NCBI RefSeq assembly: GCF_947494025.1 | Contig: NZ_CANLTQ010000004.1 | Coordinates: 180,192 to 244,191 of the forward strand | Source: an uncultured Jannaschia sp. | GTDB lineage: Bacteria > Pseudomonadota > Alphaproteobacteria > Rhodobacterales > Rhodobacteraceae | DNA length: 64,000 bases | Direction: 5' to 3' | Shown here: one piece after another, positions 1 to 64,000 of the stretch | How positions within the stretch are numbered: position 1 is the stretch's first letter | Layout of the letters: the number at the start of each line of letters is the position of its first letter | Notes under the pieces: model-generated | What the model was told of the DNA's origin: nothing | The model's database searches: none | What the model saw: only the letters and a program-made list of their open reading frames with translations | Position numbers and translations under genes: made by a program

Positions 1-1
1 G

Positions 2-106
2 CGCTCCACGTTCCTGATCGACGCGGAGGGCATGGTCCGCGAGGTCTGGCGCAAGGTTAAGGTCTCGGGCCACGTCGAAACGGTCCTCGCCACCCTCCGC
101 ACCTGA
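2..106 (+). CDS. bcp: Bcp-type peroxiredoxin, C-terminal fragment
   Basis: Only the last 34 codons are in the window, ending at the TGA at 104-106. The readable tail (STFLIDAEGMVREVW followed by KVKVSGHVETVL) matches the C-terminus of the thioredoxin-dependent thiol peroxidase Bcp/PrxQ family, which reduces hydroperoxides in the cytoplasm. The peroxidatic cysteine lies upstream of the window and cannot be checked. The tail is short, so another AhpC/TSA peroxiredoxin is possible, but the pattern is typical of Bcp. Confidence 0.7.
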   Translation, partial: RSTFLIDAEGMVREVWRKVKVSGHVETVLATLRT

Positions 107-237
107 CCCCCGACGCCCGCTGGGCGGGATCCCGCCCGCCGCCCCCGGATCGGCCGGCGATTCGTTGCGCCTGTGTTTCCAGTTCCCTAACGATCTCCCA
201 AAATCTTGAGCTCCTGTGACACGGGAGCCACGAGGCA

Positions 238-1626
238 ATGAGGCAACGAGATCGTGACGTCACAAAGACGCGCGGCGACAGTTTACGGGGAACGCGCGTG
301 AAGCAACGCCTGTCGGACAGACTCAACGTCAAGCTGGAGCGGCATCTGCCGGAGCAGCGGCTCTTCCTGAAATCCGAACAGGGTACGCGTTTCGTCCGCA
401 TGCGTCCGATGACGCAGGCCGGCATGCTGCTCGGCGGGGCGGTCGTGGTCGGCTGGACAGCGGTGGCCACGTCCTTCTTCGTGATCGGCTCGATCACCGT
501 CGGATCCGTTCGCGACGAGACGGCCCGCGCGCAGACCGCCTACGAATCGCGCCTCGCGGCCCTCTCGACGGAGCGCGACACCCGCGCCGCGGAGGCCGAA
601 CAGGCGCTGGAGCGCTTCTACGCCGCGCTCGACGAGGTTTCGAAGATGCAGGGCACGGTCCTCGCCTCCGAGCAGCGCGCCCACGAACTCGAAACCGAGA
701 TCGAGGTCATCCAGACGACGCTGCACCGCACCGTCGCCGAGCGCAACGAGGCCCGAAACACGGTCGAGACGCTGCAGGCCCGGCTGGAGGATGCGCCGGA
801 AGCGGCCGTCCTGGCCGCGCGTTTGGCCTCGGATCGCAGCGCCACCGTCACGGCGCTCGCCGAAGCGCTCGACGCCGTCGCGCTCGCCCGCGACGAGGCG
901 CTCGTCGTGGCCGACGGCGCCGAGGCCGAGTTCGAGCGGATGCAGGATCACGCCGATCTGATGGCCGACCGCAACGACCGCATCTTCTCACGGCTCGAGG
1001 ACGCGCTGGAAACCTCGATGGAACCGCTGGAACAGGTGTTCGACAAGGCGGGCATCTCGTCGGACGCCATTCTCGACTCCGTGCGTTCCGGTTATACCGG
1101 CCAGGGCGGGCCGCTCGAGCCGGTGGTGCTGTCCACACGCGGCGGGCCGGTCCTGCCGGACACCGACACCGCCCGGGCCAACCGCATCCTCGACCGGCTC
1201 GAGGATATCGACCTCTACAGGCTGGCCGCCGAGAGCCTGCCGCTCGCGAACCCGCTCAAGGACGGCTACCGCCAGACGTCGGGGTTCGGCCCGCGCTGGG
1301 GCCGGATGCATTCCGGGCTCGACTTCGCCGCTCCGAAGGGCACGGCGATCCATGCGACGGCGGAGGGCAAGGTCACCCATGCCGGCTGGATGTCGGGCTA
1401 CGGCAAGATGGTCGAGATCCGCCATCCGCTCGGCTTCACCACGCGCTACGCGCATCTGAACTCGATCGAAGTGAAGGTCGGCCAAAGGGTCTCGCGCGGC
1501 GATAGCATCGGTGGTATGGGAACAACCGGACGCTCGACCGGCGTGCATTTGCACTACGAGGTGCGCAGGAACGGTCAGGCCCTGAACCCGGAAACCTTTC
1601 TTAGCGCAGGTCAGGATGTTTTCTAA
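238..1626 (+). CDS. M23-family metallopeptidase (LytM domain), membrane-anchored
   Basis: The 462-residue protein has a cytoplasmic N-terminus, one membrane segment at about residues 60-85 (AGMLLGGAVVVGW), a long coiled coil (about 95-250) and a C-terminal M23/LytM domain. The domain shows HSGLDFAAPKGT and a final HLHYEVRRNG, the usual zinc-binding and catalytic blocks, so it is probably an active peptidoglycan endopeptidase or a divisome activator of the EnvC/NlpD kind. Its stop overlaps the start of the bactofilin gene by 11 bp. Bactofilin-M23 pairs are known to act together on cell shape in several bacteria. A GTG at 298 with a GGGGA box just upstream is an alternative start that gives a more family-like N-terminus. 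Confidence 0.88.
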   Translation: MRQRDRDVTKTRGDSLRGTRVKQRLSDRLNVKLERHLPEQRLFLKSEQGTRFVRMRPMTQAGMLLGGAVVVGWTAVATSFFVIGSITVGSVRDETARAQTAYESRLAALSTERDTRAAEAEQALERFYAALDEVSKMQGTVLASEQRAHELETEIEVIQTTLHRTVAERNEARNTVETLQARLEDAPEAAVLAARLASDRSATVTALAEALDAVALARDEALVVADGAEAEFERMQDHADLMADRNDRIFSRLEDALETSMEPLEQVFDKAGISSDAILDSVRSGYTGQGGPLEPVVLSTRGGPVLPDTDTARANRILDRLEDIDLYRLAAESLPLANPLKDGYRQTSGFGPRWGRMHSGLDFAAPKGTAIHATAEGKVTHAGWMSGYGKMVEIRHPLGFTTRYAHLNSIEVKVGQRVSRGDSIGGMGTTGRSTGVHLHYEVRRNGQALNPETFLSAGQDVF

Positions 1627-2137
1627 ATCGAAGCTGAACCAGCAGCCCGGCGGTGACGCCGAGCATTCCTCCAAGCCGCAGCAGCCCAAGGGGCAAGGTT
1701 TCTCCGAAGCTCCGGCCAAGATGGAACTCGGCGCCGGTCCCGCCGCGATGAAGCCGAAGGTCGCCCCCTCGACCCTGTCCTCGGACCTGGTCATCAAGGG
1801 CGACATCAAGACCTCCGGCGATATCCAGGTCGACGGCGAGGTCGAGGGCAACGTCACCGCGCATCTGCTGACGGTGGGCGAGAACGCGGTGGTGCGGGGC
1901 GAGGTGATCGCGGACGATATCGTGGTCAACGGCCGCGTCATCGGCCGGGTCCGCGGCCTCAAGGTCCGGTTGACCTCCACCGCGCGGGTCGAGGGCGACA
2001 TCATCCACAAGACCATCGCCATCGAGTCGGGCGCGCATTTCGAGGGTGCGGTCCAGCGTCAGGACGATCCGCTCGGCGGCGGCTCCCGGCAGCCTGCCCC
2101 GGCGAAGCGTCCGGAGCCTTCACAAACCCAAGGCTGA
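1616..2137 (+). CDS. Bactofilin (polymer-forming cytoskeletal protein)
   Basis: The protein has 173 residues. A low-complexity, proline- and glutamine-rich N-terminus is followed by the beta-helical bactofilin core (about residues 60-150) with repeating short strands such as GDIKTSGDIQVDGEVEGNV and ENAVVRGEVIADDIVVNGRV. The tail is again disordered and basic. Bactofilins polymerise without nucleotide into membrane-bound filaments that position peptidoglycan enzymes. The gene starts inside the last codons of the upstream M23 peptidase gene, so the two are translationally coupled and probably act together. A strong hairpin follows the stop. Confidence 0.93.
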   Translation: MFSKSKLNQQPGGDAEHSSKPQQPKGQGFSEAPAKMELGAGPAAMKPKVAPSTLSSDLVIKGDIKTSGDIQVDGEVEGNVTAHLLTVGENAVVRGEVIADDIVVNGRVIGRVRGLKVRLTSTARVEGDIIHKTIAIESGAHFEGAVQRQDDPLGGGSRQPAPAKRPEPSQTQG

Positions 2138-2170
2138 TCCCCGTCGAGACGCCCACCGGGTCAGAGCGAG

Positions 2171-2192
2171 AGCCGCCTTTGGGCGGCTTTTT
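2171..2192 (+). terminator. Rho-independent terminator after the bactofilin gene
   Basis: AGCCGCC and GGCGGCT form a perfect 7-bp stem with a four-base loop, followed directly by a run of four or five T residues. It lies 34 bp after the bactofilin stop and would end the M23-bactofilin transcript. Confidence 0.85.
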
Positions 2193-2339
2193 CGTCGCTA
2201 ACAGGCAGACCTAGCCGTCATATACATCTGGTTTTGGCTACCGGAGGCGATTAACATTCAGTTAAGAAACCGTTCGCGTTTTGGGTTGGATCGGGTACGG
2301 TTCGACCGACCAGGAAAATCATGAATACGGGCGATCCTC

Positions 2340-3047
2340 ATGAAAAACGTTCTCCTCGCTGGCATTGCGTCGCTCTTCCCGGTCGTGGCCGCCGCGTCGA
2401 CGATGCCCCAAACTTTTATCTATGACCTTACGATAACTACCGGACGGCCCGACTTTCAATCGCTGTTGGTCGAATCATATTCGTACGACTACGCTGACCT
2501 CCCTGCGTCGGACCAAGCTAACTGCGAAGACTGGATGCCCGGAGTATCCTGTCCGAACTATATTCCAAGCATTCTCGACGTCTCTGGAACGGACTTAAAT
2601 CCGTCTCCAGTGACGGAAGCTGTACAACTCGTGTTAAGGACTGACGGCACAGGTTCCTGCAATTCCGATCTAATTTACATCTGCAATAGTGCCTTGCCAC
2701 AGATCGGCTCCGGTAACGAAATGCGAGACATCACGTTCGACATCTTCGCCAACGCGAAGGGCTTCGTGATCGACGCGTTGGACGCATCTTTTCAGACGAT
2801 GATATCGTTTTCCTCCGCGGCTTATGCCGAAACGAGTGAGTATGTGCTGCAGGTGGAAAAGGATGGTTTCTTTATCAGAGAAAACCCCACGTCCCTACGA
2901 ACCTTGAACTTTGTGGTGGCCTTGAATGGCGTAACGGTCGTTGCAGCGGATAACATGGTCGCGCCCGTGCCACTTCCCGCCGGTTTGCCCCTGCTCGCCG
3001 CCGGACTTGGGGGGCTGGCGCTCCTGCGCGCACGCAGGAACACCTGA
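2340..3047 (+). CDS. VPLPA-CTERM sorting domain protein
   Basis: The 235-residue exported protein begins with a short signal peptide (MKNVLLAGIASLFPVVAAAS). It ends with the sorting signal VPLPAGLPLLAAGLGGLALL followed by a basic RARR tail. That signal (TIGR03370-type) is recognised by the exosortase XrtD in Rhodobacterales and related bacteria, which cleaves it and may attach the protein to the envelope or release it. The middle (about 20-205) resembles no family I recognise; it has three or four pairs of cysteines that could form disulfides. Base composition is lower in GC than the neighbours, as is common for surface proteins. It is convergent with prfB, leaving 3 bp between the stops. Confidence 0.85.
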   Translation: MKNVLLAGIASLFPVVAAASTMPQTFIYDLTITTGRPDFQSLLVESYSYDYADLPASDQANCEDWMPGVSCPNYIPSILDVSGTDLNPSPVTEAVQLVLRTDGTGSCNSDLIYICNSALPQIGSGNEMRDITFDIFANAKGFVIDALDASFQTMISFSSAAYAETSEYVLQVEKDGFFIRENPTSLRTLNFVVALNGVTVVAADNMVAPVPLPAGLPLLAAGLGGLALLRARRNT

Positions 3048-3050
3048 CGG

Positions 3051-4175
3051 TTACTCCATCGACGCGTCCGCACGGCTCTTGCCGGACGCGTCGGAGGCCA
3101 GCACGCTTGCCATGACGCCGTCGAGCGCGCCATCGAGAATGCCCTGCGTGTCCGACGTCTCGAACCCGGTCCGCAGGTCCTTCACCATCTGATAGGGCTG
3201 CAGCACGTAGGACCGGATCTGGTTGCCCCAGCCGGCATCGCCCTTGGCCTCGTGCGCCGCGTTGATTTCCGCATTCCGCCGGTCGAGCTCCATCTGGTAA
3301 AGCCGCGACTTCAACGCCTTCATCGCGATGTCGCGATTCTGATGCTGCGACTTTTCCGAGGATGTCACCACGATCCCGGTCGGGATATGGGTGATGCGCA
3401 CGGCGGAATCCGTCGTGTTGACATGCTGCCCGCCCGCACCGGACGAGCGGTAGGTGTCGATACGAATGTCGTTCGGGGCGACCTCGATCTCGATGTTGTC
3501 GTCCACGACGGGATAGACCCAGACCGAACTGAAGCTGGTATGCCGTCGGGCGCTCGAATCGTAGGGGCTGATCCGCACCAGGCGGTGGACGCCGCTTTCG
3601 GACTTGAGCCAGCCATAGGCGTTCTTGCCGCTGATCTTGTAGGCGGCGGACTTTATACCCGCTTCCTCGCCGTAGCTTATCGATTGCAGCTCCACGTCAT
3701 AGCCGCGCTTCTCGGCCCAACGGGTGTACATCCGCGCGAGCATCGCCGCCCAGTCGCAGCTCTCGGTGCCGCCCGCGCCCGAGTTGATCTCCAGAAACGT
3801 GTCATTGCCGTCCGCCTCGCCGTCGAGCAGGGCCTCGAGCTCCTTCGCAGCGGCGACCTTCACCAACGCCGCAATGGCCGCCTCGGCTTCGGAGACGACC
3901 TCGGCATCCTCCTCCATCTCGCCCAGCTCGATCATCTCGAGATTGTCGGCCGTATCGCGCTCCAGCGCTTCGATCCCCTCGATCGCGTCGATCAGGCCCT
4001 GACGGTCCCGCATCAGCTTCTGCGCGCGCTCGGGATCGTCCCAGAGGGTCGGATCCTCGATCATCGCATTGAATTCCTCGAGGCGGTGCGATGCCGTCTC
4101 CCAGCCGAGGCGACGCTTCAGGAGCGCGACGGACTTGCCGATCGCCTCGACGTTGTTCTGGACTTCTGCGCGCAC
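3051..4175 (-). CDS. prfB: Peptide chain release factor 2
   Basis: The 374-residue protein is a full-length class I release factor that hydrolyses peptidyl-tRNA at UGA and UAA codons. The catalytic GGQ is at residues 248-250 ([20 protein letters not shown]). The stop-codon recognition tripeptide, SPF in E. coli RF2, reads SPY at 203-205 ([15 protein letters not shown]). The N-terminal coiled-coil domain is open throughout, so there is no programmed +1 frameshift of the kind that regulates E. coli prfB. It lies downstream of, and in the same direction as, the PBP1a gene, with a 69-bp gap. Confidence 0.97.
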
Positions 4176-4244
4176 GACTGGCCTCCGGATTCAGCGATCG
4201 ACGGGTGACCTAACCCCTGCCCCGCGCCCGGGCAAGGCGGGGGG

Positions 4245-6833
4245 TCAGTAGAGCCCGCCCGAACTGAGCGTCCCGAAGGTCGCGCGACCCGGTACGGTGA
4301 CGCGTCGTCCGGTCGAGGTCTCGACCTCGCGGGAGGGGGGCGCACCCTCGTCGTCGCCCTCCCCCTCCGCGAAGAGCGGCAGATCGCCCGCCATCGCGAA
4401 GCCGCCGTCGATGACCGTGCTGCCGTAAAGCCCGGCGAACGCGTCCTCGCCCTCCCGGAAATACTCGGACACCACGTTGTCCCCGCTCGCCGAAGCCGGC
4501 AATCGCGCGCCGGTCGTGCGGTCGATCTTGGCGAAATAGCCGCCTGGCGGCACTTCGAACGGACCGCCGCCGTATTTCTCGATGGCCTCCTGCATGAACT
4601 CGTTGAAGACGGGTCCGCAGATACCGCCGCCGCTCGCGCTGCCCCCGAGCGTACGCGGCTGGTCGTAGCCGATGTAGCAGCCGGCGACGATCGTGGAGGA
4701 GAAGCCCACGAACCAGACGTCCTTCGCGTCGTTCGTGGTGCCGGTCTTGCCGGCGATCGGCACGGGGAGGTTCACCGTGCGGGATGCGGTGCCGCGTTCG
4801 ACCACGCCGCGCATCATCGAAGTGAGCTGATACGCGGTGATCGCGTCCATCACCCGCTCACGGTTCGAGACGATCCGCGGCCCGAGACCCGGCTCGAGGT
4901 CGGCGAAACGCTCGCAATCGGCGCAATCACGCTGATCGTGGCGATAGACCGTGCCGCCGTAGCGGTTCTGGATGCGGTCCACGAGCGTCGGCTCCACCCG
5001 CTCGCCCCCGTTCGCGAACATCGCGTAGGCGGCGACCATCTGGTAGAGCGTCGTCTCCTGCGAGCCGAGCGAATTCGCCAGAAGCTCGCTCATCCTGTCG
5101 TAGACGCCGAACCGTTCGGCATAGCCCGCGACGATGTCCATGCCCACGTCCTGCGCCAGACGCACGGTCATCAGGTTACGCGACCGCTCGATGCCCGTCC
5201 TGAGCGGGGCCGGTCCGTAATAGCGGTTCGACGCGTTCTTCGGGCGCCAGATCTGGCCGCCGGACTCGATCTCGATCGGCGCGTCCAGAACAATCGTATT
5301 GGGCTGATAGCCCGAGTCGAGCGCGGCGGCGTAGACGAAGGGCTTGAAGCTGGAGCCGGGCTGCCGCGTTGCCTGGGTGGTGCGATTGAACACCGAATGC
5401 TGGTAGCTGAAGCCCCCCTGCATCGCGAGGACGCGGCCGGTATTGACGTCCATCGCCATGAAGCCGCCCTCGACCTCCGGCACCTGCCGCAGGGACCAGC
5501 CTTCGGCCCCGTCACCGCCCCGGCGGACATGCACGACCTCGCCCGGCTCGAAATTGTCGAAGAAGTCCCCGCGCATCCACTGGATGTCCTCGCGGGGCAC
5601 GTCGACCGTCCCCTCCACCGCGTCCACGCCGAGGCCGAGAGACTGCTCGCCGACCGACAGGACGACCGCCGGATACCATTCGCCTCCCAGGTCGATGTCG
5701 CGGGCCACGTCGGCCTTCGACAGCGCATTGCGCCACGCATCCTCGCTGTCGAGCGCTTCGACCGGAATCGTCTTGCCGGTGCCGCGCCAGATGCCGCGGC
5801 TTCGGTCGTATTGCTCCAAGGCGCGGCGCAGGGCACGGGCGGCGACGGCCTGCATCTCCGCGTCGATCGTGGCGCGGACGGTGAAGCCCTGGGTGAAGAA
5901 CTCCTCCTCGCCGAAATCGGAGGTCAGCTGCCGTCGGATTTCATCGGTAAAGTAGTCGCGCGGCGGAAGCGCGGCGCGGAACGGCGCGAAATGGCCCGAT
6001 TGCACGGTGAGAAGGGGTTTCGCCGTCGCTTCCTCCATCTCCGCGCGGGTGATGTGGCCGTTCTGGAACATCTCGCGCAGGACGTAATTGCGCCGCTCGA
6101 TCGCGCGCTCGGCCTGCCGGACCGGGTGGTAATCCGACGGCGCCTTGGGCAGGATCGCGAGGTAGGCCGCCTCCTCCAGCGTGAGGTCGGCCAGCGTCTT
6201 ATTGAAATAGGTCTGCGCGGCCGCGGCCACGCCGTAGGAGTTCTGCCCGAGGAAAATCTCATTGAGATAAAGCTCGAGGATGTCCTCCTTGCCCAGCGTC
6301 TCCTCGATGCGCGAGGCGAGGATGATCTCCTTCACCTTGCGCTCGGCGGAGCGGTCCGAGGAAAGAAGGAAGTTCTTCATTACCTGCTGCGTGATCGTGG
6401 AGGCGCCGCGCAGGCGGCCGCCTTGCGCCGCGTCGACAGCGGCGGCGACCATGCCCATCGGGTCGTAGCCGGCATGGCGGTAGAAGTTCTTGTCCTCCGC
6501 CGAGATGAAGGCCTGCTTCACCAGCGGCGGAATCTCCTCGGCGGGCGCGAAGAGACGGCGCTCGCGGGCGAACTCGTCCATCAGGCGGCCTTCGCCGGAA
6601 TAGATGCGGCTGATCGTCGGCGGCGTGTATTGGGCGAGCTGTTCGTAGCTCGGCAGGTCGCGCCCGTACATCCAGAGCACGCCGCCGATCATGATCGCCG
6701 CCGCGATGATGCCGAGCGTGATGGCGGAGAACACGCCCCCGATCATCGACAGGACGAACAGGAACGCGCCCTGAATCGCCCGCCAGACGGTCCGCCCCAC
6801 GCGTCCCGTCGCCTTCGTCGCCGTCGTGTTCAT
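4245..6833 (-). CDS. mrcA: Penicillin-binding protein 1A (bifunctional class A PBP)
   Basis: The protein has 862 residues: a cytoplasmic tail, one membrane anchor (about 15-45), a GT51 glycosyltransferase domain and a transpeptidase domain. GT51 motifs are EDKNFYRHAGYDP and RGASTITQQVMKNF. Transpeptidase motifs are SSFKP (catalytic serine), SRN and KTGTTNDAKDVWFVGF. It polymerises lipid II and cross-links peptidoglycan in the periplasm. An OB-like insert lies between the two enzymatic domains, as in other PBP1A proteins. I chose the ATG at 6833 (MNTTATKATG), which puts the anchor at the usual distance; an upstream in-frame ATG at 6941 would add 36 residues without family character. Confidence 0.96.
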   Translation of the reverse strand: MNTTATKATGRVGRTVWRAIQGAFLFVLSMIGGVFSAITLGIIAAAIMIGGVLWMYGRDLPSYEQLAQYTPPTISRIYSGEGRLMDEFARERRLFAPAEEIPPLVKQAFISAEDKNFYRHAGYDPMGMVAAAVDAAQGGRLRGASTITQQVMKNFLLSSDRSAERKVKEIILASRIEETLGKEDILELYLNEIFLGQNSYGVAAAAQTYFNKTLADLTLEEAAYLAILPKAPSDYHPVRQAERAIERRNYVLREMFQNGHITRAEMEEATAKPLLTVQSGHFAPFRAALPPRDYFTDEIRRQLTSDFGEEEFFTQGFTVRATIDAEMQAVAARALRRALEQYDRSRGIWRGTGKTIPVEALDSEDAWRNALSKADVARDIDLGGEWYPAVVLSVGEQSLGLGVDAVEGTVDVPREDIQWMRGDFFDNFEPGEVVHVRRGGDGAEGWSLRQVPEVEGGFMAMDVNTGRVLAMQGGFSYQHSVFNRTTQATRQPGSSFKPFVYAAALDSGYQPNTIVLDAPIEIESGGQIWRPKNASNRYYGPAPLRTGIERSRNLMTVRLAQDVGMDIVAGYAERFGVYDRMSELLANSLGSQETTLYQMVAAYAMFANGGERVEPTLVDRIQNRYGGTVYRHDQRDCADCERFADLEPGLGPRIVSNRERVMDAITAYQLTSMMRGVVERGTASRTVNLPVPIAGKTGTTNDAKDVWFVGFSSTIVAGCYIGYDQPRTLGGSASGGGICGPVFNEFMQEAIEKYGGGPFEVPPGGYFAKIDRTTGARLPASASGDNVVSEYFREGEDAFAGLYGSTVIDGGFAMAGDLPLFAEGEGDDEGAPPSREVETSTGRRVTVPGRATFGTLSSGGLY

Positions 6834-6985
6834 GTGCCTGTCCCGCCCATTCAGGGTCGCTCCCGCTATACGCCCGGCACGATGTTCCGTCAAAGCGACC
6901 CGGGGCGGCGAAGCGGTCTCCCGCCCGTCGCAAGGGGGCACCGACGATCACGTCGTCGTGAGGATCGGGCGCTGGTTCGCGCCGC

Positions 6986-8134
6986 CTAGCGATCGGCCAT
7001 GAAGGCCGCGAGCCGCGTCAGTCCCGCCTCGATGTCGGCCGTTGCCCGGGCATAGCTGAAGCGCAGGGTGCCCGCGCCACGCCCCGGGTCGAAGTCGAGG
7101 CCGGGCGTGACGGCGACACCTGCCTTGTCCAGGATTTCCGCGGCGAGGCTCAGGCTGTCATCCGTCAGGTGCCCGACATCGGCATAGACGTAGAAGGCCC
7201 CGTCGGGCGGGGCGATCCGGTCGAACCCGGCCGCGGGCAGGCCGTCGAGCATCAACTGGCGGTTGCGCGCGTAGACGGCGAGATTCGCGCCGAGCTCTGC
7301 CTCGGCATCCATCGCATGCAGCGCGGCGATCTGGCTCGCATGGGGGGCGCAGATGAACATGTTCTGCGCCAGACGCTCCACCGTCCGCAGATGCGCCTCG
7401 GGCACCACCATCCAGCCGATGCGCCAACCGGTCATGCTGAAGTATTTGCTGAACGAGTTGATGACGTAAACGTCGTCGGACACTTCCAGCGCGCTAACCG
7501 CCCGACCACCATACTGGATACCGTGGTAGATCTCGTCGGAGACGAAGGCCGTGCCGTTCGCCTGCGCGGCCTCGATCAGCGCGGACATCGCGTTGCGGTC
7601 GAGCATCGTGCCGGTTGGGTTCGCGGGGGAAGCGACGATGAGGCCAGCGAGGTCGGCGGGAAGCTCCTTCGCGACGGGCTGGTAGCGGTTCGCGGCCTGC
7701 GTCTCGATCCCCACGGCCTCGAGGCTCAGCGCCCGCAGGATTTGCCGGTAGGACGGATAGCCGGGCAGGCCGAGCCCGACCCGGTCGCCGGCATCGAAGA
7801 GCGCGGTGAAGGCAAGAAGGAACGCGGCCGAGGATCCGGCGGTCACGACGACGCGTTCGGGATCGAGTTCGAGGCCGTACCAGTCCCGGTAGAGCCGCGC
7901 GATCCGGGCACGCAGCGCGGGCAGGCCGAGCGCCACGGTGTAGCCGAGCGCGCCCGCCTCCATCTCGCGCGCCAACGCCTGTCGCGCAATGGCGGGGGCC
8001 GGCGTTCCCGGCTGCCCCACCTCCATGTGAACGATATCGCGCCCGGCGAGCTCGGCCCGCCGGGCCTGCTCCATGACGTCCATGACGATGAACGGGTCGA
8101 CCTGCGACCTGATCGAGACCTTGGTTGCGGGCAT
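6986..8134 (-). CDS. Class I/II PLP-dependent aminotransferase
   Basis: The 382-residue fold-type I aminotransferase carries the PLP lysine in SFSKYFSMTGWRIGW. Other typical blocks are VVTAGSSAAFLLAFTALFDAGD, ANPTGT and SDEIYHGIQY. These are features of the aspartate/tyrosine/aromatic aminotransferase subgroup; the substrate cannot be told from the sequence. The start at 8134 is preceded by AAGGAG at the right spacing, which decides it over an upstream in-frame ATG. It sits between rne and mrcA on the same strand, separated from rne by a strong hairpin, so it probably has its own promoter. Confidence 0.88.
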   Translation of the reverse strand: MPATKVSIRSQVDPFIVMDVMEQARRAELAGRDIVHMEVGQPGTPAPAIARQALAREMEAGALGYTVALGLPALRARIARLYRDWYGLELDPERVVVTAGSSAAFLLAFTALFDAGDRVGLGLPGYPSYRQILRALSLEAVGIETQAANRYQPVAKELPADLAGLIVASPANPTGTMLDRNAMSALIEAAQANGTAFVSDEIYHGIQYGGRAVSALEVSDDVYVINSFSKYFSMTGWRIGWMVVPEAHLRTVERLAQNMFICAPHASQIAALHAMDAEAELGANLAVYARNRQLMLDGLPAAGFDRIAPPDGAFYVYADVGHLTDDSLSLAAEILDKAGVAVTPGLDFDPGRGAGTLRFSYARATADIEAGLTRLAAFMADR

Positions 8135-8207
8135 CGGCGCCTCCTTCAGGGTTCGGGCCAGATGCGATACCGGGAGGACCGACGTCAATGCGCCATCCAC
8201 AACGAAG

Positions 8208-8230
8208 AAGGGCGCCCGCCGGGCGCCCTT
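8208..8230 (-). terminator. Strong hairpin downstream of rne
   Basis: A perfect 10-bp inverted repeat (AAGGGCGCCC and its complement) with a three-base loop lies 20 bp after the rne stop. On the minus strand it is followed by CTTCTTCG, a weak T-rich tail. It probably ends the rne transcript or protects its 3' end. Confidence 0.7.
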
Positions 8231-8250
8231 CGGGATCGTGTCAACGGCGG

Positions 8251-11200
8251 TCAGCCACCGAAGGACCACCAGCCGCGCCGCTTCGGCTTAGCCGGCTCTT
8301 CGGCCTGCACCTCCGCCGAAGGCTCGCTCGCGGCATCTCCGGTATCGGGCGCGGGCGTCGCCTCCGCTTCGGGCAGGGCTTCGGCCTCCGGCTCGTCCGC
8401 GCTGGCTTCGTCCGGCGCGGGGACCGCCTTGGCCGGCGTCTCGACCTGCGCGTCCGCCGAAGGCTCGGCCGGCACGTCCGCGTCGGGTTGCGGCTCCGGT
8501 GCGATCGCGTCGATCGCTTCCGCGACCTCGGCCACCGGGTTCGTCGGCGCCGGGGCCTTGGCACGCGCGCGGGATTTCGGCTTGGACGGCGTCGACTCGG
8601 GAATATCCCCCGCCGCGCCTTCGGGCGCTTCCGCTTCCGTCATCGTGACCGCATCGGCGGTGGGTGCGTCGTCGGGGCGTCCGCCGTCCGTCGAAGGCTC
8701 GACGTTGGCTGCCGGAGCGTCTCCGTCATTCACAGCGTCCGGCTGCGTCGCCTTTCGGGAGCGCGAGCGGCTTCGCGAGCGGGACCGGGACTTGGGCGCC
8801 TCGTCGGACGTGGCCTGCCCGGCCTCCGGTGCATCCGTCGCCGTTTCCGCGGCACCGGTTTCCCCGGGTGCGTCCGCCTCAGGTCCCGCAGCCTTCGCCT
8901 CATCGTTTTCCGCACCGGACCGATCGTCGGTCTGGCCGGACTTCTTGCGGCGCGACCGGCGGCGGCGCTTCTTTTTTGGCGCATCCTCCCCGTCCGGACG
9001 TTCGCCGTTCTGGGCTTCGGCGCGGGTCTCCTCCTGCGCCTCGTCCTGCGCCTCGTCCGGAGTCGTATCCTCCTGCGGAGCCTCGTCCTCCTCCGCTTCG
9101 GCTTCGACCTCCGCGTCGGCCTCGACGACATCGTCGTCGTCCTCCTCCGGCGTCCAGGACGTGTCCGTGCCCACGACGTTCGAGACCTTCGGAACGACCC
9201 GCGTGGCGGTCTTGAACTTCTCCATCGCGAAGTCCGGCGCCACGAGCGTCGGGTCCGCGACGACCCGGACGGCCATGTCGTAGCGCGTCTCGATCCCCGC
9301 GAGGTGTTCGCGCTTCTCGTTCATCAGGTAGTTGCTGATATCGACCGGCACCTTGAGCAGGACCTCGCGGGTCCGCGTCTTGACGCCCTCCTCCTCGACG
9401 GCGCGCAGGATCGACAGCGCGACCGAATCGTCCGAGCGGATCATCCCCGTGCCGTGGCAATGCGGGCAGGCCTGCGTCGTCGCTTCCAGCATGCCGGGCC
9501 GCAGCCGCTGCCGCGACATCTCGAGCAGGCCGAAGCCGGAAATGCGGCCCACCTGGATCCGGGCACGGTCGTTCTTGAGCGCGTCCTTCAGGCGCTTCTC
9601 GACGGCGGCGTTGTTCTTGCGCTCGTCCATGTCGATGAAGTCGATCACGATCAGTCCGGCCAGGTCGCGCAGGCGCATCTGCCGCGCCACCTCGTCGGCC
9701 GCCTCAAGGTTGGTCTTGACCGCGGTGTCCTCGATCGAGCCCTCCTTGGTGGACTTGCCCGAGTTGACGTCGATCGCGACCAGCGCCTCCGTGATGCCGA
9801 TGACGATGTAGCCGCCCGACTTCAGCTGCACGGTCGGGTTGAACATGCTGGCGAGGTAGCTTTCCACGCCGTACTTCGCGAAGAGCGGCTGGCCGTCGCC
9901 GACATGCGCCTTCACGTTCTTGGCGTGCGACGGCATGATCAGTTTCATGTAGGCGCGGGCCTCGCGATAGCCGGCCTCGCCCTCCACGATGACCTCGTCG
10001 ATATCGCGCGAATAAAGGTCGCGGATCGAACGGTGGATCAGGTTGCCCTCCTCGTAGATCGGCGCGGGGGCGATGGACTTGAGCGTCAGCTCGCGCACCT
10101 GCTCCCATTGCCGCTGGAGGTATTCGTAGTCCCGCTTGATCTCGGTCTTGGTCCGCTTGGCCCCCGCCGTCCGCACGATCAGGCCCGCGCCCTGCGGCAC
10201 GTCGATCTCGGAGGCGATTTCCTTGAGCTTCTTGCGGTCGGCCGCATTGGTGATCTTGCGGGAGATGCCGCCGCCCCGCGCCGTGTTCGGCATCAGCACG
10301 CAATAGCGCCCGGCGAGGCTCAGATAGGTCGTGAGCGCCGCGCCCTTGTTGCCGCGCTCCTCCTTGACGACCTGCACCAGCATGATCTGGCGGACCTTGA
10401 TGACCTCCTGGATCTTGTATTTCCGCATCCGGGCGCGCGGCGGACGCGGCGGCTGGAGATCCTCCGGCGCGTCGTCGTCGGCCACGGTCTCCACGCCGGA
10501 ATCCTTGTCCGAAGGCTCTTTGGGCCTGTTCCGGCCGCGCGCGCGGCCGGTCGGCGCAGGGGGCTCCTCCGCAATTTCGTCCTCACCGAGGTCGAGGGTC
10601 TCCATTCCGGCGGGCTCCGTCTGCGCTTCGCGCGCTTTCGGTTCAGGCCGTGGGTCGTCTTCAGGCTCGCCAGCGCCCGAGCCGTCGTCGGTCACCTGCT
10701 CGTCCTCAAGCCCGGCGCTCTCGGCGATGGTCCTGTTCGGACCGTCCTCGTCGCTGTCGTTTCCGTCGGTGTCCGCATCGTCCGACGCTTCAACCTCCCT
10801 GCCTTCGGTGGCGGCCTCGGAAATCTCGGCAGGCATACCGACAGTCACGCCGGAACTTTCGCTCTGGCGCTTCTGGATCTCGACCTCGGCGGACGGCTCC
10901 TTCTCCAAGGTCGGAACAGCGTCGGCGCCATTCGCGTCATCGGCAGCCTCGACCTTCTTGCGGGACCGCGAGCGCGAGCGGGAGCGAGAGCGCTTCTTGG
11001 GCTTCTGCGTGTCCTCCTCGCCGGTGGCCTCGTCCGAATCCTGATCCTCGTCGGCATCGTCCTCGGACGCATCGACGGAACGGGCAGCCGTCTGGCCACG
11101 GGACGCGTCGTCCTCCGCTTCCTCCGCCTGCGCCATCGCGCGTTCCTCGGCGAGGATCGCGTCGCGATCCGCCTTGGGGATCTGGTAGTAGTCCGGGTGG

Positions 11201-11421
11201 ATCTCCGAGAATGCGAGGAAACCGTGCCGGTTCCCGCCGTAATCGATGAACGCGGCCTGTAACGACGGCTCGACGCGCGTCACCTTCGCCAGATAGATAT
11301 TGCCTGCAAGCTGCCGCCTGTTCAGGCTCTCGAAGTCAAATTCCTCGATCCGGTTTCCATCCGCCACCACGACCCGGGTCTCTTCCGGATGGGTGGCGTC
11401 TATCAGCATTTTCTTCGCCAT
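8251..11421 (-). CDS. rne: Ribonuclease E
   Basis: The 1056-residue protein is the main mRNA-decay and rRNA/tRNA-processing endonuclease. The N-terminal S1 domain (about 35-85) is interrupted by an acidic, low-complexity insert of about 250 residues and resumes at RKYKIQEVIKVRQIMLVQV. The catalytic DNase I-like part has both metal-binding aspartates (ALVAIDVNSGKSTKEG and LIVIDFIDMDERK), and the zinc link is CPHCHGTG. The C-terminal third is a disordered acidic/basic scaffold ending in RRGWWSFGG, where degradosome partners would bind. Two Ser-Arg dipeptide blocks occur, one in the insert and one in the tail. The split S1 domain is a known trait of alphaproteobacterial RNase E. Confidence 0.97.
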   Translation of the reverse strand: MAKKMLIDATHPEETRVVVADGNRIEEFDFESLNRRQLAGNIYLAKVTRVEPSLQAAFIDYGGNRHGFLAFSEIHPDYYQIPKADRDAILAEERAMAQAEEAEDDASRGQTAARSVDASEDDADEDQDSDEATGEEDTQKPKKRSRSRSRSRSRKKVEAADDANGADAVPTLEKEPSAEVEIQKRQSESSGVTVGMPAEISEAATEGREVEASDDADTDGNDSDEDGPNRTIAESAGLEDEQVTDDGSGAGEPEDDPRPEPKAREAQTEPAGMETLDLGEDEIAEEPPAPTGRARGRNRPKEPSDKDSGVETVADDDAPEDLQPPRPPRARMRKYKIQEVIKVRQIMLVQVVKEERGNKGAALTTYLSLAGRYCVLMPNTARGGGISRKITNAADRKKLKEIASEIDVPQGAGLIVRTAGAKRTKTEIKRDYEYLQRQWEQVRELTLKSIAPAPIYEEGNLIHRSIRDLYSRDIDEVIVEGEAGYREARAYMKLIMPSHAKNVKAHVGDGQPLFAKYGVESYLASMFNPTVQLKSGGYIVIGITEALVAIDVNSGKSTKEGSIEDTAVKTNLEAADEVARQMRLRDLAGLIVIDFIDMDERKNNAAVEKRLKDALKNDRARIQVGRISGFGLLEMSRQRLRPGMLEATTQACPHCHGTGMIRSDDSVALSILRAVEEEGVKTRTREVLLKVPVDISNYLMNEKREHLAGIETRYDMAVRVVADPTLVAPDFAMEKFKTATRVVPKVSNVVGTDTSWTPEEDDDDVVEADAEVEAEAEEDEAPQEDTTPDEAQDEAQEETRAEAQNGERPDGEDAPKKKRRRRSRRKKSGQTDDRSGAENDEAKAAGPEADAPGETGAAETATDAPEAGQATSDEAPKSRSRSRSRSRSRKATQPDAVNDGDAPAANVEPSTDGGRPDDAPTADAVTMTEAEAPEGAAGDIPESTPSKPKSRARAKAPAPTNPVAEVAEAIDAIAPEPQPDADVPAEPSADAQVETPAKAVPAPDEASADEPEAEALPEAEATPAPDTGDAASEPSAEVQAEEPAKPKRRGWWSFGG

Positions 11422-11833
11422 GTGACTTTCCGCGACACGGGCTACGGGCCCCAGGGGGCGCCTGCCTGCGTCGACTTGACTGGGCGTGCGCAGCCGGCAG
11501 CATCGGGGCGCGGTCCGGCCGCATTCCCTCTTCCGCTGTCATGTGTTGCGTCATCGCGGCTCTCATTCCAACCCTGTCCGGTGACCGCGACACGCGGCCG
11601 GGAGGGTCCGTTCCTTGCCCGACAACTCCGGCCGGGCATCATTTCGGGCGGCGCACGGCCGTCCCGCAAACTTTACCCGCAGCGCGGGTCACGTGGCGAC
11701 GCCGTCGATCTACGGGAAAGAATCTCGACCGGTCCCGACCGCCGACCTTCCGACGGCACGACCGTGTCACCTGTCTGTGACAAAAGCAGGCGGAAGACAA
11801 TGCCCTGCGGTCATGTCCGATCGTCGGCTTGAC
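11422..11833 (-). promoter_or_regulatory. rne upstream region (412 bp)
   Basis: No convincing gene is present; open frames here are short and have no family character. As rne and dctD point the same way, this stretch must hold the dctD 3' end and the rne promoter and leader. A long 5' leader would fit the known autoregulation of rne through its own untranslated region in enterobacteria, but I could not identify a specific conserved structure. Confidence 0.35.
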
Positions 11834-13168
11834 CTAGAGGTAGTTCGACCGGCTCAACCCGTATTTCGCCATCTTCTCGTTCAACGTGCGCCGCGGCAGG
11901 CTCAACTCCTCCATAACGCTGGCGATAGAGCCGCGGTGCCGCCGCATGGTGTTGTCGATCAGCATCCGCTCGAACGCCTCGACATATTCCTTGAGCGGCT
12001 TGCCCTCTGTCGTGACCTGCGCCGTCTCGCCCTGCTCCTGCGTGTCCGACATCAAGAGCGAGGATATCGAGCCGGTACCGCGCCGCTGCTGCAGGACGGC
12101 GCGCTCCGCGAGGTTGATGAGCTGGCGGACGTTGCCCGGCCACGGTGCCTGCAGGAGCTGGGCGGCCTCCTGCGCGGAAAGCTGCGGCGGGGCGGCGCCG
12201 TATTCCTCGCCGAAGCTCTCGGCGAAATGCGTGAAGAGCGTCAGCACATCCTCACCCCGGTTCCGGAGCGGCGGCAGCACCAGCTTCATCGCCGCCAGGC
12301 GGAAGAACAGGTCAGGTCGAAGCGAATCCTCCAGCGTCCGTTCCGGATCGGAGCCGTTGTAGATCGCCACGATCCGCGTCTCCGCAGGCGTACCCTGCTC
12401 GTTGATGAACGTCAGCAACCGTGCCTGCAGCGGCAGCGGCAGCGCCTCGATATCCTCGAGCACGAGCGTCCCGCCCCGCGCCTCCTCGACGAGCGGCAGG
12501 CCGCCCTCCGTCACCGGGCCAAAGAGTTTCGCGCCGAGCTCTTCCTCGCCGAGCGCGGCGCAGGAGGTCATCGCGAAGGTCTTGCCGGCGCGCGGACCCA
12601 CTGCGTGCAAGGCGTGCGCCACCAGCGTCTTGCCGGTGCCCGTCTCGCCGTCGATCAGAACATGCGTGTCGGCCTGCCCGAGGTCGAGGATGTCCTCGCG
12701 CAGCCGCTCCATCGCCGTGCTCGTGCCGATCAGCTTGCGCATCAGCACGGTGCCGTCCGAAAGCTCCCGACGCAGCGCGCGATTGTCGAGCGTGAGCTTG
12801 CGGGCCTGGCTCGCCCGGCGGGCCAGATCCGTCAGGCGATCGGGATTGAACGGCTTCTCCATGAAGTCGTAGGCGCCGAGCTGCATCGCCTCGACCGCCA
12901 TCGGCACGTCGCCGTGGCCGGTGATCATGATGACGGGCAGCGACGAATCGGCGCTCATCAACCGCTTCAGAAAGGTCATGCCGTCCATACCGGGCATCCG
13001 GATGTCGGAGATGATCACGCCCGGATAGTCCGGGGTGATCTTCTTCAACGCATCCTCCGCGCTTCCGAACGTCTCGGTCGCGAAGCCCGACAGGGCCAGC
13101 CATTGGCTGATCGATTGCCGCATGTCCGTTTCGTCGTCGACAATCGCGATACGAGTCTGTTCCACCAT
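11834..13168 (-). CDS. dctD: DctD-like response regulator lacking the GAFTGA motif
   Basis: The 444-residue protein has a receiver domain (RIAIVDDETDMR, phosphorylated Asp in VIISDIRMPGMDG, Lys in MEKPFNPDRL), an AAA+ domain (Walker A GETGTGKTLVAHAL) and a Fis-type helix-turn-helix at the end (LPRRTLNEKMAKYGLSRSNYL minus its last residue). The loop that carries GAFTGA in sigma-54 activators is shortened to FGPVTEGGLPLVEEARGGTL, and Walker B reads LVLEDIE instead of LFLDEIE. The start at 13168 is set by AGGGAGA. It follows dctB by 7 bp. The pairing suggests C4-dicarboxylate sensing, but no transporter genes are nearby, so the signal is inferred. Confidence 0.85.
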   Translation of the reverse strand: MVEQTRIAIVDDETDMRQSISQWLALSGFATETFGSAEDALKKITPDYPGVIISDIRMPGMDGMTFLKRLMSADSSLPVIMITGHGDVPMAVEAMQLGAYDFMEKPFNPDRLTDLARRASQARKLTLDNRALRRELSDGTVLMRKLIGTSTAMERLREDILDLGQADTHVLIDGETGTGKTLVAHALHAVGPRAGKTFAMTSCAALGEEELGAKLFGPVTEGGLPLVEEARGGTLVLEDIEALPLPLQARLLTFINEQGTPAETRIVAIYNGSDPERTLEDSLRPDLFFRLAAMKLVLPPLRNRGEDVLTLFTHFAESFGEEYGAAPPQLSAQEAAQLLQAPWPGNVRQLINLAERAVLQQRRGTGSISSLLMSDTQEQGETAQVTTEGKPLKEYVEAFERMLIDNTMRRHRGSIASVMEELSLPRRTLNEKMAKYGLSRSNYL

Positions 13169-13175
13169 CGTCTCC

Positions 13176-14969
13176 CTACTCGGCTGCATCGAGGGCCTTC
13201 TGCATGACGGGCAGGCGGACCTCGAAGACGGCCCCGCCCTTCATGGCGTTCCGGGCTGTCAGTCGCCCACCCATGTCATTCACGATTCCTGAGGAGATGG
13301 CGAGCCCGAGGCCCACGCCTTCTCCCGGCTTCTTGGTCGTGTAGAACGGCTCGAAGAGCTTCTCGGGATCCTGCAGGCCGTGCCCCGTGTCGCGCACGGC
13401 AAGCACGACCTCCTCGCCTTCCGACAGCAGGATGTCCAGCTCCCGGTCGTCCGTTCCATTCATCGCGTCGAGCGCGTTGCGAACGAGGTTGATGACGACC
13501 TGTTCGAGACGCAGCCGATCGGCCGTCACCATGACGGGCCCGTCGGGCACGATCTGGCTCAGCTGAACCTTGTCCTGACGCAGCTGCGGCTCCATCAGGG
13601 ACAACGCGGAGGAGATCACATCGCGCATGTCCACCGGCTCGAACGCCTCGCCGCCCTTGCGGGCGTAGGATTTCAGCTGCCGCGTGATCGCGCCCATCCG
13701 GTCGATCAGGTCGTCGATGCGCTGGAAGCTCGACAGCGCCTCGTCGGAGCGCCGCCGCTCGAGAAGAAGCCGTGCGCCGGCCAGATAGGTCTTCATCGCC
13801 GCGAGCGGCTGGTTCAGCTCGTGGCTGACCGCGGCCGACATCTCACCCAGAGCCGCGAGCTTGGAGGATTGCGCGAGGCTCAGTTCGGTCTCCTTCAGCT
13901 CCTCCTGCACCCGCTTGCGCTCCGCCACTTCACGCCTGAGCCTGTCGTTGAGTTGCCGCAGCTGGAGTGATTCCCGCTGGAACAGGATCGAACGCAGCGT
14001 CGCGCGACGGTTCAAAAGGTAGAAGCCGAGCGCGAGCAGAAGCGCGAAACCCATGATGATGAGGGCCAGCACGCCGTTCACGCGCTCGCGGACGTTCTCG
14101 TAGCTCGTGAAGCTGACCAGCCGCCAGCCGCGGAACGGAACCCGCGTCTCCATCTGGATCAGCGCCGAACTGTTGTAGCCGTCCTCGGCCGGTTGCCCGA
14201 AGGCGCGCGTCGTGGCCAGCGCCCGCTGCAGGGCCGACGGCACGGAGGTCGCGGCGATCGCCTCCTCGAGCGGCATGCCGCGCCAGCGCGGCTCCGTCGA
14301 CAGGATCACCGTGCCCGCCGCGTCGGTCACGGCCACCGCGGCGGTGGTGCCGCGCCAGCGGGTCTCGAACTGCGCGAGGTTGACCTGCACCTGCAGCACC
14401 CCAACCTGCTCCTCGCCGTCCTGCACGGTACGGCTGAAACTGGCCTCATAGGCCCCCGAGGACCGCGGCGACAGCGTGAAGACCGTGTCCTGCGACGCGA
14501 CCGCGTCCGTGAAGAACGGCCGATCCGAATAGAACTTGCCCAGCTCCTCCTGGTCGGTCGCAGCAACGGTGCGCCCGTCCATGTCCATGAGCAGGATCGA
14601 GGCCGCGCCGATCTCGTCTACGTAGGAACTCAATCGCTCGCTCGAGGTCGAGAAATCGTCGGCCTCCAGCGCATCGATCAGGGTCGGATCGCGCGCCAGC
14701 AGAAGCGGCACCACCGAATTGCGCTGCAGTTCCGACAGGATCGCCCCGGCATAAAGCGACTGCCGCAGTTCCGCGCGGAGCCGCGTGGTCTGAACGAACC
14801 GTTCGGTCAGAAGCGTGTTGGCGACCCAGATCGCGACGCCGGCGGCGAGGATCATGCTGACGATCATGACCCGCACGATCCACGACAGACGCGGTCTGGG
14901 GCGGTCGGACACAACTCCGCCGCTCGCTCGATGGACAGGCCGCCCCGGGATCAGGTCATGCAAACGCAT
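13176..14969 (-). CDS. dctB: DctB-like sensor histidine kinase
   Basis: The protein has 597 residues. It has two membrane helices (about 30-50 and 305-325) flanking a periplasmic sensor region of the double-Cache type found in DctB. A coiled coil follows, then the dimerisation/phosphoacceptor domain (GEMSAAVSHELNQPLAAM, His present) and an ATPase domain with VINLVRNALDAM, DTGHGL and GEGVGLGLAIS. It should phosphorylate the adjacent regulator. DctB is known to sense succinate and similar acids; the ligand here is inferred from architecture and gene order. The N-terminus is uncertain: a GTG about 18 codons downstream is an alternative start. Confidence 0.85.
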   Translation of the reverse strand: MRLHDLIPGRPVHRASGGVVSDRPRPRLSWIVRVMIVSMILAAGVAIWVANTLLTERFVQTTRLRAELRQSLYAGAILSELQRNSVVPLLLARDPTLIDALEADDFSTSSERLSSYVDEIGAASILLMDMDGRTVAATDQEELGKFYSDRPFFTDAVASQDTVFTLSPRSSGAYEASFSRTVQDGEEQVGVLQVQVNLAQFETRWRGTTAAVAVTDAAGTVILSTEPRWRGMPLEEAIAATSVPSALQRALATTRAFGQPAEDGYNSSALIQMETRVPFRGWRLVSFTSYENVRERVNGVLALIIMGFALLLALGFYLLNRRATLRSILFQRESLQLRQLNDRLRREVAERKRVQEELKETELSLAQSSKLAALGEMSAAVSHELNQPLAAMKTYLAGARLLLERRRSDEALSSFQRIDDLIDRMGAITRQLKSYARKGGEAFEPVDMRDVISSALSLMEPQLRQDKVQLSQIVPDGPVMVTADRLRLEQVVINLVRNALDAMNGTDDRELDILLSEGEEVVLAVRDTGHGLQDPEKLFEPFYTTKKPGEGVGLGLAISSGIVNDMGGRLTARNAMKGGAVFEVRLPVMQKALDAAE

Positions 14970-15040
14970 GGACCGTGTGTAAACGTCACCGGCCCGTGGC
15001 TCAATGGCGGTGGTTCACAAGGCCGTCGGCACCAGCGCCC

Positions 15041-15709
15041 TTATGCCGCAACCAGCGCCTGCGCGAGGCCCCGGAACAGGGCCGCACCGTCGGAACCGCC
15101 TTGCAGCGGGTCGATCGCGCGCTCCGGATGCGGCATCATCCCCAGCACCCGGCGGTTCTTCGAGAGAACCCCCGCGATCCCGTCCTTCGCGCCATTGGGC
15201 GTCGCGACGTAGCGGAAGGGGATGCGCCCCTCCGCGTTGAGCCGCCGCAAGGTCTCGTCGTCCACGGTGTAGTTGCCGTCGTGATGCGCGATGGGGATGT
15301 CGATCACCTGGTTGCGCGCGTAGCCTGCGGTGAACGCGCTTTCGGTCTCCTCCACCCGAAGCGGCACCGTGCGGCAGATGTATTTCAGACCCGCGTTGCG
15401 CAGCAGCGCGCCCGGCAGGAGCCCCGCCTCGCAGAGGATCTGGAAACCGTTGCAGGGCGCGAACACGTAGCCCCCCCGTTCGGCATGCGCGACAAGCGCC
15501 CGCGCGATCGGCGAGCGGGCGGCGATGGCACCGCATCGAAGGTAATCGCCGTAGCTGAATCCCCCGGGCACGCCCACGACGTCGACCCCTTCGGGGAGCG
15601 CCGTCTCCTTGTGCCAGACCATCTCGGTCACGAAGCCCGCGGCGCGAAAGGCCACAGCGAGGTCGCGGTCGCAGTTGGATCCGGGGAAGACGAGAACGGC
15701 GGCTTTCAT
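15041..15709 (-). CDS. purQ: Phosphoribosylformylglycinamidine synthase, glutaminase subunit
   Basis: The 222-residue class I glutamine amidotransferase supplies ammonia to PurL for step four of purine synthesis. The nucleophile cysteine is in [20 protein letters not shown]. The oxyanion region [12 protein letters not shown] is intact, and the catalytic His-Glu pair is in [10 protein letters not shown]. Length is normal for a stand-alone PurQ of the PurL/PurQ/PurS type. It is the last gene of the purC-purS-purQ set, 82 bp after purS. Confidence 0.97.
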
Positions 15710-15791
15710 GGCGAACCTGTCGAATGGATATGCCCCGCAAATCGCACAATCCGCGGGCCGAAGCCAGAGCGCGGGTCCGCTTCCGCCGCCC

Positions 15792-16019
15792 TCACATCTC
15801 GATGCGGTAGCTTTCGATCACCGTGTTCGCGAGGAGCTTCTCGCACATCGCGATCACGTCCGCCTCGGTCGTGCCCTTCGCGAGGTCGAGCTCGATCAGC
15901 TTTCCCTGCCGCACACCCTCGACCTCATCGAAGCCCATCGCGCCAAGCGCATGACGGACGGCCTCGCCCGGCGGATCGAGCACGCCGTCCTTCAGCATCA
16001 CCGTGACCTTCGCCTTCAT
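15792..16019 (-). CDS. purS: Phosphoribosylformylglycinamidine synthase subunit PurS
   Basis: The 75-residue protein ([18 protein letters not shown], ending ESYRIEM) is the small structural subunit that links PurL and PurQ in the three-part FGAM synthase. The start at 16019 follows a strong GAGGGGG ribosome-binding site. It lies 10 bp after purC. Its presence agrees with the short, stand-alone PurL at 24535 and the separate PurQ. Confidence 0.96.
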
Positions 16020-16029
16020 GCCCGCCCCC

Positions 16030-16791
16030 TCAATTGATGAGCGTTGGCCGCGTGACCGGCCCGGAATTGGCCGGCAGGACGCCGAGCCGGCGCGCAACCT
16101 CGGTATAGGCGTCCGATAACGACCCCAGATCGCGGCGGAACACGTCCTTGTCGAGCTTCTTGCCCGTCTCGATGTCCCAAAGGCGGCAGGAATCGGGGCT
16201 GATCTCGTCGGCGACGATCAGGCGCTGATAATCGTTGTCCCAAATCCGGCCGATCTCGATCTTGAAGTCGACGAGCTTGATGCCGACCGCGAGCATGCAG
16301 CCCGAAAGAAAGTCGTTCACCCGCAAGCTCAGCGCGATAACGTCGTCGAGATCCTGCTGGCTGGCCCAGCCGAAGGCGAGGATGTGCTCCTCGGAGACGA
16401 GCGGGTCGCCCAGCTTGTCGTCCTTGTAGCAGAACTCGATGATCGGGCGCGGCAGGGCCGTCCCCTCCTCGATGCCGAGCCGGGTCGAGAGCGAGCCGGC
16501 CGCGACGTTGCGCACGATCACCTCGAGCGGGATGATCTCCACCTGCCGGATCAGCTGCTCGCGCATGTTGAGCCGGCGTATGAAGTGCGTCGGCACGCCG
16601 ATCGCGTTCAGGCCGGTCATGAAGAACTCCGACAGACGGTTGTTCAGAACGCCCTTGCCGTCGACCACGTCCTTCTTTTGCGCGTTGAACGCGGTTGCGT
16701 CGTCCTTGAAGTATTGCACGAGCGTTCCGGGCTCGGGCCCTTCGTAGAGGATCTTGGCCTTGCCTTCGTAGACCTTCTTGCGCCTGGCCAT
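16030..16791 (-). CDS. purC: SAICAR synthetase
   Basis: The 253-residue protein joins aspartate to CAIR in purine synthesis using ATP. Characteristic blocks are [13 protein letters not shown] at the N-terminus, [21 protein letters not shown] and [10 protein letters not shown]. The start ([10 protein letters not shown]) at 16791 is preceded by a purine-rich GGGGGAGAG, which decides it over upstream in-frame ATGs. It is the first gene of the purC-purS-purQ group and is divergent from the DUF1476 gene, so the 137-bp gap carries both promoters. Confidence 0.97.
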
Positions 16792-16928
16792 GCTCTCTCC
16801 GGGGGATCGTGGGTGCGTATCGTGGCGGCACATATGCCCTCCACCCCCCTTTGCCAAGGGAAGCGACTTGCGACAGCGACGTCCTGACCGCATATCCATA
16901 CGGAAAGCCAGTTCGGGGGAGACGCGAA

Positions 16929-17249
16929 ATGACCAACATGGACGATCGAAGGAAGGGCTTCGAGAACAAGTTCGCTCATGATGCCGAGTTGCAGTTCAGG
17001 GTCGAGGCGCGTCGCAACCATCTGCTCGGCGAATGGGCGGCGGATCTCCTGGGCAAGGAAGGCGAGGAGAAAGCCGCCTATGCGCGGGATGTCGTGAGGT
17101 CCGATTTCGAGACAGCGGGCGACGACGACGTCATGCGCAAGGTGTCCGGCGATCTGGCGGAAAAGGTCCCGGCGGCGGAGATCCGCGCGAAGATGGACAT
17201 GCTGATGGAGCAGGCGAAGTTGCAGATCATGCGGGAACAGACGTCCTGA
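16929..17249 (+). CDS. DUF1476 protein, zeta-type F1-ATPase inhibitor
   Basis: The 106-residue, highly charged, all-helical protein starts [20 protein letters not shown] and continues with [20 protein letters not shown]. This is the DUF1476 family, whose Paracoccus denitrificans member is the zeta subunit that inhibits ATP hydrolysis by the F1-ATPase through its N-terminal helix. The ribosome-binding site GGGGGAGA fixes the start. It is followed 44 bp later by the homocysteine methyltransferase gene on the same strand, a neighbour with no evident functional tie. Confidence 0.93.
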
Positions 17250-17293
17250 CCGACCGCTCGCCCCACCGCCCGCCCACGCCACCGGAGCCATTC

Positions 17294-18310
17294 ATGCCCG
17301 ACGCCCTTTCTTCCCTGCTCCGGTCGCGCGGCTGGCTTCTGGCCGACGGCGCGACGGGAACGACGCTCTTCAACATGGGCCTCGAGTCGGGCGACGCGCC
17401 TGAGTTCTGGAACGAGACCGAGACCGACAAGGTCCGCGCGCTTTACCGCGGGGCCGTCCAAGCCGGATCCGATATCTTCCTGACCAACACGTTCGGCGGC
17501 AACGCCGCGCGGCTGAAGCTGCACGGCGCCGAGGCGCGGGCGGGCGAGCTCTCGCGGATGGGCGCCGAGATCGGACGCGAGATCGCCGATGCCGCCGGCC
17601 GCCCCGTCGTCGTCGCCGGCAGTATGGGCCCCACGGGGGAGATCATGGCCCCGATGGGTCCGCTCAGCCACGAAAGCGCTGTCGAGATCTTCCATCAACA
17701 GGCCGAAGGGCTGAAGGCTGGCGGCGCGGACGTGCTCTGGATCGAAACGATCTCCGCCCCCGAGGAGCTGCGGGCGGCCGCCGAGGCCGCGGCGCTCGTC
17801 GACATGCCCTGGTGCGTCACCATGAGCTTCGACACCGCCGGACGCACGATGATGGGCACGATGCCGCCCGACATGACGCGCCTGATCGGCAAGCTGGACC
17901 ACAAGCCCCTGGCTTACGGCGCGAATTGCGGCGTCGGCGCCTCCGACCTGATCCGGACCGTGATGGGGTTCGCGGCGTCCGATACGCCGATCATCGCCAA
18001 GGGCAATGCCGGCATTCCCAAATACGTCGACGGCCATATCCACTACAACGGAACGCCGGAGCTGATGGCCGATTACGCCGTCATGGCGCGGGACGCGGGC
18101 GCGACCATCATCGGCGGCTGCTGCGGAACCACGGCGGCGCATCTCGAAAAGATGCGGGAGGCGCTCGAGACCCGACCGAGGGGCGCGGCGCCCCCGCTCG
18201 ACGAGGTGTCCGCCCGGCTTGGCGGCTTCTCGTCCGAGAGCGACGGCCTCGATGGCAAGGGTCCGACCCGCGACCGCTCCGCCACGCGGCGACGGCGTGA
18301 CCGGAGCTGA
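17294..18310 (+). CDS. bmt: Homocysteine/betaine S-methyltransferase family protein
   Basis: The 338-residue zinc enzyme has the homocysteine-binding fold: DGATGTTLFNMG at the start, TNTFGGN, and the three zinc cysteines in GANCGVG and GGCCGTT. Such proteins transfer methyl groups to homocysteine. In Rhodobacterales this family acts as the homocysteine-methyltransferase part of a methionine synthase split over separate genes (shown genetically in Phaeobacter). The corrinoid protein at 21247 is a likely partner. Use of betaine as direct donor cannot be excluded. The C-terminal 40 residues are disordered and overlap the next gene. Confidence 0.88.
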   Translation: MPDALSSLLRSRGWLLADGATGTTLFNMGLESGDAPEFWNETETDKVRALYRGAVQAGSDIFLTNTFGGNAARLKLHGAEARAGELSRMGAEIGREIADAAGRPVVVAGSMGPTGEIMAPMGPLSHESAVEIFHQQAEGLKAGGADVLWIETISAPEELRAAAEAAALVDMPWCVTMSFDTAGRTMMGTMPPDMTRLIGKLDHKPLAYGANCGVGASDLIRTVMGFAASDTPIIAKGNAGIPKYVDGHIHYNGTPELMADYAVMARDAGATIIGGCCGTTAAHLEKMREALETRPRGAAPPLDEVSARLGGFSSESDGLDGKGPTRDRSATRRRRDRS

Positions 18311-19199
18311 CGCCGGCGCATTCTCTGCATCCGGCGCGGTGGCCCGGCTGGGTCCGCCGGCGCTGACGCTCGCGGCAGCCATCGTGGGCGCCGCTCTCCT
18401 GGCCCGGCTCCACCCGGCCCTGGACGCCATCGGCATCGGCCTTCCGGTCGGCCTGCTCGGCGCGGCCTTCGCGGCGTTCGCGTTTCTCCGACGCCGGGCT
18501 TGGGTTCCGGCGGCTCTGGCGGGGCTCGTCCTGTCTGCCGGCCTTGTGGCGATCCGCCCGATCCTCGGAGACACGGCGCCGGTCGGCGATCCGGGGTTCC
18601 GGCTACTTCAGCATAACCTTCTCACCAGCAATTCGGCCGCCGATCTTTCCGACCGGCTGATCGGTGTGGATATCGCGACATTGCAGGAAGCCCATGCCGC
18701 GCACGACGCGATCGAAGCGTTGCCGCCTGAATGGGGTCGCTTCACCTGCGGCAAGGGGCGATCGCGCACCGGCACGGCGATCGTCTCGCGCTTCCCGATC
18801 GGGTCGACGAACTGCATGCCCGACGGCGCCTGGGCGATCGTGCGAACACCGGACGGTCCAGTCACCGTGGTCTCGCTGCACCTGCCCTGGCCCTGGCCGT
18901 TCGGCCAGACCGAGCAGATCGAGGTCATTGGGTCGATCCTCGCGACGCTGCCCGGCCCGTTCGTGGTCGCGGGCGACTTCAACCAGACGTCTTGGTCCGC
19001 CACCGTCGCGCGGATCGCCGAAATGACTGGCACGCGGCCGATCCCGGGCTGGCGGCTGACCTATTCCGGCGCTGGCGGATTCATGCAGCTGCCCATTGAT
19101 CACGTCCTCGTTCCGCCGGGCTGGCGGGCGGAGGCGACGGTCGGTGGACGTCACGGTTCCGATCATTCCGAGGTGATGGCGCAGATCGGTCCGGTTTGA
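18297..19199 (+). CDS. Endonuclease/exonuclease/phosphatase family protein, membrane-anchored
   Basis: About 300 residues. Two or three hydrophobic N-terminal helices are followed by an EEP (DNase I-like) domain. Its motifs are QHNLLTSN, IATLQEA (metal-binding Glu), VVAGDFNQTSW, IDHVLVP and the catalytic GSDHSEV at the end. Family members cleave phosphodiesters or phosphoesters; the substrate is unknown, and the active site probably faces the periplasm. The start is uncertain: the GTG at 18297 overlaps the upstream stop by 14 bp, while ATG codons at 18219 or 18252 would overlap it further. Confidence 0.82.
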   Translation: MTGADAGAFSASGAVARLGPPALTLAAAIVGAALLARLHPALDAIGIGLPVGLLGAAFAAFAFLRRRAWVPAALAGLVLSAGLVAIRPILGDTAPVGDPGFRLLQHNLLTSNSAADLSDRLIGVDIATLQEAHAAHDAIEALPPEWGRFTCGKGRSRTGTAIVSRFPIGSTNCMPDGAWAIVRTPDGPVTVVSLHLPWPWPFGQTEQIEVIGSILATLPGPFVVAGDFNQTSWSATVARIAEMTGTRPIPGWRLTYSGAGGFMQLPIDHVLVPPGWRAEATVGGRHGSDHSEVMAQIGPV

Positions 19200-19356
19200 C
19201 GGGGGCTCGACAACCCCACGCTCTCGTTCGTCCGCGGTCGGGATAACGAGACGCGCCCCCCGCGTCGAAAGCGATAGCCTTCGCAGCGGAGCCGATGGAT
19301 CCGTCGCTCTGCACGCGAATTCCGGGCGAGCCGCCCCGAAGCTGCCGCCCACCGCC

Positions 19357-20421
19357 TCAGAACAGCGACATCTGCGTCCCCGGCACGCGGAACAGATCCG
19401 TTCGAAGCGACGGCAGCCGCTTTGCCAGGCCAAGCGACTTGCAGGCGCGGTCGAAGCGGCGCTGAAGCAGGTCGGCTTGCACCCCCGTGCCCCGCATCCG
19501 CGTCCCGAAACCGGCATCGTAAAGCTTGCCGCCGTGGAACTCCCGCACCCGGTTCAGGACCTTCCGAGCCCGGTCCGGGGCGTGCGCCCTGAGCCATTCC
19601 TCGAAGAGCGGCGCGACCTCGAGCGGCAGGCGCAGCGGGATCATGCTCGCGGCCTCCGCCCCGGCATCGCGCGCCGCCGACAGGATCGCCTCGACCTCAT
19701 GGTCCGTCAGGCCGGGAATGACCGGCGAGACCATCACGCGCACCACCACGCCGGCGGAGGCCAACCGCTCGATGGTTCGCAGCCGCCGCGAGGGAACCGG
19801 CACCCGCGGTTCCAGCTTCCGGGCCAGCCTGTCGTCAAGCGTCGTCACCGAAAGGCCGACGCGCGCAAGCTCCGGCCCCATCTCCGACAGGATGTCGACA
19901 TCGCGTTCCACCATCGTGCCCTTCGTCGTGATGGCGACGGGATGAGCGTGGTCGCGCAACACCTCGAGCAGGCCCCGCATGATCTTCCGATCGCGTTCTA
20001 TGGGCTGGTAGGGGTCGGTGTTGGTGCCGATGGCCAGCATCTTCGGCGCGTACCCCTTCGCTCCGAGCTCCTGCCGCAGGGCATCCGCCGCGTTCGGCCG
20101 CGCGATCAGACGGGTCTCGAAGTCGAGCCCTGGCGACAGACCGAGCCAGGCATGTGTCGGCCGCGCATAGCAGTAGACGCATCCGTGCTCGCACCCGCGA
20201 TACGGATTGACCGAGCGGTCGAAGCCCAGATCCGGCGAGCGGTTCGTGGAGATCACCCGGGTGACCGTCTCCTCCCGCACCTCGGTCGCCTGCGCGACCT
20301 CGCCCGAACCCGGATCGGCCTCGTAGGTATGGCGTTCGTATCGTCCGGCCCGATTGCTGAGCGCCCCCCGGGTGCGGATCACGGCAGACGTATCGGAGTG
20401 GAGGCCGGACACATGGGTCAT
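19357..20421 (-). CDS. PA0069-type radical SAM protein
   Basis: The 354-residue protein carries the radical SAM cluster motif CEHGCVYCYARPTH preceded by SVNPYRGC. Downstream are AIGTNTDPYQPIER and TTKGTMVERDVDIL, the standard blocks of the SplB/Rv2578c-like (PA0069) subfamily. The C-terminal part (HGGKLYDAGFGTRMRGTG) is typical of the same group. The reaction is not established for the family. The start at 20421 (MTHVSGLHSD) gives the family-like length. The open frame continues far upstream, but that extension has no recognisable character. Confidence 0.87.
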   Translation of the reverse strand: MTHVSGLHSDTSAVIRTRGALSNRAGRYERHTYEADPGSGEVAQATEVREETVTRVISTNRSPDLGFDRSVNPYRGCEHGCVYCYARPTHAWLGLSPGLDFETRLIARPNAADALRQELGAKGYAPKMLAIGTNTDPYQPIERDRKIMRGLLEVLRDHAHPVAITTKGTMVERDVDILSEMGPELARVGLSVTTLDDRLARKLEPRVPVPSRRLRTIERLASAGVVVRVMVSPVIPGLTDHEVEAILSAARDAGAEAASMIPLRLPLEVAPLFEEWLRAHAPDRARKVLNRVREFHGGKLYDAGFGTRMRGTGVQADLLQRRFDRACKSLGLAKRLPSLRTDLFRVPGTQMSLF

Positions 20422-21246
20422 GGCCACATCAACTAGAACAAATTGCGAACATTCGCAAGAGACGTTCCCCGTATGAGTTATCGGACGGCGGCTCGCATGC
20501 AGACGATTGCCTTCGCATCGGTCGCGACGCCGGAAACGGAGAGAAGCACGCCTGCCGCCCCGTTCGACGCACTTTACCTTGGGTTCGTAACGTTCGGCGA
20601 AAGCCTGCGCGACGATGGAAACCTGTTCGTTCGGATCGGGATGCGTCGGCCTCCTGTCGGGAGAAGCGGCTCTCGAACGGTCCGCCCGGGCGAAAGGCAT
20701 CGCGGCCCGCTTCGCGATCTCCGAAACGTTCGCGTTCGGCTTGCGGGCGGCGACCGACGACGACGCGCATCCTGATTTTGCCGCACAGGTCGCGACCTGT
20801 CTGGTCTCCCCGCTCCCGACGCTGATCGGTCCACGGCCGCCGGCTTCGGTCTGGTCTGGTCTGGCGCCGGCGGCGCTCTCGGAAGCATCGCGGCCGGAAC
20901 CGCACCCGAGGCCATCGGCGAGATACGGACGGGGTCGGCGGGCCTCCGCGTCGACAATGTGAAAGAATTCGCCCTGTTCGAGTTGCCCGACCCAGGCGCG
21001 CGACGCCACGCAACGACCTCGTCCTCCCGTAGGCTTCCGACGGCGCCTCCGACCCGGTCCCGGTCATTCCCGCGCCCCGCCGCTGCTGCCCCTCGTCGGC
21101 GCGCTCGCCCCGGTTGGGCTGGTCCATCGCCGCGTCGCTCGCTAGACAGCGAATGTCGGTTCCGCAGCCATGACCTCGCGGCTGTGACGGTTATCCTGGG
21201 TTGCAGACCGACGAATCACGCGCCGACGACAAGGACGCACATCCAG
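20422..21246 (+). other. 825-bp intergenic stretch with possible decayed coding sequence
   Basis: I find no intact gene here. On the plus strand there are short coding-like pieces in different frames, for example around 20560-20640 (LYLGFVTFGESLRDDGNLFV), 20660-20800 (GEAALERSARAKGIAARFA) and 20870-21000 (GSAGLRVDNVKEFALFELPD). They read like parts of one gene broken by frameshifts, but I do not recognise a family. The right end must also contain the promoter of the corrinoid protein gene, and the left end that of the radical SAM gene. Confidence 0.35.
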
Positions 21247-21942
21247 ATGGCCGACGACGACATCATCCTTTCCGAACTCGACGACGACGAACTCGTCCAG
21301 CAGATGTTCGACGACCTTTATGACGGTCTGAAGGACGAGATCGAGGAGGGCGTGAACATCCTGCTCGAACGCGGATGGGAGCCCTACGACATCCTGACCA
21401 GGGCGCTGGTCGGCGGCATGACCATCGTCGGCCAGGACTTCCGCGACGGCATTCTGTTCGTCCCGGAAGTGCTTCTGGCCGCGAACGCCATGAAAGGCGG
21501 CATGGCGATCCTGAAACCGCTGCTGGTCGAGACCGGCGCGCCGCGCATGGGCAAAATGGTCATCGGCACCGTCAAGGGTGACATCCACGACATCGGCAAG
21601 AACCTCGTATCAATGATGATGGAGGGCGCGGGGTTCGAGGTGGTCGATCTCGGCATCAACAACGCGGTGGAGAAATACCTCGACGCGCTGAAGAGCGAGG
21701 AGGCCGACATCCTCGGCATGTCGGCGCTTCTGACGACGACGATGCCCTACATGAAGGTCGTGATCGACGCGCTGAAGGCCGAGGGCATCCGCGACGACTA
21801 CATCGTCCTCGTCGGCGGCGCGCCCCTGAACGAGGAGTTCGGCCGCGCCATCGGGGCCGACGCCTATTGTCGCGACGCGGCAGTCGCGGTGGAGACCGCG
21901 AAGGACTGGATGGCCCGCAAGCACAACCAGATGTCGGCCTGA
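21247..21942 (+). CDS. Corrinoid (B12-binding) protein, probable part of split methionine synthase
   Basis: The 231-residue protein has an N-terminal helical cap (about 15-95) and a cobalamin-binding Rossmann domain. The base-off/His-on signature is in VKGDIHDIGKNLV, followed by LGMSALLTTTMPYMK and VLVGGAPLNEEFG. It matches the MtbC/MetH B12-module type of corrinoid protein. In Phaeobacter a stand-alone B12 protein of this kind works with a separate homocysteine methyltransferase as a split MetH. The candidate partner lies 3 kb upstream. A methanol/methylamine-type role is the main alternative, but no such methyltransferase is nearby. Confidence 0.88.
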   Translation: MADDDIILSELDDDELVQQMFDDLYDGLKDEIEEGVNILLERGWEPYDILTRALVGGMTIVGQDFRDGILFVPEVLLAANAMKGGMAILKPLLVETGAPRMGKMVIGTVKGDIHDIGKNLVSMMMEGAGFEVVDLGINNAVEKYLDALKSEEADILGMSALLTTTMPYMKVVIDALKAEGIRDDYIVLVGGAPLNEEFGRAIGADAYCRDAAVAVETAKDWMARKHNQMSA

Positions 21943-22131
21943 TCCGGCGGGGCCGGTTATCGGCACCGCTTCCGGTGCCGACCATCGACGCAGATGACGG
22001 ATCACGCACCATCGCTGCGGGGGATCGCGGTTTGCAGGCATCCCGGATCCAGAAAGCGACAGAACGGCGCGGATCCTTCCGCCGGGTTTTCGCGTTTGTG
22101 GGCAACCGCAACAAAGACACGGAGCCTGCCC

Positions 22132-22644
22132 ATGCGATCCCTGACCCTAGCCCTGCCCTGCCTCCTGCTCGCCGCGCCTGCTCTGGCGCAGGACGAGACC
22201 GGCGCCCGCGTCACCGGCGAGCTGTTGAATGCCGAAGGTAGCAATATCGGTTCCGTCTCCATCTTCGAGACCCCCTCCGGCCTTGTCCGCGTCAACGTCC
22301 AGGCGACGGAACTCGGCGCGGGCGGCCACGGCATCCACATGCACGAGACCGGCGAATGCGAGGGCGACTTCAGCTCTGCCGGCGGCCACGTCTCGGGCGA
22401 CATGCAGCACGGTCTCGTGGAAGGCGGCCCCCATCCGGGCGACCTGCCCAACGGGTTCGTCGAGGAGGACGGAGTGCTTTCCTACGAGGCGTTCTCTGAC
22501 TGGACCTCCGTCGAGGACCATCTGCTCGACGACGACGGATCGGCGCTGATCATCCATTCCAACGAGGACGATTACGAAAGCCAGCCCAGTGGCGAATCCG
22601 GCAGCCGCGTCGCCTGCGCGGTCCTGTCCGAAGCGCCGTCCTGA
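22132..22644 (+). CDS. sodC: Periplasmic Cu/Zn superoxide dismutase
   Basis: The 170-residue precursor has a clear signal peptide (MRSLTLALPCLLLAAPALA, cleavage before QDETG). Copper and zinc ligands are visible: GGHGIHMHETGEC, SAGGHVSG, HGLVEGGPHPGDLPN and the later SALIIHSNEDDY. The two cysteines (GEC and RVACAV) form the conserved disulfide. It should dismutate superoxide in the periplasm. The start is supported by GGAG eight bases upstream. Convergent with gntK. Confidence 0.93.
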   Translation: MRSLTLALPCLLLAAPALAQDETGARVTGELLNAEGSNIGSVSIFETPSGLVRVNVQATELGAGGHGIHMHETGECEGDFSSAGGHVSGDMQHGLVEGGPHPGDLPNGFVEEDGVLSYEAFSDWTSVEDHLLDDDGSALIIHSNEDDYESQPSGESGSRVACAVLSEAPS

Positions 22645-22657
22645 CGCGCGGACGGCC

Positions 22658-23161
22658 TCAGCCGGGGCGCCGGCCGCGCAAGCGGTCGAGCACCTCGGCG
22701 ACGAGACGCCGCGGCGGCCGGTCGGCCGAAACCACGATCGGCCGCTCGTCCGCCGTAGGTGGCTCCAGCGTCTCGAGCTGGGAATCGAGCAACGAGGCCG
22801 GCATGTAATGACCGGTCCGCTGCTTGAGCCGCTGCTCGAGCATGTCGCGATCGCCCGCGAGATGGACGAGCGACACAAGTCCGGTCCGTGCGCGGATACG
22901 ATCCCGGTAGGCGCGCTTCAGGGCAGAGCATGCGATAACCGTGGTCCCGCGACGTTCGGCCAGAGTGCGGCCGACGTGGTCGAGCCATGGTGCGCGATCC
23001 CGGTCCGTCAACGGCTCGCCGCGCGCCATTTTCCTGACATTGCCACGTGTGTGCAGGTCGTCCCCGTCGACGAACCGCCCCCGCAAAGCCTGCGCGAGCT
23101 CGATCCCGAGCGTCGTCTTGCCGGTGGCGGTCACGCCCATCACGAGTATCTTCAAAGCCAA
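22658..23161 (-). CDS. gntK: Gluconokinase
   Basis: The 167-residue P-loop kinase phosphorylates gluconate to 6-phosphogluconate, feeding the Entner-Doudoroff and pentose phosphate routes. It has Walker A GVTATGKTTLG and the family signature DGDDLHTRGNVRKMARGEP then LTDRDRAPWL. The other blocks are ACSALKRAYRDRIR and GHYMPASLLDSQLETLE. No ATG sits at a sensible place. A TTG at 23161, four bases after a strong GGGGGAGG box, or the TTG two codons later, is the likely start. No gluconate transporter or regulator gene is adjacent. Confidence 0.9.
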   Translation of the reverse strand: MALKILVMGVTATGKTTLGIELAQALRGRFVDGDDLHTRGNVRKMARGEPLTDRDRAPWLDHVGRTLAERRGTTVIACSALKRAYRDRIRARTGLVSLVHLAGDRDMLEQRLKQRTGHYMPASLLDSQLETLEPPTADERPIVVSADRPPRRLVAEVLDRLRGRRPG

Positions 23162-23268
23162 GCCGCCTCCCCCGTGCCTTGATGACGCAGCGACGCACGC
23201 TGTCAATCCGTATTGGCAGCGGCGCCCTGCCTTCCCATTATCGGGGAAGACCATAAGGATTGCTCGCC

Positions 23269-23484
23269 ATGCCGCTCGACCGCTTCGCACTCATTCTCGT
23301 CGTCGTGGTCCTCGCCGCGGGTGCGACGATCTGGCTGGCCGCCATCGTGAAGGCCAGCGCCGTGGCCCCGTTGGCCTCGGTCGCGCTCCTGCCGGTGCTG
23401 CCGGTCGCATACCTGGTCTGGCGGGTGATCTCCGAGCGACGCGCAAACCGCGAGGACGATCGCTACGACCGGATGGACCGATGA
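23269..23484 (+). CDS. Small two-helix membrane protein
   Basis: The 71-residue protein has two predicted membrane helices (about 6-27 and 31-52) and a charged tail (SERRANREDDRYDRMDR). I recognise no family. It overlaps the start of the YbjQ-family gene by 4 bp (ATGA), so the two are translated together. AAGGA lies upstream at acceptable spacing. An in-frame TTG three codons earlier is also possible. Confidence 0.7.
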   Translation: MPLDRFALILVVVVLAAGATIWLAAIVKASAVAPLASVALLPVLPVAYLVWRVISERRANREDDRYDRMDR

Positions 23485-23819
23485 GCGGCCAGGAGGCGAG
23501 ACGCGTCATCCTCACCACCACGGACGGCGTGCCGGGGCGGGAGATCGCGCATTGCATCGGTTTTGTGCGCGGCTCCACCGTGCGCGCGAAGCATATCGGC
23601 TCCGACATCGTCGCGGCCTTGCGCAACCTCGTTGGAGGCGAGATGCGCGAATACGCCTCGCTTCTGGCCGGCGCACGGGAACAGGCGATCGACCGCATGG
23701 TCGCCGAGGCGCGGGCGCAGGACGCGGACGCCGTCGTCGCCGTCCGGCTCGAAACCTCCACGATCACCCATGCCGCCACGGAGGTCGTGGCCTACGGTAC
23801 CGCGGTGAAGCTCGCGTGA
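23481..23819 (+). CDS. YbjQ/UPF0145 family protein
   Basis: The 112-residue protein matches the YbjQ (DUF74, heavy-metal-binding domain) family: ILTTTDGVPGREIAHCIGFV then GSTVRAKHIGSDI, MREYASLLAGAREQAIDRM and ADAVVAVRLETS. Members are pentamer-forming beta/alpha proteins of unknown function, with a suggested but unproven link to metals. It is sandwiched between the small membrane protein and the DUF1638 gene, overlapping each by 4 bp. Confidence 0.9.
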   Translation: MSGQEARRVILTTTDGVPGREIAHCIGFVRGSTVRAKHIGSDIVAALRNLVGGEMREYASLLAGAREQAIDRMVAEARAQDADAVVAVRLETSTITHAATEVVAYGTAVKLA

Positions 23820-24439
23820 TCCCCGACGCGGACCTCACGCGCGACGGGCTGTCCGCCGCCGGGACCGGGCGCGTCCTCGTCGTCGCCTGCGGCGCGCTCG
23901 CCCACGAGATCGTCGCGATCCGTGCGGCGAACGGGCTCGACCACATCGACCTGCATTGCTTGCCCGCGATCCTGCACAACCACCCCGAGCGCATCGTCCC
24001 GACCCTGTCCGAGGCGATCGACGCGCGCGCCGATCGTTACGACCGCGTCTTCGTCGCCTATGCCGATTGTGGCACCGGCGGCGCGCTTGCCCGGTTCTGC
24101 GCGGAACGCGGGATCGAGATGATCGCCGGGCCGCATTGCTACGCCTTCTTCGACCGGCTCGACCGGTTCGTCGCGCGCGACGAGATCGACGCCTTCTACC
24201 TCACCGATTTTCTCGCCCGGCAGTTCGACGCCTTCGTCACCCGTCCCCTCGGCCTCGACCGGCATCCGGAGCTGCGAGAGATGTACTTCGGCCATTACGC
24301 GAAAGTCGTCTATCTGGCGCAGACCGACGATCCCGCATTGACGGAACGGGCCCGCGCGGCGGCGGACGCGCTCGGGCTCGACTTCGAGCGGCGCCGGACC
24401 GGCTATGGCGACCTGACGGCGGCGCTGACGCGCGCCTGA
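23816..24439 (+). CDS. DUF1638 family protein
   Basis: The 207-residue protein fits DUF1638: RVLVVACGALAHEIVAI at the start, LHCLPAILHNHPERIVP, DCGTGGALARFC and GPHCYAFF. Several conserved cysteines and histidines suggest a metal site. In other genomes the family is often found near corrinoid-dependent methyltransferase genes. Here a corrinoid protein gene is 2 kb upstream, but a functional link is only inference. The GTG start overlaps the stop of the YbjQ gene by 4 bp. Confidence 0.88.
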   Translation: MIPDADLTRDGLSAAGTGRVLVVACGALAHEIVAIRAANGLDHIDLHCLPAILHNHPERIVPTLSEAIDARADRYDRVFVAYADCGTGGALARFCAERGIEMIAGPHCYAFFDRLDRFVARDEIDAFYLTDFLARQFDAFVTRPLGLDRHPELREMYFGHYAKVVYLAQTDDPALTERARAAADALGLDFERRRTGYGDLTAALTRA

Positions 24440-24534
24440 CGCCGGATGCAGGCGGGCAACACCGCGGCGCCGCGCACCTTTCCCCCAGCCGTCCCCTCCG
24501 CTAGACAACCTCCGCAATCTCCCGGAGTTCGCCC

Positions 24535-26709
24535 ATGCAAGAGCCCGCCATCACGCCGGACCTGATCGCGGCCCACGGGCTGAAGGACGACGAATATTCC
24601 CGTATCGTCGAGATCATCGGCCGCACCCCGAGTTTTACGGAACTCGGCATCTTCTCGGCGATGTGGAACGAGCACTGCTCTTACAAATCCTCGAAGAAAT
24701 GGCTCCGCAAGCTTCCGACCGAAGGTCCGCAGGTCATTTGCGGACCGGGCGAGAACGCGGGCGTGGTAGCCATCGGTCCGGGCCCCGACGGCCGCGAGCT
24801 CGCCGTGGTCTTCAAAATGGAAAGCCACAATCACCCCTCCTATATCGAACCCTATCAGGGCGCCGCGACCGGCATGGGCGGCATCCTCCGGGACGTCTTT
24901 ACCATGGGCGCGCGCCCCGTCGCGGCGATGAACGCCCTGAGCTTCGGGGACCCCGCGCACCCGAAGACGCGACGCCTGGTCCACGGCGTGGTGGAGGGCG
25001 TGGGCGGCTACGGCAACTGCTTCGGCGTCCCGACCGTCGCGGGCGAGGTCCGCTTCCACGCAAGCTACAACGGCAATTGCCTCGTGAACGCCTTCGCCGC
25101 CGGCATCGCGGAGGCCGACGCGATCTTCTACTCGGCCGCCTCGGGCGTCGGCCGCCCGGTCGTCTATCTCGGCGCCAAGACGGGACGCGACGGCGTCGGC
25201 GGGGCGACGATGGCCTCCGCCGAGTTCGACGACACGATCGCGGAAAAGCGCCCCACGGTGCAGGTGGGCGATCCCTTCACCGAGAAGCGCCTGATGGAAG
25301 CCTGCCTCGAACTGATGGCCACCGGCGCCGTCGTCTCCATTCAGGACATGGGTGCCGCCGGCCTCACCTGCTCCGCCGTGGAGATGGGCGACAAGGGCCG
25401 CCTCGGCATTCGCCTCGACCTCGACCGCGTGTCCGTGCGCGAAGGTGGCATGAGCGCCTACGAGATGATGCTGTCGGAAAGTCAGGAGCGGATGCTCATG
25501 GTCCTCGACCCCGCGCGCGAAGACGTGGCGCGCGCGGTTTTCGAGAAATGGGATCTCGACTTCGCCATCGTTGGCGAAACAATCGCCGAAGATCGTTTCC
25601 TGATCGTGCACAATGGGGAGACGAAGGCCGATCTCCCCCTGTCCATCCTCGCCTCCTCTGCCCCTGAATACGATCGTCCCTGGGTGGCGTCGCCCCCGGC
25701 GGAGCCGCTCGACCCCGTGGCGGAAGTCGATCCGATCGAGGGTCTGCGCGCCCTTGTCGGCAGCGCGAATTATTGCGCCCGGGACTGGGTGATCGAGCAG
25801 TACGACACCCAGGTCATGGGCGACACCGTCGCACGCCCCGGCCTCGACGCCGGCATCGTACGCGTCCACGGTACCGAGCGCGGCCTCGCCTTCACCGCCG
25901 ATGTCACCCCGCGCTACGTGAAGGCCAACCCCGTCGAAGGTGGCAAACAGGCCGTGGCCGAGGCCTATCGCAACCTCGTCGCCAAGGGCGCGCGGCCCCT
26001 CGCCGCGACCGACAACCTCAATTTCGGCAATCCCGAAAAGCCCGGGATCATGGGTCAGTTCGTCGGTGCGCTCGACGGGATCGGCCAGGCCTGCGCGGCG
26101 CTCGACATGCCGATCGTGTCGGGCAATGTCAGCCTTTACAACGAGACGGACGGCACCGGCATCGACCCCACGCCCACGATCGGGGCGGTCGGGCTCATCG
26201 ACGATCTGTCCCGACGGATCGCGTGCCCGGTCGAGACCGGCATGCTGGCGCTCCTTCTTGGGGAAAGCGGGACGCATCTTGGCCGTTCCGCGCTTCTGGC
26301 CGAGCATCTGGACCGCGACGAGGGCGACGCGCCGCCCGTCGACCTTGCCGCCGAGCGGGCGCGGGGCGAATTCATTCTCGCCAACCTCGCGTCGATCCAT
26401 GCCTGCACCGACATCTCCGACGGCGGCCTCGCGCTCGCCGCCTTCACGCTGGCCGAGGCGAACGGGGTGGGCGTCACGCTCGACGTCTCGGGCACGGCCG
26501 CGCTCTTCGGAGAGAATCAGGGCCGCTACCTCATCGCCTGCACCTTCGACGCCGCCGAGGCGCTGATGGTCGCGGCCGGGCGCGCGGACGTGCCGCTGAC
26601 GATGGTTGGCCAGTTCGGCGGAACCGTGGTCAGCCTCGGCGGGGCGGAAGCGCAGTTGACGGAGCTGTCCACGCTCTACCGCACGACCTTCGCGACCCTG
26701 TTCGGCTGA
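24535..26709 (+). CDS. purL: Phosphoribosylformylglycinamidine synthase, large subunit
   Basis: The 724-residue protein is the stand-alone (small) type of PurL that works with PurQ and PurS. It catalyses ATP-dependent conversion of FGAR to FGAM. Hallmarks are [58 protein letters not shown] and [15 protein letters not shown]. It lies 7.7 kb from purC-purS-purQ, in the opposite orientation. GGAG precedes the ATG by seven bases. Confidence 0.98.
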
Positions 26710-26792
26710 TCGCGGGCGGCCGGAGCGCCGCGGGCGGGTTGCCCCGGCGACCCGGCCTGCCTAGCTAGAGGAAAACCGCGAAAGGATCCAAC

Positions 26793-27035
26793 ATGGCGAT
26801 GCAGTCGCACGAGATCGAGGCGCTCCTCCGCGAGAGCTTCCCGGAGGCGAAGATCACGATCACCGACCTTGCGGGCGACGGCAATCACTACGCCGCCGAG
26901 GTCGTGGATGCTTCGTTCAGGGGTAAGTCCCGCGTCGCCCAGCAACGCGAGGTCTACGCCGCGCTGAAGGGTCGGATGGACGGCCCCGCGGGCGAGTTGC
27001 ACGCGCTGGCGCTGACGACACGGGCGCCGGAGTGA
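26793..27035 (+). CDS. BolA/IbaG family protein
   Basis: The 80-residue BolA-fold protein has the signature DGNHYAAEVVDASFRGKSRV and the conserved QQREVYAALKGRM. The histidine of GNHY is the expected shared cluster ligand in BolA-monothiol glutaredoxin complexes. It is followed, after one small gene, by a CGFS glutaredoxin gene. This BolA-Grx pairing is a well-known partnership in iron-sulfur and iron homeostasis. The stop overlaps the next start by 4 bp. Confidence 0.92.
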   Translation: MAMQSHEIEALLRESFPEAKITITDLAGDGNHYAAEVVDASFRGKSRVAQQREVYAALKGRMDGPAGELHALALTTRAPE

Positions 27036-27295
27036 CGACGCTCTCGGCATGTCTCGCGCTCTTCATCGTCCTCCTTCTCGCGGGGCGGGCGATCTGGGTG
27101 CTGCGGTCGGAGGCGCGGCAGGACGACGGTGGCCGCCCCCGCGGGATCGTGCCAGGCAGGGGATATACCGAGATCCGGAGCGACTACTTTTCGGGCCTGG
27201 GCGGCGGCAGTCAGTCCGTCACCCGCGTTCCGAAGGATTCCCAGGAATACGCGCGCGCATTCGTCCCCGGGCGGCGCGGCAAACACAGGAGTTGA
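27032..27295 (+). CDS. Small single-pass membrane protein between bolA and grxD
   Basis: The 87-residue protein starts at a GTG that overlaps the bolA-family stop (GTGA). It has one hydrophobic helix (about 5-23) and a soluble tail rich in arginine, glycine and serine ([19 protein letters not shown]). I recognise no family. Its position between the two partners of the BolA-Grx complex and the tight spacing on both sides (4-bp overlap, 4-bp gap) suggest one transcript. Confidence 0.7.
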
Positions 27296-27299
27296 GGCG

Positions 27300-27662
27300 A
27301 TGGCCGATACCAAGACGACGATCGACGAGATGGTGAAATCCAAGGACGTGGTCCTGTTCATGAAGGGCACCAAGGCGATGCCGCAATGCGGCTTCTCCTC
27401 CAAGGTCGCCGGCGTGCTGAATTACATGGCCGTGGACTACGCCGACGTGAACGTGCTCGAGGATGCCGAGATCCGGCAGGGCATCAAGGACTACTCGGAC
27501 TGGCCGACGATTCCACAGCTTTACGTTAAGGGCGAGTTCGTGGGCGGCTGCGACATCATCGTGGAGATGACCCTTTCGGGCGAGCTCGATACGATGCTGG
27601 AGCAAAACGGCGTGGCCTACGACAAGGACGCCGCCAAGAAGATCCGCGAAGCCAACGCGTGA
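27300..27662 (+). CDS. grxD: Monothiol glutaredoxin, Grx4 type
   Basis: The 120-residue protein has the active site CGFS in [16 protein letters not shown], with VVLFMKGT before it and [20 protein letters not shown] after it (glutathione-binding TIP and GGCD motifs). Such proteins carry a glutathione-ligated [2Fe-2S] cluster and pass it to targets, alone or with BolA. The upstream BolA-family gene is the natural partner. The start at 27300 follows AGGAG at good spacing. Confidence 0.96.
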
Positions 27663-27671
27663 TCCCGCATG

Positions 27672-27693
27672 GGCGCCCCCCCGGGGGGGCGCC
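27672..27693. terminator. GC-rich hairpin between grxD and der
   Basis: A near-perfect inverted repeat (GGCGCCCCCC and complement) lies between the convergent grxD and der genes. There is no T-run on either side, so it may act as a two-way barrier or an mRNA 3' end rather than a classical terminator. Confidence 0.5.
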
Positions 27694-27700
27694 TGCCGCC

Positions 27701-29155
27701 TCAATCGGCGCGGCGCCCGTGCGTGTGCTTGCGCAGGCGCGACGGTTCGGCCCGCTTGCGGCCCCGGTAGGGGTTCGCGTCGCTCTGGCCGCGCATATAA
27801 AGGCGGATCGGCGTGCCCGGCATGTCGAAGTCGAGCCGGAGCCCGTTCACCAGATAGCGCGTGTAGCTCTCCGGGATCGCCTCCGGATGCGAGCACATCA
27901 CCACGAATCCCGGCGGCCGCGTCTTGGCCTGCGTCATGTAGCGCAACTTGATGCGGCGGCCCTGCGGCGCGGGGGGCGGGTGCTGCTCCAGCATGCCGGT
28001 GAGCCAGCGGTTGAGCGCCGCCGTGGGCACCCGCCGGTTCCACGTCTCGTGCGCCTTGACGATGGCCGCGCGAAGCCGGTCGAGCCCCCGTCCCGTCCGC
28101 GCGCTCACCGTCACGAGAGGCGCACCGCGAAGCTGCGGCAGCAGGCGTTCGAACTGCTCCTTCAGATGCGCGAGCTTTTCCTGCCGATGCTCCTCCAGAT
28201 CCCACTTGTTGACGGCGACGACCACCGCCCGGCCCTCGCGCTCGGCCAGGTCGGCGATCCGCAGATCCTGCGTCTCGAACGGAATCTCGGCGTCGAGAAG
28301 AACAACGACCACCTCCGCGAACTTGACCGCGCGCAGTCCGTCGGAGACCGAGAGCTTTTCCAGCTTCTCGACGACCCTGGCCCGCTTGCGCATCCCCGCC
28401 GTGTCGAAGAGCCGCGTCGGCACGCCGTCCCAGTCGAAATTGAGCGAGATCGAGTCCCGTGTGATCCCCGCCTCCGGACCGGTCAGCAGGCGCTCCTCGC
28501 CGATGATGCGGTTGATGAGCGTGGACTTGCCCGCGTTCGGCCGTCCGACGACGGCGATCTTGAGGGGGCGCTTCGCAGTCGGCGCCCAGTCGGCCTCCTC
28601 GCCCAGATCGTCCTCTGTCATCTCGACATCGGCCTCGGCCTCCTCGGCGGGCGCGGCGTCCTTCGCCTCGATCAGCGGGCGCAGCATCGCGGCCAGGTCG
28701 GCCATCCCCTCGCCGTGCTCGGCCGAAATGCCGACAGGCTCGCCCAGGCCGAGGGAGAACGCCTCGAACATGCCCGCCTCGCCCTGACGCCCCTCGACCT
28801 TGTTGGCCGCGAGCAGGACGGGATGGCCCTTGCGACGCAGGATGTCGGCGAAGACCTCGTCGGCCGGCGTCACCCCCGTGCGGGCGTCGACGACGAAGAG
28901 CGCGGCATCGGCCATGTCCACCGCCCGCTCGGTCAGGCGACGCATGCGCCCCTGAAGGCTGTCGTCGGTCGCCTCCTCGAGCCCCGCCGTGTCGATCACC
29001 GTGAAGCGCAGGTCGCCCAGCCGTGCATCCCCCTCGCGCAGGTCGCGCGTCACCCCCGGCTGATTGTCGACGAGCGCCAGCCGTCGCCCGACGAGGCGGT
29101 TGAACAAGGTGGACTTGCCGACATTGGGTCGGCCGACGATGGCGAGGGTGAACAT
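27701..29155 (-). CDS. der: Ribosome-biogenesis GTPase Der (EngA)
   Basis: The 484-residue protein has two GTPase domains in tandem (P-loops GRPNVGKS and [15 protein letters not shown] and DTAGMRK; NKVE and NKWD) and a C-terminal KH-like domain ([18 protein letters not shown]). It is needed for 50S subunit assembly. The linker between the GTPase domains is acidic, as is common. The tail is basic ([18 protein letters not shown]). The order YfgM-like, BamB-like, der is the same as in E. coli. Confidence 0.97.
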
Positions 29156-29201
29156 GGACGCGCTCCGATGGTTCAGGGGCGGCGCCTAGCGCATCCCGCC
29201 C

Positions 29202-30530
29202 TCAACGGAAAGCGTGAAGCGTCCCTGCACGGTCCACAACGTAGAGGGCGTTGCCGAACGCGATCGGCCGGGAGGCCGCGCCGTCCGGCAACTCGATGCT
29301 GTTCGCGAGCGCACCCGTGACCGGATCGAAGCCGCGCAGCGCCCCGTCGGAAGACGCGACCCAGAGCCGCCCTCCCGCGAGGACCGGGCCGAAATGGGCA
29401 TGAACGCCCCGACGTCGCTTCAGCCGCGCGGTGCGGTAGAACGGCAGGTCGGACCGCCAGATCACGGCGCCCGTGGCCGCGTTGACGCGTAGAAGCTGCG
29501 CCCGGTCGGTGACGACGAAGAGCGATCCGCCAGCGAGCACAAGGGGCGACATCGCTCCCTCGCCCGCCGTCCAGAGCCGTTCGCCCGACGCCTCCGACAG
29601 CGCGACCAACCGGCCGGCCGAGGTGCCCGCGTAGATCGTGCCGTCCGCGACGAGCGGATCGCCGGTGATGTCGCCGACCGTGTTGTAGGCCACACCGCGC
29701 CGCGCGCCGGCGATGCTGGCGCCCCAGAGGCGGATGCCGCTTTCGCGCAAGGCATTGACGATCTCCCCCGACCCGAATGGCAGGATCACGGAGCGGTCGG
29801 TGATCGCGGGCGCGGGCGAAGTCGCCATGACCGAGGGGGCGGACGCGGCCGGAAGCTCCCAGCGGATGCGCCCGTTCCGTGCGTCAAGGGCCCAGGCGCG
29901 GTTGTCGCGACTAACGACGTAGACCATTCCGCCCGCCACCTTCGGGGTGGTGATCGGCGCGTCAAGACGTTGCACCCAACGGGTTCTCCCGGTCGCGGAG
30001 TCGAGCGCATGCAGCTCGCCATAGCCCGTCGTGACATAAAGCGTGCCGTCCACCACAGCGAGGCCGCCACCCGACGCGTCGTCGTCGCGCTCGAGCGGGG
30101 GGACGAGGCTGCGCATCCAGACCCGCGCACCGGGGGTCGCGGTGGCCGTCACGCCGGCCTTCGCGTCGAGCGTGTAGATGCGCCGCCCGTCGGAAACGGG
30201 ATCGGTGGTCAGACGCTGCCGGCGGGTGTCGCCGGCGCCGATATCCGTCGACCAGATGCGCCGGGGCGCGGGGGAAAGGGTCGCGTGATCCGGATGATTG
30301 CGCGCATTGCCGACGCGCATCGGCCAGTCGGCGAGCGTGCGCGGCGCCGGAAGCGCGAGCGCCGGAACGCTGTCGTCGGCGCTATCGGACGCGGCGGCGA
30401 TCACGCCCAGCCCGTCGAGCCCGCCCGTCCGGACGGGCAGCCGCTCGCCCGGCAGGATCGCCTCGTCGTCGCCGCAGCCCGCCAGGGCGAAAGCGGCGCC
30501 GAGGAGGATGCCCGCGAATGCTCTCATCAT
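29202..30530 (-). CDS. BamB-like outer-membrane assembly lipoprotein (PQQ-type beta-propeller)
   Basis: The 442-residue precursor has a lipoprotein signal with lipobox LAGC (MMRAFAGILLGAAFALAGCG). Seven or eight PQQ-like propeller repeats follow (for example DGTLYVTTGYGELHALDSAT and DGTIYAGTSAGRLVALSEAS). Size, lipid anchor and position next to der and a YfgM-like gene all point to BamB, the propeller lipoprotein of the BAM complex that inserts outer-membrane proteins. A PQQ enzyme is unlikely because the catalytic residues and calcium site are absent. Confidence 0.85.
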   Translation of the reverse strand: MMRAFAGILLGAAFALAGCGDDEAILPGERLPVRTGGLDGLGVIAAASDSADDSVPALALPAPRTLADWPMRVGNARNHPDHATLSPAPRRIWSTDIGAGDTRRQRLTTDPVSDGRRIYTLDAKAGVTATATPGARVWMRSLVPPLERDDDASGGGLAVVDGTLYVTTGYGELHALDSATGRTRWVQRLDAPITTPKVAGGMVYVVSRDNRAWALDARNGRIRWELPAASAPSVMATSPAPAITDRSVILPFGSGEIVNALRESGIRLWGASIAGARRGVAYNTVGDITGDPLVADGTIYAGTSAGRLVALSEASGERLWTAGEGAMSPLVLAGGSLFVVTDRAQLLRVNAATGAVIWRSDLPFYRTARLKRRRGVHAHFGPVLAGGRLWVASSDGALRGFDPVTGALANSIELPDGAASRPIAFGNALYVVDRAGTLHAFR

Positions 30531-30564
30531 GGCGATTCCGCCCCAAGCCGTTGCGCTGCGCGAT

Positions 30565-31224
30565 TCACGCCGGCTCCGGCGTCGCACCGAGGGCGACGAT
30601 CAACTGCGTGGCCCTGCGGCGCAAGGATTCCGTCGCCTCGGCATCTTCGGTCAACGCCCGCAGCAGTGTCAGCGCCGTCGCCTCGTCACCGGCCTCGAGG
30701 GCCATCAACGCCTGCAGCTCCACCGCCATCGGGCGGTAGGGCGCGCCGGGCGCGGCGAGCGTTTCGAGGAGTTCGGCGTCCCGCGCCGTGTCGCCGGTCC
30801 CGCCGGCCAGCATGACCTTCAGCCGCGCAAGGTCGCGGTACGCGGCGGGCAGGTCCGGCATCACCGCCACGTCCAGAAGCTGCGAACGGGCAGCGTCGAG
30901 GTCGCCCTCGCCGGCATTCAGCGCAGCGGTCGCCTGCAGGAAGGACAGGATCGCCGCCTGCCCCTCGTCCGAGGGCGCGACCCCCTCCAGCGCCGCGCGC
31001 CGGGCCGCAAGATCCTCGGCATCGAGCGCGTCGAGCACGGCGGCGCCGAACGTCCTTGCGCGCGCCTCGGACTGGGACCGGCGCCATTCGGCGAAGGCCG
31101 CGCCGCCGACCAGAAGGATCACGACGAGAATGGCGAGCCAGCCCCAGCGACGCATCACGCCATAGAGGCGGTCGCGGCGCACCTCCTCGGTGACCTCGTC
31201 GATGAAGCTTTCCGGGTTGGACAT
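30565..31224 (-). CDS. YfgM-like tetratricopeptide membrane protein
   Basis: The 219-residue protein has a short cytoplasmic N-terminus, one membrane helix (about 27-46, WLAILVVILLVGGAAFAEW) and a periplasmic all-alpha repeat domain. The start SNPESFIDEVTEEVRRDRLY is typical of the alphaproteobacterial YfgM/TPR_21 proteins. In E. coli YfgM is an ancillary SecYEG factor that works with the chaperone PpiD. It lies 34 bp upstream of the BamB-like gene on the same strand. Confidence 0.85.
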   Translation of the reverse strand: MSNPESFIDEVTEEVRRDRLYGVMRRWGWLAILVVILLVGGAAFAEWRRSQSEARARTFGAAVLDALDAEDLAARRAALEGVAPSDEGQAAILSFLQATAALNAGEGDLDAARSQLLDVAVMPDLPAAYRDLARLKVMLAGGTGDTARDAELLETLAAPGAPYRPMAVELQALMALEAGDEATALTLLRALTEDAEATESLRRRATQLIVALGATPEPA

Positions 31225-31407
31225 CGCCGCCTATCCTCGTCGCTCGCGTCGGCGCTTCCTAGCGCAGGGCGGCAAGTGGGCCAACCCGCAATAGCGCGAC
31301 AGCCGCTCGGCTTGTTTTCGAAGCGTGGCTCCGTTAAAAACGCGTCGTTGCAATATTCGACATATTATCGCGCCGATCCACCGGGACGCCTGATAAGAGG
31401 GCTCTTG

Positions 31408-32703
31408 ATGCGCCTGTTCCCCATGATCACCGCCATCCTCGTCTGCGTGGCCCTCTATGCCGTGGTGCTGGACCGGGATGCGCTGCTGGGATTCGCCTAC
31501 GGCATAACCGGCGACGCACCGCCCGCCCCGCGGGAGACCAATGCCGGGCAGCGTCCCGCCGCCATCGTCGAGGCCGCGGCGGCCGCAGCCGATCCGGTCC
31601 ATGTCGTCGCGATCCGGTCGCAGGCACGAGAGGTGGCGGACGGCGTTCTGGTCCGCGGACAGTCGCAGGCGGCGCGCGAGGTCACCGTGATGTCGGAGAC
31701 GACCGGTGCCGTCCTGTCCGAGCCGCTGCGCAAGGGGACGTTCGTCGAGGCCGGACAGGTCCTCTGCGAGCTCGACCCCGGTTCGCGCGAAGCCACGCTG
31801 GCGGAGTCCGAGGCCCGCCTCGCGGAGGCCGGCGCGCGCGTACCCGAGGCCGAGGCGCGCCTGCCCGAGACCGAAGCCCGGATCGCCGAGGCGCAGGCCC
31901 GGCTGGAGGAGGCGCGACTCAACCAGAACGCGGCGAGCCGCCTGTCGGAGCGCGGCTTTTCCTCGGAGACGAGCCTCGCCAACGCGCAAGCCGCATTGCG
32001 CGCCGCCGAGGCCGGGGTGACCGCCGCCACGACGGGTCGCGAGACGGGGCAGGCAGGGATCGAATCGGCTCGGGCCGGGGTACAGGCCGCCGCCGCCGCC
32101 GTGGAACGCGCGCGGCTCGATATCGAGAAGCTGACGATCGAGGCGCCCTTCGCGGGCCTTCTGGAAAGCGACGCCGCCGAGATCGGCACGTTGCTGCAGC
32201 CGGGCTCGCCCTGCGCCGACATCGTGCAGCTCGACCCGATGAAGCTCGTGGGCTTCCTGCCGGAGGCGCAGGTCGACCGGGTCACGACCGGCGCGGCGGC
32301 CCGCGCGCGGCTCGCCTCCGGTGGCAGGACCGAAGGCCGGGTGACGTTCCTCAGCCGCTCCGCCGACGAACTGACGCGGACGTTCCGGGTGGAAGTGACC
32401 GTGCCCAACGAGGATCTCGCCATCCGCGACGGCGAGACCACCGAGATCGTGATCGCGACAGAGCCGACGGTGGCCCATCTCGTCCCCGCCTCGGCCATGA
32501 CGCTGAACGACGAGGGCCGTCTCGGCGTGCGGATCGTGGAGAACGGGCATGCGGGCTTCGTCGAGGTCGCGCTCGTGCGCGACACGACGGATGGCGTGCT
32601 GCTGGCCGGGTTGCCGGCGGAGGTGGAGATCATCACCGTCGGGCAGGAATACGTGACCGACGGCGTGCCCGTCCGGGTGACCTTCGCGCAGGACGCGCAA
32701 TGA
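31408..32703 (+). CDS. RND efflux pump periplasmic adaptor (membrane fusion protein)
   Basis: The 431-residue protein has an N-terminal membrane segment (about 3-28). The lipoyl half-motifs are SEPLRKGTFVEAGQVLCELD and IEAPFAGLLESDAAEIGTLL. A long alanine/glutamate-rich hairpin of repeats (EARLAEAGARVPEAEARLPE) lies between them, and beta-barrel and membrane-proximal domains follow. It would couple the inner-membrane pump encoded next to an outer-membrane channel, which is not encoded here. The stop overlaps the pump start by 4 bp (ATGA). AGAGG lies upstream of the ATG. Confidence 0.93.
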   Translation: MRLFPMITAILVCVALYAVVLDRDALLGFAYGITGDAPPAPRETNAGQRPAAIVEAAAAAADPVHVVAIRSQAREVADGVLVRGQSQAAREVTVMSETTGAVLSEPLRKGTFVEAGQVLCELDPGSREATLAESEARLAEAGARVPEAEARLPETEARIAEAQARLEEARLNQNAASRLSERGFSSETSLANAQAALRAAEAGVTAATTGRETGQAGIESARAGVQAAAAAVERARLDIEKLTIEAPFAGLLESDAAEIGTLLQPGSPCADIVQLDPMKLVGFLPEAQVDRVTTGAAARARLASGGRTEGRVTFLSRSADELTRTFRVEVTVPNEDLAIRDGETTEIVIATEPTVAHLVPASAMTLNDEGRLGVRIVENGHAGFVEVALVRDTTDGVLLAGLPAEVEIITVGQEYVTDGVPVRVTFAQDAQ

Positions 32704-35700
32704 TCGGCATCGTCGACTGGGCCGCGGGTCGCGCCCGCATGGTGCTGGCCTTCGTCGCGCTGTCGCTCCTTGCCGGCGGGCTCGCCTACTGGACGCTCCC
32801 GAAGGAGGGGGAGCCGGATATCGACATTCCGGGGTTGTTCATCTCCGTGCCCTTCCCCGGCATCTCCGCGTCGGATTCCGAGAAGCTTCTCGTCAAGCCG
32901 ATGGAAACCCGCCTGAAGGAAATCGACGGGCTCGAAACGATGCTGGCCACGGCGGCGGAAGGGTATGCGGGGCTGTTCCTCGAGTTCGAGTTCGGCTGGG
33001 ACAAGAACGCGACCATTGCCGATGTGCGCGACAAGATGGGACAGGCCGAGGCCGAGTTCCCGGACGGCGCGGAGCAGTACACGATCAGCGAGATCAACTT
33101 CTCGGAATTTCCGATCCTGATCGTCTCGCTGTCGGGCTCCGCGCCGGAACGCACCCTGCTGCGTCTGGCCGACGACCTGCAGGACCGGCTGGAGGCAATG
33201 CCGTCGATCCTTGAGGCGGGTCTGGCCGGGCATCGCGATGAGATGCTGGAGGTGCTGATCGACCCGCTGGCGCTCGAGGCCTACAACGTGACGGCGGGCG
33301 AACTCGTGCAGGTCGTCACGAACAACAACCTTCTCGTCGCGACCGGTGCGGTGGAGACCGCCTCGGGCGCCTTTCCCGTCAAGATCCCGGGCAGTTTCGA
33401 GACCACCGCCGACGTCTATGCCCTGCCGGTCAAGACCGACGGCGACCGGGTCATCACGCTGGGCGACCTCGCAGAGGTGAACCTGACCTACCAGGACCGG
33501 GAGGGCACGGCGCGCTACAACGGCGAGACCACCGTGGCGCTTCAGGTCGTCAAGCGGAAGGGCTTCAACATCATCGACACGGCGGCTGCGGTTCACGAGG
33601 AGATCGCGGCCGAGACGGCGTTCTGGCCGGACGAGTTGCGACAGGCCGTCAATGTCACCGTGACGCTCGATCAGTCGAAGACGGTCGAGTCGATGGTCCA
33701 GCAACTCGAAGGGTCGGTTCTCACGGCCATCGCGCTCGTCATGGTCGTGGTGCTGGGCACGCTCGGAACCCGCTCGGCGCTCTTGGTGGGCTTCGCGATC
33801 CCGACCTCGTTCCTGCTCAGCTTCGCGATCATGGCGGTGGTGGGGATCACCATCTCCAACATCGTCATGTTCGGCCTGATTCTGGCGGTGGGAATGCTGG
33901 TCGACGGGGCCATCGTCGTGGTCGAATACGCCGACAAGCGCATCTCCGAAGGGTCCGGCCCGATGTCGGCCTACACCGAGGCGGCGCGGCGGATGTTCTG
34001 GCCCGTCATATCCTCGACGGCGACCACGCTCTGCGCGTTCCTGCCGATGCTGTTCTGGCCCGGTATCGCGGGCGAGTTCATGGGGATGCTGCCGCTCACG
34101 ATCATCTTCGTGCTGTCGGCATCGCTCGTCGTCGCCCTCGTCTACCTGCCGGTCCTCGGGGGCGTCGCGGGGCGTATGACGCGCGCCTTCGCCCGGGCCT
34201 CGGGCAGCCTGCGCCGCACGTTCGGCCTCCCGGTCCGCCTCGTCCTCGTTTGTTGCGCCGTGCTGCTTCTCGGGGTCGCGCTTCTGCAACTCCTGAACCC
34301 GAACCTCCTCCTTCCCGCCGCGCCCGCCGCGGCGCCGGGCCCTTTGTCCGCCGCGAGCGCCGTCGCGGTGGTGGCGGGGCTCGTCGCCGTGTCGATCACG
34401 CTCGGCGCGGTCACCCGACCGGAGGGCGCCCGGCGCGTGCGCTCAGGTTACCGGCGGCGGCCCTTCGGGCGGTTCATCCACCTCATCGTCGGCAACCCCG
34501 TCGGGCCGATCGTCGCGATCGTTACCGTGGCCGCGACCGTTTTCGGGGTCTTCAGCTATTACGGGACCCACAATACCGGGGTCGAGTTCTTCGTGGAGAG
34601 CGAGCTCGAACAGGCGAACATCTTCATCCGTGCGCGAGGCAACCTGTCGCTCGACGAGAAGGACGCCCTCCTGCAACAGGCGGAGCGCATCGTACTTGAG
34701 ACGCCGGGCATCAAATCCGCCTTCGCCTTCGCGGGCGACGGTGGGCTGTCCTCCGGCGGCCCCGCGGATGGCCCGCCCAATGACACGATCGGTCAAATCC
34801 AGATCGAGATGGTCAGGTGGGAGGAGCGGCCGACGGTGTCGGAGCCTTGGTTCACGATGTTCGACCATACCTTCCGTCGCGACTTCGTCGATCCGGCCTT
34901 CGACGGCGACGAGATCGGCAAAGCGCTTCTGACGCGCCTTCGCGCGCTACCGGGCATCAAGGTCGACCTGACGCAGCAGGAGCGCGGCCCCGGCGCGGCC
35001 AAGCCGATCCACCTGCGCCTGACGGGCGACGACTGGGACGACCTGCTCAGGGCGACGGCGGACATGCGCGCCCGGTTCGAGCGCATGCCGGGCCTGATCG
35101 ACGTCGAGGATTCGCTGCCCCTGCCCGGCATCGACTGGGAGGTGGAGGTCGATGTCGAGAAGGCGGGCCGCTTCGGCGCGGACGTGGCGACGGTGGGCGC
35201 GATGGTGCAGCTCGTCACCCGCGGCATTCTTCTCGACACGATGCGGGTGGACAGCTCCGACGACGAAATCGACATCCGCATGCGGCTGCCCGAATCCGAC
35301 CGCCTGCTTTCGACGCTCGACGACCTGAAGGTGCGCACCACGGACGGCCTCGTGCCCCTCGCGAACTTCATAACCCGACGCGCGGTCCCCCGGCTGGCGC
35401 AGATCGACCGGGTCGACGGCCAGCGCTTCTTCGATGTGAAGGGCGACGTGGCGCCGGACCTGTACGCCGCATCGACAGCGGACGGCACGCCCCTCGGCGT
35501 CCTGCGCGAACTCGGGGCGGAGGACGCCGCAGGCCAGTCCGCCCTCCGTGGCACGGACGGGACGGTCTACGCGATCATCTCTGCGGACGCGCCCCCGGCG
35601 CTGGCGGAGGCGGTCGCGGACGGGCGGGCGACGATCCTTCCGGTCACGGCCGACGAGCGTATCGACGCCCTGAGCCTCGCGATCGAGGCGGAGAACCTCC

Positions 35701-36509
35701 TGCCGCCGACCGTCGCCTGGGAATGGACCGGCGATCAGGAGGAGCAGGCCGAGAGCATGGCCTTCCTCGGCCAGGCCTTTCTCGGCGCCCTCGGGCTGAT
35801 GTTCGTGATCCTGCTCGCCCAGTTCAACTCGTTCTACAATTCCGTGCTCGTCCTGATCGCGGTGATCCTGTCGACCACGGGCGTGCTGATCGGAATGCTC
35901 GTGATGGACCAGCAATTCTCGGTCATCATGACCGGTACGGGCATCGTCGCGCTGGCCGGGATCGTGGTGAACAACAACATCGTCCTGATCGACACCTACC
36001 AGGATTACGCGCGTTACATGCCAAGGCTGGAAGCGATCACGCGGACCGCCGAAGACCGCATCCGCCCGGTCCTGCTGACCACGCTGACGACAATGGCGGG
36101 ACTCGCACCGATGATGTTCGGGCTCAGTTTCGATTTCGTCGGGGGCGGCTACACGATCGGATCGCCGACCGCGCTGTGGTGGATTCAACTCGCAACCGCC
36201 GTTGTGTGGGGCCTCGGGGTGGCGACCGTGCTGACGCTCGTCCTCACGCCGGCCCTGCTCGCTGCCCGCGTCTGGCTTGCCGTTTACCTACGGGCCGTCT
36301 TCCGCCTGGCCGGGCGGATCGGGCTCGGCCGGGCCAGCCGGACCGGCGCGGACTGGATGCTGCGACGGGAGGCGCGCAGGATCGCCATGCCGACGCTGCT
36401 CTGGGCCGAGGACGGCGCGGATCGGTCGGACGTCTCCGGTGCGGGGGACTCGACGTTCGCGTTGATCACCGACCGTCGCGGCCCCCCGCCGCTTCGCGCC
36501 GCCGAATAG
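32700..36509 (+). CDS. RND efflux transporter, AcrB/MexB-like permease
   Basis: The 1269-residue protein has the RND layout: TM1, a large periplasmic domain, TM2-7, a second domain and TM8-12. The proton-relay region reads GMLVDGAIVVVEYADKR, so only one Asp of the usual VDDAIVV pair is present, as in some other RND groups. It is about 200 residues longer than AcrB. Part of the excess lies in the central cytoplasmic linker (about 490-620), with two extra hydrophobic stretches (LVLVCCAVLLLGVALLQLL and SAVAVVAGLVAVSITLG). Substrates cannot be inferred. It is co-transcribed with the adaptor gene. Confidence 0.93.
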   Translation: MIGIVDWAAGRARMVLAFVALSLLAGGLAYWTLPKEGEPDIDIPGLFISVPFPGISASDSEKLLVKPMETRLKEIDGLETMLATAAEGYAGLFLEFEFGWDKNATIADVRDKMGQAEAEFPDGAEQYTISEINFSEFPILIVSLSGSAPERTLLRLADDLQDRLEAMPSILEAGLAGHRDEMLEVLIDPLALEAYNVTAGELVQVVTNNNLLVATGAVETASGAFPVKIPGSFETTADVYALPVKTDGDRVITLGDLAEVNLTYQDREGTARYNGETTVALQVVKRKGFNIIDTAAAVHEEIAAETAFWPDELRQAVNVTVTLDQSKTVESMVQQLEGSVLTAIALVMVVVLGTLGTRSALLVGFAIPTSFLLSFAIMAVVGITISNIVMFGLILAVGMLVDGAIVVVEYADKRISEGSGPMSAYTEAARRMFWPVISSTATTLCAFLPMLFWPGIAGEFMGMLPLTIIFVLSASLVVALVYLPVLGGVAGRMTRAFARASGSLRRTFGLPVRLVLVCCAVLLLGVALLQLLNPNLLLPAAPAAAPGPLSAASAVAVVAGLVAVSITLGAVTRPEGARRVRSGYRRRPFGRFIHLIVGNPVGPIVAIVTVAATVFGVFSYYGTHNTGVEFFVESELEQANIFIRARGNLSLDEKDALLQQAERIVLETPGIKSAFAFAGDGGLSSGGPADGPPNDTIGQIQIEMVRWEERPTVSEPWFTMFDHTFRRDFVDPAFDGDEIGKALLTRLRALPGIKVDLTQQERGPGAAKPIHLRLTGDDWDDLLRATADMRARFERMPGLIDVEDSLPLPGIDWEVEVDVEKAGRFGADVATVGAMVQLVTRGILLDTMRVDSSDDEIDIRMRLPESDRLLSTLDDLKVRTTDGLVPLANFITRRAVPRLAQIDRVDGQRFFDVKGDVAPDLYAASTADGTPLGVLRELGAEDAAGQSALRGTDGTVYAIISADAPPALAEAVADGRATILPVTADERIDALSLAIEAENLLPPTVAWEWTGDQEEQAESMAFLGQAFLGALGLMFVILLAQFNSFYNSVLVLIAVILSTTGVLIGMLVMDQQFSVIMTGTGIVALAGIVVNNNIVLIDTYQDYARYMPRLEAITRTAEDRIRPVLLTTLTTMAGLAPMMFGLSFDFVGGGYTIGSPTALWWIQLATAVVWGLGVATVLTLVLTPALLAARVWLAVYLRAVFRLAGRIGLGRASRTGADWMLRREARRIAMPTLLWAEDGADRSDVSGAGDSTFALITDRRGPPPLRAAE

Positions 36510-36769
36510 CCATGTGGCGAATTTGATACGGCTCCCGCGGGCCTGCCCCGCTTTCGACGAAATTAAGTCTCGGAAAACTCCGAGTCGCCACGCATCTACG
36601 CGTCGCCCCCAGTTGGAGTCCTCCCATGACGCAGCCCGCCTCCGCCCAGCCGATCGTTCCCCCTCTCCCGCCGCGCAGGCCGCGCCCGACGACGGTCCGC
36701 TTCACCGACTGGGCCTCGATCTAGCCCAGCGTCCGGCGTTTCGATCCATAAAGTGAACGCGTTCGCCCC

Positions 36770-37440
36770 GGTCGTTACATGCTTGCGATCGGGGATCATC
36801 CCGTGATGCCGTTCCACCGGCATCAAAGCCGGCACGTCGAGCGCGACGAGCCGGCCATCGGCGAGCGGCCCCTGCTCCCGTCGCGGTGCAGGACTGGTCC
36901 TGCCGAGGCGGTCGTCCTAAGCGAGCTCGGCCATCCCACTAACGATGGACCCACAACCTGAACGGCGCGCTCGTCCCGCATCTAGGCGTCGATTTCGCGT
37001 GCGACCTTCATCACCGGGAGCCGTTCGCACGGCGCAATGTCGATAGCGTCCTCTATGCCTGCTCATTGGGCGACCCGTCCGCGGATATCGACGAACCCGC
37101 GCATGTGATGGCGGCTCGCGCCCTGCGACCTCGCAAACGCGAAGCTCGCTCTCGAGGCGGACGTCGTCGAACAAGACAACCCGGAACTGACGATGGAGAA
37201 CAACCGCGAGTGCTATCGCACCGGACCATCGGCGGCTCACGTTGTTGTTTCACACCGCCAGTTTCCGCTGCGACTTCGCGGGGCTGAACGAAAGCGCGCA
37301 GGCCGACGATCCATGATGGGCGGCACGCCTCGCTGGAGCATAAACTCCTTGAACCACGTCATGTCCGACCACGCCGCGATTATCGCAGCCTGTGCGATCG
37401 CGCCGGACCGGACGCTCGTCCACTCGGGCCTTCGAATGCG
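36770..37440 (+). pseudogene. Decayed Rieske-type oxygenase (GbcA/choline monooxygenase-like)
   Basis: Fragments of one protein can be read in shifting plus-strand frames: WTHNLNGALVPHLGVDF from 36946, then VDSVLYACSLGDPSADIDE and DLANAKLALEADVVEQ. These are followed by LTMENNRECYR near 37190-37215 and VMSDHAAIIAACAIAPDRTL from 37358. They follow, in order, the conserved blocks of glycine-betaine demethylase-like Rieske oxygenases (WTY-LDG, the ANWKL-MENNRECYHC metal-site region, and MSDH...PDRT). At least two frameshifts separate them, and the Rieske cluster CxH motifs are no longer readable. The gene is dead. The flanks (36510-36770 and 37440-37696) hold nothing else I can support. Confidence 0.7.
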
Positions 37441-37696
37441 CCGAAACGACGATCATCTTCAGCGTCGTCCAGAGGGTGAGCCTGCCGCTGCCGTCGTCCC
37501 GCGCGCGGGCATGCGCGGAACCTGTAAGACCTTCGAGCATCCGAACGAAGTCACGATGGACCATGACGGCGACATCCGTCAGCCCGAAACCGACCGTGGC
37601 TCCATCCTGCCCCGCGTGAGCGGAGCGCGGACCGATATCGTGCCCGAGGGCGAGGCGCCCGGCGGCCTCCCGACGTCCGGGCCCGTCTTTCGCGGC

Positions 37697-38386
37697 TCAC
37701 CCGAGGGCGTAGCCGACGCCTCGAACGGTCCGGATCGGGTCGTTCGCCTCGCCCGAGCTGCGGAGCGCCTTGCGCAGGCGTCCGACGTGAACATCGACCG
37801 TCCGGCTGTCGACATAGATGTCACGGCCCCAGACCCGGTCGAGAAGCTGATCGCGGGACCAGACCCGTCCGGGCCGCTCCATGAGCGTGGTCAGGAGGCG
37901 GAACTCGGTCGGTCCGAGATGCAGCTCGCCGCTGGCGCGGAACACGCGGTGCCCGGCCGTGTCGACCACGACATCCTCGAATTCCAACCGTTCGCCCATC
38001 GAGGCCGGACGGACGCGCCGCAGCTGCGTACGGATGCGCGCCATCAGCTCGACCACCGAATACGGCTTCACCATGTAGTCGTCGGCCCCGATCTCAAGAC
38101 CGCGAACCCGGTCCACCTCCTCCGAACGGGCGGAGATCATGATGACCGGGATCGCGCGCGTCTCGGCGGCGGCCTTCAGCCGGCGGCAGACCTCGATCCC
38201 GGAGACTTCGGGCAGCATCCAGTCCAGCAGGACCAGATCCGGATGATCCTCGCGCGCGAGGTCTAGCGCCGCGCCGCCGGAGGTCGCCTGACGCACATCG
38301 TAGCCTTCGGCCTCGAGGTTGTAGACCAGGACTTCCCGTTGGGGCGCTTCGTCCTCGACGACGAGAACGGACGGTCGCGCGGTCAT
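37697..38386 (-). CDS. phoB: Phosphate regulon response regulator
   Basis: The 229-residue OmpR-family regulator has a receiver domain (VLVVEDEAPQREVL, phosphorylated Asp in LVLLDWMLPEVSG, Lys in YMVKPYSVVEL) and a winged helix (LGPTEFRLLTTLMERPGRVW, SRTVDVHVGRLRKAL). It binds PHO boxes when phosphorylated by PhoR under phosphate limitation. It is the last gene of the pst-pho cluster, one base after the phoU stop. A likely binding site is at 43908-43940. Confidence 0.96.
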   Translation of the reverse strand: MTARPSVLVVEDEAPQREVLVYNLEAEGYDVRQATSGGAALDLAREDHPDLVLLDWMLPEVSGIEVCRRLKAAAETRAIPVIMISARSEEVDRVRGLEIGADDYMVKPYSVVELMARIRTQLRRVRPASMGERLEFEDVVVDTAGHRVFRASGELHLGPTEFRLLTTLMERPGRVWSRDQLLDRVWGRDIYVDSRTVDVHVGRLRKALRSSGEANDPIRTVRGVGYALG

Positions 38387-38387
38387 G

Positions 38388-39107
38388 TCAGCGCGCCTGA
38401 CCGCCTGCGGCCGTCGACGTCAGATCGGCCTTGGCGCGCTCGTCTTCGGGCATCTCGCCAGTGACGAGGTAGACGACCTGCTCGGCGACGCCGGTGATAA
38501 GGTCGCCCATCCGTTCGATGTTCTTCGCCATGAAATGGAGATGCATGCAGGAGGTGATATTGCGCGGATCCTCCATCATGTGCGTCAGGTATTCGCGGAA
38601 CAGTCCGTTATACATCTGATCCACCTCCGCGTCCCGCGCGCGGACGTCCCGCGCGAGGTCGACGTCCCGCTGGATATAGGCGTCCAGCACGTCCTTGAGC
38701 ATCGATTGGACCGCCTTCGACATCCGCCGGAGAGAGGCCGTCCCCCCCTCGACCTGATGGAGGTCCGACAGGATTTCCGTCCGTTTCGCGATGTTCTTCG
38801 CGTAGTCGCCGACCCGCTCCAGCGCGGCGGAAATGCGGAACACCGACAGCACCGTCCGAAGGTCGGAGGCGATCGGCTGGCGAAGCGCGATCACCCGGGC
38901 CGCCTCCTCGTTCACGTGCTCCTCGAGCTCGTCGATCGCGGCGTCCTTGGCGCGGACCTTTCCAGCGAGGTCGGCGTCATTCTCCATGAGCGCAGTCGTC
39001 GCGTTGTCGATCGCCTCCTCCACCATGCCGCCCATCTTCATGATCAGCGCCTGGATCGCCTCGAGGTCGCGGTCGAAGGCATTGGAGATGTGGGGTTTCT
39101 GGTTCAT
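38388..39107 (-). CDS. phoU: Phosphate signalling protein
   Basis: The 239-residue protein has two PhoU three-helix repeats with the metal-binding E/DxxxD patterns (NEEAARVIALRQPIASDLR and RDAEVDQMYNGLFREYL). It links the Pst transporter to PhoR and prevents kinase output when phosphate is plentiful. The start (MNQKPHISNAF) at 39107 is supported by GGATAAG upstream. It lies 4 bp after pstB. Confidence 0.95.
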   Translation of the reverse strand: MNQKPHISNAFDRDLEAIQALIMKMGGMVEEAIDNATTALMENDADLAGKVRAKDAAIDELEEHVNEEAARVIALRQPIASDLRTVLSVFRISAALERVGDYAKNIAKRTEILSDLHQVEGGTASLRRMSKAVQSMLKDVLDAYIQRDVDLARDVRARDAEVDQMYNGLFREYLTHMMEDPRNITSCMHLHFMAKNIERMGDLITGVAEQVVYLVTGEMPEDERAKADLTSTAAGGQAR

Positions 39108-39111
39108 TGCC

Positions 39112-39909
39112 TTATCCAATCCTTCCGGTGATGTAGTTCTCGGTCCGCTCATCCTGCGGATTGGTGAAGATCTGGCCGGTCTCGCCGTATTCGACCAGCT
39201 CGCCCAGGTGGAAGTAGGCGGTCTTCTGACTGACCCGGCTGGCCTGCGACATGGAATGCGTGACGATCACCACAGAGTAGTTCTCGCGCAGCTCGTGGAT
39301 CAGGTTCTCGACCTGATCCGTGGCGATCGGGTCGAGCGCGGAGCACGGCTCGTCCATGAGCAGCACCTCGGGCGAGGTCGCCACGGCGCGCGCGATGCAC
39401 AGGCGCTGCTGCTGGCCACCCGACAAGCCGGTCCCGGCGGCGGACAGACGGTCCTTCACCTCCGCCCAGAGCGCTGCCCGACGGAGCGCCTTCTCGACGA
39501 TCCCGTCGAGATCGGCGCGGTCCCTGGCGAGACCGTGAATCCGCGGCCCATAAGCCACGTTGTCGTAGATGGATTTCGGGAACGGGTTCGGCTTCTGGAA
39601 CACCATGCCGACCTTGGCGCGAAGCTGAACTGGGTCGACGCGGCGGTCGTAGATGTCCTCGCCGTCGATCTCGATCCGTCCCTCGACCCGCGCGACGGAG
39701 ATCGTGTCGTTCATCCGGTTCAGACAACGCAGGAAGGTCGACTTGCCACAGCCCGACGGGCCGATAAACGCGGTCACCGTCTTGTCGGGGATGTCGACGC
39801 TCACGTTCCTGATCGCGTGCGTGTCCCCATAGAAGACCTGCACGTCGCGTGCGGTTATCTTTGTCGTGTCTACCCGCACGGTTCTCTCCACGTGTCGCAT
39901 GTCGTTCAT
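39112..39909 (-). CDS. pstB: Phosphate ABC transporter ATP-binding protein
   Basis: The 265-residue ABC ATPase has Walker [11 protein letters not shown], signature [14 protein letters not shown] and Walker [15 protein letters not shown], and the PstB-specific [10 protein letters not shown]. It powers phosphate import with PstS, PstC and PstA. It lies in the same-strand cluster, 11 bp after pstA and 4 bp before phoU. Confidence 0.97.
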
Positions 39910-39920
39910 GGGATAACCCC

Positions 39921-41276
39921 TTACCAGCGGCGTTCGAACCGGCGACGCAGGAAGACCGCCGTCAGGTTCATCAATAGCAGGAACGCGAGGAGGACGATGA
40001 TCGCCCCGCTTGCGCGTTCCACGAAGGCCGGGTCCGAACGCTGCGTCCAGTTGAAGACCTGCACCGGCAGCGCGGTCGCCGGATCGAAGAAGCCGCCGTC
40101 GAGCGGCGTGTCCGGATATTCCCGCACGAAGGCCACCATACCGATGAGGAGCAGCGGCGCGGTCTCGCCCAGGGCCTGCGCGAGGCCGATGATCGTCCCG
40201 GTCAGGATGCCCGGCATGGCGAGCGGCAGCACATGGTGAAACACGCTCTGCATCTTGGAGGCGCCGAGTCCGAGCGCGGCGTCGCGGATCGACGGCGGCA
40301 CGGCCTTCAGCGCGGCGCGCGTGGCGATGATGATCGTCGGCAGCGTCATCAGCGTCAGGACCAGCCCGCCGACGATGGGCGCCGATTGCGGCAGGCCCGC
40401 GAAATTGATGAAGATCGCGAGGCCTAGAATGCCGAAGACGATGGAGGGCACCGCCGCGAGGTTCGAGATGTTCACCTCGATCAGGTCGGTCCAGCGGTTC
40501 TGCGGCGCGAACTCCTCGAGATAGATGCTGGCCGCCACACCGATCGGCAGAGCCAGGACGAGCACGATCAGCATCATGTAGGCCGAGCCGAGGATCGCCA
40601 CGCCGAGACCGGCGGCCTCGGGCCGCGTGTCGGAGGCGTCGGGCGCGGTCAGAAAGCGCCAGTCCAGCCCGGTCCGGAGTGCCCCCCGCTCCTCTAGCGC
40701 CTCGGCGAGCCGCAGCTGTTCGGGGCTGACATTGCTGTCCAGCTCCGCGCTCGCATAGGAGACGCGGCCCTTGTAGAAGCCGTCGATCCGGCCGGAGGCC
40801 AACACGGTCAGGTCGATGGTCTGCCCGACGAGATCCGGGTTGTCGAGGACGCGGTTGCGAAGCTGCGCGATGGATTCGTCGGAGATCAGGTCCATCGCGT
40901 CCCCCGGATCGAGGTCGGCCTCGATCCCCGCCGCGGCGATCGTCGCCTGCAGGCCGTCGCGCAGGAGCGGCGCGTAGCCGAATGTCGTGACCCGCGCCAT
41001 CTCGTCGTAGTCGCGCGCGCCGGACGGATCGAGCCGCTCCTCGTCGAGCGTCACCTGCATGTCGATGGTGGTCTGCCGGAACGCGGACAGGCCGCTCGTC
41101 AGGATCGAGGTCAGGAGCACGATCAGCGCGGCGATGCCGATGCAGACGGCAACCAGCCCGTAGATCTTGAAGCGCCCCTCGGCGGCGTTGCGCTTCGCCG
41201 TTCGGGTGTCCCGAGCCAAGAGGCTTCCCTGCCCGGCCCCGGACGGCACGGCGCCCGGTGCGGTCGCGTCGGTCAT
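39921..41276 (-). CDS. pstA: Phosphate ABC transporter permease PstA with large periplasmic insert
   Basis: The 451-residue protein is about 150 residues longer than E. coli PstA. After TM1 (about 35-55) a soluble domain of the DUF3333 type extends to about 215, followed by the five-helix permease core (ABC loop [20 protein letters not shown]). DUF3333 is a known alphaproteobacterial addition of unknown role. The start ([10 protein letters not shown]) at 41276 overlaps the pstC stop by 4 bp. Confidence 0.94.
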
Positions 41277-42736
41277 TCGTACTGCTCCCGATATTTGCGG
41301 ACGATGAAGAGGGCGAGAACGTTGAGCCCCAGCGTGATGACGAAGAGCGTCAGCCCGAGCGCGAAGGCGACCAGCGTCTCCGGGCTGTTGAAATCGGTAT
41401 CGCCGGTCAGCTGGCTCACGATCTTCACCGTGACCGTCGTCATCGCCTCGAACGGGTTGAGATCGAGGCGGGCCGCGGCGCCCGCGCCCAACACCACGAT
41501 CATCGTCTCCCCGATGGCGCGCGAGGCGGCAAGGAGCACGGCGCCGACGATGCCGGGCAGCGCTGCGGGGACGATGACCATCCGGATGGTTTCGGACTTG
41601 GTGGCGCCGAGGCCCAGCGAGCCGTCGCGCATCGCCTGCGGTACGGCGTTGATGATGTCGTCTGACAGCGAGGAGACGAACGGGATCAACATGATCCCCA
41701 TGACGAGCCCGGCCGTCATCACCGAGGAGGCGGAGTTCCCGAGGCCGAGCGGCGAGGCGATGGCGTCGCGCAGGAGCGGACCCACCGTGATCAGCGCGAA
41801 AAGACCGTAGACGATGGTCGGGATGCCGGCGAGGATCTCGATGGTGGGCTTGGCGACGGACCGGAAGGCGCGGCCGGCATATTCCGACAGGTAGATGGCC
41901 GAGAACAGGCCGATCGGCACGGCGACGATCAGCGCGATCAGCGAGATATAGAGCGTGCCCCAGAGAAGCGGCAGGATGCCGAGCTCGGACGCCCCGCCGC
42001 GACCCGAGAAGCTCGGCTGCCAGGTCGTGTTGAAGAAGAATCGCGTGAACGGGTATTGCGAGAAGAAGTTGGCCGTCTCGAACAACATCGACATCACGAT
42101 GCCGAGCGTCGTCAGGATTGCGATGGAGGCGGACACCATCAGCAGCCCGAGCATGCCGGTCTCCACCACGTTGCGGGCCCGGTAGCTGCCCTCGCTGCGG
42201 TGAATGGCGACGGCCGCGCCGATCACCGCGACGGCGAGGACGGCTATCCCCATGATCCAGCGCAGCGTGCGGCTCGTCGTACGGTATTCCATGGCGGCGT
42301 CGAGCACCGGCCGGGTCAGCGGCGCGCCGAGCGCGGTGCCGCCCCGGACCAGCATCCTGCCGACCTCCTCGGGCGTGGCATCGGCGAAATCGCCGGCGAT
42401 GAAGGATTGCGCGAGTGGCCCCGACTCGAGCCCTTCGGCGACCCGCCGGACGTCGGAAACGACGAGGCCCATCGCCGAGCCTTCGGGCAGCACGGAATCG
42501 GACAGGTCGCTGCGGATCGCGCCATCGAGGAACAGCGGCTGCACCAGCATCCACGCGACGAGCAGCGCCAGCGCCGGGACCAGCGCCATGATCGACCCGT
42601 TCAGACCGTAATAGATCGGCAGGCTGTGCAACCTGCGCGCATCGCCCCCGACCGACGCGATGGCCCGGTGTCGCGCGGTGACGAACGCCAGGGCGCCGAT
42701 GGCCGCGAGGGACAGAAGGATGAAGCTGACTTGCAT
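41273..42736 (-). CDS. pstC: Phosphate ABC transporter permease PstC, long form
   Basis: The 487-residue protein has an N-terminal extension compared with E. coli PstC (319): extra membrane helices (about 1-20, 45-68 and 140-160) and a periplasmic segment. The standard permease core follows, ending with the EAA-type loop [20 protein letters not shown]. Long PstC forms accompany DUF3333-bearing PstA in alphaproteobacteria. The stop overlaps the pstA start (ATGA). A strong hairpin separates it from pstS. Confidence 0.94.
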
Positions 42737-42762
42737 CTGGGTCTCCGAGACGTCGAAGGGAT

Positions 42763-42783
42763 GGGCCGGGGTCGCCCCGGCCC
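42763..42783 (-). terminator. Hairpin between pstS and pstC
   Basis: A perfect 9-bp GC-only stem (GGGCCGGGG and complement) with a three-base loop lies 7 bp after the pstS stop. There is no T-run. It is placed where binding-protein genes often carry an mRNA-stabilising or attenuating hairpin, which would let pstS be expressed above the permease genes. Confidence 0.6.
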
Positions 42784-42790
42784 GGGCCGA

Positions 42791-43825
42791 TCAGTTCATT
42801 ACCGCTTCGGAGGCAACCTTCTCCTGGGTCTCGGCCAGTTCCGGGTCGGGCACGAGGCCGTAATCCGACAACGGCCCGCCGGGACCGGCGACGTCGTTCG
42901 AAACGAAGAACTCGGCGAATTCCTTCAGGCCCGGAATGGCCGCGAGATGCGCCGCCTTGATGTAGAAGTAGAGCGGCCGCGACACAGGGTACTCGCCGGA
43001 AGCGATGGTTTCGATAGAAGGCTCGACGCCGCCCATTGTGGCGACCTTCAGCTTGTCGGTGTTGTTCTCGTAGAACGACAGGCCGAACACGCCGACGCCG
43101 TTCGCGTTGCTCTCGACGCGGGCGAGCGTCTCGGTGTAGTCGCCGTCGATGTCGACGCTGCGGCCGTCGGATCGGACCGACATGCAGGCTTCCTCGACCG
43201 CATCCTCGTCCATCCCGGCGGACATCATGCGCTCCATCGCGCCGGTGTCCTCGCAGCCCTGCAGCATGACCTTCTCCTCGAAAACCTCGCGCGTGCCGTG
43301 TTTTGTGCCGGGGATGAAGGCCAGGATTTCCGCATCGGGCAGGCTCTCGTCGATTTCGGTCCAGCTCGTGTTCGAATTCGTCTTCATCGTGCCGTCTTCG
43401 CCCGGGATTTCGGCGGCGAGCGCATGGTACCACTGGCCGGGGGTGAACTCCGCGAAGTCGGGACCGTTTTGCTGGCTGGCGAAGACGATCCCGTCATAGC
43501 CGATGCGCACCTCGATGATGTCGGTCACGCCGGCATCGGCGCAGGCCTGCACCTCGCTGTCGCGGATCGCGCGGGATGCGTTGGCGATGTCTATGGTGTT
43601 CGCGCCCACGCCCTCGCAGAAGCGCTTCAGGCCGGCCGAGGAGCCGCCCGATTCGACGACCGGGGTCGGGAAGCCGAAATTCTCGCCGAAGGCTTCCGCG
43701 ACGATCGAGGCATAGGGCAGAACGGTCGAGGATCCGGCGACCTGCACCTGATCCCGCGCCGCCGCGGCGGTGGCAGAAGCGGCGGCGAGCGCCATACCCG
43801 AAATGGCAGTCCTGGTGAGGGACAT
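42791..43825 (-). CDS. pstS: Phosphate-binding periplasmic protein
   Basis: The 344-residue precursor has a signal peptide ending ASATAAAA before RDQVQVAGSSTVLPY. The phosphate-binding segments GSSTVLPY and ESGGSSAGLKRFCEGV are intact. It captures phosphate for PstCAB. A three-unit PHO box lies 83-115 bp upstream of the start, so it should be induced by PhoB. It is the first gene after phoR, with a gap of 106 bp. Confidence 0.96.
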   Translation of the reverse strand: MSLTRTAISGMALAAASATAAAARDQVQVAGSSTVLPYASIVAEAFGENFGFPTPVVESGGSSAGLKRFCEGVGANTIDIANASRAIRDSEVQACADAGVTDIIEVRIGYDGIVFASQQNGPDFAEFTPGQWYHALAAEIPGEDGTMKTNSNTSWTEIDESLPDAEILAFIPGTKHGTREVFEEKVMLQGCEDTGAMERMMSAGMDEDAVEEACMSVRSDGRSVDIDGDYTETLARVESNANGVGVFGLSFYENNTDKLKVATMGGVEPSIETIASGEYPVSRPLYFYIKAAHLAAIPGLKEFAEFFVSNDVAGPGGPLSDYGLVPDPELAETQEKVASEAVMN

Positions 43826-43907
43826 GGAATGCTCCTGATGTTCCGTACGTGAGGCGGACGCCCCACGGTATCCGTTAATGCCAGCAGCTAGATGCGGGAT
43901 GCTGGCC

Positions 43908-43940
43908 TTTTGTGACAGCTACGTAACGGTTTCATGACAA
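43908..43940 (-). promoter_or_regulatory. PHO box upstream of pstS
   Basis: On the minus strand three 7-bp units at an exact 11-bp pitch can be read: TTGTCAT, CCGTTAC and CTGTCAC, each followed by a 4-base spacer (GAAA, GTAG, AAAA). The consensus is CTGTCAT with A/T-rich four-base spacers. The outer units match well and the middle one is degenerate. The site overlaps the last codons of phoR and points at pstS. Confidence 0.8.
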
Positions 43941-44984
43941 CGGGCCGGTCGAGCCGATTTCGGCGGGAAGCGTCACCGTGACCCGCGTGCCGCGCCCCGG
44001 CTCGCTTTCGATCCTGAGACGGCCCCGATGGCGGTTGACGATGTGCTTCACGATGGCGAGCCCCAGCCCGGTGCCTCCGGTGGCGCGACTGCGCCCGGTA
44101 TCGACGCGGTAGAAGCGCTCCGTCAGGCGCGGGATGTGCTCGGGCTGGATGCCCGGCCCCTGATCGCTGACTACAACGCGCCAGGCCGGGCCGCGGATCA
44201 CCGGCTCGCGCGCGATGCGGTCGATGACGACCTCCACCGCGCCGGGTCGCGTGCCGTACTTGATCGCGTTCTCCATCAGGTTCGCGAAGACCTGAATGAG
44301 CTGGTCGCGGTCGCCCGGCGCCGGAGCGGCCCCGGGCGCGCGCAGGGCGATCGTCACCCCCTCGGCCTCGGCTCCGGGGCGCAGCGGGTCGATGGCCTCG
44401 CCAAGCACGACGGCCAGATCCAGCCGGTCGGTCGGCCGGCGGCGCGACTGCCCTTCGAGCCGACTGAGCGAGAGAAGGTCGGAGACCAGCCGATTCATCC
44501 GCGACGCCTCGTTCGCCATGAGCGCGAGAAACCGCGCTCGCCCCTTCGGATCGTCGCGGGCCGGGCCCTGCAACGTCTCGATGAAGCCGAGGATAGCGGT
44601 GAGCGGCGTCTTCAGCTCGTGGCTGACATTGGCGACGAAATCGCGCCGCATCGATTCACCGGCGCGCAATTCGGACACATCACGGAACACCAGAAGCACC
44701 TGCCGTTGGCGCCCCGCGACGGGCAGCGGGCTCACCCGCACCTCGTAGAGCGTCTCGACCTCGCCCGAGGAATGGGCGAACCGCGCGCGGCCGGGCTTGC
44801 CGTCGGCGAAGGCGTCCTCGACCGGACCGAGCAGCGAAGGCTGCCGCAGGACGCTGACATAGGAGCGTCCGACGACCCAAACGCCCAGCCGGTCCTGCGC
44901 CGCGCCGTTCGCCACCGCGACCCGTCCGTTCGCGTCGAGAAGAAGGGCCGGCTCGAGCAACGCGTCGAGGACGGCCTCGATCAT
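43932..44984 (-). CDS. phoR: Phosphate regulon sensor kinase, apparently without membrane helices
   Basis: The 350-residue kinase begins directly with a PAS domain (MIEAVLDALLEPALLLDANG). The dimerisation/His box FVANVSHELKTPLTAILGF and an ATPase domain follow (FANLMENAIKYG, VSDQGPGIQPEHIPRL, GTGLGLAIVKHI). That is the PhoR layout, but the N-terminal membrane segment of E. coli PhoR is missing. The start cannot move far upstream without running deep into the upstream gene, whose stop it overlaps (ATGA). It should phosphorylate PhoB under control of PhoU and Pst. Confidence 0.93.
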   Translation of the reverse strand: MIEAVLDALLEPALLLDANGRVAVANGAAQDRLGVWVVGRSYVSVLRQPSLLGPVEDAFADGKPGRARFAHSSGEVETLYEVRVSPLPVAGRQRQVLLVFRDVSELRAGESMRRDFVANVSHELKTPLTAILGFIETLQGPARDDPKGRARFLALMANEASRMNRLVSDLLSLSRLEGQSRRRPTDRLDLAVVLGEAIDPLRPGAEAEGVTIALRAPGAAPAPGDRDQLIQVFANLMENAIKYGTRPGAVEVVIDRIAREPVIRGPAWRVVVSDQGPGIQPEHIPRLTERFYRVDTGRSRATGGTGLGLAIVKHIVNRHRGRLRIESEPGRGTRVTVTLPAEIGSTGPLS

Positions 44985-46162
44985 CAGGCGGCGGCGTCGA
45001 GCGCGGCGGTGAAGTCCCGGACCAGGAGATCCAGCGGCTCGCAACCAACGGAAACGCGGAAGAACCCCTCGGTGATGCCGAGCGCCTCCCGCCCCTCGGG
45101 CGTCAGCCCCCGGTGGCTGGAGGAGGCGGGATGAGAAAGCGTGGTGCCCACGTCGCCCAGCGTCGGCGCGAAGGGGACCATCGGCGCGGCGCGGGTCAGC
45201 GCGTTCGCCGCCGACCGTCCGCCGTGGAGCCGGAAGCTCACCATGTTGCCGAAGTTCGGCCCGAGCAGCGCGCCGGCGCGGTTGTGGTCCGGATGGTCGG
45301 GGCGACCGGGATAAAGCACCGCCTCCACCGCCTTGTGCCCCGCCACCGCGTCGGCCAGCGCCGCGGCGTTCGCCTGCACGCGCTCGAAGCGCATGTCGAA
45401 GGTGTAAAGGCCGCGTTCCGCCATCCAGCAATCCCACGGGCTCGGCGTCAGCCCGAGCGTGACGTTGGTGTCGTAGATCGCCTTCCGCTGCGCCGCGTCG
45501 CGCGCCAGCACGTAGCCCAGCGTCACGTCGGAATGGCCGGAAAGGAGCTTGGTCACCGAATGGATCACGACATCGGCGCCGCGCTCGAAGGCCGGAAACC
45601 CGTAGGGCGTCGTGAAGGTGTTGTCGACGACGAGGATCAGGCCGCGCTCGCGGGCGAGCCGCTCGATCCCTTCCATGTCGGCGACCCGCAGCGTCGGGTT
45701 CGACACGACCTCGACCAGAAGCAGCTTCGTCGCGGGCGTAATCGCCGCCTCCATCGCCGCGATGTCGGTCGGGTCGGCCAGTGTTGCCGTGATCCCCCAG
45801 CGGGGCATGTCCTGCGTCAGCATCCGCAACGACCGGCCGTAGAGCTGATTGCTGCCCAAGACGTGGTCGCCCTGCGACAGGAGGCCGAGGAGCGTGGCGG
45901 TGACCGCCGACATGCCGCTGCCGGTGATGATGCCGCCCGTGCCGCCCTCCATCCGGTCGACCATCTGCGCCAGGACGTCGGCGTTCGGATGCCCTTCGCG
46001 CCCGTAGGTATAGCCCTGCGCGCGACCCTCGTATTGCGCGTCGAGCGCGTCCGGGTCGGGCGACGCATAGACGACCGAGGGCTGCAGCGGCGTGACGACG
46101 GCACGGCTCACGCTTTCGGGGAACGGGGTGCGGCGGACGAGGTTCGGACGGGGATCGCTCAT
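44984..46162 (-). CDS. Cys/Met metabolism PLP-dependent enzyme (cystathionine beta-lyase-like)
   Basis: The 392-residue protein belongs to the transsulfuration (Cys_Met_Meta_PP) family. The PLP lysine is in DVVIHSVTKLLSGHSDVTLG. Other blocks are GGIITGSGMSAVTATLLGLL, NPTLRVADMEGI and DNTFTTPY. Family members include cystathionine beta- and gamma-lyase, methionine gamma-lyase and O-acylhomoserine sulfhydrylases; the sequence alone does not choose. The start MSDPRPNLVR is at 46162. Its stop overlaps phoR, so it may share a transcript with the pho genes. Confidence 0.88.
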   Translation of the reverse strand: MSDPRPNLVRRTPFPESVSRAVVTPLQPSVVYASPDPDALDAQYEGRAQGYTYGREGHPNADVLAQMVDRMEGGTGGIITGSGMSAVTATLLGLLSQGDHVLGSNQLYGRSLRMLTQDMPRWGITATLADPTDIAAMEAAITPATKLLLVEVVSNPTLRVADMEGIERLARERGLILVVDNTFTTPYGFPAFERGADVVIHSVTKLLSGHSDVTLGYVLARDAAQRKAIYDTNVTLGLTPSPWDCWMAERGLYTFDMRFERVQANAAALADAVAGHKAVEAVLYPGRPDHPDHNRAGALLGPNFGNMVSFRLHGGRSAANALTRAAPMVPFAPTLGDVGTTLSHPASSSHRGLTPEGREALGITEGFFRVSVGCEPLDLLVRDFTAALDAAA

Positions 46163-46185
46163 GAAGATGCCTTTTCTTGGAAATG

Positions 46186-47441
46186 TCAGGACCGGACGGC
46201 GCCGTTCCCTGTGACGAGATACTTGAAGCTGCAGAGCTGCTCCGCGCCGACGGGGCCGCGCGCGTGCATCTTGCCGGTGGCGATGCCGATCTCCGCGCCC
46301 ATGCCGAACTCCCCGCCATCGGCGAACTGGGTCGAGGCGTTGTGCATCAGGATCGCGCTGTCGAGCCCGGCGAAGAACCGGCCGACGGTCGTCGCGTCTT
46401 CCGCCAGGATGCAATCGGTGTGCCGGCTGCCGTAGCGGCGGATATGGGCGATCGCATCGTCCACGTCGTCCACCACGCGCGCGGCGATCCTGAGGTCGAG
46501 GAACTCGGTCCCCCAATCCGCCTCCGTCGCGGGCAACGATCCCGGAAGCCCCGCCCCGGCGCGCACTTCGACGCCCTCGGCGATCAGGTCCTCGACGATC
46601 CGCGCGCCGAGCGTGTCGGCCACGTCACTGTGGATCAGCAGGCATTCCACGGCGCCGCAGATCCCCGTCCGCCGGGTCTTGGCGTTCAGCACGACCTTCC
46701 GCGCGATGTCGGGATCGGCGGAGCGGTCGATATAGATGTGCACGATCCCTTCCAGATGGGCGAAGACCGGCACGCGCGCCTCCCGCTGGACGAGACCGAC
46801 GAGGCTTTTGCCGCCGCGGGGCACGATCACGTCGATATGCTCGACCATGCCCAGCATCTCCGACACGGCGGCGCGGTCGCGCGTGGGGACCAGCTGGATC
46901 GCCGCATCCGGGAGGCTCGCGCCGCGAAGGCCCTCGACCATCGAGGCGTGGATCGCGCGGGACGAATGGAAGCTCTCCGATCCGCCGCGCAGGATCACAG
47001 CATTGCCCGCCTTGAGACAGAGCGCGCCGGCATCGGCGGTGACGTTCGGGCGACTTTCGTAAATCACGCCGACCACTCCGAGCGGGGTGCGCACGCGACG
47101 GATCCGCAGGCCGTTCGGTCGCTCCCAGTCCGCGAGAACCGCGCCGACCGGATCCGGCTGCGCGGCGATGGCGCGGAGGCTGTCGCGGATTGCGGCGGTG
47201 CGCGGCTCGTCGAGGCGGAGCCGGTCGAGCATCGCGTCCGACAGATCCCGGTCCCGGCCGAACGCCATGTCCCGCTCGTTGGCGGCGAGCACCTCGTCCC
47301 TTTGCGACCAGAGCGCGTCCGCCGCCCCTTCGAGCGCCGCCTGCTTGCGATCCGCCGACACGGTCATGAGTTCGTTCGACGCCACCCGCGCGGCCCGGCC
47401 GATCTCCGCCATCAGTGACGGCACGTCCATTGCCGCATCCT

Positions 47442-47445
<4 letters not shown>
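46186..47445 (-). CDS. proA: Gamma-glutamyl phosphate reductase
   Basis: The 419-residue aldehyde-dehydrogenase-fold enzyme catalyses the second step of proline synthesis. The catalytic cysteine lies in [18 protein letters not shown]. Other typical blocks are [31 protein letters not shown] and [15 protein letters not shown] (contiguous in the protein as [14 protein letters not shown]). The ATG at 47445 overlaps the proB stop by 4 bp; a second ATG at 47430 has AAGGA at ideal spacing and may be the real start. Confidence 0.96.
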
Positions 47446-49573
<2,128 letters not shown>

Positions 49574-49602
49574 TCAGCCCTTACGCCGGGCCCGACCCGG
49601 CC

Positions 49603-50169
49603 TCAAGCCATCTGGCGCATGTAGGTCCAGGTCGGCACGACGGCCTCGCGGGCGACGCAATAGGTCTCCGCGTCACCGATATAGTCGAAGCCTGCATTGG
49701 TAAGGACGCGGGCGGAGGCCGGGTTGTCCTGAAAGATCGAGCCGAATATCTGCCGCGACGCGAGCGGATTGGCCGCCATCAGCCCCGTGACCGCCTCGGA
49801 GGCGAAGCCGGTGTTCCACAAGGCCGGCGCAACCCAGTAGTCGATCTCGGACTGCGAACGGTCAAGCGCCTTGAGGCTCACCACGCCGACGAGTTCCCCC
49901 ATTTCGCGCGGTGAGGCGTCCATCGCCCACACCGTATCGTCGCCCGAACCGGACAAGACGCGCGTGACGAAGGTGTCGGCCGCGCCGGGCGGCAGCGGAT
50001 GCGGGATCGAGGCCGTGTTTCTCGCCACGCGCGGATCGCTCGTATGCAGCTCGATCGGCCCCATGTCGGAACGACGCAGCGGACGCAGAACGAGGCGACC
50101 CGTCGCAAGCACCGGCTGGTCGCCGGTCTTCACGATGTCGAGCCGATGCGGTGCACTTTGCGGCGTCAT
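49603..50169 (-). CDS. GNAT-family N-acetyltransferase (RimJ/RimL-like)
   Basis: The 188-residue protein resembles the acetyltransferase_3 group: LATGRLVLRPLRRSDMGPI at the start, ELVGVVSLKALDRSQSEIDYW, then NTGFASEAVTGLM (acetyl-CoA region) and DNPASARVLTNAGFDYIG. The substrate is unknown; relatives acetylate protein N-termini or small molecules. The position next to obgE and rpmA/rplU is common in Rhodobacterales. The start at 50169 follows AGGGAGAAG. Confidence 0.88.
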   Translation of the reverse strand: MTPQSAPHRLDIVKTGDQPVLATGRLVLRPLRRSDMGPIELHTSDPRVARNTASIPHPLPPGAADTFVTRVLSGSGDDTVWAMDASPREMGELVGVVSLKALDRSQSEIDYWVAPALWNTGFASEAVTGLMAANPLASRQIFGSIFQDNPASARVLTNAGFDYIGDAETYCVAREAVVPTWTYMRQMA

Positions 50170-50427
50170 GGTCTTCTCCCTCAATCGTGCCGGACGAAAA
50201 ACCGGCTGGCGGCGCCTCGCCCCTTCGCCTCCTGCTTCAACGGGCGTGCGAGTCGTCGCGGTGTTCTGTCTTCCCGCCGGCATCTGTGCGGAAACGGTCA
50301 GCGATCCGGGACGGCAACAAGGCGCATCCCGCGTCACGGTCTTCCAAGGCTCCCGGCGGATGACAGCCGTCCGACAAGGCGATCCCGCCTTTCCCATCGA
50401 ACCCCAAGGAGCGTTACCCGAAACGAC

Positions 50428-50459
50428 AAGGGGGACCGACATTCGCGCCGATCCCCCTT
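50428..50459 (-). terminator. Hairpin downstream of rpmA
   Basis: The arms AAGGGGGA and TCCCCCTT enclose a further short CGGC/GCCG-type stem, giving a strong hairpin 26 bp after the rpmA stop. The T-run is poor. The rest of the 316-bp gap (50170-50485) before the GNAT gene shows no gene; it should contain the GNAT promoter. Confidence 0.6.
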
Positions 50460-50485
50460 CTGGTCTTCGACCTTGGCGGTCAGGG

Positions 50486-50755
50486 TTACTCAGCGGCCTC
50501 CGCCTGAGGGAGCACGCTCACGAAGGTGCGGCCCTTGAAGCCCTTGCGGAAGGTGACCGCGCCATCGGCGGTGGCAAAGATCGTATGATCGCGGCCCAGG
50601 CCGACGCCCTCGCCCGGCCACCACTTGGTGCCGCGCTGACGCACGATGATGTTGCCCGAGACGGCCCGTTGGCCGCCGAAGAGCTTCACGCCAAGCCGAC
50701 GGCCAGCGGAATCGCGGCCGTTGCGGGAGGAGCCACCGGCTTTCTTGTGTGCCAT
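50486..50755 (-). CDS. rpmA: Ribosomal protein L27
   Basis: The 89-residue protein starts [20 protein letters not shown], the invariant L27 N-terminus that reaches the peptidyl-transferase centre, and continues with LGVKLFGGQ and [15 protein letters not shown]. It lies 6 bp after rplU in the conserved rplU-rpmA pair. Confidence 0.98.
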
Positions 50756-50761
50756 GCTACC

Positions 50762-51580
50762 TTACTCCTGTTCTGCGGCGAACTGCTTCGCCTGTTCGAT
50801 CCAGCCATCACGCTCGATCCGGCCCTTGAAGGACAGGGTCTCATCCATGTAGGCGATCTCTTCCGCACCCCAAGCGGCGATCTGGTCGAAATGGAAGACG
50901 CCGTGCTCGTGCAGGTTGGCTTCCAGCTTCGGACCGACACCCGAAAGCTTTTTCAGGTCGTCCGGCGTGCCGTTCCGGGCTTCGTCAAGCAGGTTGGCGG
51001 GACGCGCGCCCGCCTTCTCGTCCGTGGAAGATGCGGCGACGGCCGCACCGACCGCCGCGGCGGCTCCGACGACCGCAGCCCCGGCCACGGCGGCCCTTGC
51101 CGCGACGGACGTGCTGTCGCTGGCGCCCTTCACGGCCTCGGCGGCGTCGTTGGCAGCGGTTTTGACCTTGCGAGGCGCGGATTTCGCTGCGTCCGCAGCA
51201 GATTCGAGCGCCGTCCGCGGCACGGAGCCGGCCCCGACCGCAGCCTTGACGCCCGTCGAATCCGCCCCGGAGGCGAGGATGTCGGTCACCCGCAGCAGCG
51301 TGAGGTACTGGCGATGCCCTTTCGTGCGCTGCGAACCGTGCTTGCGGCGGCGCTTGACGAAATGGATGAGCTTCTCGCCGCGTATCTGGTCGATCACATC
51401 GGCCTGGACGGCCGCGCCGTCGATCAGCGGCGAGCCGACGCGCACCTCACCCCCGCCGATCATCAGGACATCATTGAACTGAACTTTCTCGCCGGCCTCG
51501 CAGGCCAGCTTCTCAACACGAAGCACGTCGCCCTCGGCGACCCGGTACTGCTTCCCACCGGTCTTCAGAACGGCGAACAT
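50762..51580 (-). CDS. rplU: Ribosomal protein L21 with long C-terminal helix-hairpin-helix extension
   Basis: Residues 1-100 are standard L21 (MFAVLKTGGKQYRVAEGD, FVKRRRKHGSQRTKGHRQ). The remaining 170 residues consist of an alanine/lysine-rich linker with a hydrophobic alanine/valine stretch (about 165-190). A helix-hairpin-helix module at the end reads LKKLSGVGPKLEANLHEHGV, then ETLSFKGRIERDGWIEQA. L21 proteins with such a tail occur in several Rhodobacterales. The tail's role is unknown; the module resembles one also found at the end of NuoE-type proteins in this group. Confidence 0.95.
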   Translation of the reverse strand: MFAVLKTGGKQYRVAEGDVLRVEKLACEAGEKVQFNDVLMIGGGEVRVGSPLIDGAAVQADVIDQIRGEKLIHFVKRRRKHGSQRTKGHRQYLTLLRVTDILASGADSTGVKAAVGAGSVPRTALESAADAAKSAPRKVKTAANDAAEAVKGASDSTSVAARAAVAGAAVVGAAAAVGAAVAASSTDEKAGARPANLLDEARNGTPDDLKKLSGVGPKLEANLHEHGVFHFDQIAAWGAEEIAYMDETLSFKGRIERDGWIEQAKQFAAEQE

Positions 51581-51860
51581 CCGCTCTCTCCTTGTCTGTC
51601 GCGCCCTGCGGTCCCCTTTCGGGCGTTCCCCGGTTACCGACCCTGTAGGGCGGCAACCACCTCGGACAGCGTGCCCGTTCCCGGGCATCCATGAATAACG
51701 ATAGGCCGCGCAAGAAACCTGGCGGCCCGTGTTGGGCGGCTATTCCATGCAGGGCCAAACCTGTCAAGCCGATCCCCGCGACCGGGGCCGCGGGAAATGC
51801 CCCCGCCCCTCTTGCAGCAGTCCCGCCGCTTCAATAGAGACACGCCACGACCCGAGGTGC

Positions 51861-51950
51861 GGAGAGGTGCCGGAGTGGTCGAACGGGACGGTTTCGAAAA
51901 CCGTTGTGGATGAAAGTCTACCCAGGGTTCGAATCCCTGTCTCTCCGCCA
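51861..51950 (+). tRNA. tRNA-Ser (anticodon CGA)
   Basis: The 90-nt gene has acceptor arms GGAGAGG and TCTCTCC plus an encoded CCA. The anticodon stem ACGGT/ACCGT encloses TTCGAAA, so the anticodon is CGA. It has the long variable arm typical of class II tRNAs and a T-arm of CAGGGTTCGAATCCCTG. Its 3' end marks the switch from core to island-like sequence. Confidence 0.96.
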
Positions 51951-52388
51951 CTTGCCCCCGCGAAAGCGTTCTCCCCATCCGGCTACGGCCGGAATTTCTC
52001 GTTGTATTCGAGGGTTATGCGGGTGTGGCTGAGCACCGGCCCTCGCGCCAGGAGGGCCGGAAGCGGTCTCTCCGGGCCGATATTCTCCGGACCTCATGAC
52101 TGCGTCGGTTTAGTGAAATTTTTACAAGTCACTGAAATCGATTATATTTCTCGCATGGCCCGCTGAACACTTCGATTTCAGGGGCGTACTCCCGGATGGA
52201 ACAGAAATCGAACTCGGAGGTGACGCGCGCGAGCCTGACAGAAGCCGTGGCGGAGCCCCTCAAGCGCAATGAACTGTACGGCTTCTTCGACTTTTTTCTC
52301 TCGGTATAACTGGCTCACGGCAAGCTACTTGTGCTCAGACATAAGCGACTGATATTCGTACCACATCCCCCAAGCGGAGTGGTTGTCA
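51951..52388 (+). other. 438-bp junction region after tRNA-Ser
   Basis: No integrase or other recognised gene is present. A 37-codon open frame (52197-52310, MEQKSNSEVTRASLTEAVAE...) has good core-like codon use but no family I know, and may be the remnant of a longer gene. GC falls sharply to the right of about 52090. The promoter of the nuclease gene should lie at the right end. Confidence 0.4.
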
Positions 52389-53795
52389 GTGCGATACATT
52401 GATTCAGCATCTCGAAACACTGCAGACGTTCTTGGCGAATGGCTCGCCAGCTTCGCCCCGCAGTCGGTGGAAGCTCTTCGGTGGCAGACCGGCTACTTTA
52501 GCGCAGATGGCTTAGCACCGTTGGTGCCAGTGTTAGACGCGCTCAAGATTCAAGATCTTCTCACGCGTTGCGTGATCGGATCCAACGGAGGAGAGACCGG
52601 AGAGCCAGATATCGAGACGCTCCTCCAGCTTGTTGGTAGCCCGCGGTCGAATGCACGGATCGGTGTTGTCAGCTATTCAGCCGGCCTGTTCCATCCAAAG
52701 GTTTATCATTTTACCAGACAAGACGGGACACAGGCCGCATACGTGGGGTCCGCAAACCTGACTTCTCCCGGCATTTCCGGGATGAACATTGAGGCAGGCA
52801 TGCTCTTGGACTCCTCCACCGGAGATCCTGATGATGTACTGTCGGACGTAGCTTCGGCCATCGACGCCTGGTTCACCGGCACCCGGCCAGGGGTTTCATC
52901 GATTGCATCGCTATCCGATATCGCGCCCCTTGTCGCCGCGGGCATCCTTGGGGTTGCTCCAACTCCACGCACGACGCAAAACACGTCTACAAGCAGTGGG
53001 GGGAGTTCGAACAAAGTCGGGCTCAAGCCACTTGTCAAATTCCCATCAGTTTCAACAAAGAGCAGCACTGCATCCGTTGCAGCTTCGTCGGCAGCCGCTC
53101 AGCCGACGTCACCGAACACGGCACCCACCGGCGCACCCCCCGCCACACCTGCCGCAGCACTTACCTCAAGTCCGCGGCCGCCATTTCCGGCATATGTACT
53201 TTTCGCGCCGGGCATCATGACGCCGACGCAAGGCGCTGCGGCACTAACTGGATCGAGCCTCGCGGGTGGGGCTGCTGGCTTGGTAATCCGTCTAAACAAG
53301 GACAGCGCGAGACACTTCTCTGGGGGCAGCGGTACGGCAAACGTCAGTGTGCCCGTTGCGACAATTGGTACGGTGAGATTCGGGGTGTTTCAGGGGAAGT
53401 ATCAAAGGCCGCGCGCGGAATTCGAACTTCGAATGCGTTTTGCCTCAAATCTGGGCACCCATGAAGCTCCCGCATCCAGTATCAACGTAATGGTATATGG
53501 GTATGCTCCTGGAGAATCTGGCCACGGAGACGTGAGGATGGTCGTTCCGGCCGCTCCTGCGCGCGAAATTCGCGATCACGCTACCGCAAACGGGTTTCGT
53601 GTTCCTGCGGTAAACGATCCGATGATCCTTGAATGGCCAACCGCAGCCGATCCCTGCTTCAAGGCCACTTTTGTTGATCAGGGGCACTCGCTATTCGGCA
53701 CAGTTGATGCATTGCTCATCGCCGCTTCGACCACGGGCGCACTCGTGGGACAAGGTGCTTGCTGGCTTCCCTCAGGTACTTCACCCCAATGGTAG
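52389..53795 (+). CDS. PLD-fold nuclease, probable restriction endonuclease (BfiI/NgoFVII-like)
   Basis: The 468-residue protein has an N-terminal phospholipase D-type domain with a single HxK motif (GLFHPKVYHFTRQDG) and the companion GSANLTSPG (about residues 102-128). A serine/threonine/proline/alanine-rich linker (about 193-265) leads to a C-terminal domain (about 270-468) I cannot assign. In BfiI two subunits pair their single PLD motifs and the C-terminal domain reads DNA. The gene is convergent with two DNA methyltransferase genes (26 bp between stops). A GTG at 52389, nine bases after GGAG, is the best start; a TTG at 52383 is possible. Confidence 0.75.
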   Translation: MRYIDSASRNTADVLGEWLASFAPQSVEALRWQTGYFSADGLAPLVPVLDALKIQDLLTRCVIGSNGGETGEPDIETLLQLVGSPRSNARIGVVSYSAGLFHPKVYHFTRQDGTQAAYVGSANLTSPGISGMNIEAGMLLDSSTGDPDDVLSDVASAIDAWFTGTRPGVSSIASLSDIAPLVAAGILGVAPTPRTTQNTSTSSGGSSNKVGLKPLVKFPSVSTKSSTASVAASSAAAQPTSPNTAPTGAPPATPAAALTSSPRPPFPAYVLFAPGIMTPTQGAAALTGSSLAGGAAGLVIRLNKDSARHFSGGSGTANVSVPVATIGTVRFGVFQGKYQRPRAEFELRMRFASNLGTHEAPASSINVMVYGYAPGESGHGDVRMVVPAAPAREIRDHATANGFRVPAVNDPMILEWPTAADPCFKATFVDQGHSLFGTVDALLIAASTTGALVGQGACWLPSGTSPQW

Positions 53796-53821
53796 AGGCC
53801 TCAGCAATCCCTACAGACGGA

Positions 53822-55306
53822 CTACGCTTTTCGAAGAATTATTAGCGTTTCAGCCGCGACCGCATTGCTAACATGGTACCCATATCGCTTGTAAGTCTGT
53901 AACGGAATTAGTTCATCGATGCTCCATCCAACAGACACTGCCAAGTTTGCCAAGTGCGATGGAGTATCAATATCGTACCGAATTCCTCCAATGGTCGTGT
54001 GGTTGTGCCCGACAATCAAAGCGTAAGGTGCTCCGGCTTTCATGAGGGCATTCACAGAGCGGAAGTTGGTCTTCATCGCTGCGAAGTATCTGTAGAGCAG
54101 CGACGGCACGGCGCGTCGCCGAAAGCCATCGCTCTCACTGAGCGAGTTAGCCAGCGTCACGCAAAGATCATACTCGTCAGTCGGTAAATCGGCCTCATTT
54201 AGGGCCATAGCTTTAGGCAGCTCGCGCTTTGAGCTTCCGCGTAGTTCGCGACTGCCGATCAGCGACGCTTCGAGCTCAAGAATTTGATCGGCAGGCAGAA
54301 GCCCGAGCCAGACCAATGACAGCCGCTGCGTGTCGATGTACGGCAGGGCCATGGCGTAGGGAGGGCTTGTGATGGCCGCATCGAACCTCTGCTGACCATC
54401 AACTTGCATCAACTCTGAAACGTCGCAAAGAAGTGCCCGACCAGATGTGGCCCCGGTCCCAATTACCTCGCGTGTAGCTAGGATGCGCCCGAGCACTTGT
54501 GAGACCGCGCTCAAAAATGCCTTGGTATAAGGCTCGGAGGGTAGTGGCGACGTTCTCCGCCGTATCCTTAGATCACGGGGATCTTGTTGCGAGTAGTCGC
54601 GGAGCAGATTGCTGGCAATGGCAAGAAATATCGGCGAAAGGTCGCCAGCGATGTCGAGGATCACTTTTCGCATGTTTTCGATCTCAACGTAAATGTCCTG
54701 ATCGAACCACCCTAACAAATACTCCTGTCGCTCGTCGGACGATTTCAAGCCAGTATGTTTTCTGGTGGACAAGAGGTGATCCGAAATATCCCTCTGCACC
54801 TTCTTCAGCGATTCAACAGACGCAGATAGCGCACAGAGCTTCGCGTTAGAAAGATATACAGCGAGTGGATTTATGTCCGTCCCGACCGCGTCTATTCCAA
54901 GATGCGAGCACTCTATTAACGTAGTGCCGCTGCCACAAAATGGATCGAGCACAGATTGGCCAGGGGTCACATGAAAAATGTTGAGAAGTGCCCTAGCAAC
55001 CTGGGGATTAAACTTTCCCTTGTACTCGTGAAGCCCGTGAACTGAGTAGCGGGTAGCTTGCCGGTTCCTACCGTTCCTTGCAGAAATCTCTAATTCGGAT
55101 TGCGTTGTCGGAACAAAGCCGCCGCCGTTTTGATACCCCTTAAAGTAAGTAAGGCGATCGGCATTGGTGTGGTCCCCTGTGTCCTGCAGCTCGATCCCAT
55201 CTTGGGCATCTTGCAACTTTGCGAACTCAATGAGTGAAGATGCCTCTCTAGAAGCTAGCTCCCTCTCATAAGGGTAGTATTTGTAGTCATGCCACTGGAG
55301 GCGCAT
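53822..55306 (-). CDS. DNA methyltransferase M1 (N4-cytosine or N6-adenine)
   Basis: The 494-residue protein has the AdoMet motif VLDPFCGSGTTLIE (about 120-132) and the catalytic motif ITSPPYAMALPYID (about 312-325). Upstream is HEYKGKFNPQ, which probably corresponds to motif X. Motif I precedes motif IV by about 180 residues, so the order is not the usual one for cytosine-N4 enzymes (IV before I). SPPY points to an exocyclic amino target. It is the last gene of the RHH-M2-M1 operon, overlapping M2 by one base (TAATG), and is a paralogue of M2. GC is clearly below the core genes. Confidence 0.85.
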   Translation of the reverse strand: MRLQWHDYKYYPYERELASREASSLIEFAKLQDAQDGIELQDTGDHTNADRLTYFKGYQNGGGFVPTTQSELEISARNGRNRQATRYSVHGLHEYKGKFNPQVARALLNIFHVTPGQSVLDPFCGSGTTLIECSHLGIDAVGTDINPLAVYLSNAKLCALSASVESLKKVQRDISDHLLSTRKHTGLKSSDERQEYLLGWFDQDIYVEIENMRKVILDIAGDLSPIFLAIASNLLRDYSQQDPRDLRIRRRTSPLPSEPYTKAFLSAVSQVLGRILATREVIGTGATSGRALLCDVSELMQVDGQQRFDAAITSPPYAMALPYIDTQRLSLVWLGLLPADQILELEASLIGSRELRGSSKRELPKAMALNEADLPTDEYDLCVTLANSLSESDGFRRRAVPSLLYRYFAAMKTNFRSVNALMKAGAPYALIVGHNHTTIGGIRYDIDTPSHLANLAVSVGWSIDELIPLQTYKRYGYHVSNAVAAETLIILRKA

Positions 55307-56490
55307 TACTCCACCTCCTTGCGTAGAATCAGAACAGTTTCGGTCTTTATGTTGGCATGGGAAAGATTGAAGGACTTTCGGCTTGCAGACAGAATACGAT
55401 CAGTCATGAAAAACGGCTTGAATCCAATAGATCTGGCCTCGTCGTTTATGATCTCTGCATTGTCGTACAGCTTGCCGTGGATCTTCGAGCGACCTACCAC
55501 GAATGCAACGTAACCACCCTTCACAACCACGCTATCCAGTAGATGCAAAGTTTGCCTCATTTGACGCGCAAAATCTTCAGCGGTATGATGGTTCTTCTTG
55601 AAAAAGTGAGCTCTCGCTCCAATTTCATCGGCCTTAACCTTCAGGGGGTCATAACCTAGCCACCACATCCGATACTTGTGGTAGAGCCAATACTCGTAGG
55701 CGTTCGGATAAGGTGGAGATGTAGCGACCAAGCCTACAGGCTGCCCGATCTCGAGCGGCTCGACCTTCAAAATGTCCCCTTCGACTACGTTCACCGGGCT
55801 CAATGCGTAGTCACGGCTTTTCAGCGCGACATTGATCCGGCCGACAGCGCGCAGAAAAAGCGCTGGAACTGCCTCAGGAGCAATATTCTTATCCACCGCA
55901 GCGTAACGCGTGTCACTCTCTTGGTTCGACACACGAACAATGATGCTCGAGAGCGCGAGCCGAAGGCAATCTTGCACTTCACTCACGGTCGCGCTTATTG
56001 CCGTGGCGATCTTGTTAATCTCGATCTGGACGCCTGGCGTGAACCAGTGATCAAGGTTAGGAATCTCAGGAACATCGCTTTTTGGCACTCCCCTCGAAAT
56101 TCTAACTAATTCTGCGGCATGCTCCTCGAGACCTACGGGGCACGATGCCGTCTTTACGCGAGACATCAAACAGGCAATCGGATTTAGATCGACGCCAACG
56201 GATGGGATCCCGAGCCGTTGACTTTCGACCAGAGTGCTTCCGCTTCCGCAAAATAGGTCAAGGACCGCAGTTGATTTTGGAATTGGCAACGAACTCAAGA
56301 TTGCTCGAGGTATTTCGGCAATGAATTTTGCGGGGTATGGATGGATACCTTCAATTTCGCTATGACTCCGTCGATCCACGAAGCTCCAATCAATGGCACT
56401 TAGCGACGACTTGATAGCGCCGTCAGGATCAGCCGGGTTGGGCCGATTTTCCAGGTCGGCCTGTAAGGTTTCGTTTGCCCCGTGCACCAT
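55306..56490 (-). CDS. DNA methyltransferase M2 (N4-cytosine or N6-adenine)
   Basis: The 394-residue protein has motif X-like HPYPAKFIAEIP (about 50-61), AdoMet motif VLDLFCGSGSTLVES (about 76-90) and catalytic VATSPPYPNAYEYW (about 255-268). A shared block WF...EI (DHWFTPGVQIEINK here, GWFDQDIYVEIENM in M1) shows that M1 and M2 are paralogues. Two amino-methyltransferases beside one nuclease fit a system with an asymmetric recognition site, one enzyme per strand. One-base overlaps join it to the neighbours on both sides. Confidence 0.85.
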   Translation of the reverse strand: MVHGANETLQADLENRPNPADPDGAIKSSLSAIDWSFVDRRSHSEIEGIHPYPAKFIAEIPRAILSSLPIPKSTAVLDLFCGSGSTLVESQRLGIPSVGVDLNPIACLMSRVKTASCPVGLEEHAAELVRISRGVPKSDVPEIPNLDHWFTPGVQIEINKIATAISATVSEVQDCLRLALSSIIVRVSNQESDTRYAAVDKNIAPEAVPALFLRAVGRINVALKSRDYALSPVNVVEGDILKVEPLEIGQPVGLVATSPPYPNAYEYWLYHKYRMWWLGYDPLKVKADEIGARAHFFKKNHHTAEDFARQMRQTLHLLDSVVVKGGYVAFVVGRSKIHGKLYDNAEIINDEARSIGFKPFFMTDRILSASRKSFNLSHANIKTETVLILRKEVE

Positions 56491-56702
56491 TATTTTTCTT
56501 CTCGTTGTGGGCGCACTAGCGGAAGTGTGCCTTGATCTATTGTTGGTTCTGCCCGACTCAGAAAGTCAGCCACGGCTCGGCGAGCAATCTGTGCAACTGG
56601 AGCATCGTCACGCTCCGCCAGCGCGAGCAACATTGCGTACGCTCGCTCGTCCAGGTTGATTGTTACCCTGGCTGTCTTTGTTCGTCCCTTCGGCCTTGCC
56701 AT
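56490..56702 (-). CDS. Ribbon-helix-helix protein, probable regulator of the methyltransferase operon
   Basis: The 70-residue protein begins MARPKGRTKTARVTINLDER, a basic arm plus beta-strand typical of CopG/Arc repressors, followed by two helices (AYAMLLALAERDDAPVAQIA). It is the first gene of the three-gene minus-strand operon and overlaps M2 by one base. Small DNA-binding control proteins are frequent in restriction-modification systems; a control role here is inferred. The 223-bp region to its right, up to 56925, is a divergent promoter region. Confidence 0.75.
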   Translation of the reverse strand: MARPKGRTKTARVTINLDERAYAMLLALAERDDAPVAQIARRAVADFLSRAEPTIDQGTLPLVRPQREEK

Positions 56703-56925
56703 TCAGTACGTTTAGTGCAGCAAAAAACTGTCTGCAAGGCAAACCTCGGCTATATGCGCGTGCGTCTGCGGCAAAGGCGAGACTGCTCCGACCACTCGAC
56801 TGGAAATGGCTTGTGCACCCGCGCCAGCGTCACCTCCGCCCCCTGCTTCCCATCAAGGATAGCCTCGACGATTTCTGGCGCGAACAGGGTCAGGCGTAGG
56901 ACACGCTTGAAAGAGGTGGCAAGTC

Positions 56926-57613
56926 ATGTCAAAGCGCTATGTTGTGGATAAATCGAGCGGCGAGCATCTTGTCTTCCCCGACATCTTAAACATTGATGTC
57001 CAAATTGGAGAAGCGGAAGATGGGATCGTTTCCCTTTCTCTGATTGCTCGTCTTTCCGCTGGCAGCGACTGGGGCGACCTGCCAAAGGCCCGCGAAATTG
57101 CTCTAAGCTCTCCGTTCTTCATTTTGGTTCTTCATTTTGCGGCGCCCATCAGACGAAGCAGTAAGTGAGTTTCAGTTCATTCGAAATGAGGGCCTTAATG
57201 GTACTGCAGTGCTGCTTGTTGAGGCTGGCCACGTCGACTCTGTCATTTCAAAAATTCAAACTGATCCAACATACTTTGATCCTGAGTACTCGGGGACGTC
57301 TGAGCCGTTCTATTCTCTGGTGGAGATCGCTTCGGTTAGCTTAGATGAACACCAAGTCGAAACCGTTCGAGTTCAGAATGGTTTGGCTAATCAGTTCAGC
57401 AAGCTTGTTGAGATTGTAAAAGCGGGCGTCGACGACGCGGACCGGCCTCACACACTTGGCCTCGTCGATAAACTGCTCGTACAGGGCGACTTTGAGCGTA
57501 GAGAAGAAGTATGGTGGCTTGTGCTCTCTCTTGGTGCCCTGAAAGCTGATCTGACGAAAGTTGAGGAAACAGTGCTTCAGGTTTCGGGGCTTGCCAAGGA
57601 TATTTCGATGTGA
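56926..57613 (+). pseudogene. Unknown gene broken by a 13-bp tandem duplication
   Basis: The first part (56926 to about 57126, MSKRYVVDKSSGEHLVFPD...) runs into a stop soon after the repeat at 57114-57139. The second part (to 57613, ...RRPSDEAVSEFQFIRNEG...LAKDISM) continues in another frame. Removing one 13-bp copy joins them into a single open frame of about 224 residues (reading SSPFFILRRPSDEAVSEF across the joint). I recognise no family; the protein is acidic, soluble and rich in valine and glutamate. The next gene's GTG overlaps its stop, so the cluster was translationally coupled. The break could be recent or reversible. Confidence 0.75.
57114..57139 (+). repeat. 13-bp perfect tandem duplication
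   Basis: GTTCTTCATTTTG occurs twice in direct contact (57114-57126 and 57127-57139). As 13 is not a multiple of three, the second copy shifts the reading frame of the host gene. Confidence 0.95.
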
Positions 57614-58059
57614 GTAAGAGCTGCGCTTTAAGGGTATCAACACTAGTCGCGATTTCAGGGTTCGACTGGAGTCCGGTGCTAGCGAATGGCAGTGATTACG
57701 CCTGCCCGATTGAACCAATGAACCTCTTTGGGCCGATGTTCGACCCTGTTCCTGTTCCCGGATTGAACACAGAGTTCGGTACCTTCGAGTCTTGGCCGCT
57801 AACGCCTGAGCTAGCTTCGCTCGGATTTGTTGCTCATCGCGCTTCCGATGGAGCCTTTCTTGTGTTCCCGAACCGACTTTCGGCTACGATGTTGTCATGG
57901 TCGAAGCTGATTGGGCCCGGCGATGAGGTCTGCGCATCAAGAGTTGTGGCCGTCTTTCAGTCCGAAAGCGAGTCTCAGACGATCGCGCCACTTATCGAGG
58001 CGATAAAACTTGAGGAGCCATCTGCCGAATTTATCCGTCCAATTATGCAAGACGTCTAA
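57610..58059 (+). CDS. Protein of unknown function in the post-R-M cluster
   Basis: The 149-residue protein starts at a GTG overlapping the preceding stop (GTGA). It is acidic, soluble, has no signal peptide or membrane helix, and contains proline-rich MNLFGPMFDPVPVPGLNTEF and TFESWPLTPELASLGFVAHR. I recognise no family. Its coupling to the broken upstream gene and to the next gene, which follows directly, suggests a three-gene unit. GC and codon use are those of the island, not of the core. Confidence 0.6.
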   Translation: MSKSCALRVSTLVAISGFDWSPVLANGSDYACPIEPMNLFGPMFDPVPVPGLNTEFGTFESWPLTPELASLGFVAHRASDGAFLVFPNRLSATMLSWSKLIGPGDEVCASRVVAVFQSESESQTIAPLIEAIKLEEPSAEFIRPIMQDV

Positions 58060-58329
58060 GTGGAATTTACTATCCCATTTCTTGGATACATGAGCCGCTA
58101 CGACCCGAGGCCGCTGTTTCCTTTAGGTGGCGCGATTATCGTTTGGGATCTTGATCGAACCAATACACGCATTTTGGAGCGTTTTATCGCTGATGGCGGC
58201 CCATCAGTTGATCTGCCAGGCGCTCTTATGTTCACTGAGCTGTATACGAGCCTATACTTTTCAATATCCCTTAGCATAGACGACGATTCTCTGCTTGAAA
58301 ATCAGTTTTCCGTCTCAATAGAAAACTGA
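58060..58329 (+). CDS. Small protein of unknown function next to the IS element
   Basis: The 89-residue protein has a GTG start immediately after the upstream stop (TAAGTG). It reads VEFTIPFLGYMSRYDPRPLF, then IIVWDLDRTNTRILERFIAD and a serine/leucine-rich end. No family is recognised. Its stop lies about 22 bp before the left end of the IS481-type element, so it may be complete or may have lost its original end to the insertion. Confidence 0.5.
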   Translation: MEFTIPFLGYMSRYDPRPLFPLGGAIIVWDLDRTNTRILERFIADGGPSVDLPGALMFTELYTSLYFSISLSIDDDSLLENQFSVSIEN

Positions 58330-58351
58330 TCAGATATTGTGATGTATGATT

Positions 58352-59370
58352 TAGGTGTTTGATCCCACGGTTTGATGGTGTGATCCTTTCTGCGGAATGG
58401 AAGGAAGCCCTATGGGACAAGTTCGTCACGGCTGCGCCACGACCACGTTCGCCGTCAGAGCTGCAATGCAGCGATCGCAGGCTTCGCTCTCGCAGCTGAG
58501 CGGCGAGTTGGGGATCAATCCCAAGACGGTCGCCAAGTGGCGGAAGCGGGCGACAGTCGAGGATCTCAAGACCGGTCCGAGGGAGCCGCGCTCTACGGTT
58601 CTGACCGAGGCGGAGGAGGCGATGATCGTCGCGTTCCGGCGTCACACGCTGCTGCCGCTGGACGATTGTCTCTATGCCTTGCAGCCCTCGATCCCGCACC
58701 TGACGCGGTCAGCCCTGCACCGGTGCCTGCAGCGGCATGGCATCTCACGCCTGCCGGACGTCGAGGGCGACAAGCCCAAACGGCAGAAGTTCAAGCGTTA
58801 CCCGATAGGCTTCTTTCATATCGACATTGCGGAAGTGCAGACCGCCGAGGGCAAGCTCTACCTGTTCGTGGGCATTGACCGAACCAGCAAGTTCGCGGTC
58901 ACACAGCTCGTCGAGAAAGCCGACAGGAAAACGGCGTGGGAGTTCCTGCAGCACATGCTCGAGGCGGTGCCCTATCACGTCCACACCATTCTTACCGACA
59001 ATGGCATCCAGTTCGCCGAGCAGCCAAGAAACAGGAACACGATCCTCTCCCGGCCCATGCGCTTCGACATGATCTGCGAAGTTAACGGGATCGAGCACCG
59101 GCTGACCAAGCCCAACTATCCTTGGACAAACGGCCAGGTCGAGCGGATGAACCGCACCATCAAGGACGCAACCGTCAAACGTTATCACTACGACAGCCAC
59201 GATCAGTTCCGAACGCACCTTGGCGACTTCATGGCTGCCTACAATTTCGCCCGCAGGCTCAAGACCCTCGGTGGCCTCACACCTTACGAATACATCTGCA
59301 AAATCTGGACATCAGAGCCGGATCGATTCATCCTCAATCCGATCCACCAAATGCCGGGACTGCACACCTA
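58352..59370 (+). mobile_element. IS481-family insertion sequence
   Basis: The element is about 1 kb and carries one transposase gene. The ends are imperfect inverted repeats: TAGGTGT...TCCC on the left and its counterpart GGGA...ACACCTA on the right, with TGT/ACA termini as in the IS481 family. I could not define a target-site duplication, so the exact borders may shift by four bases (58356-59366). Confidence 0.75.
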
Positions 59371-59371
59371 G
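58412..59371 (+). CDS. IS481-family transposase
   Basis: The 319-residue protein has an N-terminal helix-turn-helix (LSQLSGELGINPKTVAKWRK) and an rve-type DDE domain. The DDE residues are in FFHIDIAEVQTAEG, ILTDNGIQFAE and NGQVERMNRTIKDATVKRY. The length is normal and the frame intact, so the element could be active. The start MGQVRHGCAT is preceded by AAGGAAG; an earlier ATG at 58397 is less likely. Confidence 0.93.
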   Translation: MGQVRHGCATTTFAVRAAMQRSQASLSQLSGELGINPKTVAKWRKRATVEDLKTGPREPRSTVLTEAEEAMIVAFRRHTLLPLDDCLYALQPSIPHLTRSALHRCLQRHGISRLPDVEGDKPKRQKFKRYPIGFFHIDIAEVQTAEGKLYLFVGIDRTSKFAVTQLVEKADRKTAWEFLQHMLEAVPYHVHTILTDNGIQFAEQPRNRNTILSRPMRFDMICEVNGIEHRLTKPNYPWTNGQVERMNRTIKDATVKRYHYDSHDQFRTHLGDFMAAYNFARRLKTLGGLTPYEYICKIWTSEPDRFILNPIHQMPGLHT

Positions 59372-59702
59372 TTTTCGGCGTGCGAGCGCTTTTTTGCGGT
59401 CGCAGACAATCTAGTCAGGGCTGCCGATTGCCGGAATTATAATGGAGCAGCCCCAAAGGCAGGCTCATCCGGATCGCGCTGGACCTCGCTCGCACGAAGC
59501 TCTGAATATAGGACCGCAAAGGGCGCGTTCGGAAGTGGAGGGCAGCGTCGCTGACTTCTACGCTGCCCGCCCCGGGCCCATCCCACCGCTGCCGCGGCCG
59601 ATTTTTTCAGTGATGGTGCGGCGTTGGGTAATCGCGGATTGACGGGAAGCTCGGCAGGAGGCACTTTCTATCTTGCAATTCGTTCTGAACATGGGGCTCA
59701 AA
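59372..59702 (+). other. 331-bp gap between the IS element and the protease gene
   Basis: No supported gene. GC is higher than in the left flank of the IS, so the two flanks do not look like halves of one gene. An AGGAGG-type sequence at about 59656-59661 precedes possible starts of the protease gene (TTG 59673, ATG 59691 or ATG 59703). Confidence 0.4.
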
Positions 59703-61541
59703 ATGCGTGTTGCTTCCCTGATCGCACTTGCTGCCATCATTCCTACGCCCGTGCTGCCCCAAGACGCGGCAGCAGCGCTGGTCACGACTATGCACGCCGA
59801 GCGGAATACGCCCAGGCTCCAGATACTCGCGCCTGAGCAGCAGGGGCGCCAAGCCCTCATGACGACTCAGGTTACGCCTCAGGACATGCCCGACAAACTC
59901 ATAGCGGCTTGGCGGTTCCTGACAGAGCGCGCCAGCGAGTATGGGCTTACGCCGGACCTTTCCAGCCTCCAACATGTCGGGACGCAGGAAACGGAGCTCG
60001 GCTCCGTCTTCCGGTTCAGTCAGCAACTCGGCGGGCGCAGAGTTGCCGACGGCGAAATCGTAGTATCGGTGAACAATGACAATCAGGTCTATCAGGTCTA
60101 TAACAATATTTATCCGGCCACAGCCGAGAAGGCCGCGCGGGCCAGTTTTGCCGAGATACCCCCTGATCGGGCACGGGACCTGGCGTGGGATACGCTCGGC
60201 GCGCAAAAGCTACTTGCAGAGCCGCTATCGGAACTCGTCTACATACCCGACGAGAATGGCTTCGTCCTAGCCTATGATGTGCGCCTCTACGTGACGCGCA
60301 ACAAAACGGACGGCGAAGCCGAGCCAGGCTATTAGCAAGTCTTGGTGGACGCCCTCACCGGCGACGTGATCGGTGACCCTAACGAGCTCAGTACTAACGA
60401 AGGTAAACGGGCCGAAGAGGACAACTATTTACAAGAGGCGGCCAATATTGATGCCGCCCTACGCTCGTTTTCGGCCGTGACCCAGCGCGCAGCCAAGGGC
60501 GGAGAGGGGGTAGAGCGGGTCACCGGACAGGGACTAGTCTTTAATCCGGATCCCATCACCTCGCTTGCAACCGCTCTAACGGACAATTCGCCAGCCGTTG
60601 CGTTCGAGCCCGCCTACAACGAAGTGAACTTGCTTGAGTTGGCTAAGTTCAACAACGTCGTTCGGCTCGAGGGACCGTGGGTAGCGATCACCGATTTCGA
60701 GCCGCCGAACACGATCCCCTCGACTACGGCCGATGGTGTCTGGACGGCCAAGCGCGGCGACAACGCTTTCAACGACGTGATGACCTACTACCACATCGAT
60801 CAAAGTCAACGGTACATCCAGTCGCTCGGCTTTACCGGCATTCAGGCCCGCCCCATTCCCGCTGACAGTGACGGAATGAGCGGTGCTGATAACTCACACT
60901 ATGTCGGTCCTCCTATAGACCGTATCGCCTTCGGGCATGGGTGCGTCGATGACAACGAGGACGCCGACGTGATCCTTCATGAGTACGGGCACGCAATGAC
61001 CTATCATATCAACCCGAGCTGGAGCGGGGGTGATAGCCGCGCGATCGGCGAGGGCTTTGGCGACTACTGGGCAGAGACATACAGTCATTCCACGCCCAAC
61101 GGGGCCTCGTTCCAAGCTGACAGAGTGTTTGAATGGGATGGCACGTGTCCTTGGGGTGGCCGCAGCGTAAACGTGACCGGTGTGCAATATGATCCTGATA
61201 AAAATTACGGTGCTCATGAGGGCATTGGAAACGGGGTGCAGTCGGACGAACTATGGTCCACGCCGCTCTTTCAGTCCTTTCTTGAACTCCGCGGACGAGA
61301 TGTGCCGCGGGAGGAGATCGACACAATCGTATTGCAATCGATGTTCGGCTTGGGCGCCGGTTTCAAAATGCACGATTTGGCCGCGGCCGTAGTCGCCACA
61401 GCAAAACAGCTCCACCCGCAGGGCGTGCATTCCGGTATCTTCCAGGCCCAATTCGAAAAGCTGAATATCTTAGGGCCAGATGGATCCGTTCCGACTTGGC
61501 CCGGAGGCGTCGATGCCGCCGGTGCGGCCGTGAAGCGGTGA
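59703..61541 (+). pseudogene. Thermolysin/fungalysin-like secreted metalloprotease with in-frame amber codon
   Basis: The frame encodes a signal peptide (MRVASLIALAAIIPTPVLPQ), an FTP/PepSY-type propeptide (about 30-250) and a zinc protease domain. The domain has HEYGH (codons at 60978-60992) and the downstream glutamate in AIGEGFGDYWAE (about 61050), a pattern seen in M4/M36 proteases. A TAG at 60333-60335 interrupts the propeptide where relatives have tryptophan (...PGY[stop]QVLVDALTGDVIG; compare WQVLVDA-TG). A single TGG-to-TAG change explains it. Everything else is intact, so inactivation is recent or the codon is suppressed. The HAD-M28 gene follows after 23 bp. Confidence 0.85.
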
Positions 61542-61564
61542 AACCACCGGGGGCTTGAACAGCT

Positions 61565-62989
61565 ATGAGGGCGGTCATCTTTGATCTCGACGGCATGGTA
61601 CCTAGCGCTGGAGCGGCCGCGCTCCGGCCAGACGCTCGTGATCTTATCGCCGCGATCGCCACCTCCGGCGCGCCCTTCACGTTGACGATAACCGGCGCCA
61701 GTACAAGGAAAGGTTGCACAGCGGCTCGGAGGCGGCTCGCGATCGCCCTTGGTGATGCTGATCTCGGTGACTCGCCGAGATCCTTGACGAATCGACTAGT
61801 TATCACCCGCGCCTTATCACATGGTGCGAACGAATACGCTGAGAACTTGAACCAGCTTGTGAGTTATAGCGGCGAGCATGACCACACGCATCTGCCCGTC
61901 TTTGTGTCCGCTGATCCGCTTCATCTAGAAGTTGCGGAGCGCCTTGGGATGCTATCTTATCCACTCCCGGCGCTGGACTTGGCAGACCGTCCGCCAGCAA
62001 AGGGAACGTGGCCATTCGGGCGGTCATGGTCGGAGCTAACGGCGAGCCTGCTCGAAACTATTAGTTTTGAGCCCTGCAAGAGGCGAGAGACTGCAGGGAG
62101 AGCTCGGCAGGCCGCCGCCGTTTCGAAAAGTGCTGCGGTGGACGAACGGACTGTCGGGCTCGTTCAGGAAGTAGATGCCAGTCGCCTGCAGGCGAGCCTT
62201 ATGAGTCTCGTCGACTGGAATACCCGCTGGTCGCATTCAGAAACGCTCAGTCAAGTTGCCGATGCAGTTAGGGACGCGTTCCTTACGGCAGGGTATCCGC
62301 AGGACTGCGTCCGCTTTCAACCGTTCGCGATGCCTAATGGTAGCCCCCAACGGAACGTCCTTTGTGGGGCGAGTGAATTGGGTGCAGGCTTGGTCCTTCT
62401 CTGCGCCCATTACGACAGCCAATCAACTGGCCCAACCGCCCCAGCACCAGGTTGCGACGACAACGCAAGCGGCGTGGCTGTCGTGCTGGAAGTCGCCAGG
62501 ATTCTGCGGGACGCCGCAATGCACCAGAACGTGCTTTTCGCCGCATTCGCCGGCGAAGAGCAGGGTCTATTTGGATCGCGCGCATGCGCAGAGATTGCCG
62601 CGGCTGAGGGCTGGGACCTGAAGCTCGTCATTAACCTCGACATGGTCGGCCATAACTCTTCGGCCAAGCCGCAGACGACCATTGTGGAATACGACCAGGG
62701 CAATCGAGTGCCCGACAACGATGCAAAATCACGTGAATTTGCGGCGATAATGGCTCAAGCCGCCGTAGACTACACAAACCTCTCCGTCGAGCATGACAAT
62801 ATTTCGAACAGCGATTACATGCCTTTTGAAGCGAGGGGCTACGTGTGTGTCGGAGTTTACGACGGAGCTGCCGCTTTTGACTTCTATCACACCGAAAACG
62901 ACACGATCGACAAGGTCGATCTGGGGTATCTGTCCGAGGTGACAAAGTTGGTTGTCGGGGCAGTTGCGACGATCTCCGAGCCATCCTGA
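61565..62989 (+). CDS. HAD-like / M28 zinc aminopeptidase fusion
   Basis: The 474-residue protein has two parts. Residues 1-150 look like a degenerate haloacid-dehalogenase domain (VIFDLDG with the first DxD, TLTITGAS, and DPLHLEVAERLGM). Residues about 205-474 are an M28 peptidase with every metal ligand: AHYDS (His282), GCDDNASG (Asp298), FAGEEQGLFGS (Glu331/332), NLDMVGHN (Asp359) and YHTENDT (His442). No signal peptide is seen, although M28 enzymes are usually exported. It follows the protease gene by 23 bp. The combination is unfamiliar to me; the HAD-like part could also be a mis-joined fragment. Confidence 0.75.
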   Translation: MRAVIFDLDGMVPSAGAAALRPDARDLIAAIATSGAPFTLTITGASTRKGCTAARRRLAIALGDADLGDSPRSLTNRLVITRALSHGANEYAENLNQLVSYSGEHDHTHLPVFVSADPLHLEVAERLGMLSYPLPALDLADRPPAKGTWPFGRSWSELTASLLETISFEPCKRRETAGRARQAAAVSKSAAVDERTVGLVQEVDASRLQASLMSLVDWNTRWSHSETLSQVADAVRDAFLTAGYPQDCVRFQPFAMPNGSPQRNVLCGASELGAGLVLLCAHYDSQSTGPTAPAPGCDDNASGVAVVLEVARILRDAAMHQNVLFAAFAGEEQGLFGSRACAEIAAAEGWDLKLVINLDMVGHNSSAKPQTTIVEYDQGNRVPDNDAKSREFAAIMAQAAVDYTNLSVEHDNISNSDYMPFEARGYVCVGVYDGAAAFDFYHTENDTIDKVDLGYLSEVTKLVVGAVATISEPS

Positions 62990-62999
62990 TCGCAGGAGC

Positions 63000-63155
63000 G
63001 AGGCTGCGGACGCGGAGGTGATCGTGGAAGTGGATCTGCGCCCGACCATGCTCTGTGTTGAGTCAAAGGCGCAGGATCAGCAGGCCCGTGCTCTTGTGTT
63101 CCGCACCTGCGAGCAGATCGTGAACCAGCGGACAAAGATGGCGCCCGGCATCTGA
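63000..63155 (+). pseudogene. IS110-family transposase fragment
   Basis: The frame reads LCVESKAQDQQARALVFRTC then EQIVNQRTKM before a stop. This resembles the segment between the DEDD domain and the C-terminal domain of IS110-type transposases (typically VK-EQQA---FRTR--LVRQRT). Both ends of the gene are missing. Confidence 0.55.
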
Positions 63156-63499
63156 GCGATGCTGACGCGCGGCGAGAACTATCGTGGTTCGACCATCGCG
63201 CCGCCTGATTCAACTGCCGGGTAGAGCCGGCCTTAAGAGCTGTGAGGCAGGCATCAGCCAAATGGACACCTGATTGACATGATCCGGGTCGGGCAAACCA
63301 GAAACCTTCTCCGAGCTTCGAGCTCGCTGTTGGAGATTCGGCGCCGCTTCGAGCATCACCATCTCGGCCAGCGGCGCCAGTCAGCCGCAAGAATAGGCCT
63401 GACAAAGGTACGCACTCGATCACATGTCCGGCGATCAGAGATTCCTTGCAAGCCAAGCGGTATCCACAAGAGAAGGTTGTCTTTCAGGCCCATTCCCTC
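63156..63499 (+). other. 344-bp gap before the IS5-type element
   Basis: I see no gene here. It may include non-coding remnants of the IS110-type element. Confidence 0.35.
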
Positions 63500-64000
63500 G
63501 GCGCTGTTGCACATCTCGGTAAGGGGGATTCACTGAGCGCGCGCTGACGGTTAGCTCGAGGGTATGCCGAAGCCTTCCCCAACCCGCTACCGCACGACGA
63601 ACTGGTCCGACTACAACGCGGCGCTGCGCAAGCGCGGCTCACTGTCGGTTTGGTTCGACCCCGAGATGGTCTGGCACGCCGACAAGACCGGCAAGCGCGG
63701 CCGGCCCGAGACCTTCTCGGACGCTGCCATTCAGACATGCCTGACGCTGAAGGTGCTCTTCGGTCTTCCGCTTCGGCAGACGGTCGGGCGGGTCGAGAGC
63801 CTGATCCAGATGGCTGGACTCGATTGGCCAGTCCCGGACTATTCGACGCTGTGCCGGCGGCAGGCGCGGATCGCGGTGCAGATCCCGTATCGCACATCGG
63901 GACAGCCGCTGAACCTGCTCGTCGACAGCACCGGCATCAAGTTTCGCGGTGATGGCGAATGGCAGGCCCGCAAGCATGGCCCGTCACGCCGGAGGCAATG
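63500..64000 (+). mobile_element. IS5-family element, left part (continues beyond the window)
   Basis: The left end is set at GGCGCTGTTGCACATC, which resembles the GGC-TTGTTG termini of IS5/IS903-type elements. The transposase starts 64 bp inside. The right end lies outside the window. Confidence 0.7.
63564..64000 (+). CDS. IS5-family transposase, N-terminal part
   Basis: About 145 codons are visible before the window edge. The start MPKPSPTRYRTTNWSDYNAA and the block RGRPETFSDAAIQTCLTLKV then LPDYSTL-like VPDYSTLCRRQARI are typical of IS5/IS1182-like DUF4338-type (transposase DDE, IS5) proteins. The first Asp of the DDE triad is visible in LNLLVDSTGIKF. The frame is open to the edge. Confidence 0.88.
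   Translation, partial: MPKPSPTRYRTTNWSDYNAALRKRGSLSVWFDPEMVWHADKTGKRGRPETFSDAAIQTCLTLKVLFGLPLRQTVGRVESLIQMAGLDWPVPDYSTLCRRQARIAVQIPYRTSGQPLNLLVDSTGIKFRGDGEWQARKHGPSRRRQ

Follow-up and report, generated by a model that had tools for sequence, protein, structure and literature searches.

The window analysed here, a 64,000-nucleotide stretch of DNA from an uncultured Jannaschia sp. (source assembly of 4.39 Mb in 215 contigs), carries a cassette which probably encodes a Type IIS-like restriction-modification system: a nuclease (R) composed of a PLD domain and a B3-like domain would cut unmethylated ACTGGG sites, and two methyltransferases (M1 and M2), a pair of the BfiI kind, would protect the host's own ACTGGG sites, one per strand. 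A broader reading, held with a little less assurance, is also rather likely: the methyltransferase pair would be the lasting core of such systems, under which two nuclease families, with B3-like recognition domains unrelated in sequence, would have been swapped for each other several times, reading the same ACTGGG by different surfaces, and the control genes (RHH-like, XRE, or MerR fused to M1) would be plug-ins as well. The features are listed in Table 1, and the loci used for comparison are designated by L numbers.

Table 1. Features of the cassette and of its left edge (positions in the window; domains of R in residues).
Feature	Positions	Strand	Remarks
tRNA-Ser(CGA), at the cassette edge	51861..51950	+	
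Whole cassette, as shared block	51943..56905		94% identical to L002 (51943-56896), 70% to L003 (51943-56905)
R, predicted metal-independent restriction nuclease, 468 aa	52389..53795	+	ORF, domain matches, alignment, model
Predicted domains of R			PLD ~1-190; disordered linker ~192-250; B3-like recognition domain ~262-468
M2, amino-methyltransferase, 494 aa	53822..55306	-	FCGSGTT 123-129; SPPY 314-317
M1, amino-methyltransferase, 394 aa	55306..56490	-	FCGSGS 80-85; SPPY 258-261
Small gene, 70-aa RHH-like putative regulator, first in the methyltransferase unit	56490..56702	-	assignment sub-threshold

BfiI and BmrI are Type IIS enzymes which recognize ACTGGG; BfiI cuts 5/4 nucleotides downstream, requires no metal and is a homodimer with a single active site. 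The initial annotation had proposed a restriction-modification system of this kind, and the analysis supports it: the PLD active site, the predicted architecture (N-terminal PLD, C-terminal B3-like) and the kinship of the methyltransferases with the family linked to BfiI all agree with it. The window nuclease differs from BfiI in its length (468 versus 358 residues) and in its disordered linker. The reading of the PLD protein as a phospholipase or as a helicase-linked protein was rejected.

The nuclease gene is an open reading frame at the place and on the strand where it had been annotated, and it starts with a GTG codon, at the position of which the relative in L003 has TTG. Both parts of the PLD motif read in the initial annotation are present (HPK at residues 102-104, and GSANLTSPG), and residues H102, K104, S121, N123 and E135 are invariant in an alignment of 119 rows. 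The H-x-K motif with N and E (H102, K104, N123, E135) aligns with the BfiI profile, the BfiI active-site residues used for comparison being those given in PMC4081073. The N-terminal domain matches the NgoFVII PLD family of Pfam (PF09565) above the cut-off (E 2.4e-9), and no Pfam family matches the C-terminal domain. In particular, BfiI_DBD (PF18243) gives no match in the window nuclease at E values up to 1, and the profile comparison between its C-terminal domain and the DNA-binding domain of BfiI reveals no relation (best E 0.4). An equal specificity is therefore not visible in the nuclease itself.

Structure prediction, suggested beforehand as a check on the C-terminal domain, gives a model in which both domains are fold matches to BfiI, the recognition domain being predicted to have a B3-like fold. 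For the whole chain the rmsd to BfiI is 15-16 Å and the pTM is 0.53; the match is not rigid, and the model does not fix the orientation of the domains. The linker described as low-complexity does appear disordered, with a pLDDT below 50 at residues 192-206 and 225-248. The model also matches R.NgoAVII (4rct) and the ATP-dependent SauUSI (7clg), which equals BfiI as a match for the PLD part; SauUSI has more than 800 residues in the PDB, and its match is limited to residues 1-223 of the model. Searches of the nuclease against PDB chains with phmmer and profiles returned nothing useful, and tblastn in plasmids and phages (E 1e-5) gave no match. The window nuclease has at least 332 homologues. Its linker and C-terminal part have weak BLAST matches to L014, L022 and L028 (E 1e-7 to 8e-4, filters off), which are taken as likeness of the linker sequences.

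M2, M1 and the small gene are also found where the initial annotation had placed them, all on the minus strand, and the one-base overlaps are confirmed by TAATG at each of the two junctions. In both methyltransferases SPPY follows FCGSG, which corresponds to the announced order of motif I before motif IV. SPPY often accompanies N4-cytosine methylation, and with this motif order the interval between motifs I and IV would hold the target-recognition part. The two proteins match N6_N4_Mtase (E 1.2e-10 and 3e-12), and the MTase_II models of PADLOC cover both of them nearly full length.

The small protein had been described as a ribbon-helix-helix (RHH) regulator standing in place of the usual HTH control protein. 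The second part of this description agrees with the lack of any HTH match in Pfam. As for the first part, the protein is a putative RHH-like regulator, but it has no Pfam match and its model is poor (pLDDT 61.9, no Foldseek match below E 1). It is conserved in L002 and L003, and the L003 relative, 84% identical, matches RHH_9 below the cut-off (E 0.037). At the start of M1, L055 has an RHH_1 protein (E 4.5e-9), to which pairwise BLAST with the 70-residue protein finds no similarity, and L056 has an XRE-type HTH protein (E 7e-15). The small proteins of L004-L006, L010 and L012 (that of L010 stops before M1) are RHH-like by eye and match no RHH family of Pfam; no such protein was recognised at M1 in L007-L009, L019, L047 and L048. 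In view of these varied small proteins and sub-threshold matches, the RHH label of the window protein is a good guess, not a secure assignment. The small regulator, too, differs between loci. The aligned upstream regions of the window, L002 and L003 yielded no operator, and promoter-like sites (3, versus a shuffled mean of 3.3) and terminator-like sites (7, versus 5.0) are respectively at and near the shuffled level.

A genome scan gave 44 loci with matches to the nuclease, eleven of which (L002-L010, L012 and L019) have a full-length relative. In all eleven, M2 and then M1 lie downstream of the nuclease gene on the opposite strand, convergent with it; the set of nuclease, M2 and M1 is therefore far beyond chance. 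Alpha- and gammaproteobacteria are among the hosts of these loci, as are a Nitrosovibrio and a myxococcote. L015 and L016 combine a similar PLD part with a different C-terminal domain and a diverged methyltransferase pair, and the other 31 loci have partial matches only, mostly in the PLD part.

Ten genes neighbouring partial-match loci were scanned for domains: four are double D12 methyltransferases (L014, L017, L026, L028), four are of the Eco57I type (L018, L020, L024, L025), one is a helicase (L021) and one is unmatched (L029). The C-terminal domains of the nucleases cluster by BLAST, and three groups follow the class of the neighbour: L014/L017/L026/L028 with D12 methyltransferases, L018/L020/L024 with the Eco57I type (L025 is ungrouped), and L015/L016/L049/L052 with the diverged pair. 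L021, next to its helicase, and L022 carry the domain of the L018/L020/L024 type. Judging from these sequences, the PLD part thus appears to be a module carried with various recognition domains. In L014, L017, L018, L020, L024-L026 and L028, the PLD nuclease is convergent with the D12 or Eco57I-type methyltransferases, as in a modular superfamily. In L021 (10001-13934) the PLD protein is convergent with a gene encoding DEAD, MZB and HRQ1 winged-helix domains, and no methyltransferase is found there. L029 (10001-11536) has a PLD domain fused to an FGE-sulfatase (formylglycine-generating-enzyme-like) domain, and the facing gene has no Pfam match.

The systems with a diverged pair (L015, L016, L049, L052) likewise combine a PLD nuclease gene with convergent M1 and M2 genes of the same superfamily. 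They differ from the window in their C-terminal domains, which are 41-86% alike mutually and have no BLAST match to that of the window at E 1e-3, in their methyltransferases, only 31-38% identical, and in a MerR-type HTH domain carried on M1 itself (Pfam in L049, E 6.6e-9; similar N-terminus in L015 and L016).

The same kind of pair is found beside nucleases that are of the BfiI type by sequence. With M2 as a query, 48 plasmid records matched, including two close relatives (L047 and L048, 55.9 and 52.1% identical) in which M1 and M2 are followed by a co-directional nuclease gene; these nucleases match BfiI_DBD (E 2e-70 and 7e-72) and the BfiI structure 2c1l (E 3.5e-145 and 4.3e-150). The third match, L049 (33%), has the diverged pair and a convergent PLD protein too distant for tblastn with the window nuclease; in the fourth, L050 (28%), no PLD gene is annotated within the stretch examined, and the remaining 44 records are below 29% identity to M2 among the matches listed. 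Two viral contigs, L055 and L056, bring the BfiI-type loci to four; their nuclease genes are convergent with the pair, as in the window, in contrast to L047 and L048. The methyltransferases of L007, whose nuclease is of the window type, are 59.9 and 57.4% identical to those of L047, and the two nucleases share a 41-residue match round the active site only (E 0.03).

Maximum-likelihood trees of M1, M2 and a joint alignment were rooted on the diverged pairs; the alignments leave aside L002 (a near copy of the window) and L050 (distant), and that of M1 also L052, the M1 of which ends at the contig end. The window-type and BfiI-type labels interleave on all three trees. AU tests reject a single clade of window-type loci (p 7.9e-14 for M1, 4.8e-4 for M2, 8.9e-71 for the joint alignment) and a single clade of BfiI-type loci (p 2.4e-6, 8.1e-4 and 5.3e-57, respectively), and the starred branches force two label changes for M1, two for M2 and three for the joint tree. 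L056 has an unusual composition and sits on a long branch. When it is removed, the starred branches still force three label changes, and the window-type rows without L012, ten in number, are rejected as a single clade (p 0.0064); the joint L047+L048 branch is rejected only narrowly (p 0.049). The branch uniting L012 and L055 carries a star (97/92) in the M2 tree alone and lacks one in the joint trees. Because the labels interleave and the starred branches hold without L056, these phylogenies support at least two exchanges of the nuclease gene under a conserved methyltransferase pair. The pair of the window is related to pairs beside BfiI-type nucleases; M1.BfiI and M2.BfiI themselves lie outside this comparison.

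According to PMC4267653 and PMC4081073, BfiI targets ACTGGG and is accompanied by two methyltransferases, one for each strand. The target proposed for the window system comes from the pair common to either nuclease type: the host must protect the sites of either nuclease and the pairs are indistinguishable by type, therefore one target is the simplest reading. By homology to BfiI, the nucleases of L047, L048, L055 and L056 would cut ACTGGG. Enzymes about 50% identical can nevertheless differ in target. Each C-terminal domain of the window nuclease would bind the asymmetric site, two chains would together build a single active site that needs no metal, as has been published for BfiI, and cleavage would occur a few bases downstream. 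Among the titles and abstract openings listed by the literature searches, none concerned this system or the methylome of an ACTGGG site.

A system of the same kind could read a site other than ACTGGG if the methyltransferases and the nuclease had shifted specificity together after an exchange. Such a shift would be consistent with a recognition domain that has no sequence relation to that of BfiI, and with the I-to-IV intervals, on average just 40.5% (M1) and 32.2% (M2) identical across nuclease types. However, these intervals are about as different within the window-type rows (43.0 and 36.1%), neither M1 nor M2 has a column with a fixed difference between the types (11 window-type and 4 BfiI-type rows), and the labels interleave; a changed target seems unlikely. 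In all 15 rows, 22 columns of M1 and 18 of M2 are invariant and absent from the outgroup; these column counts are not independent of the trees.

It is very improbable that the nuclease needs a helicase-like partner, as in the ATP-dependent PLD systems NgoAVII and CglI. R.NgoAVII and R.CglI (GCCGC) share the PLD and B3-like architecture and a PF09565-type PLD domain with the window nuclease, the model matches 4rct and 7clg, and L002 has a helicase gene further along (16731-18413). Yet the likely genes of the cassette are R, M2, M1 and the small gene only, none of them an ATPase or helicase partner, and there are two amino-methyltransferases here versus the single C5-methyltransferase which PMC4267653 gives for NgoAVII and CglI. 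Equally little probability is given to methyltransferases acting alone in gene regulation next to a PLD protein with another role or an inactive nuclease. A lone M1 frame on viral contigs would fit such roles, as would the nuclease copies of L011, L013 and L033, which are decayed or partial and have no methyltransferase match, but the nuclease frame of the window is open, all its active-site residues are present, and the pair is kept by all eleven full-length relatives.

The system is rare and appears to have been acquired. In the genus draw (20 genomes) the only genome with M2 is that of the window itself; the family draw gave 1 of 394 genomes (its own), and the class draw 2 of 385 (its own and a 29% relative). 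The M1 profile (E 1e-40) matches 4 of 398 phylum-draw and 3 of 390 order-draw genomes, own included; the five other matches are L158, a fused system with a PLD nuclease, and four distant relatives. In these four, L153-L155 and L159 (best M1 match 27-34%), no PLD nuclease was picked up by tblastn with the nuclease sequences of the present comparison. L158 (5114-8086, apparently the same as L144:6812-9784) has a single frame of 990 aa composed of an RHH-looking stretch, which matches no RHH family of Pfam, followed by M1 and M2; this frame is convergent with the gene of a 525-aa PLD nuclease. Further M1-M2 fusions occur in L061 (961 aa) and L145 (923 aa).

Methyltransferases conserved elsewhere without any nuclease, and yielding no methylated motif, had been named beforehand as evidence against the system. 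The M1 profile matches ten loci in viral contigs. In five the pair adjoins a PLD nuclease gene (L140, the L056 contig; L059, the L055 contig; L143, L144 and L145), and one locus, L147, ends at the contig end. In L146 and L148 no PLD motif was found, and L141 and L142, apparently the same sequence, have a lone M1-like open frame (~6930-8083, 51% identity), which Type I restriction genes adjoin in L142. The M2 profile matches at least 80 viral loci, the two strong ones among the matches listed being the L056 contig and L061, whose M1-M2 fusion faces a convergent PLD gene. Five weaker ones were inspected: L062, L063, L065 and L066 have no PLD motif, and the one seen in L064, in a more distant gene, looks like chance. 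As a single query, the M2 sequence finds no relative in viral contigs and distant ones only in phages.

The four genes lie in a stretch of 52-56% G+C, and the adjoining sequence is mostly at 65-70%. The block shared with L002 and L003 begins inside the last 8 bases of the tRNA-Ser gene and ends at 56896-56905. In L002 and L003 the block opens with these 8 bases, CTCCGCCA, but neither locus yielded a tRNA gene. In both loci the small gene is followed by an accessory gene and, further out, by the gene of a large serine recombinase with Resolvase, Recombinase and zinc-ribbon domains, the cassette with these two genes spanning L002:9553-16238 and L003:9552-16616; the helicase gene of L002 is located past the recombinase gene. 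The window retains only a remnant of the accessory gene, and no recombinase gene adjoins its cassette. To the left of the block, L003 (9182-9557) matches positions 63135-63502 of the window. L011, L013 and L033 have the left edge in common, from inside the tRNA-Ser gene (the tRNA is found in L013 and L033, the two scanned for it), with a truncated or nearly lost nuclease. Most simply, the cassette is the cargo of an element integrating at tRNA-Ser, likely a mobile element that targets tRNA genes.

To the right of the cassette, the window contains overlapping or adjoining small ORFs (57137-58329), the first two of which match no Pfam family and, by tblastn, nothing in L002 or L003, and an IS481-family transposase (58397-59371). 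ORFs of the FTP (thermolysin-propeptide-like), M36-like (weak) and M28 peptidase kinds lie at 59673-62989, in the lower-GC stretch.

A restriction enzyme and its methyltransferases are commonly seen as fixed co-evolving partners, because changing either alone should harm the cell. The present comparison suggests that bacteria can exchange the nuclease while keeping the protective methyltransferases. If this is true, restriction systems would have a safe way to turn over, in which the pair stays unchanged and the nuclease is replaced by one that shares its target. It would also provide a matched set for understanding how two recognition surfaces unlike in sequence, on one fold, read the same site, and the uncharacterised family of the window nuclease would become a family of enzymes with a predicted target.
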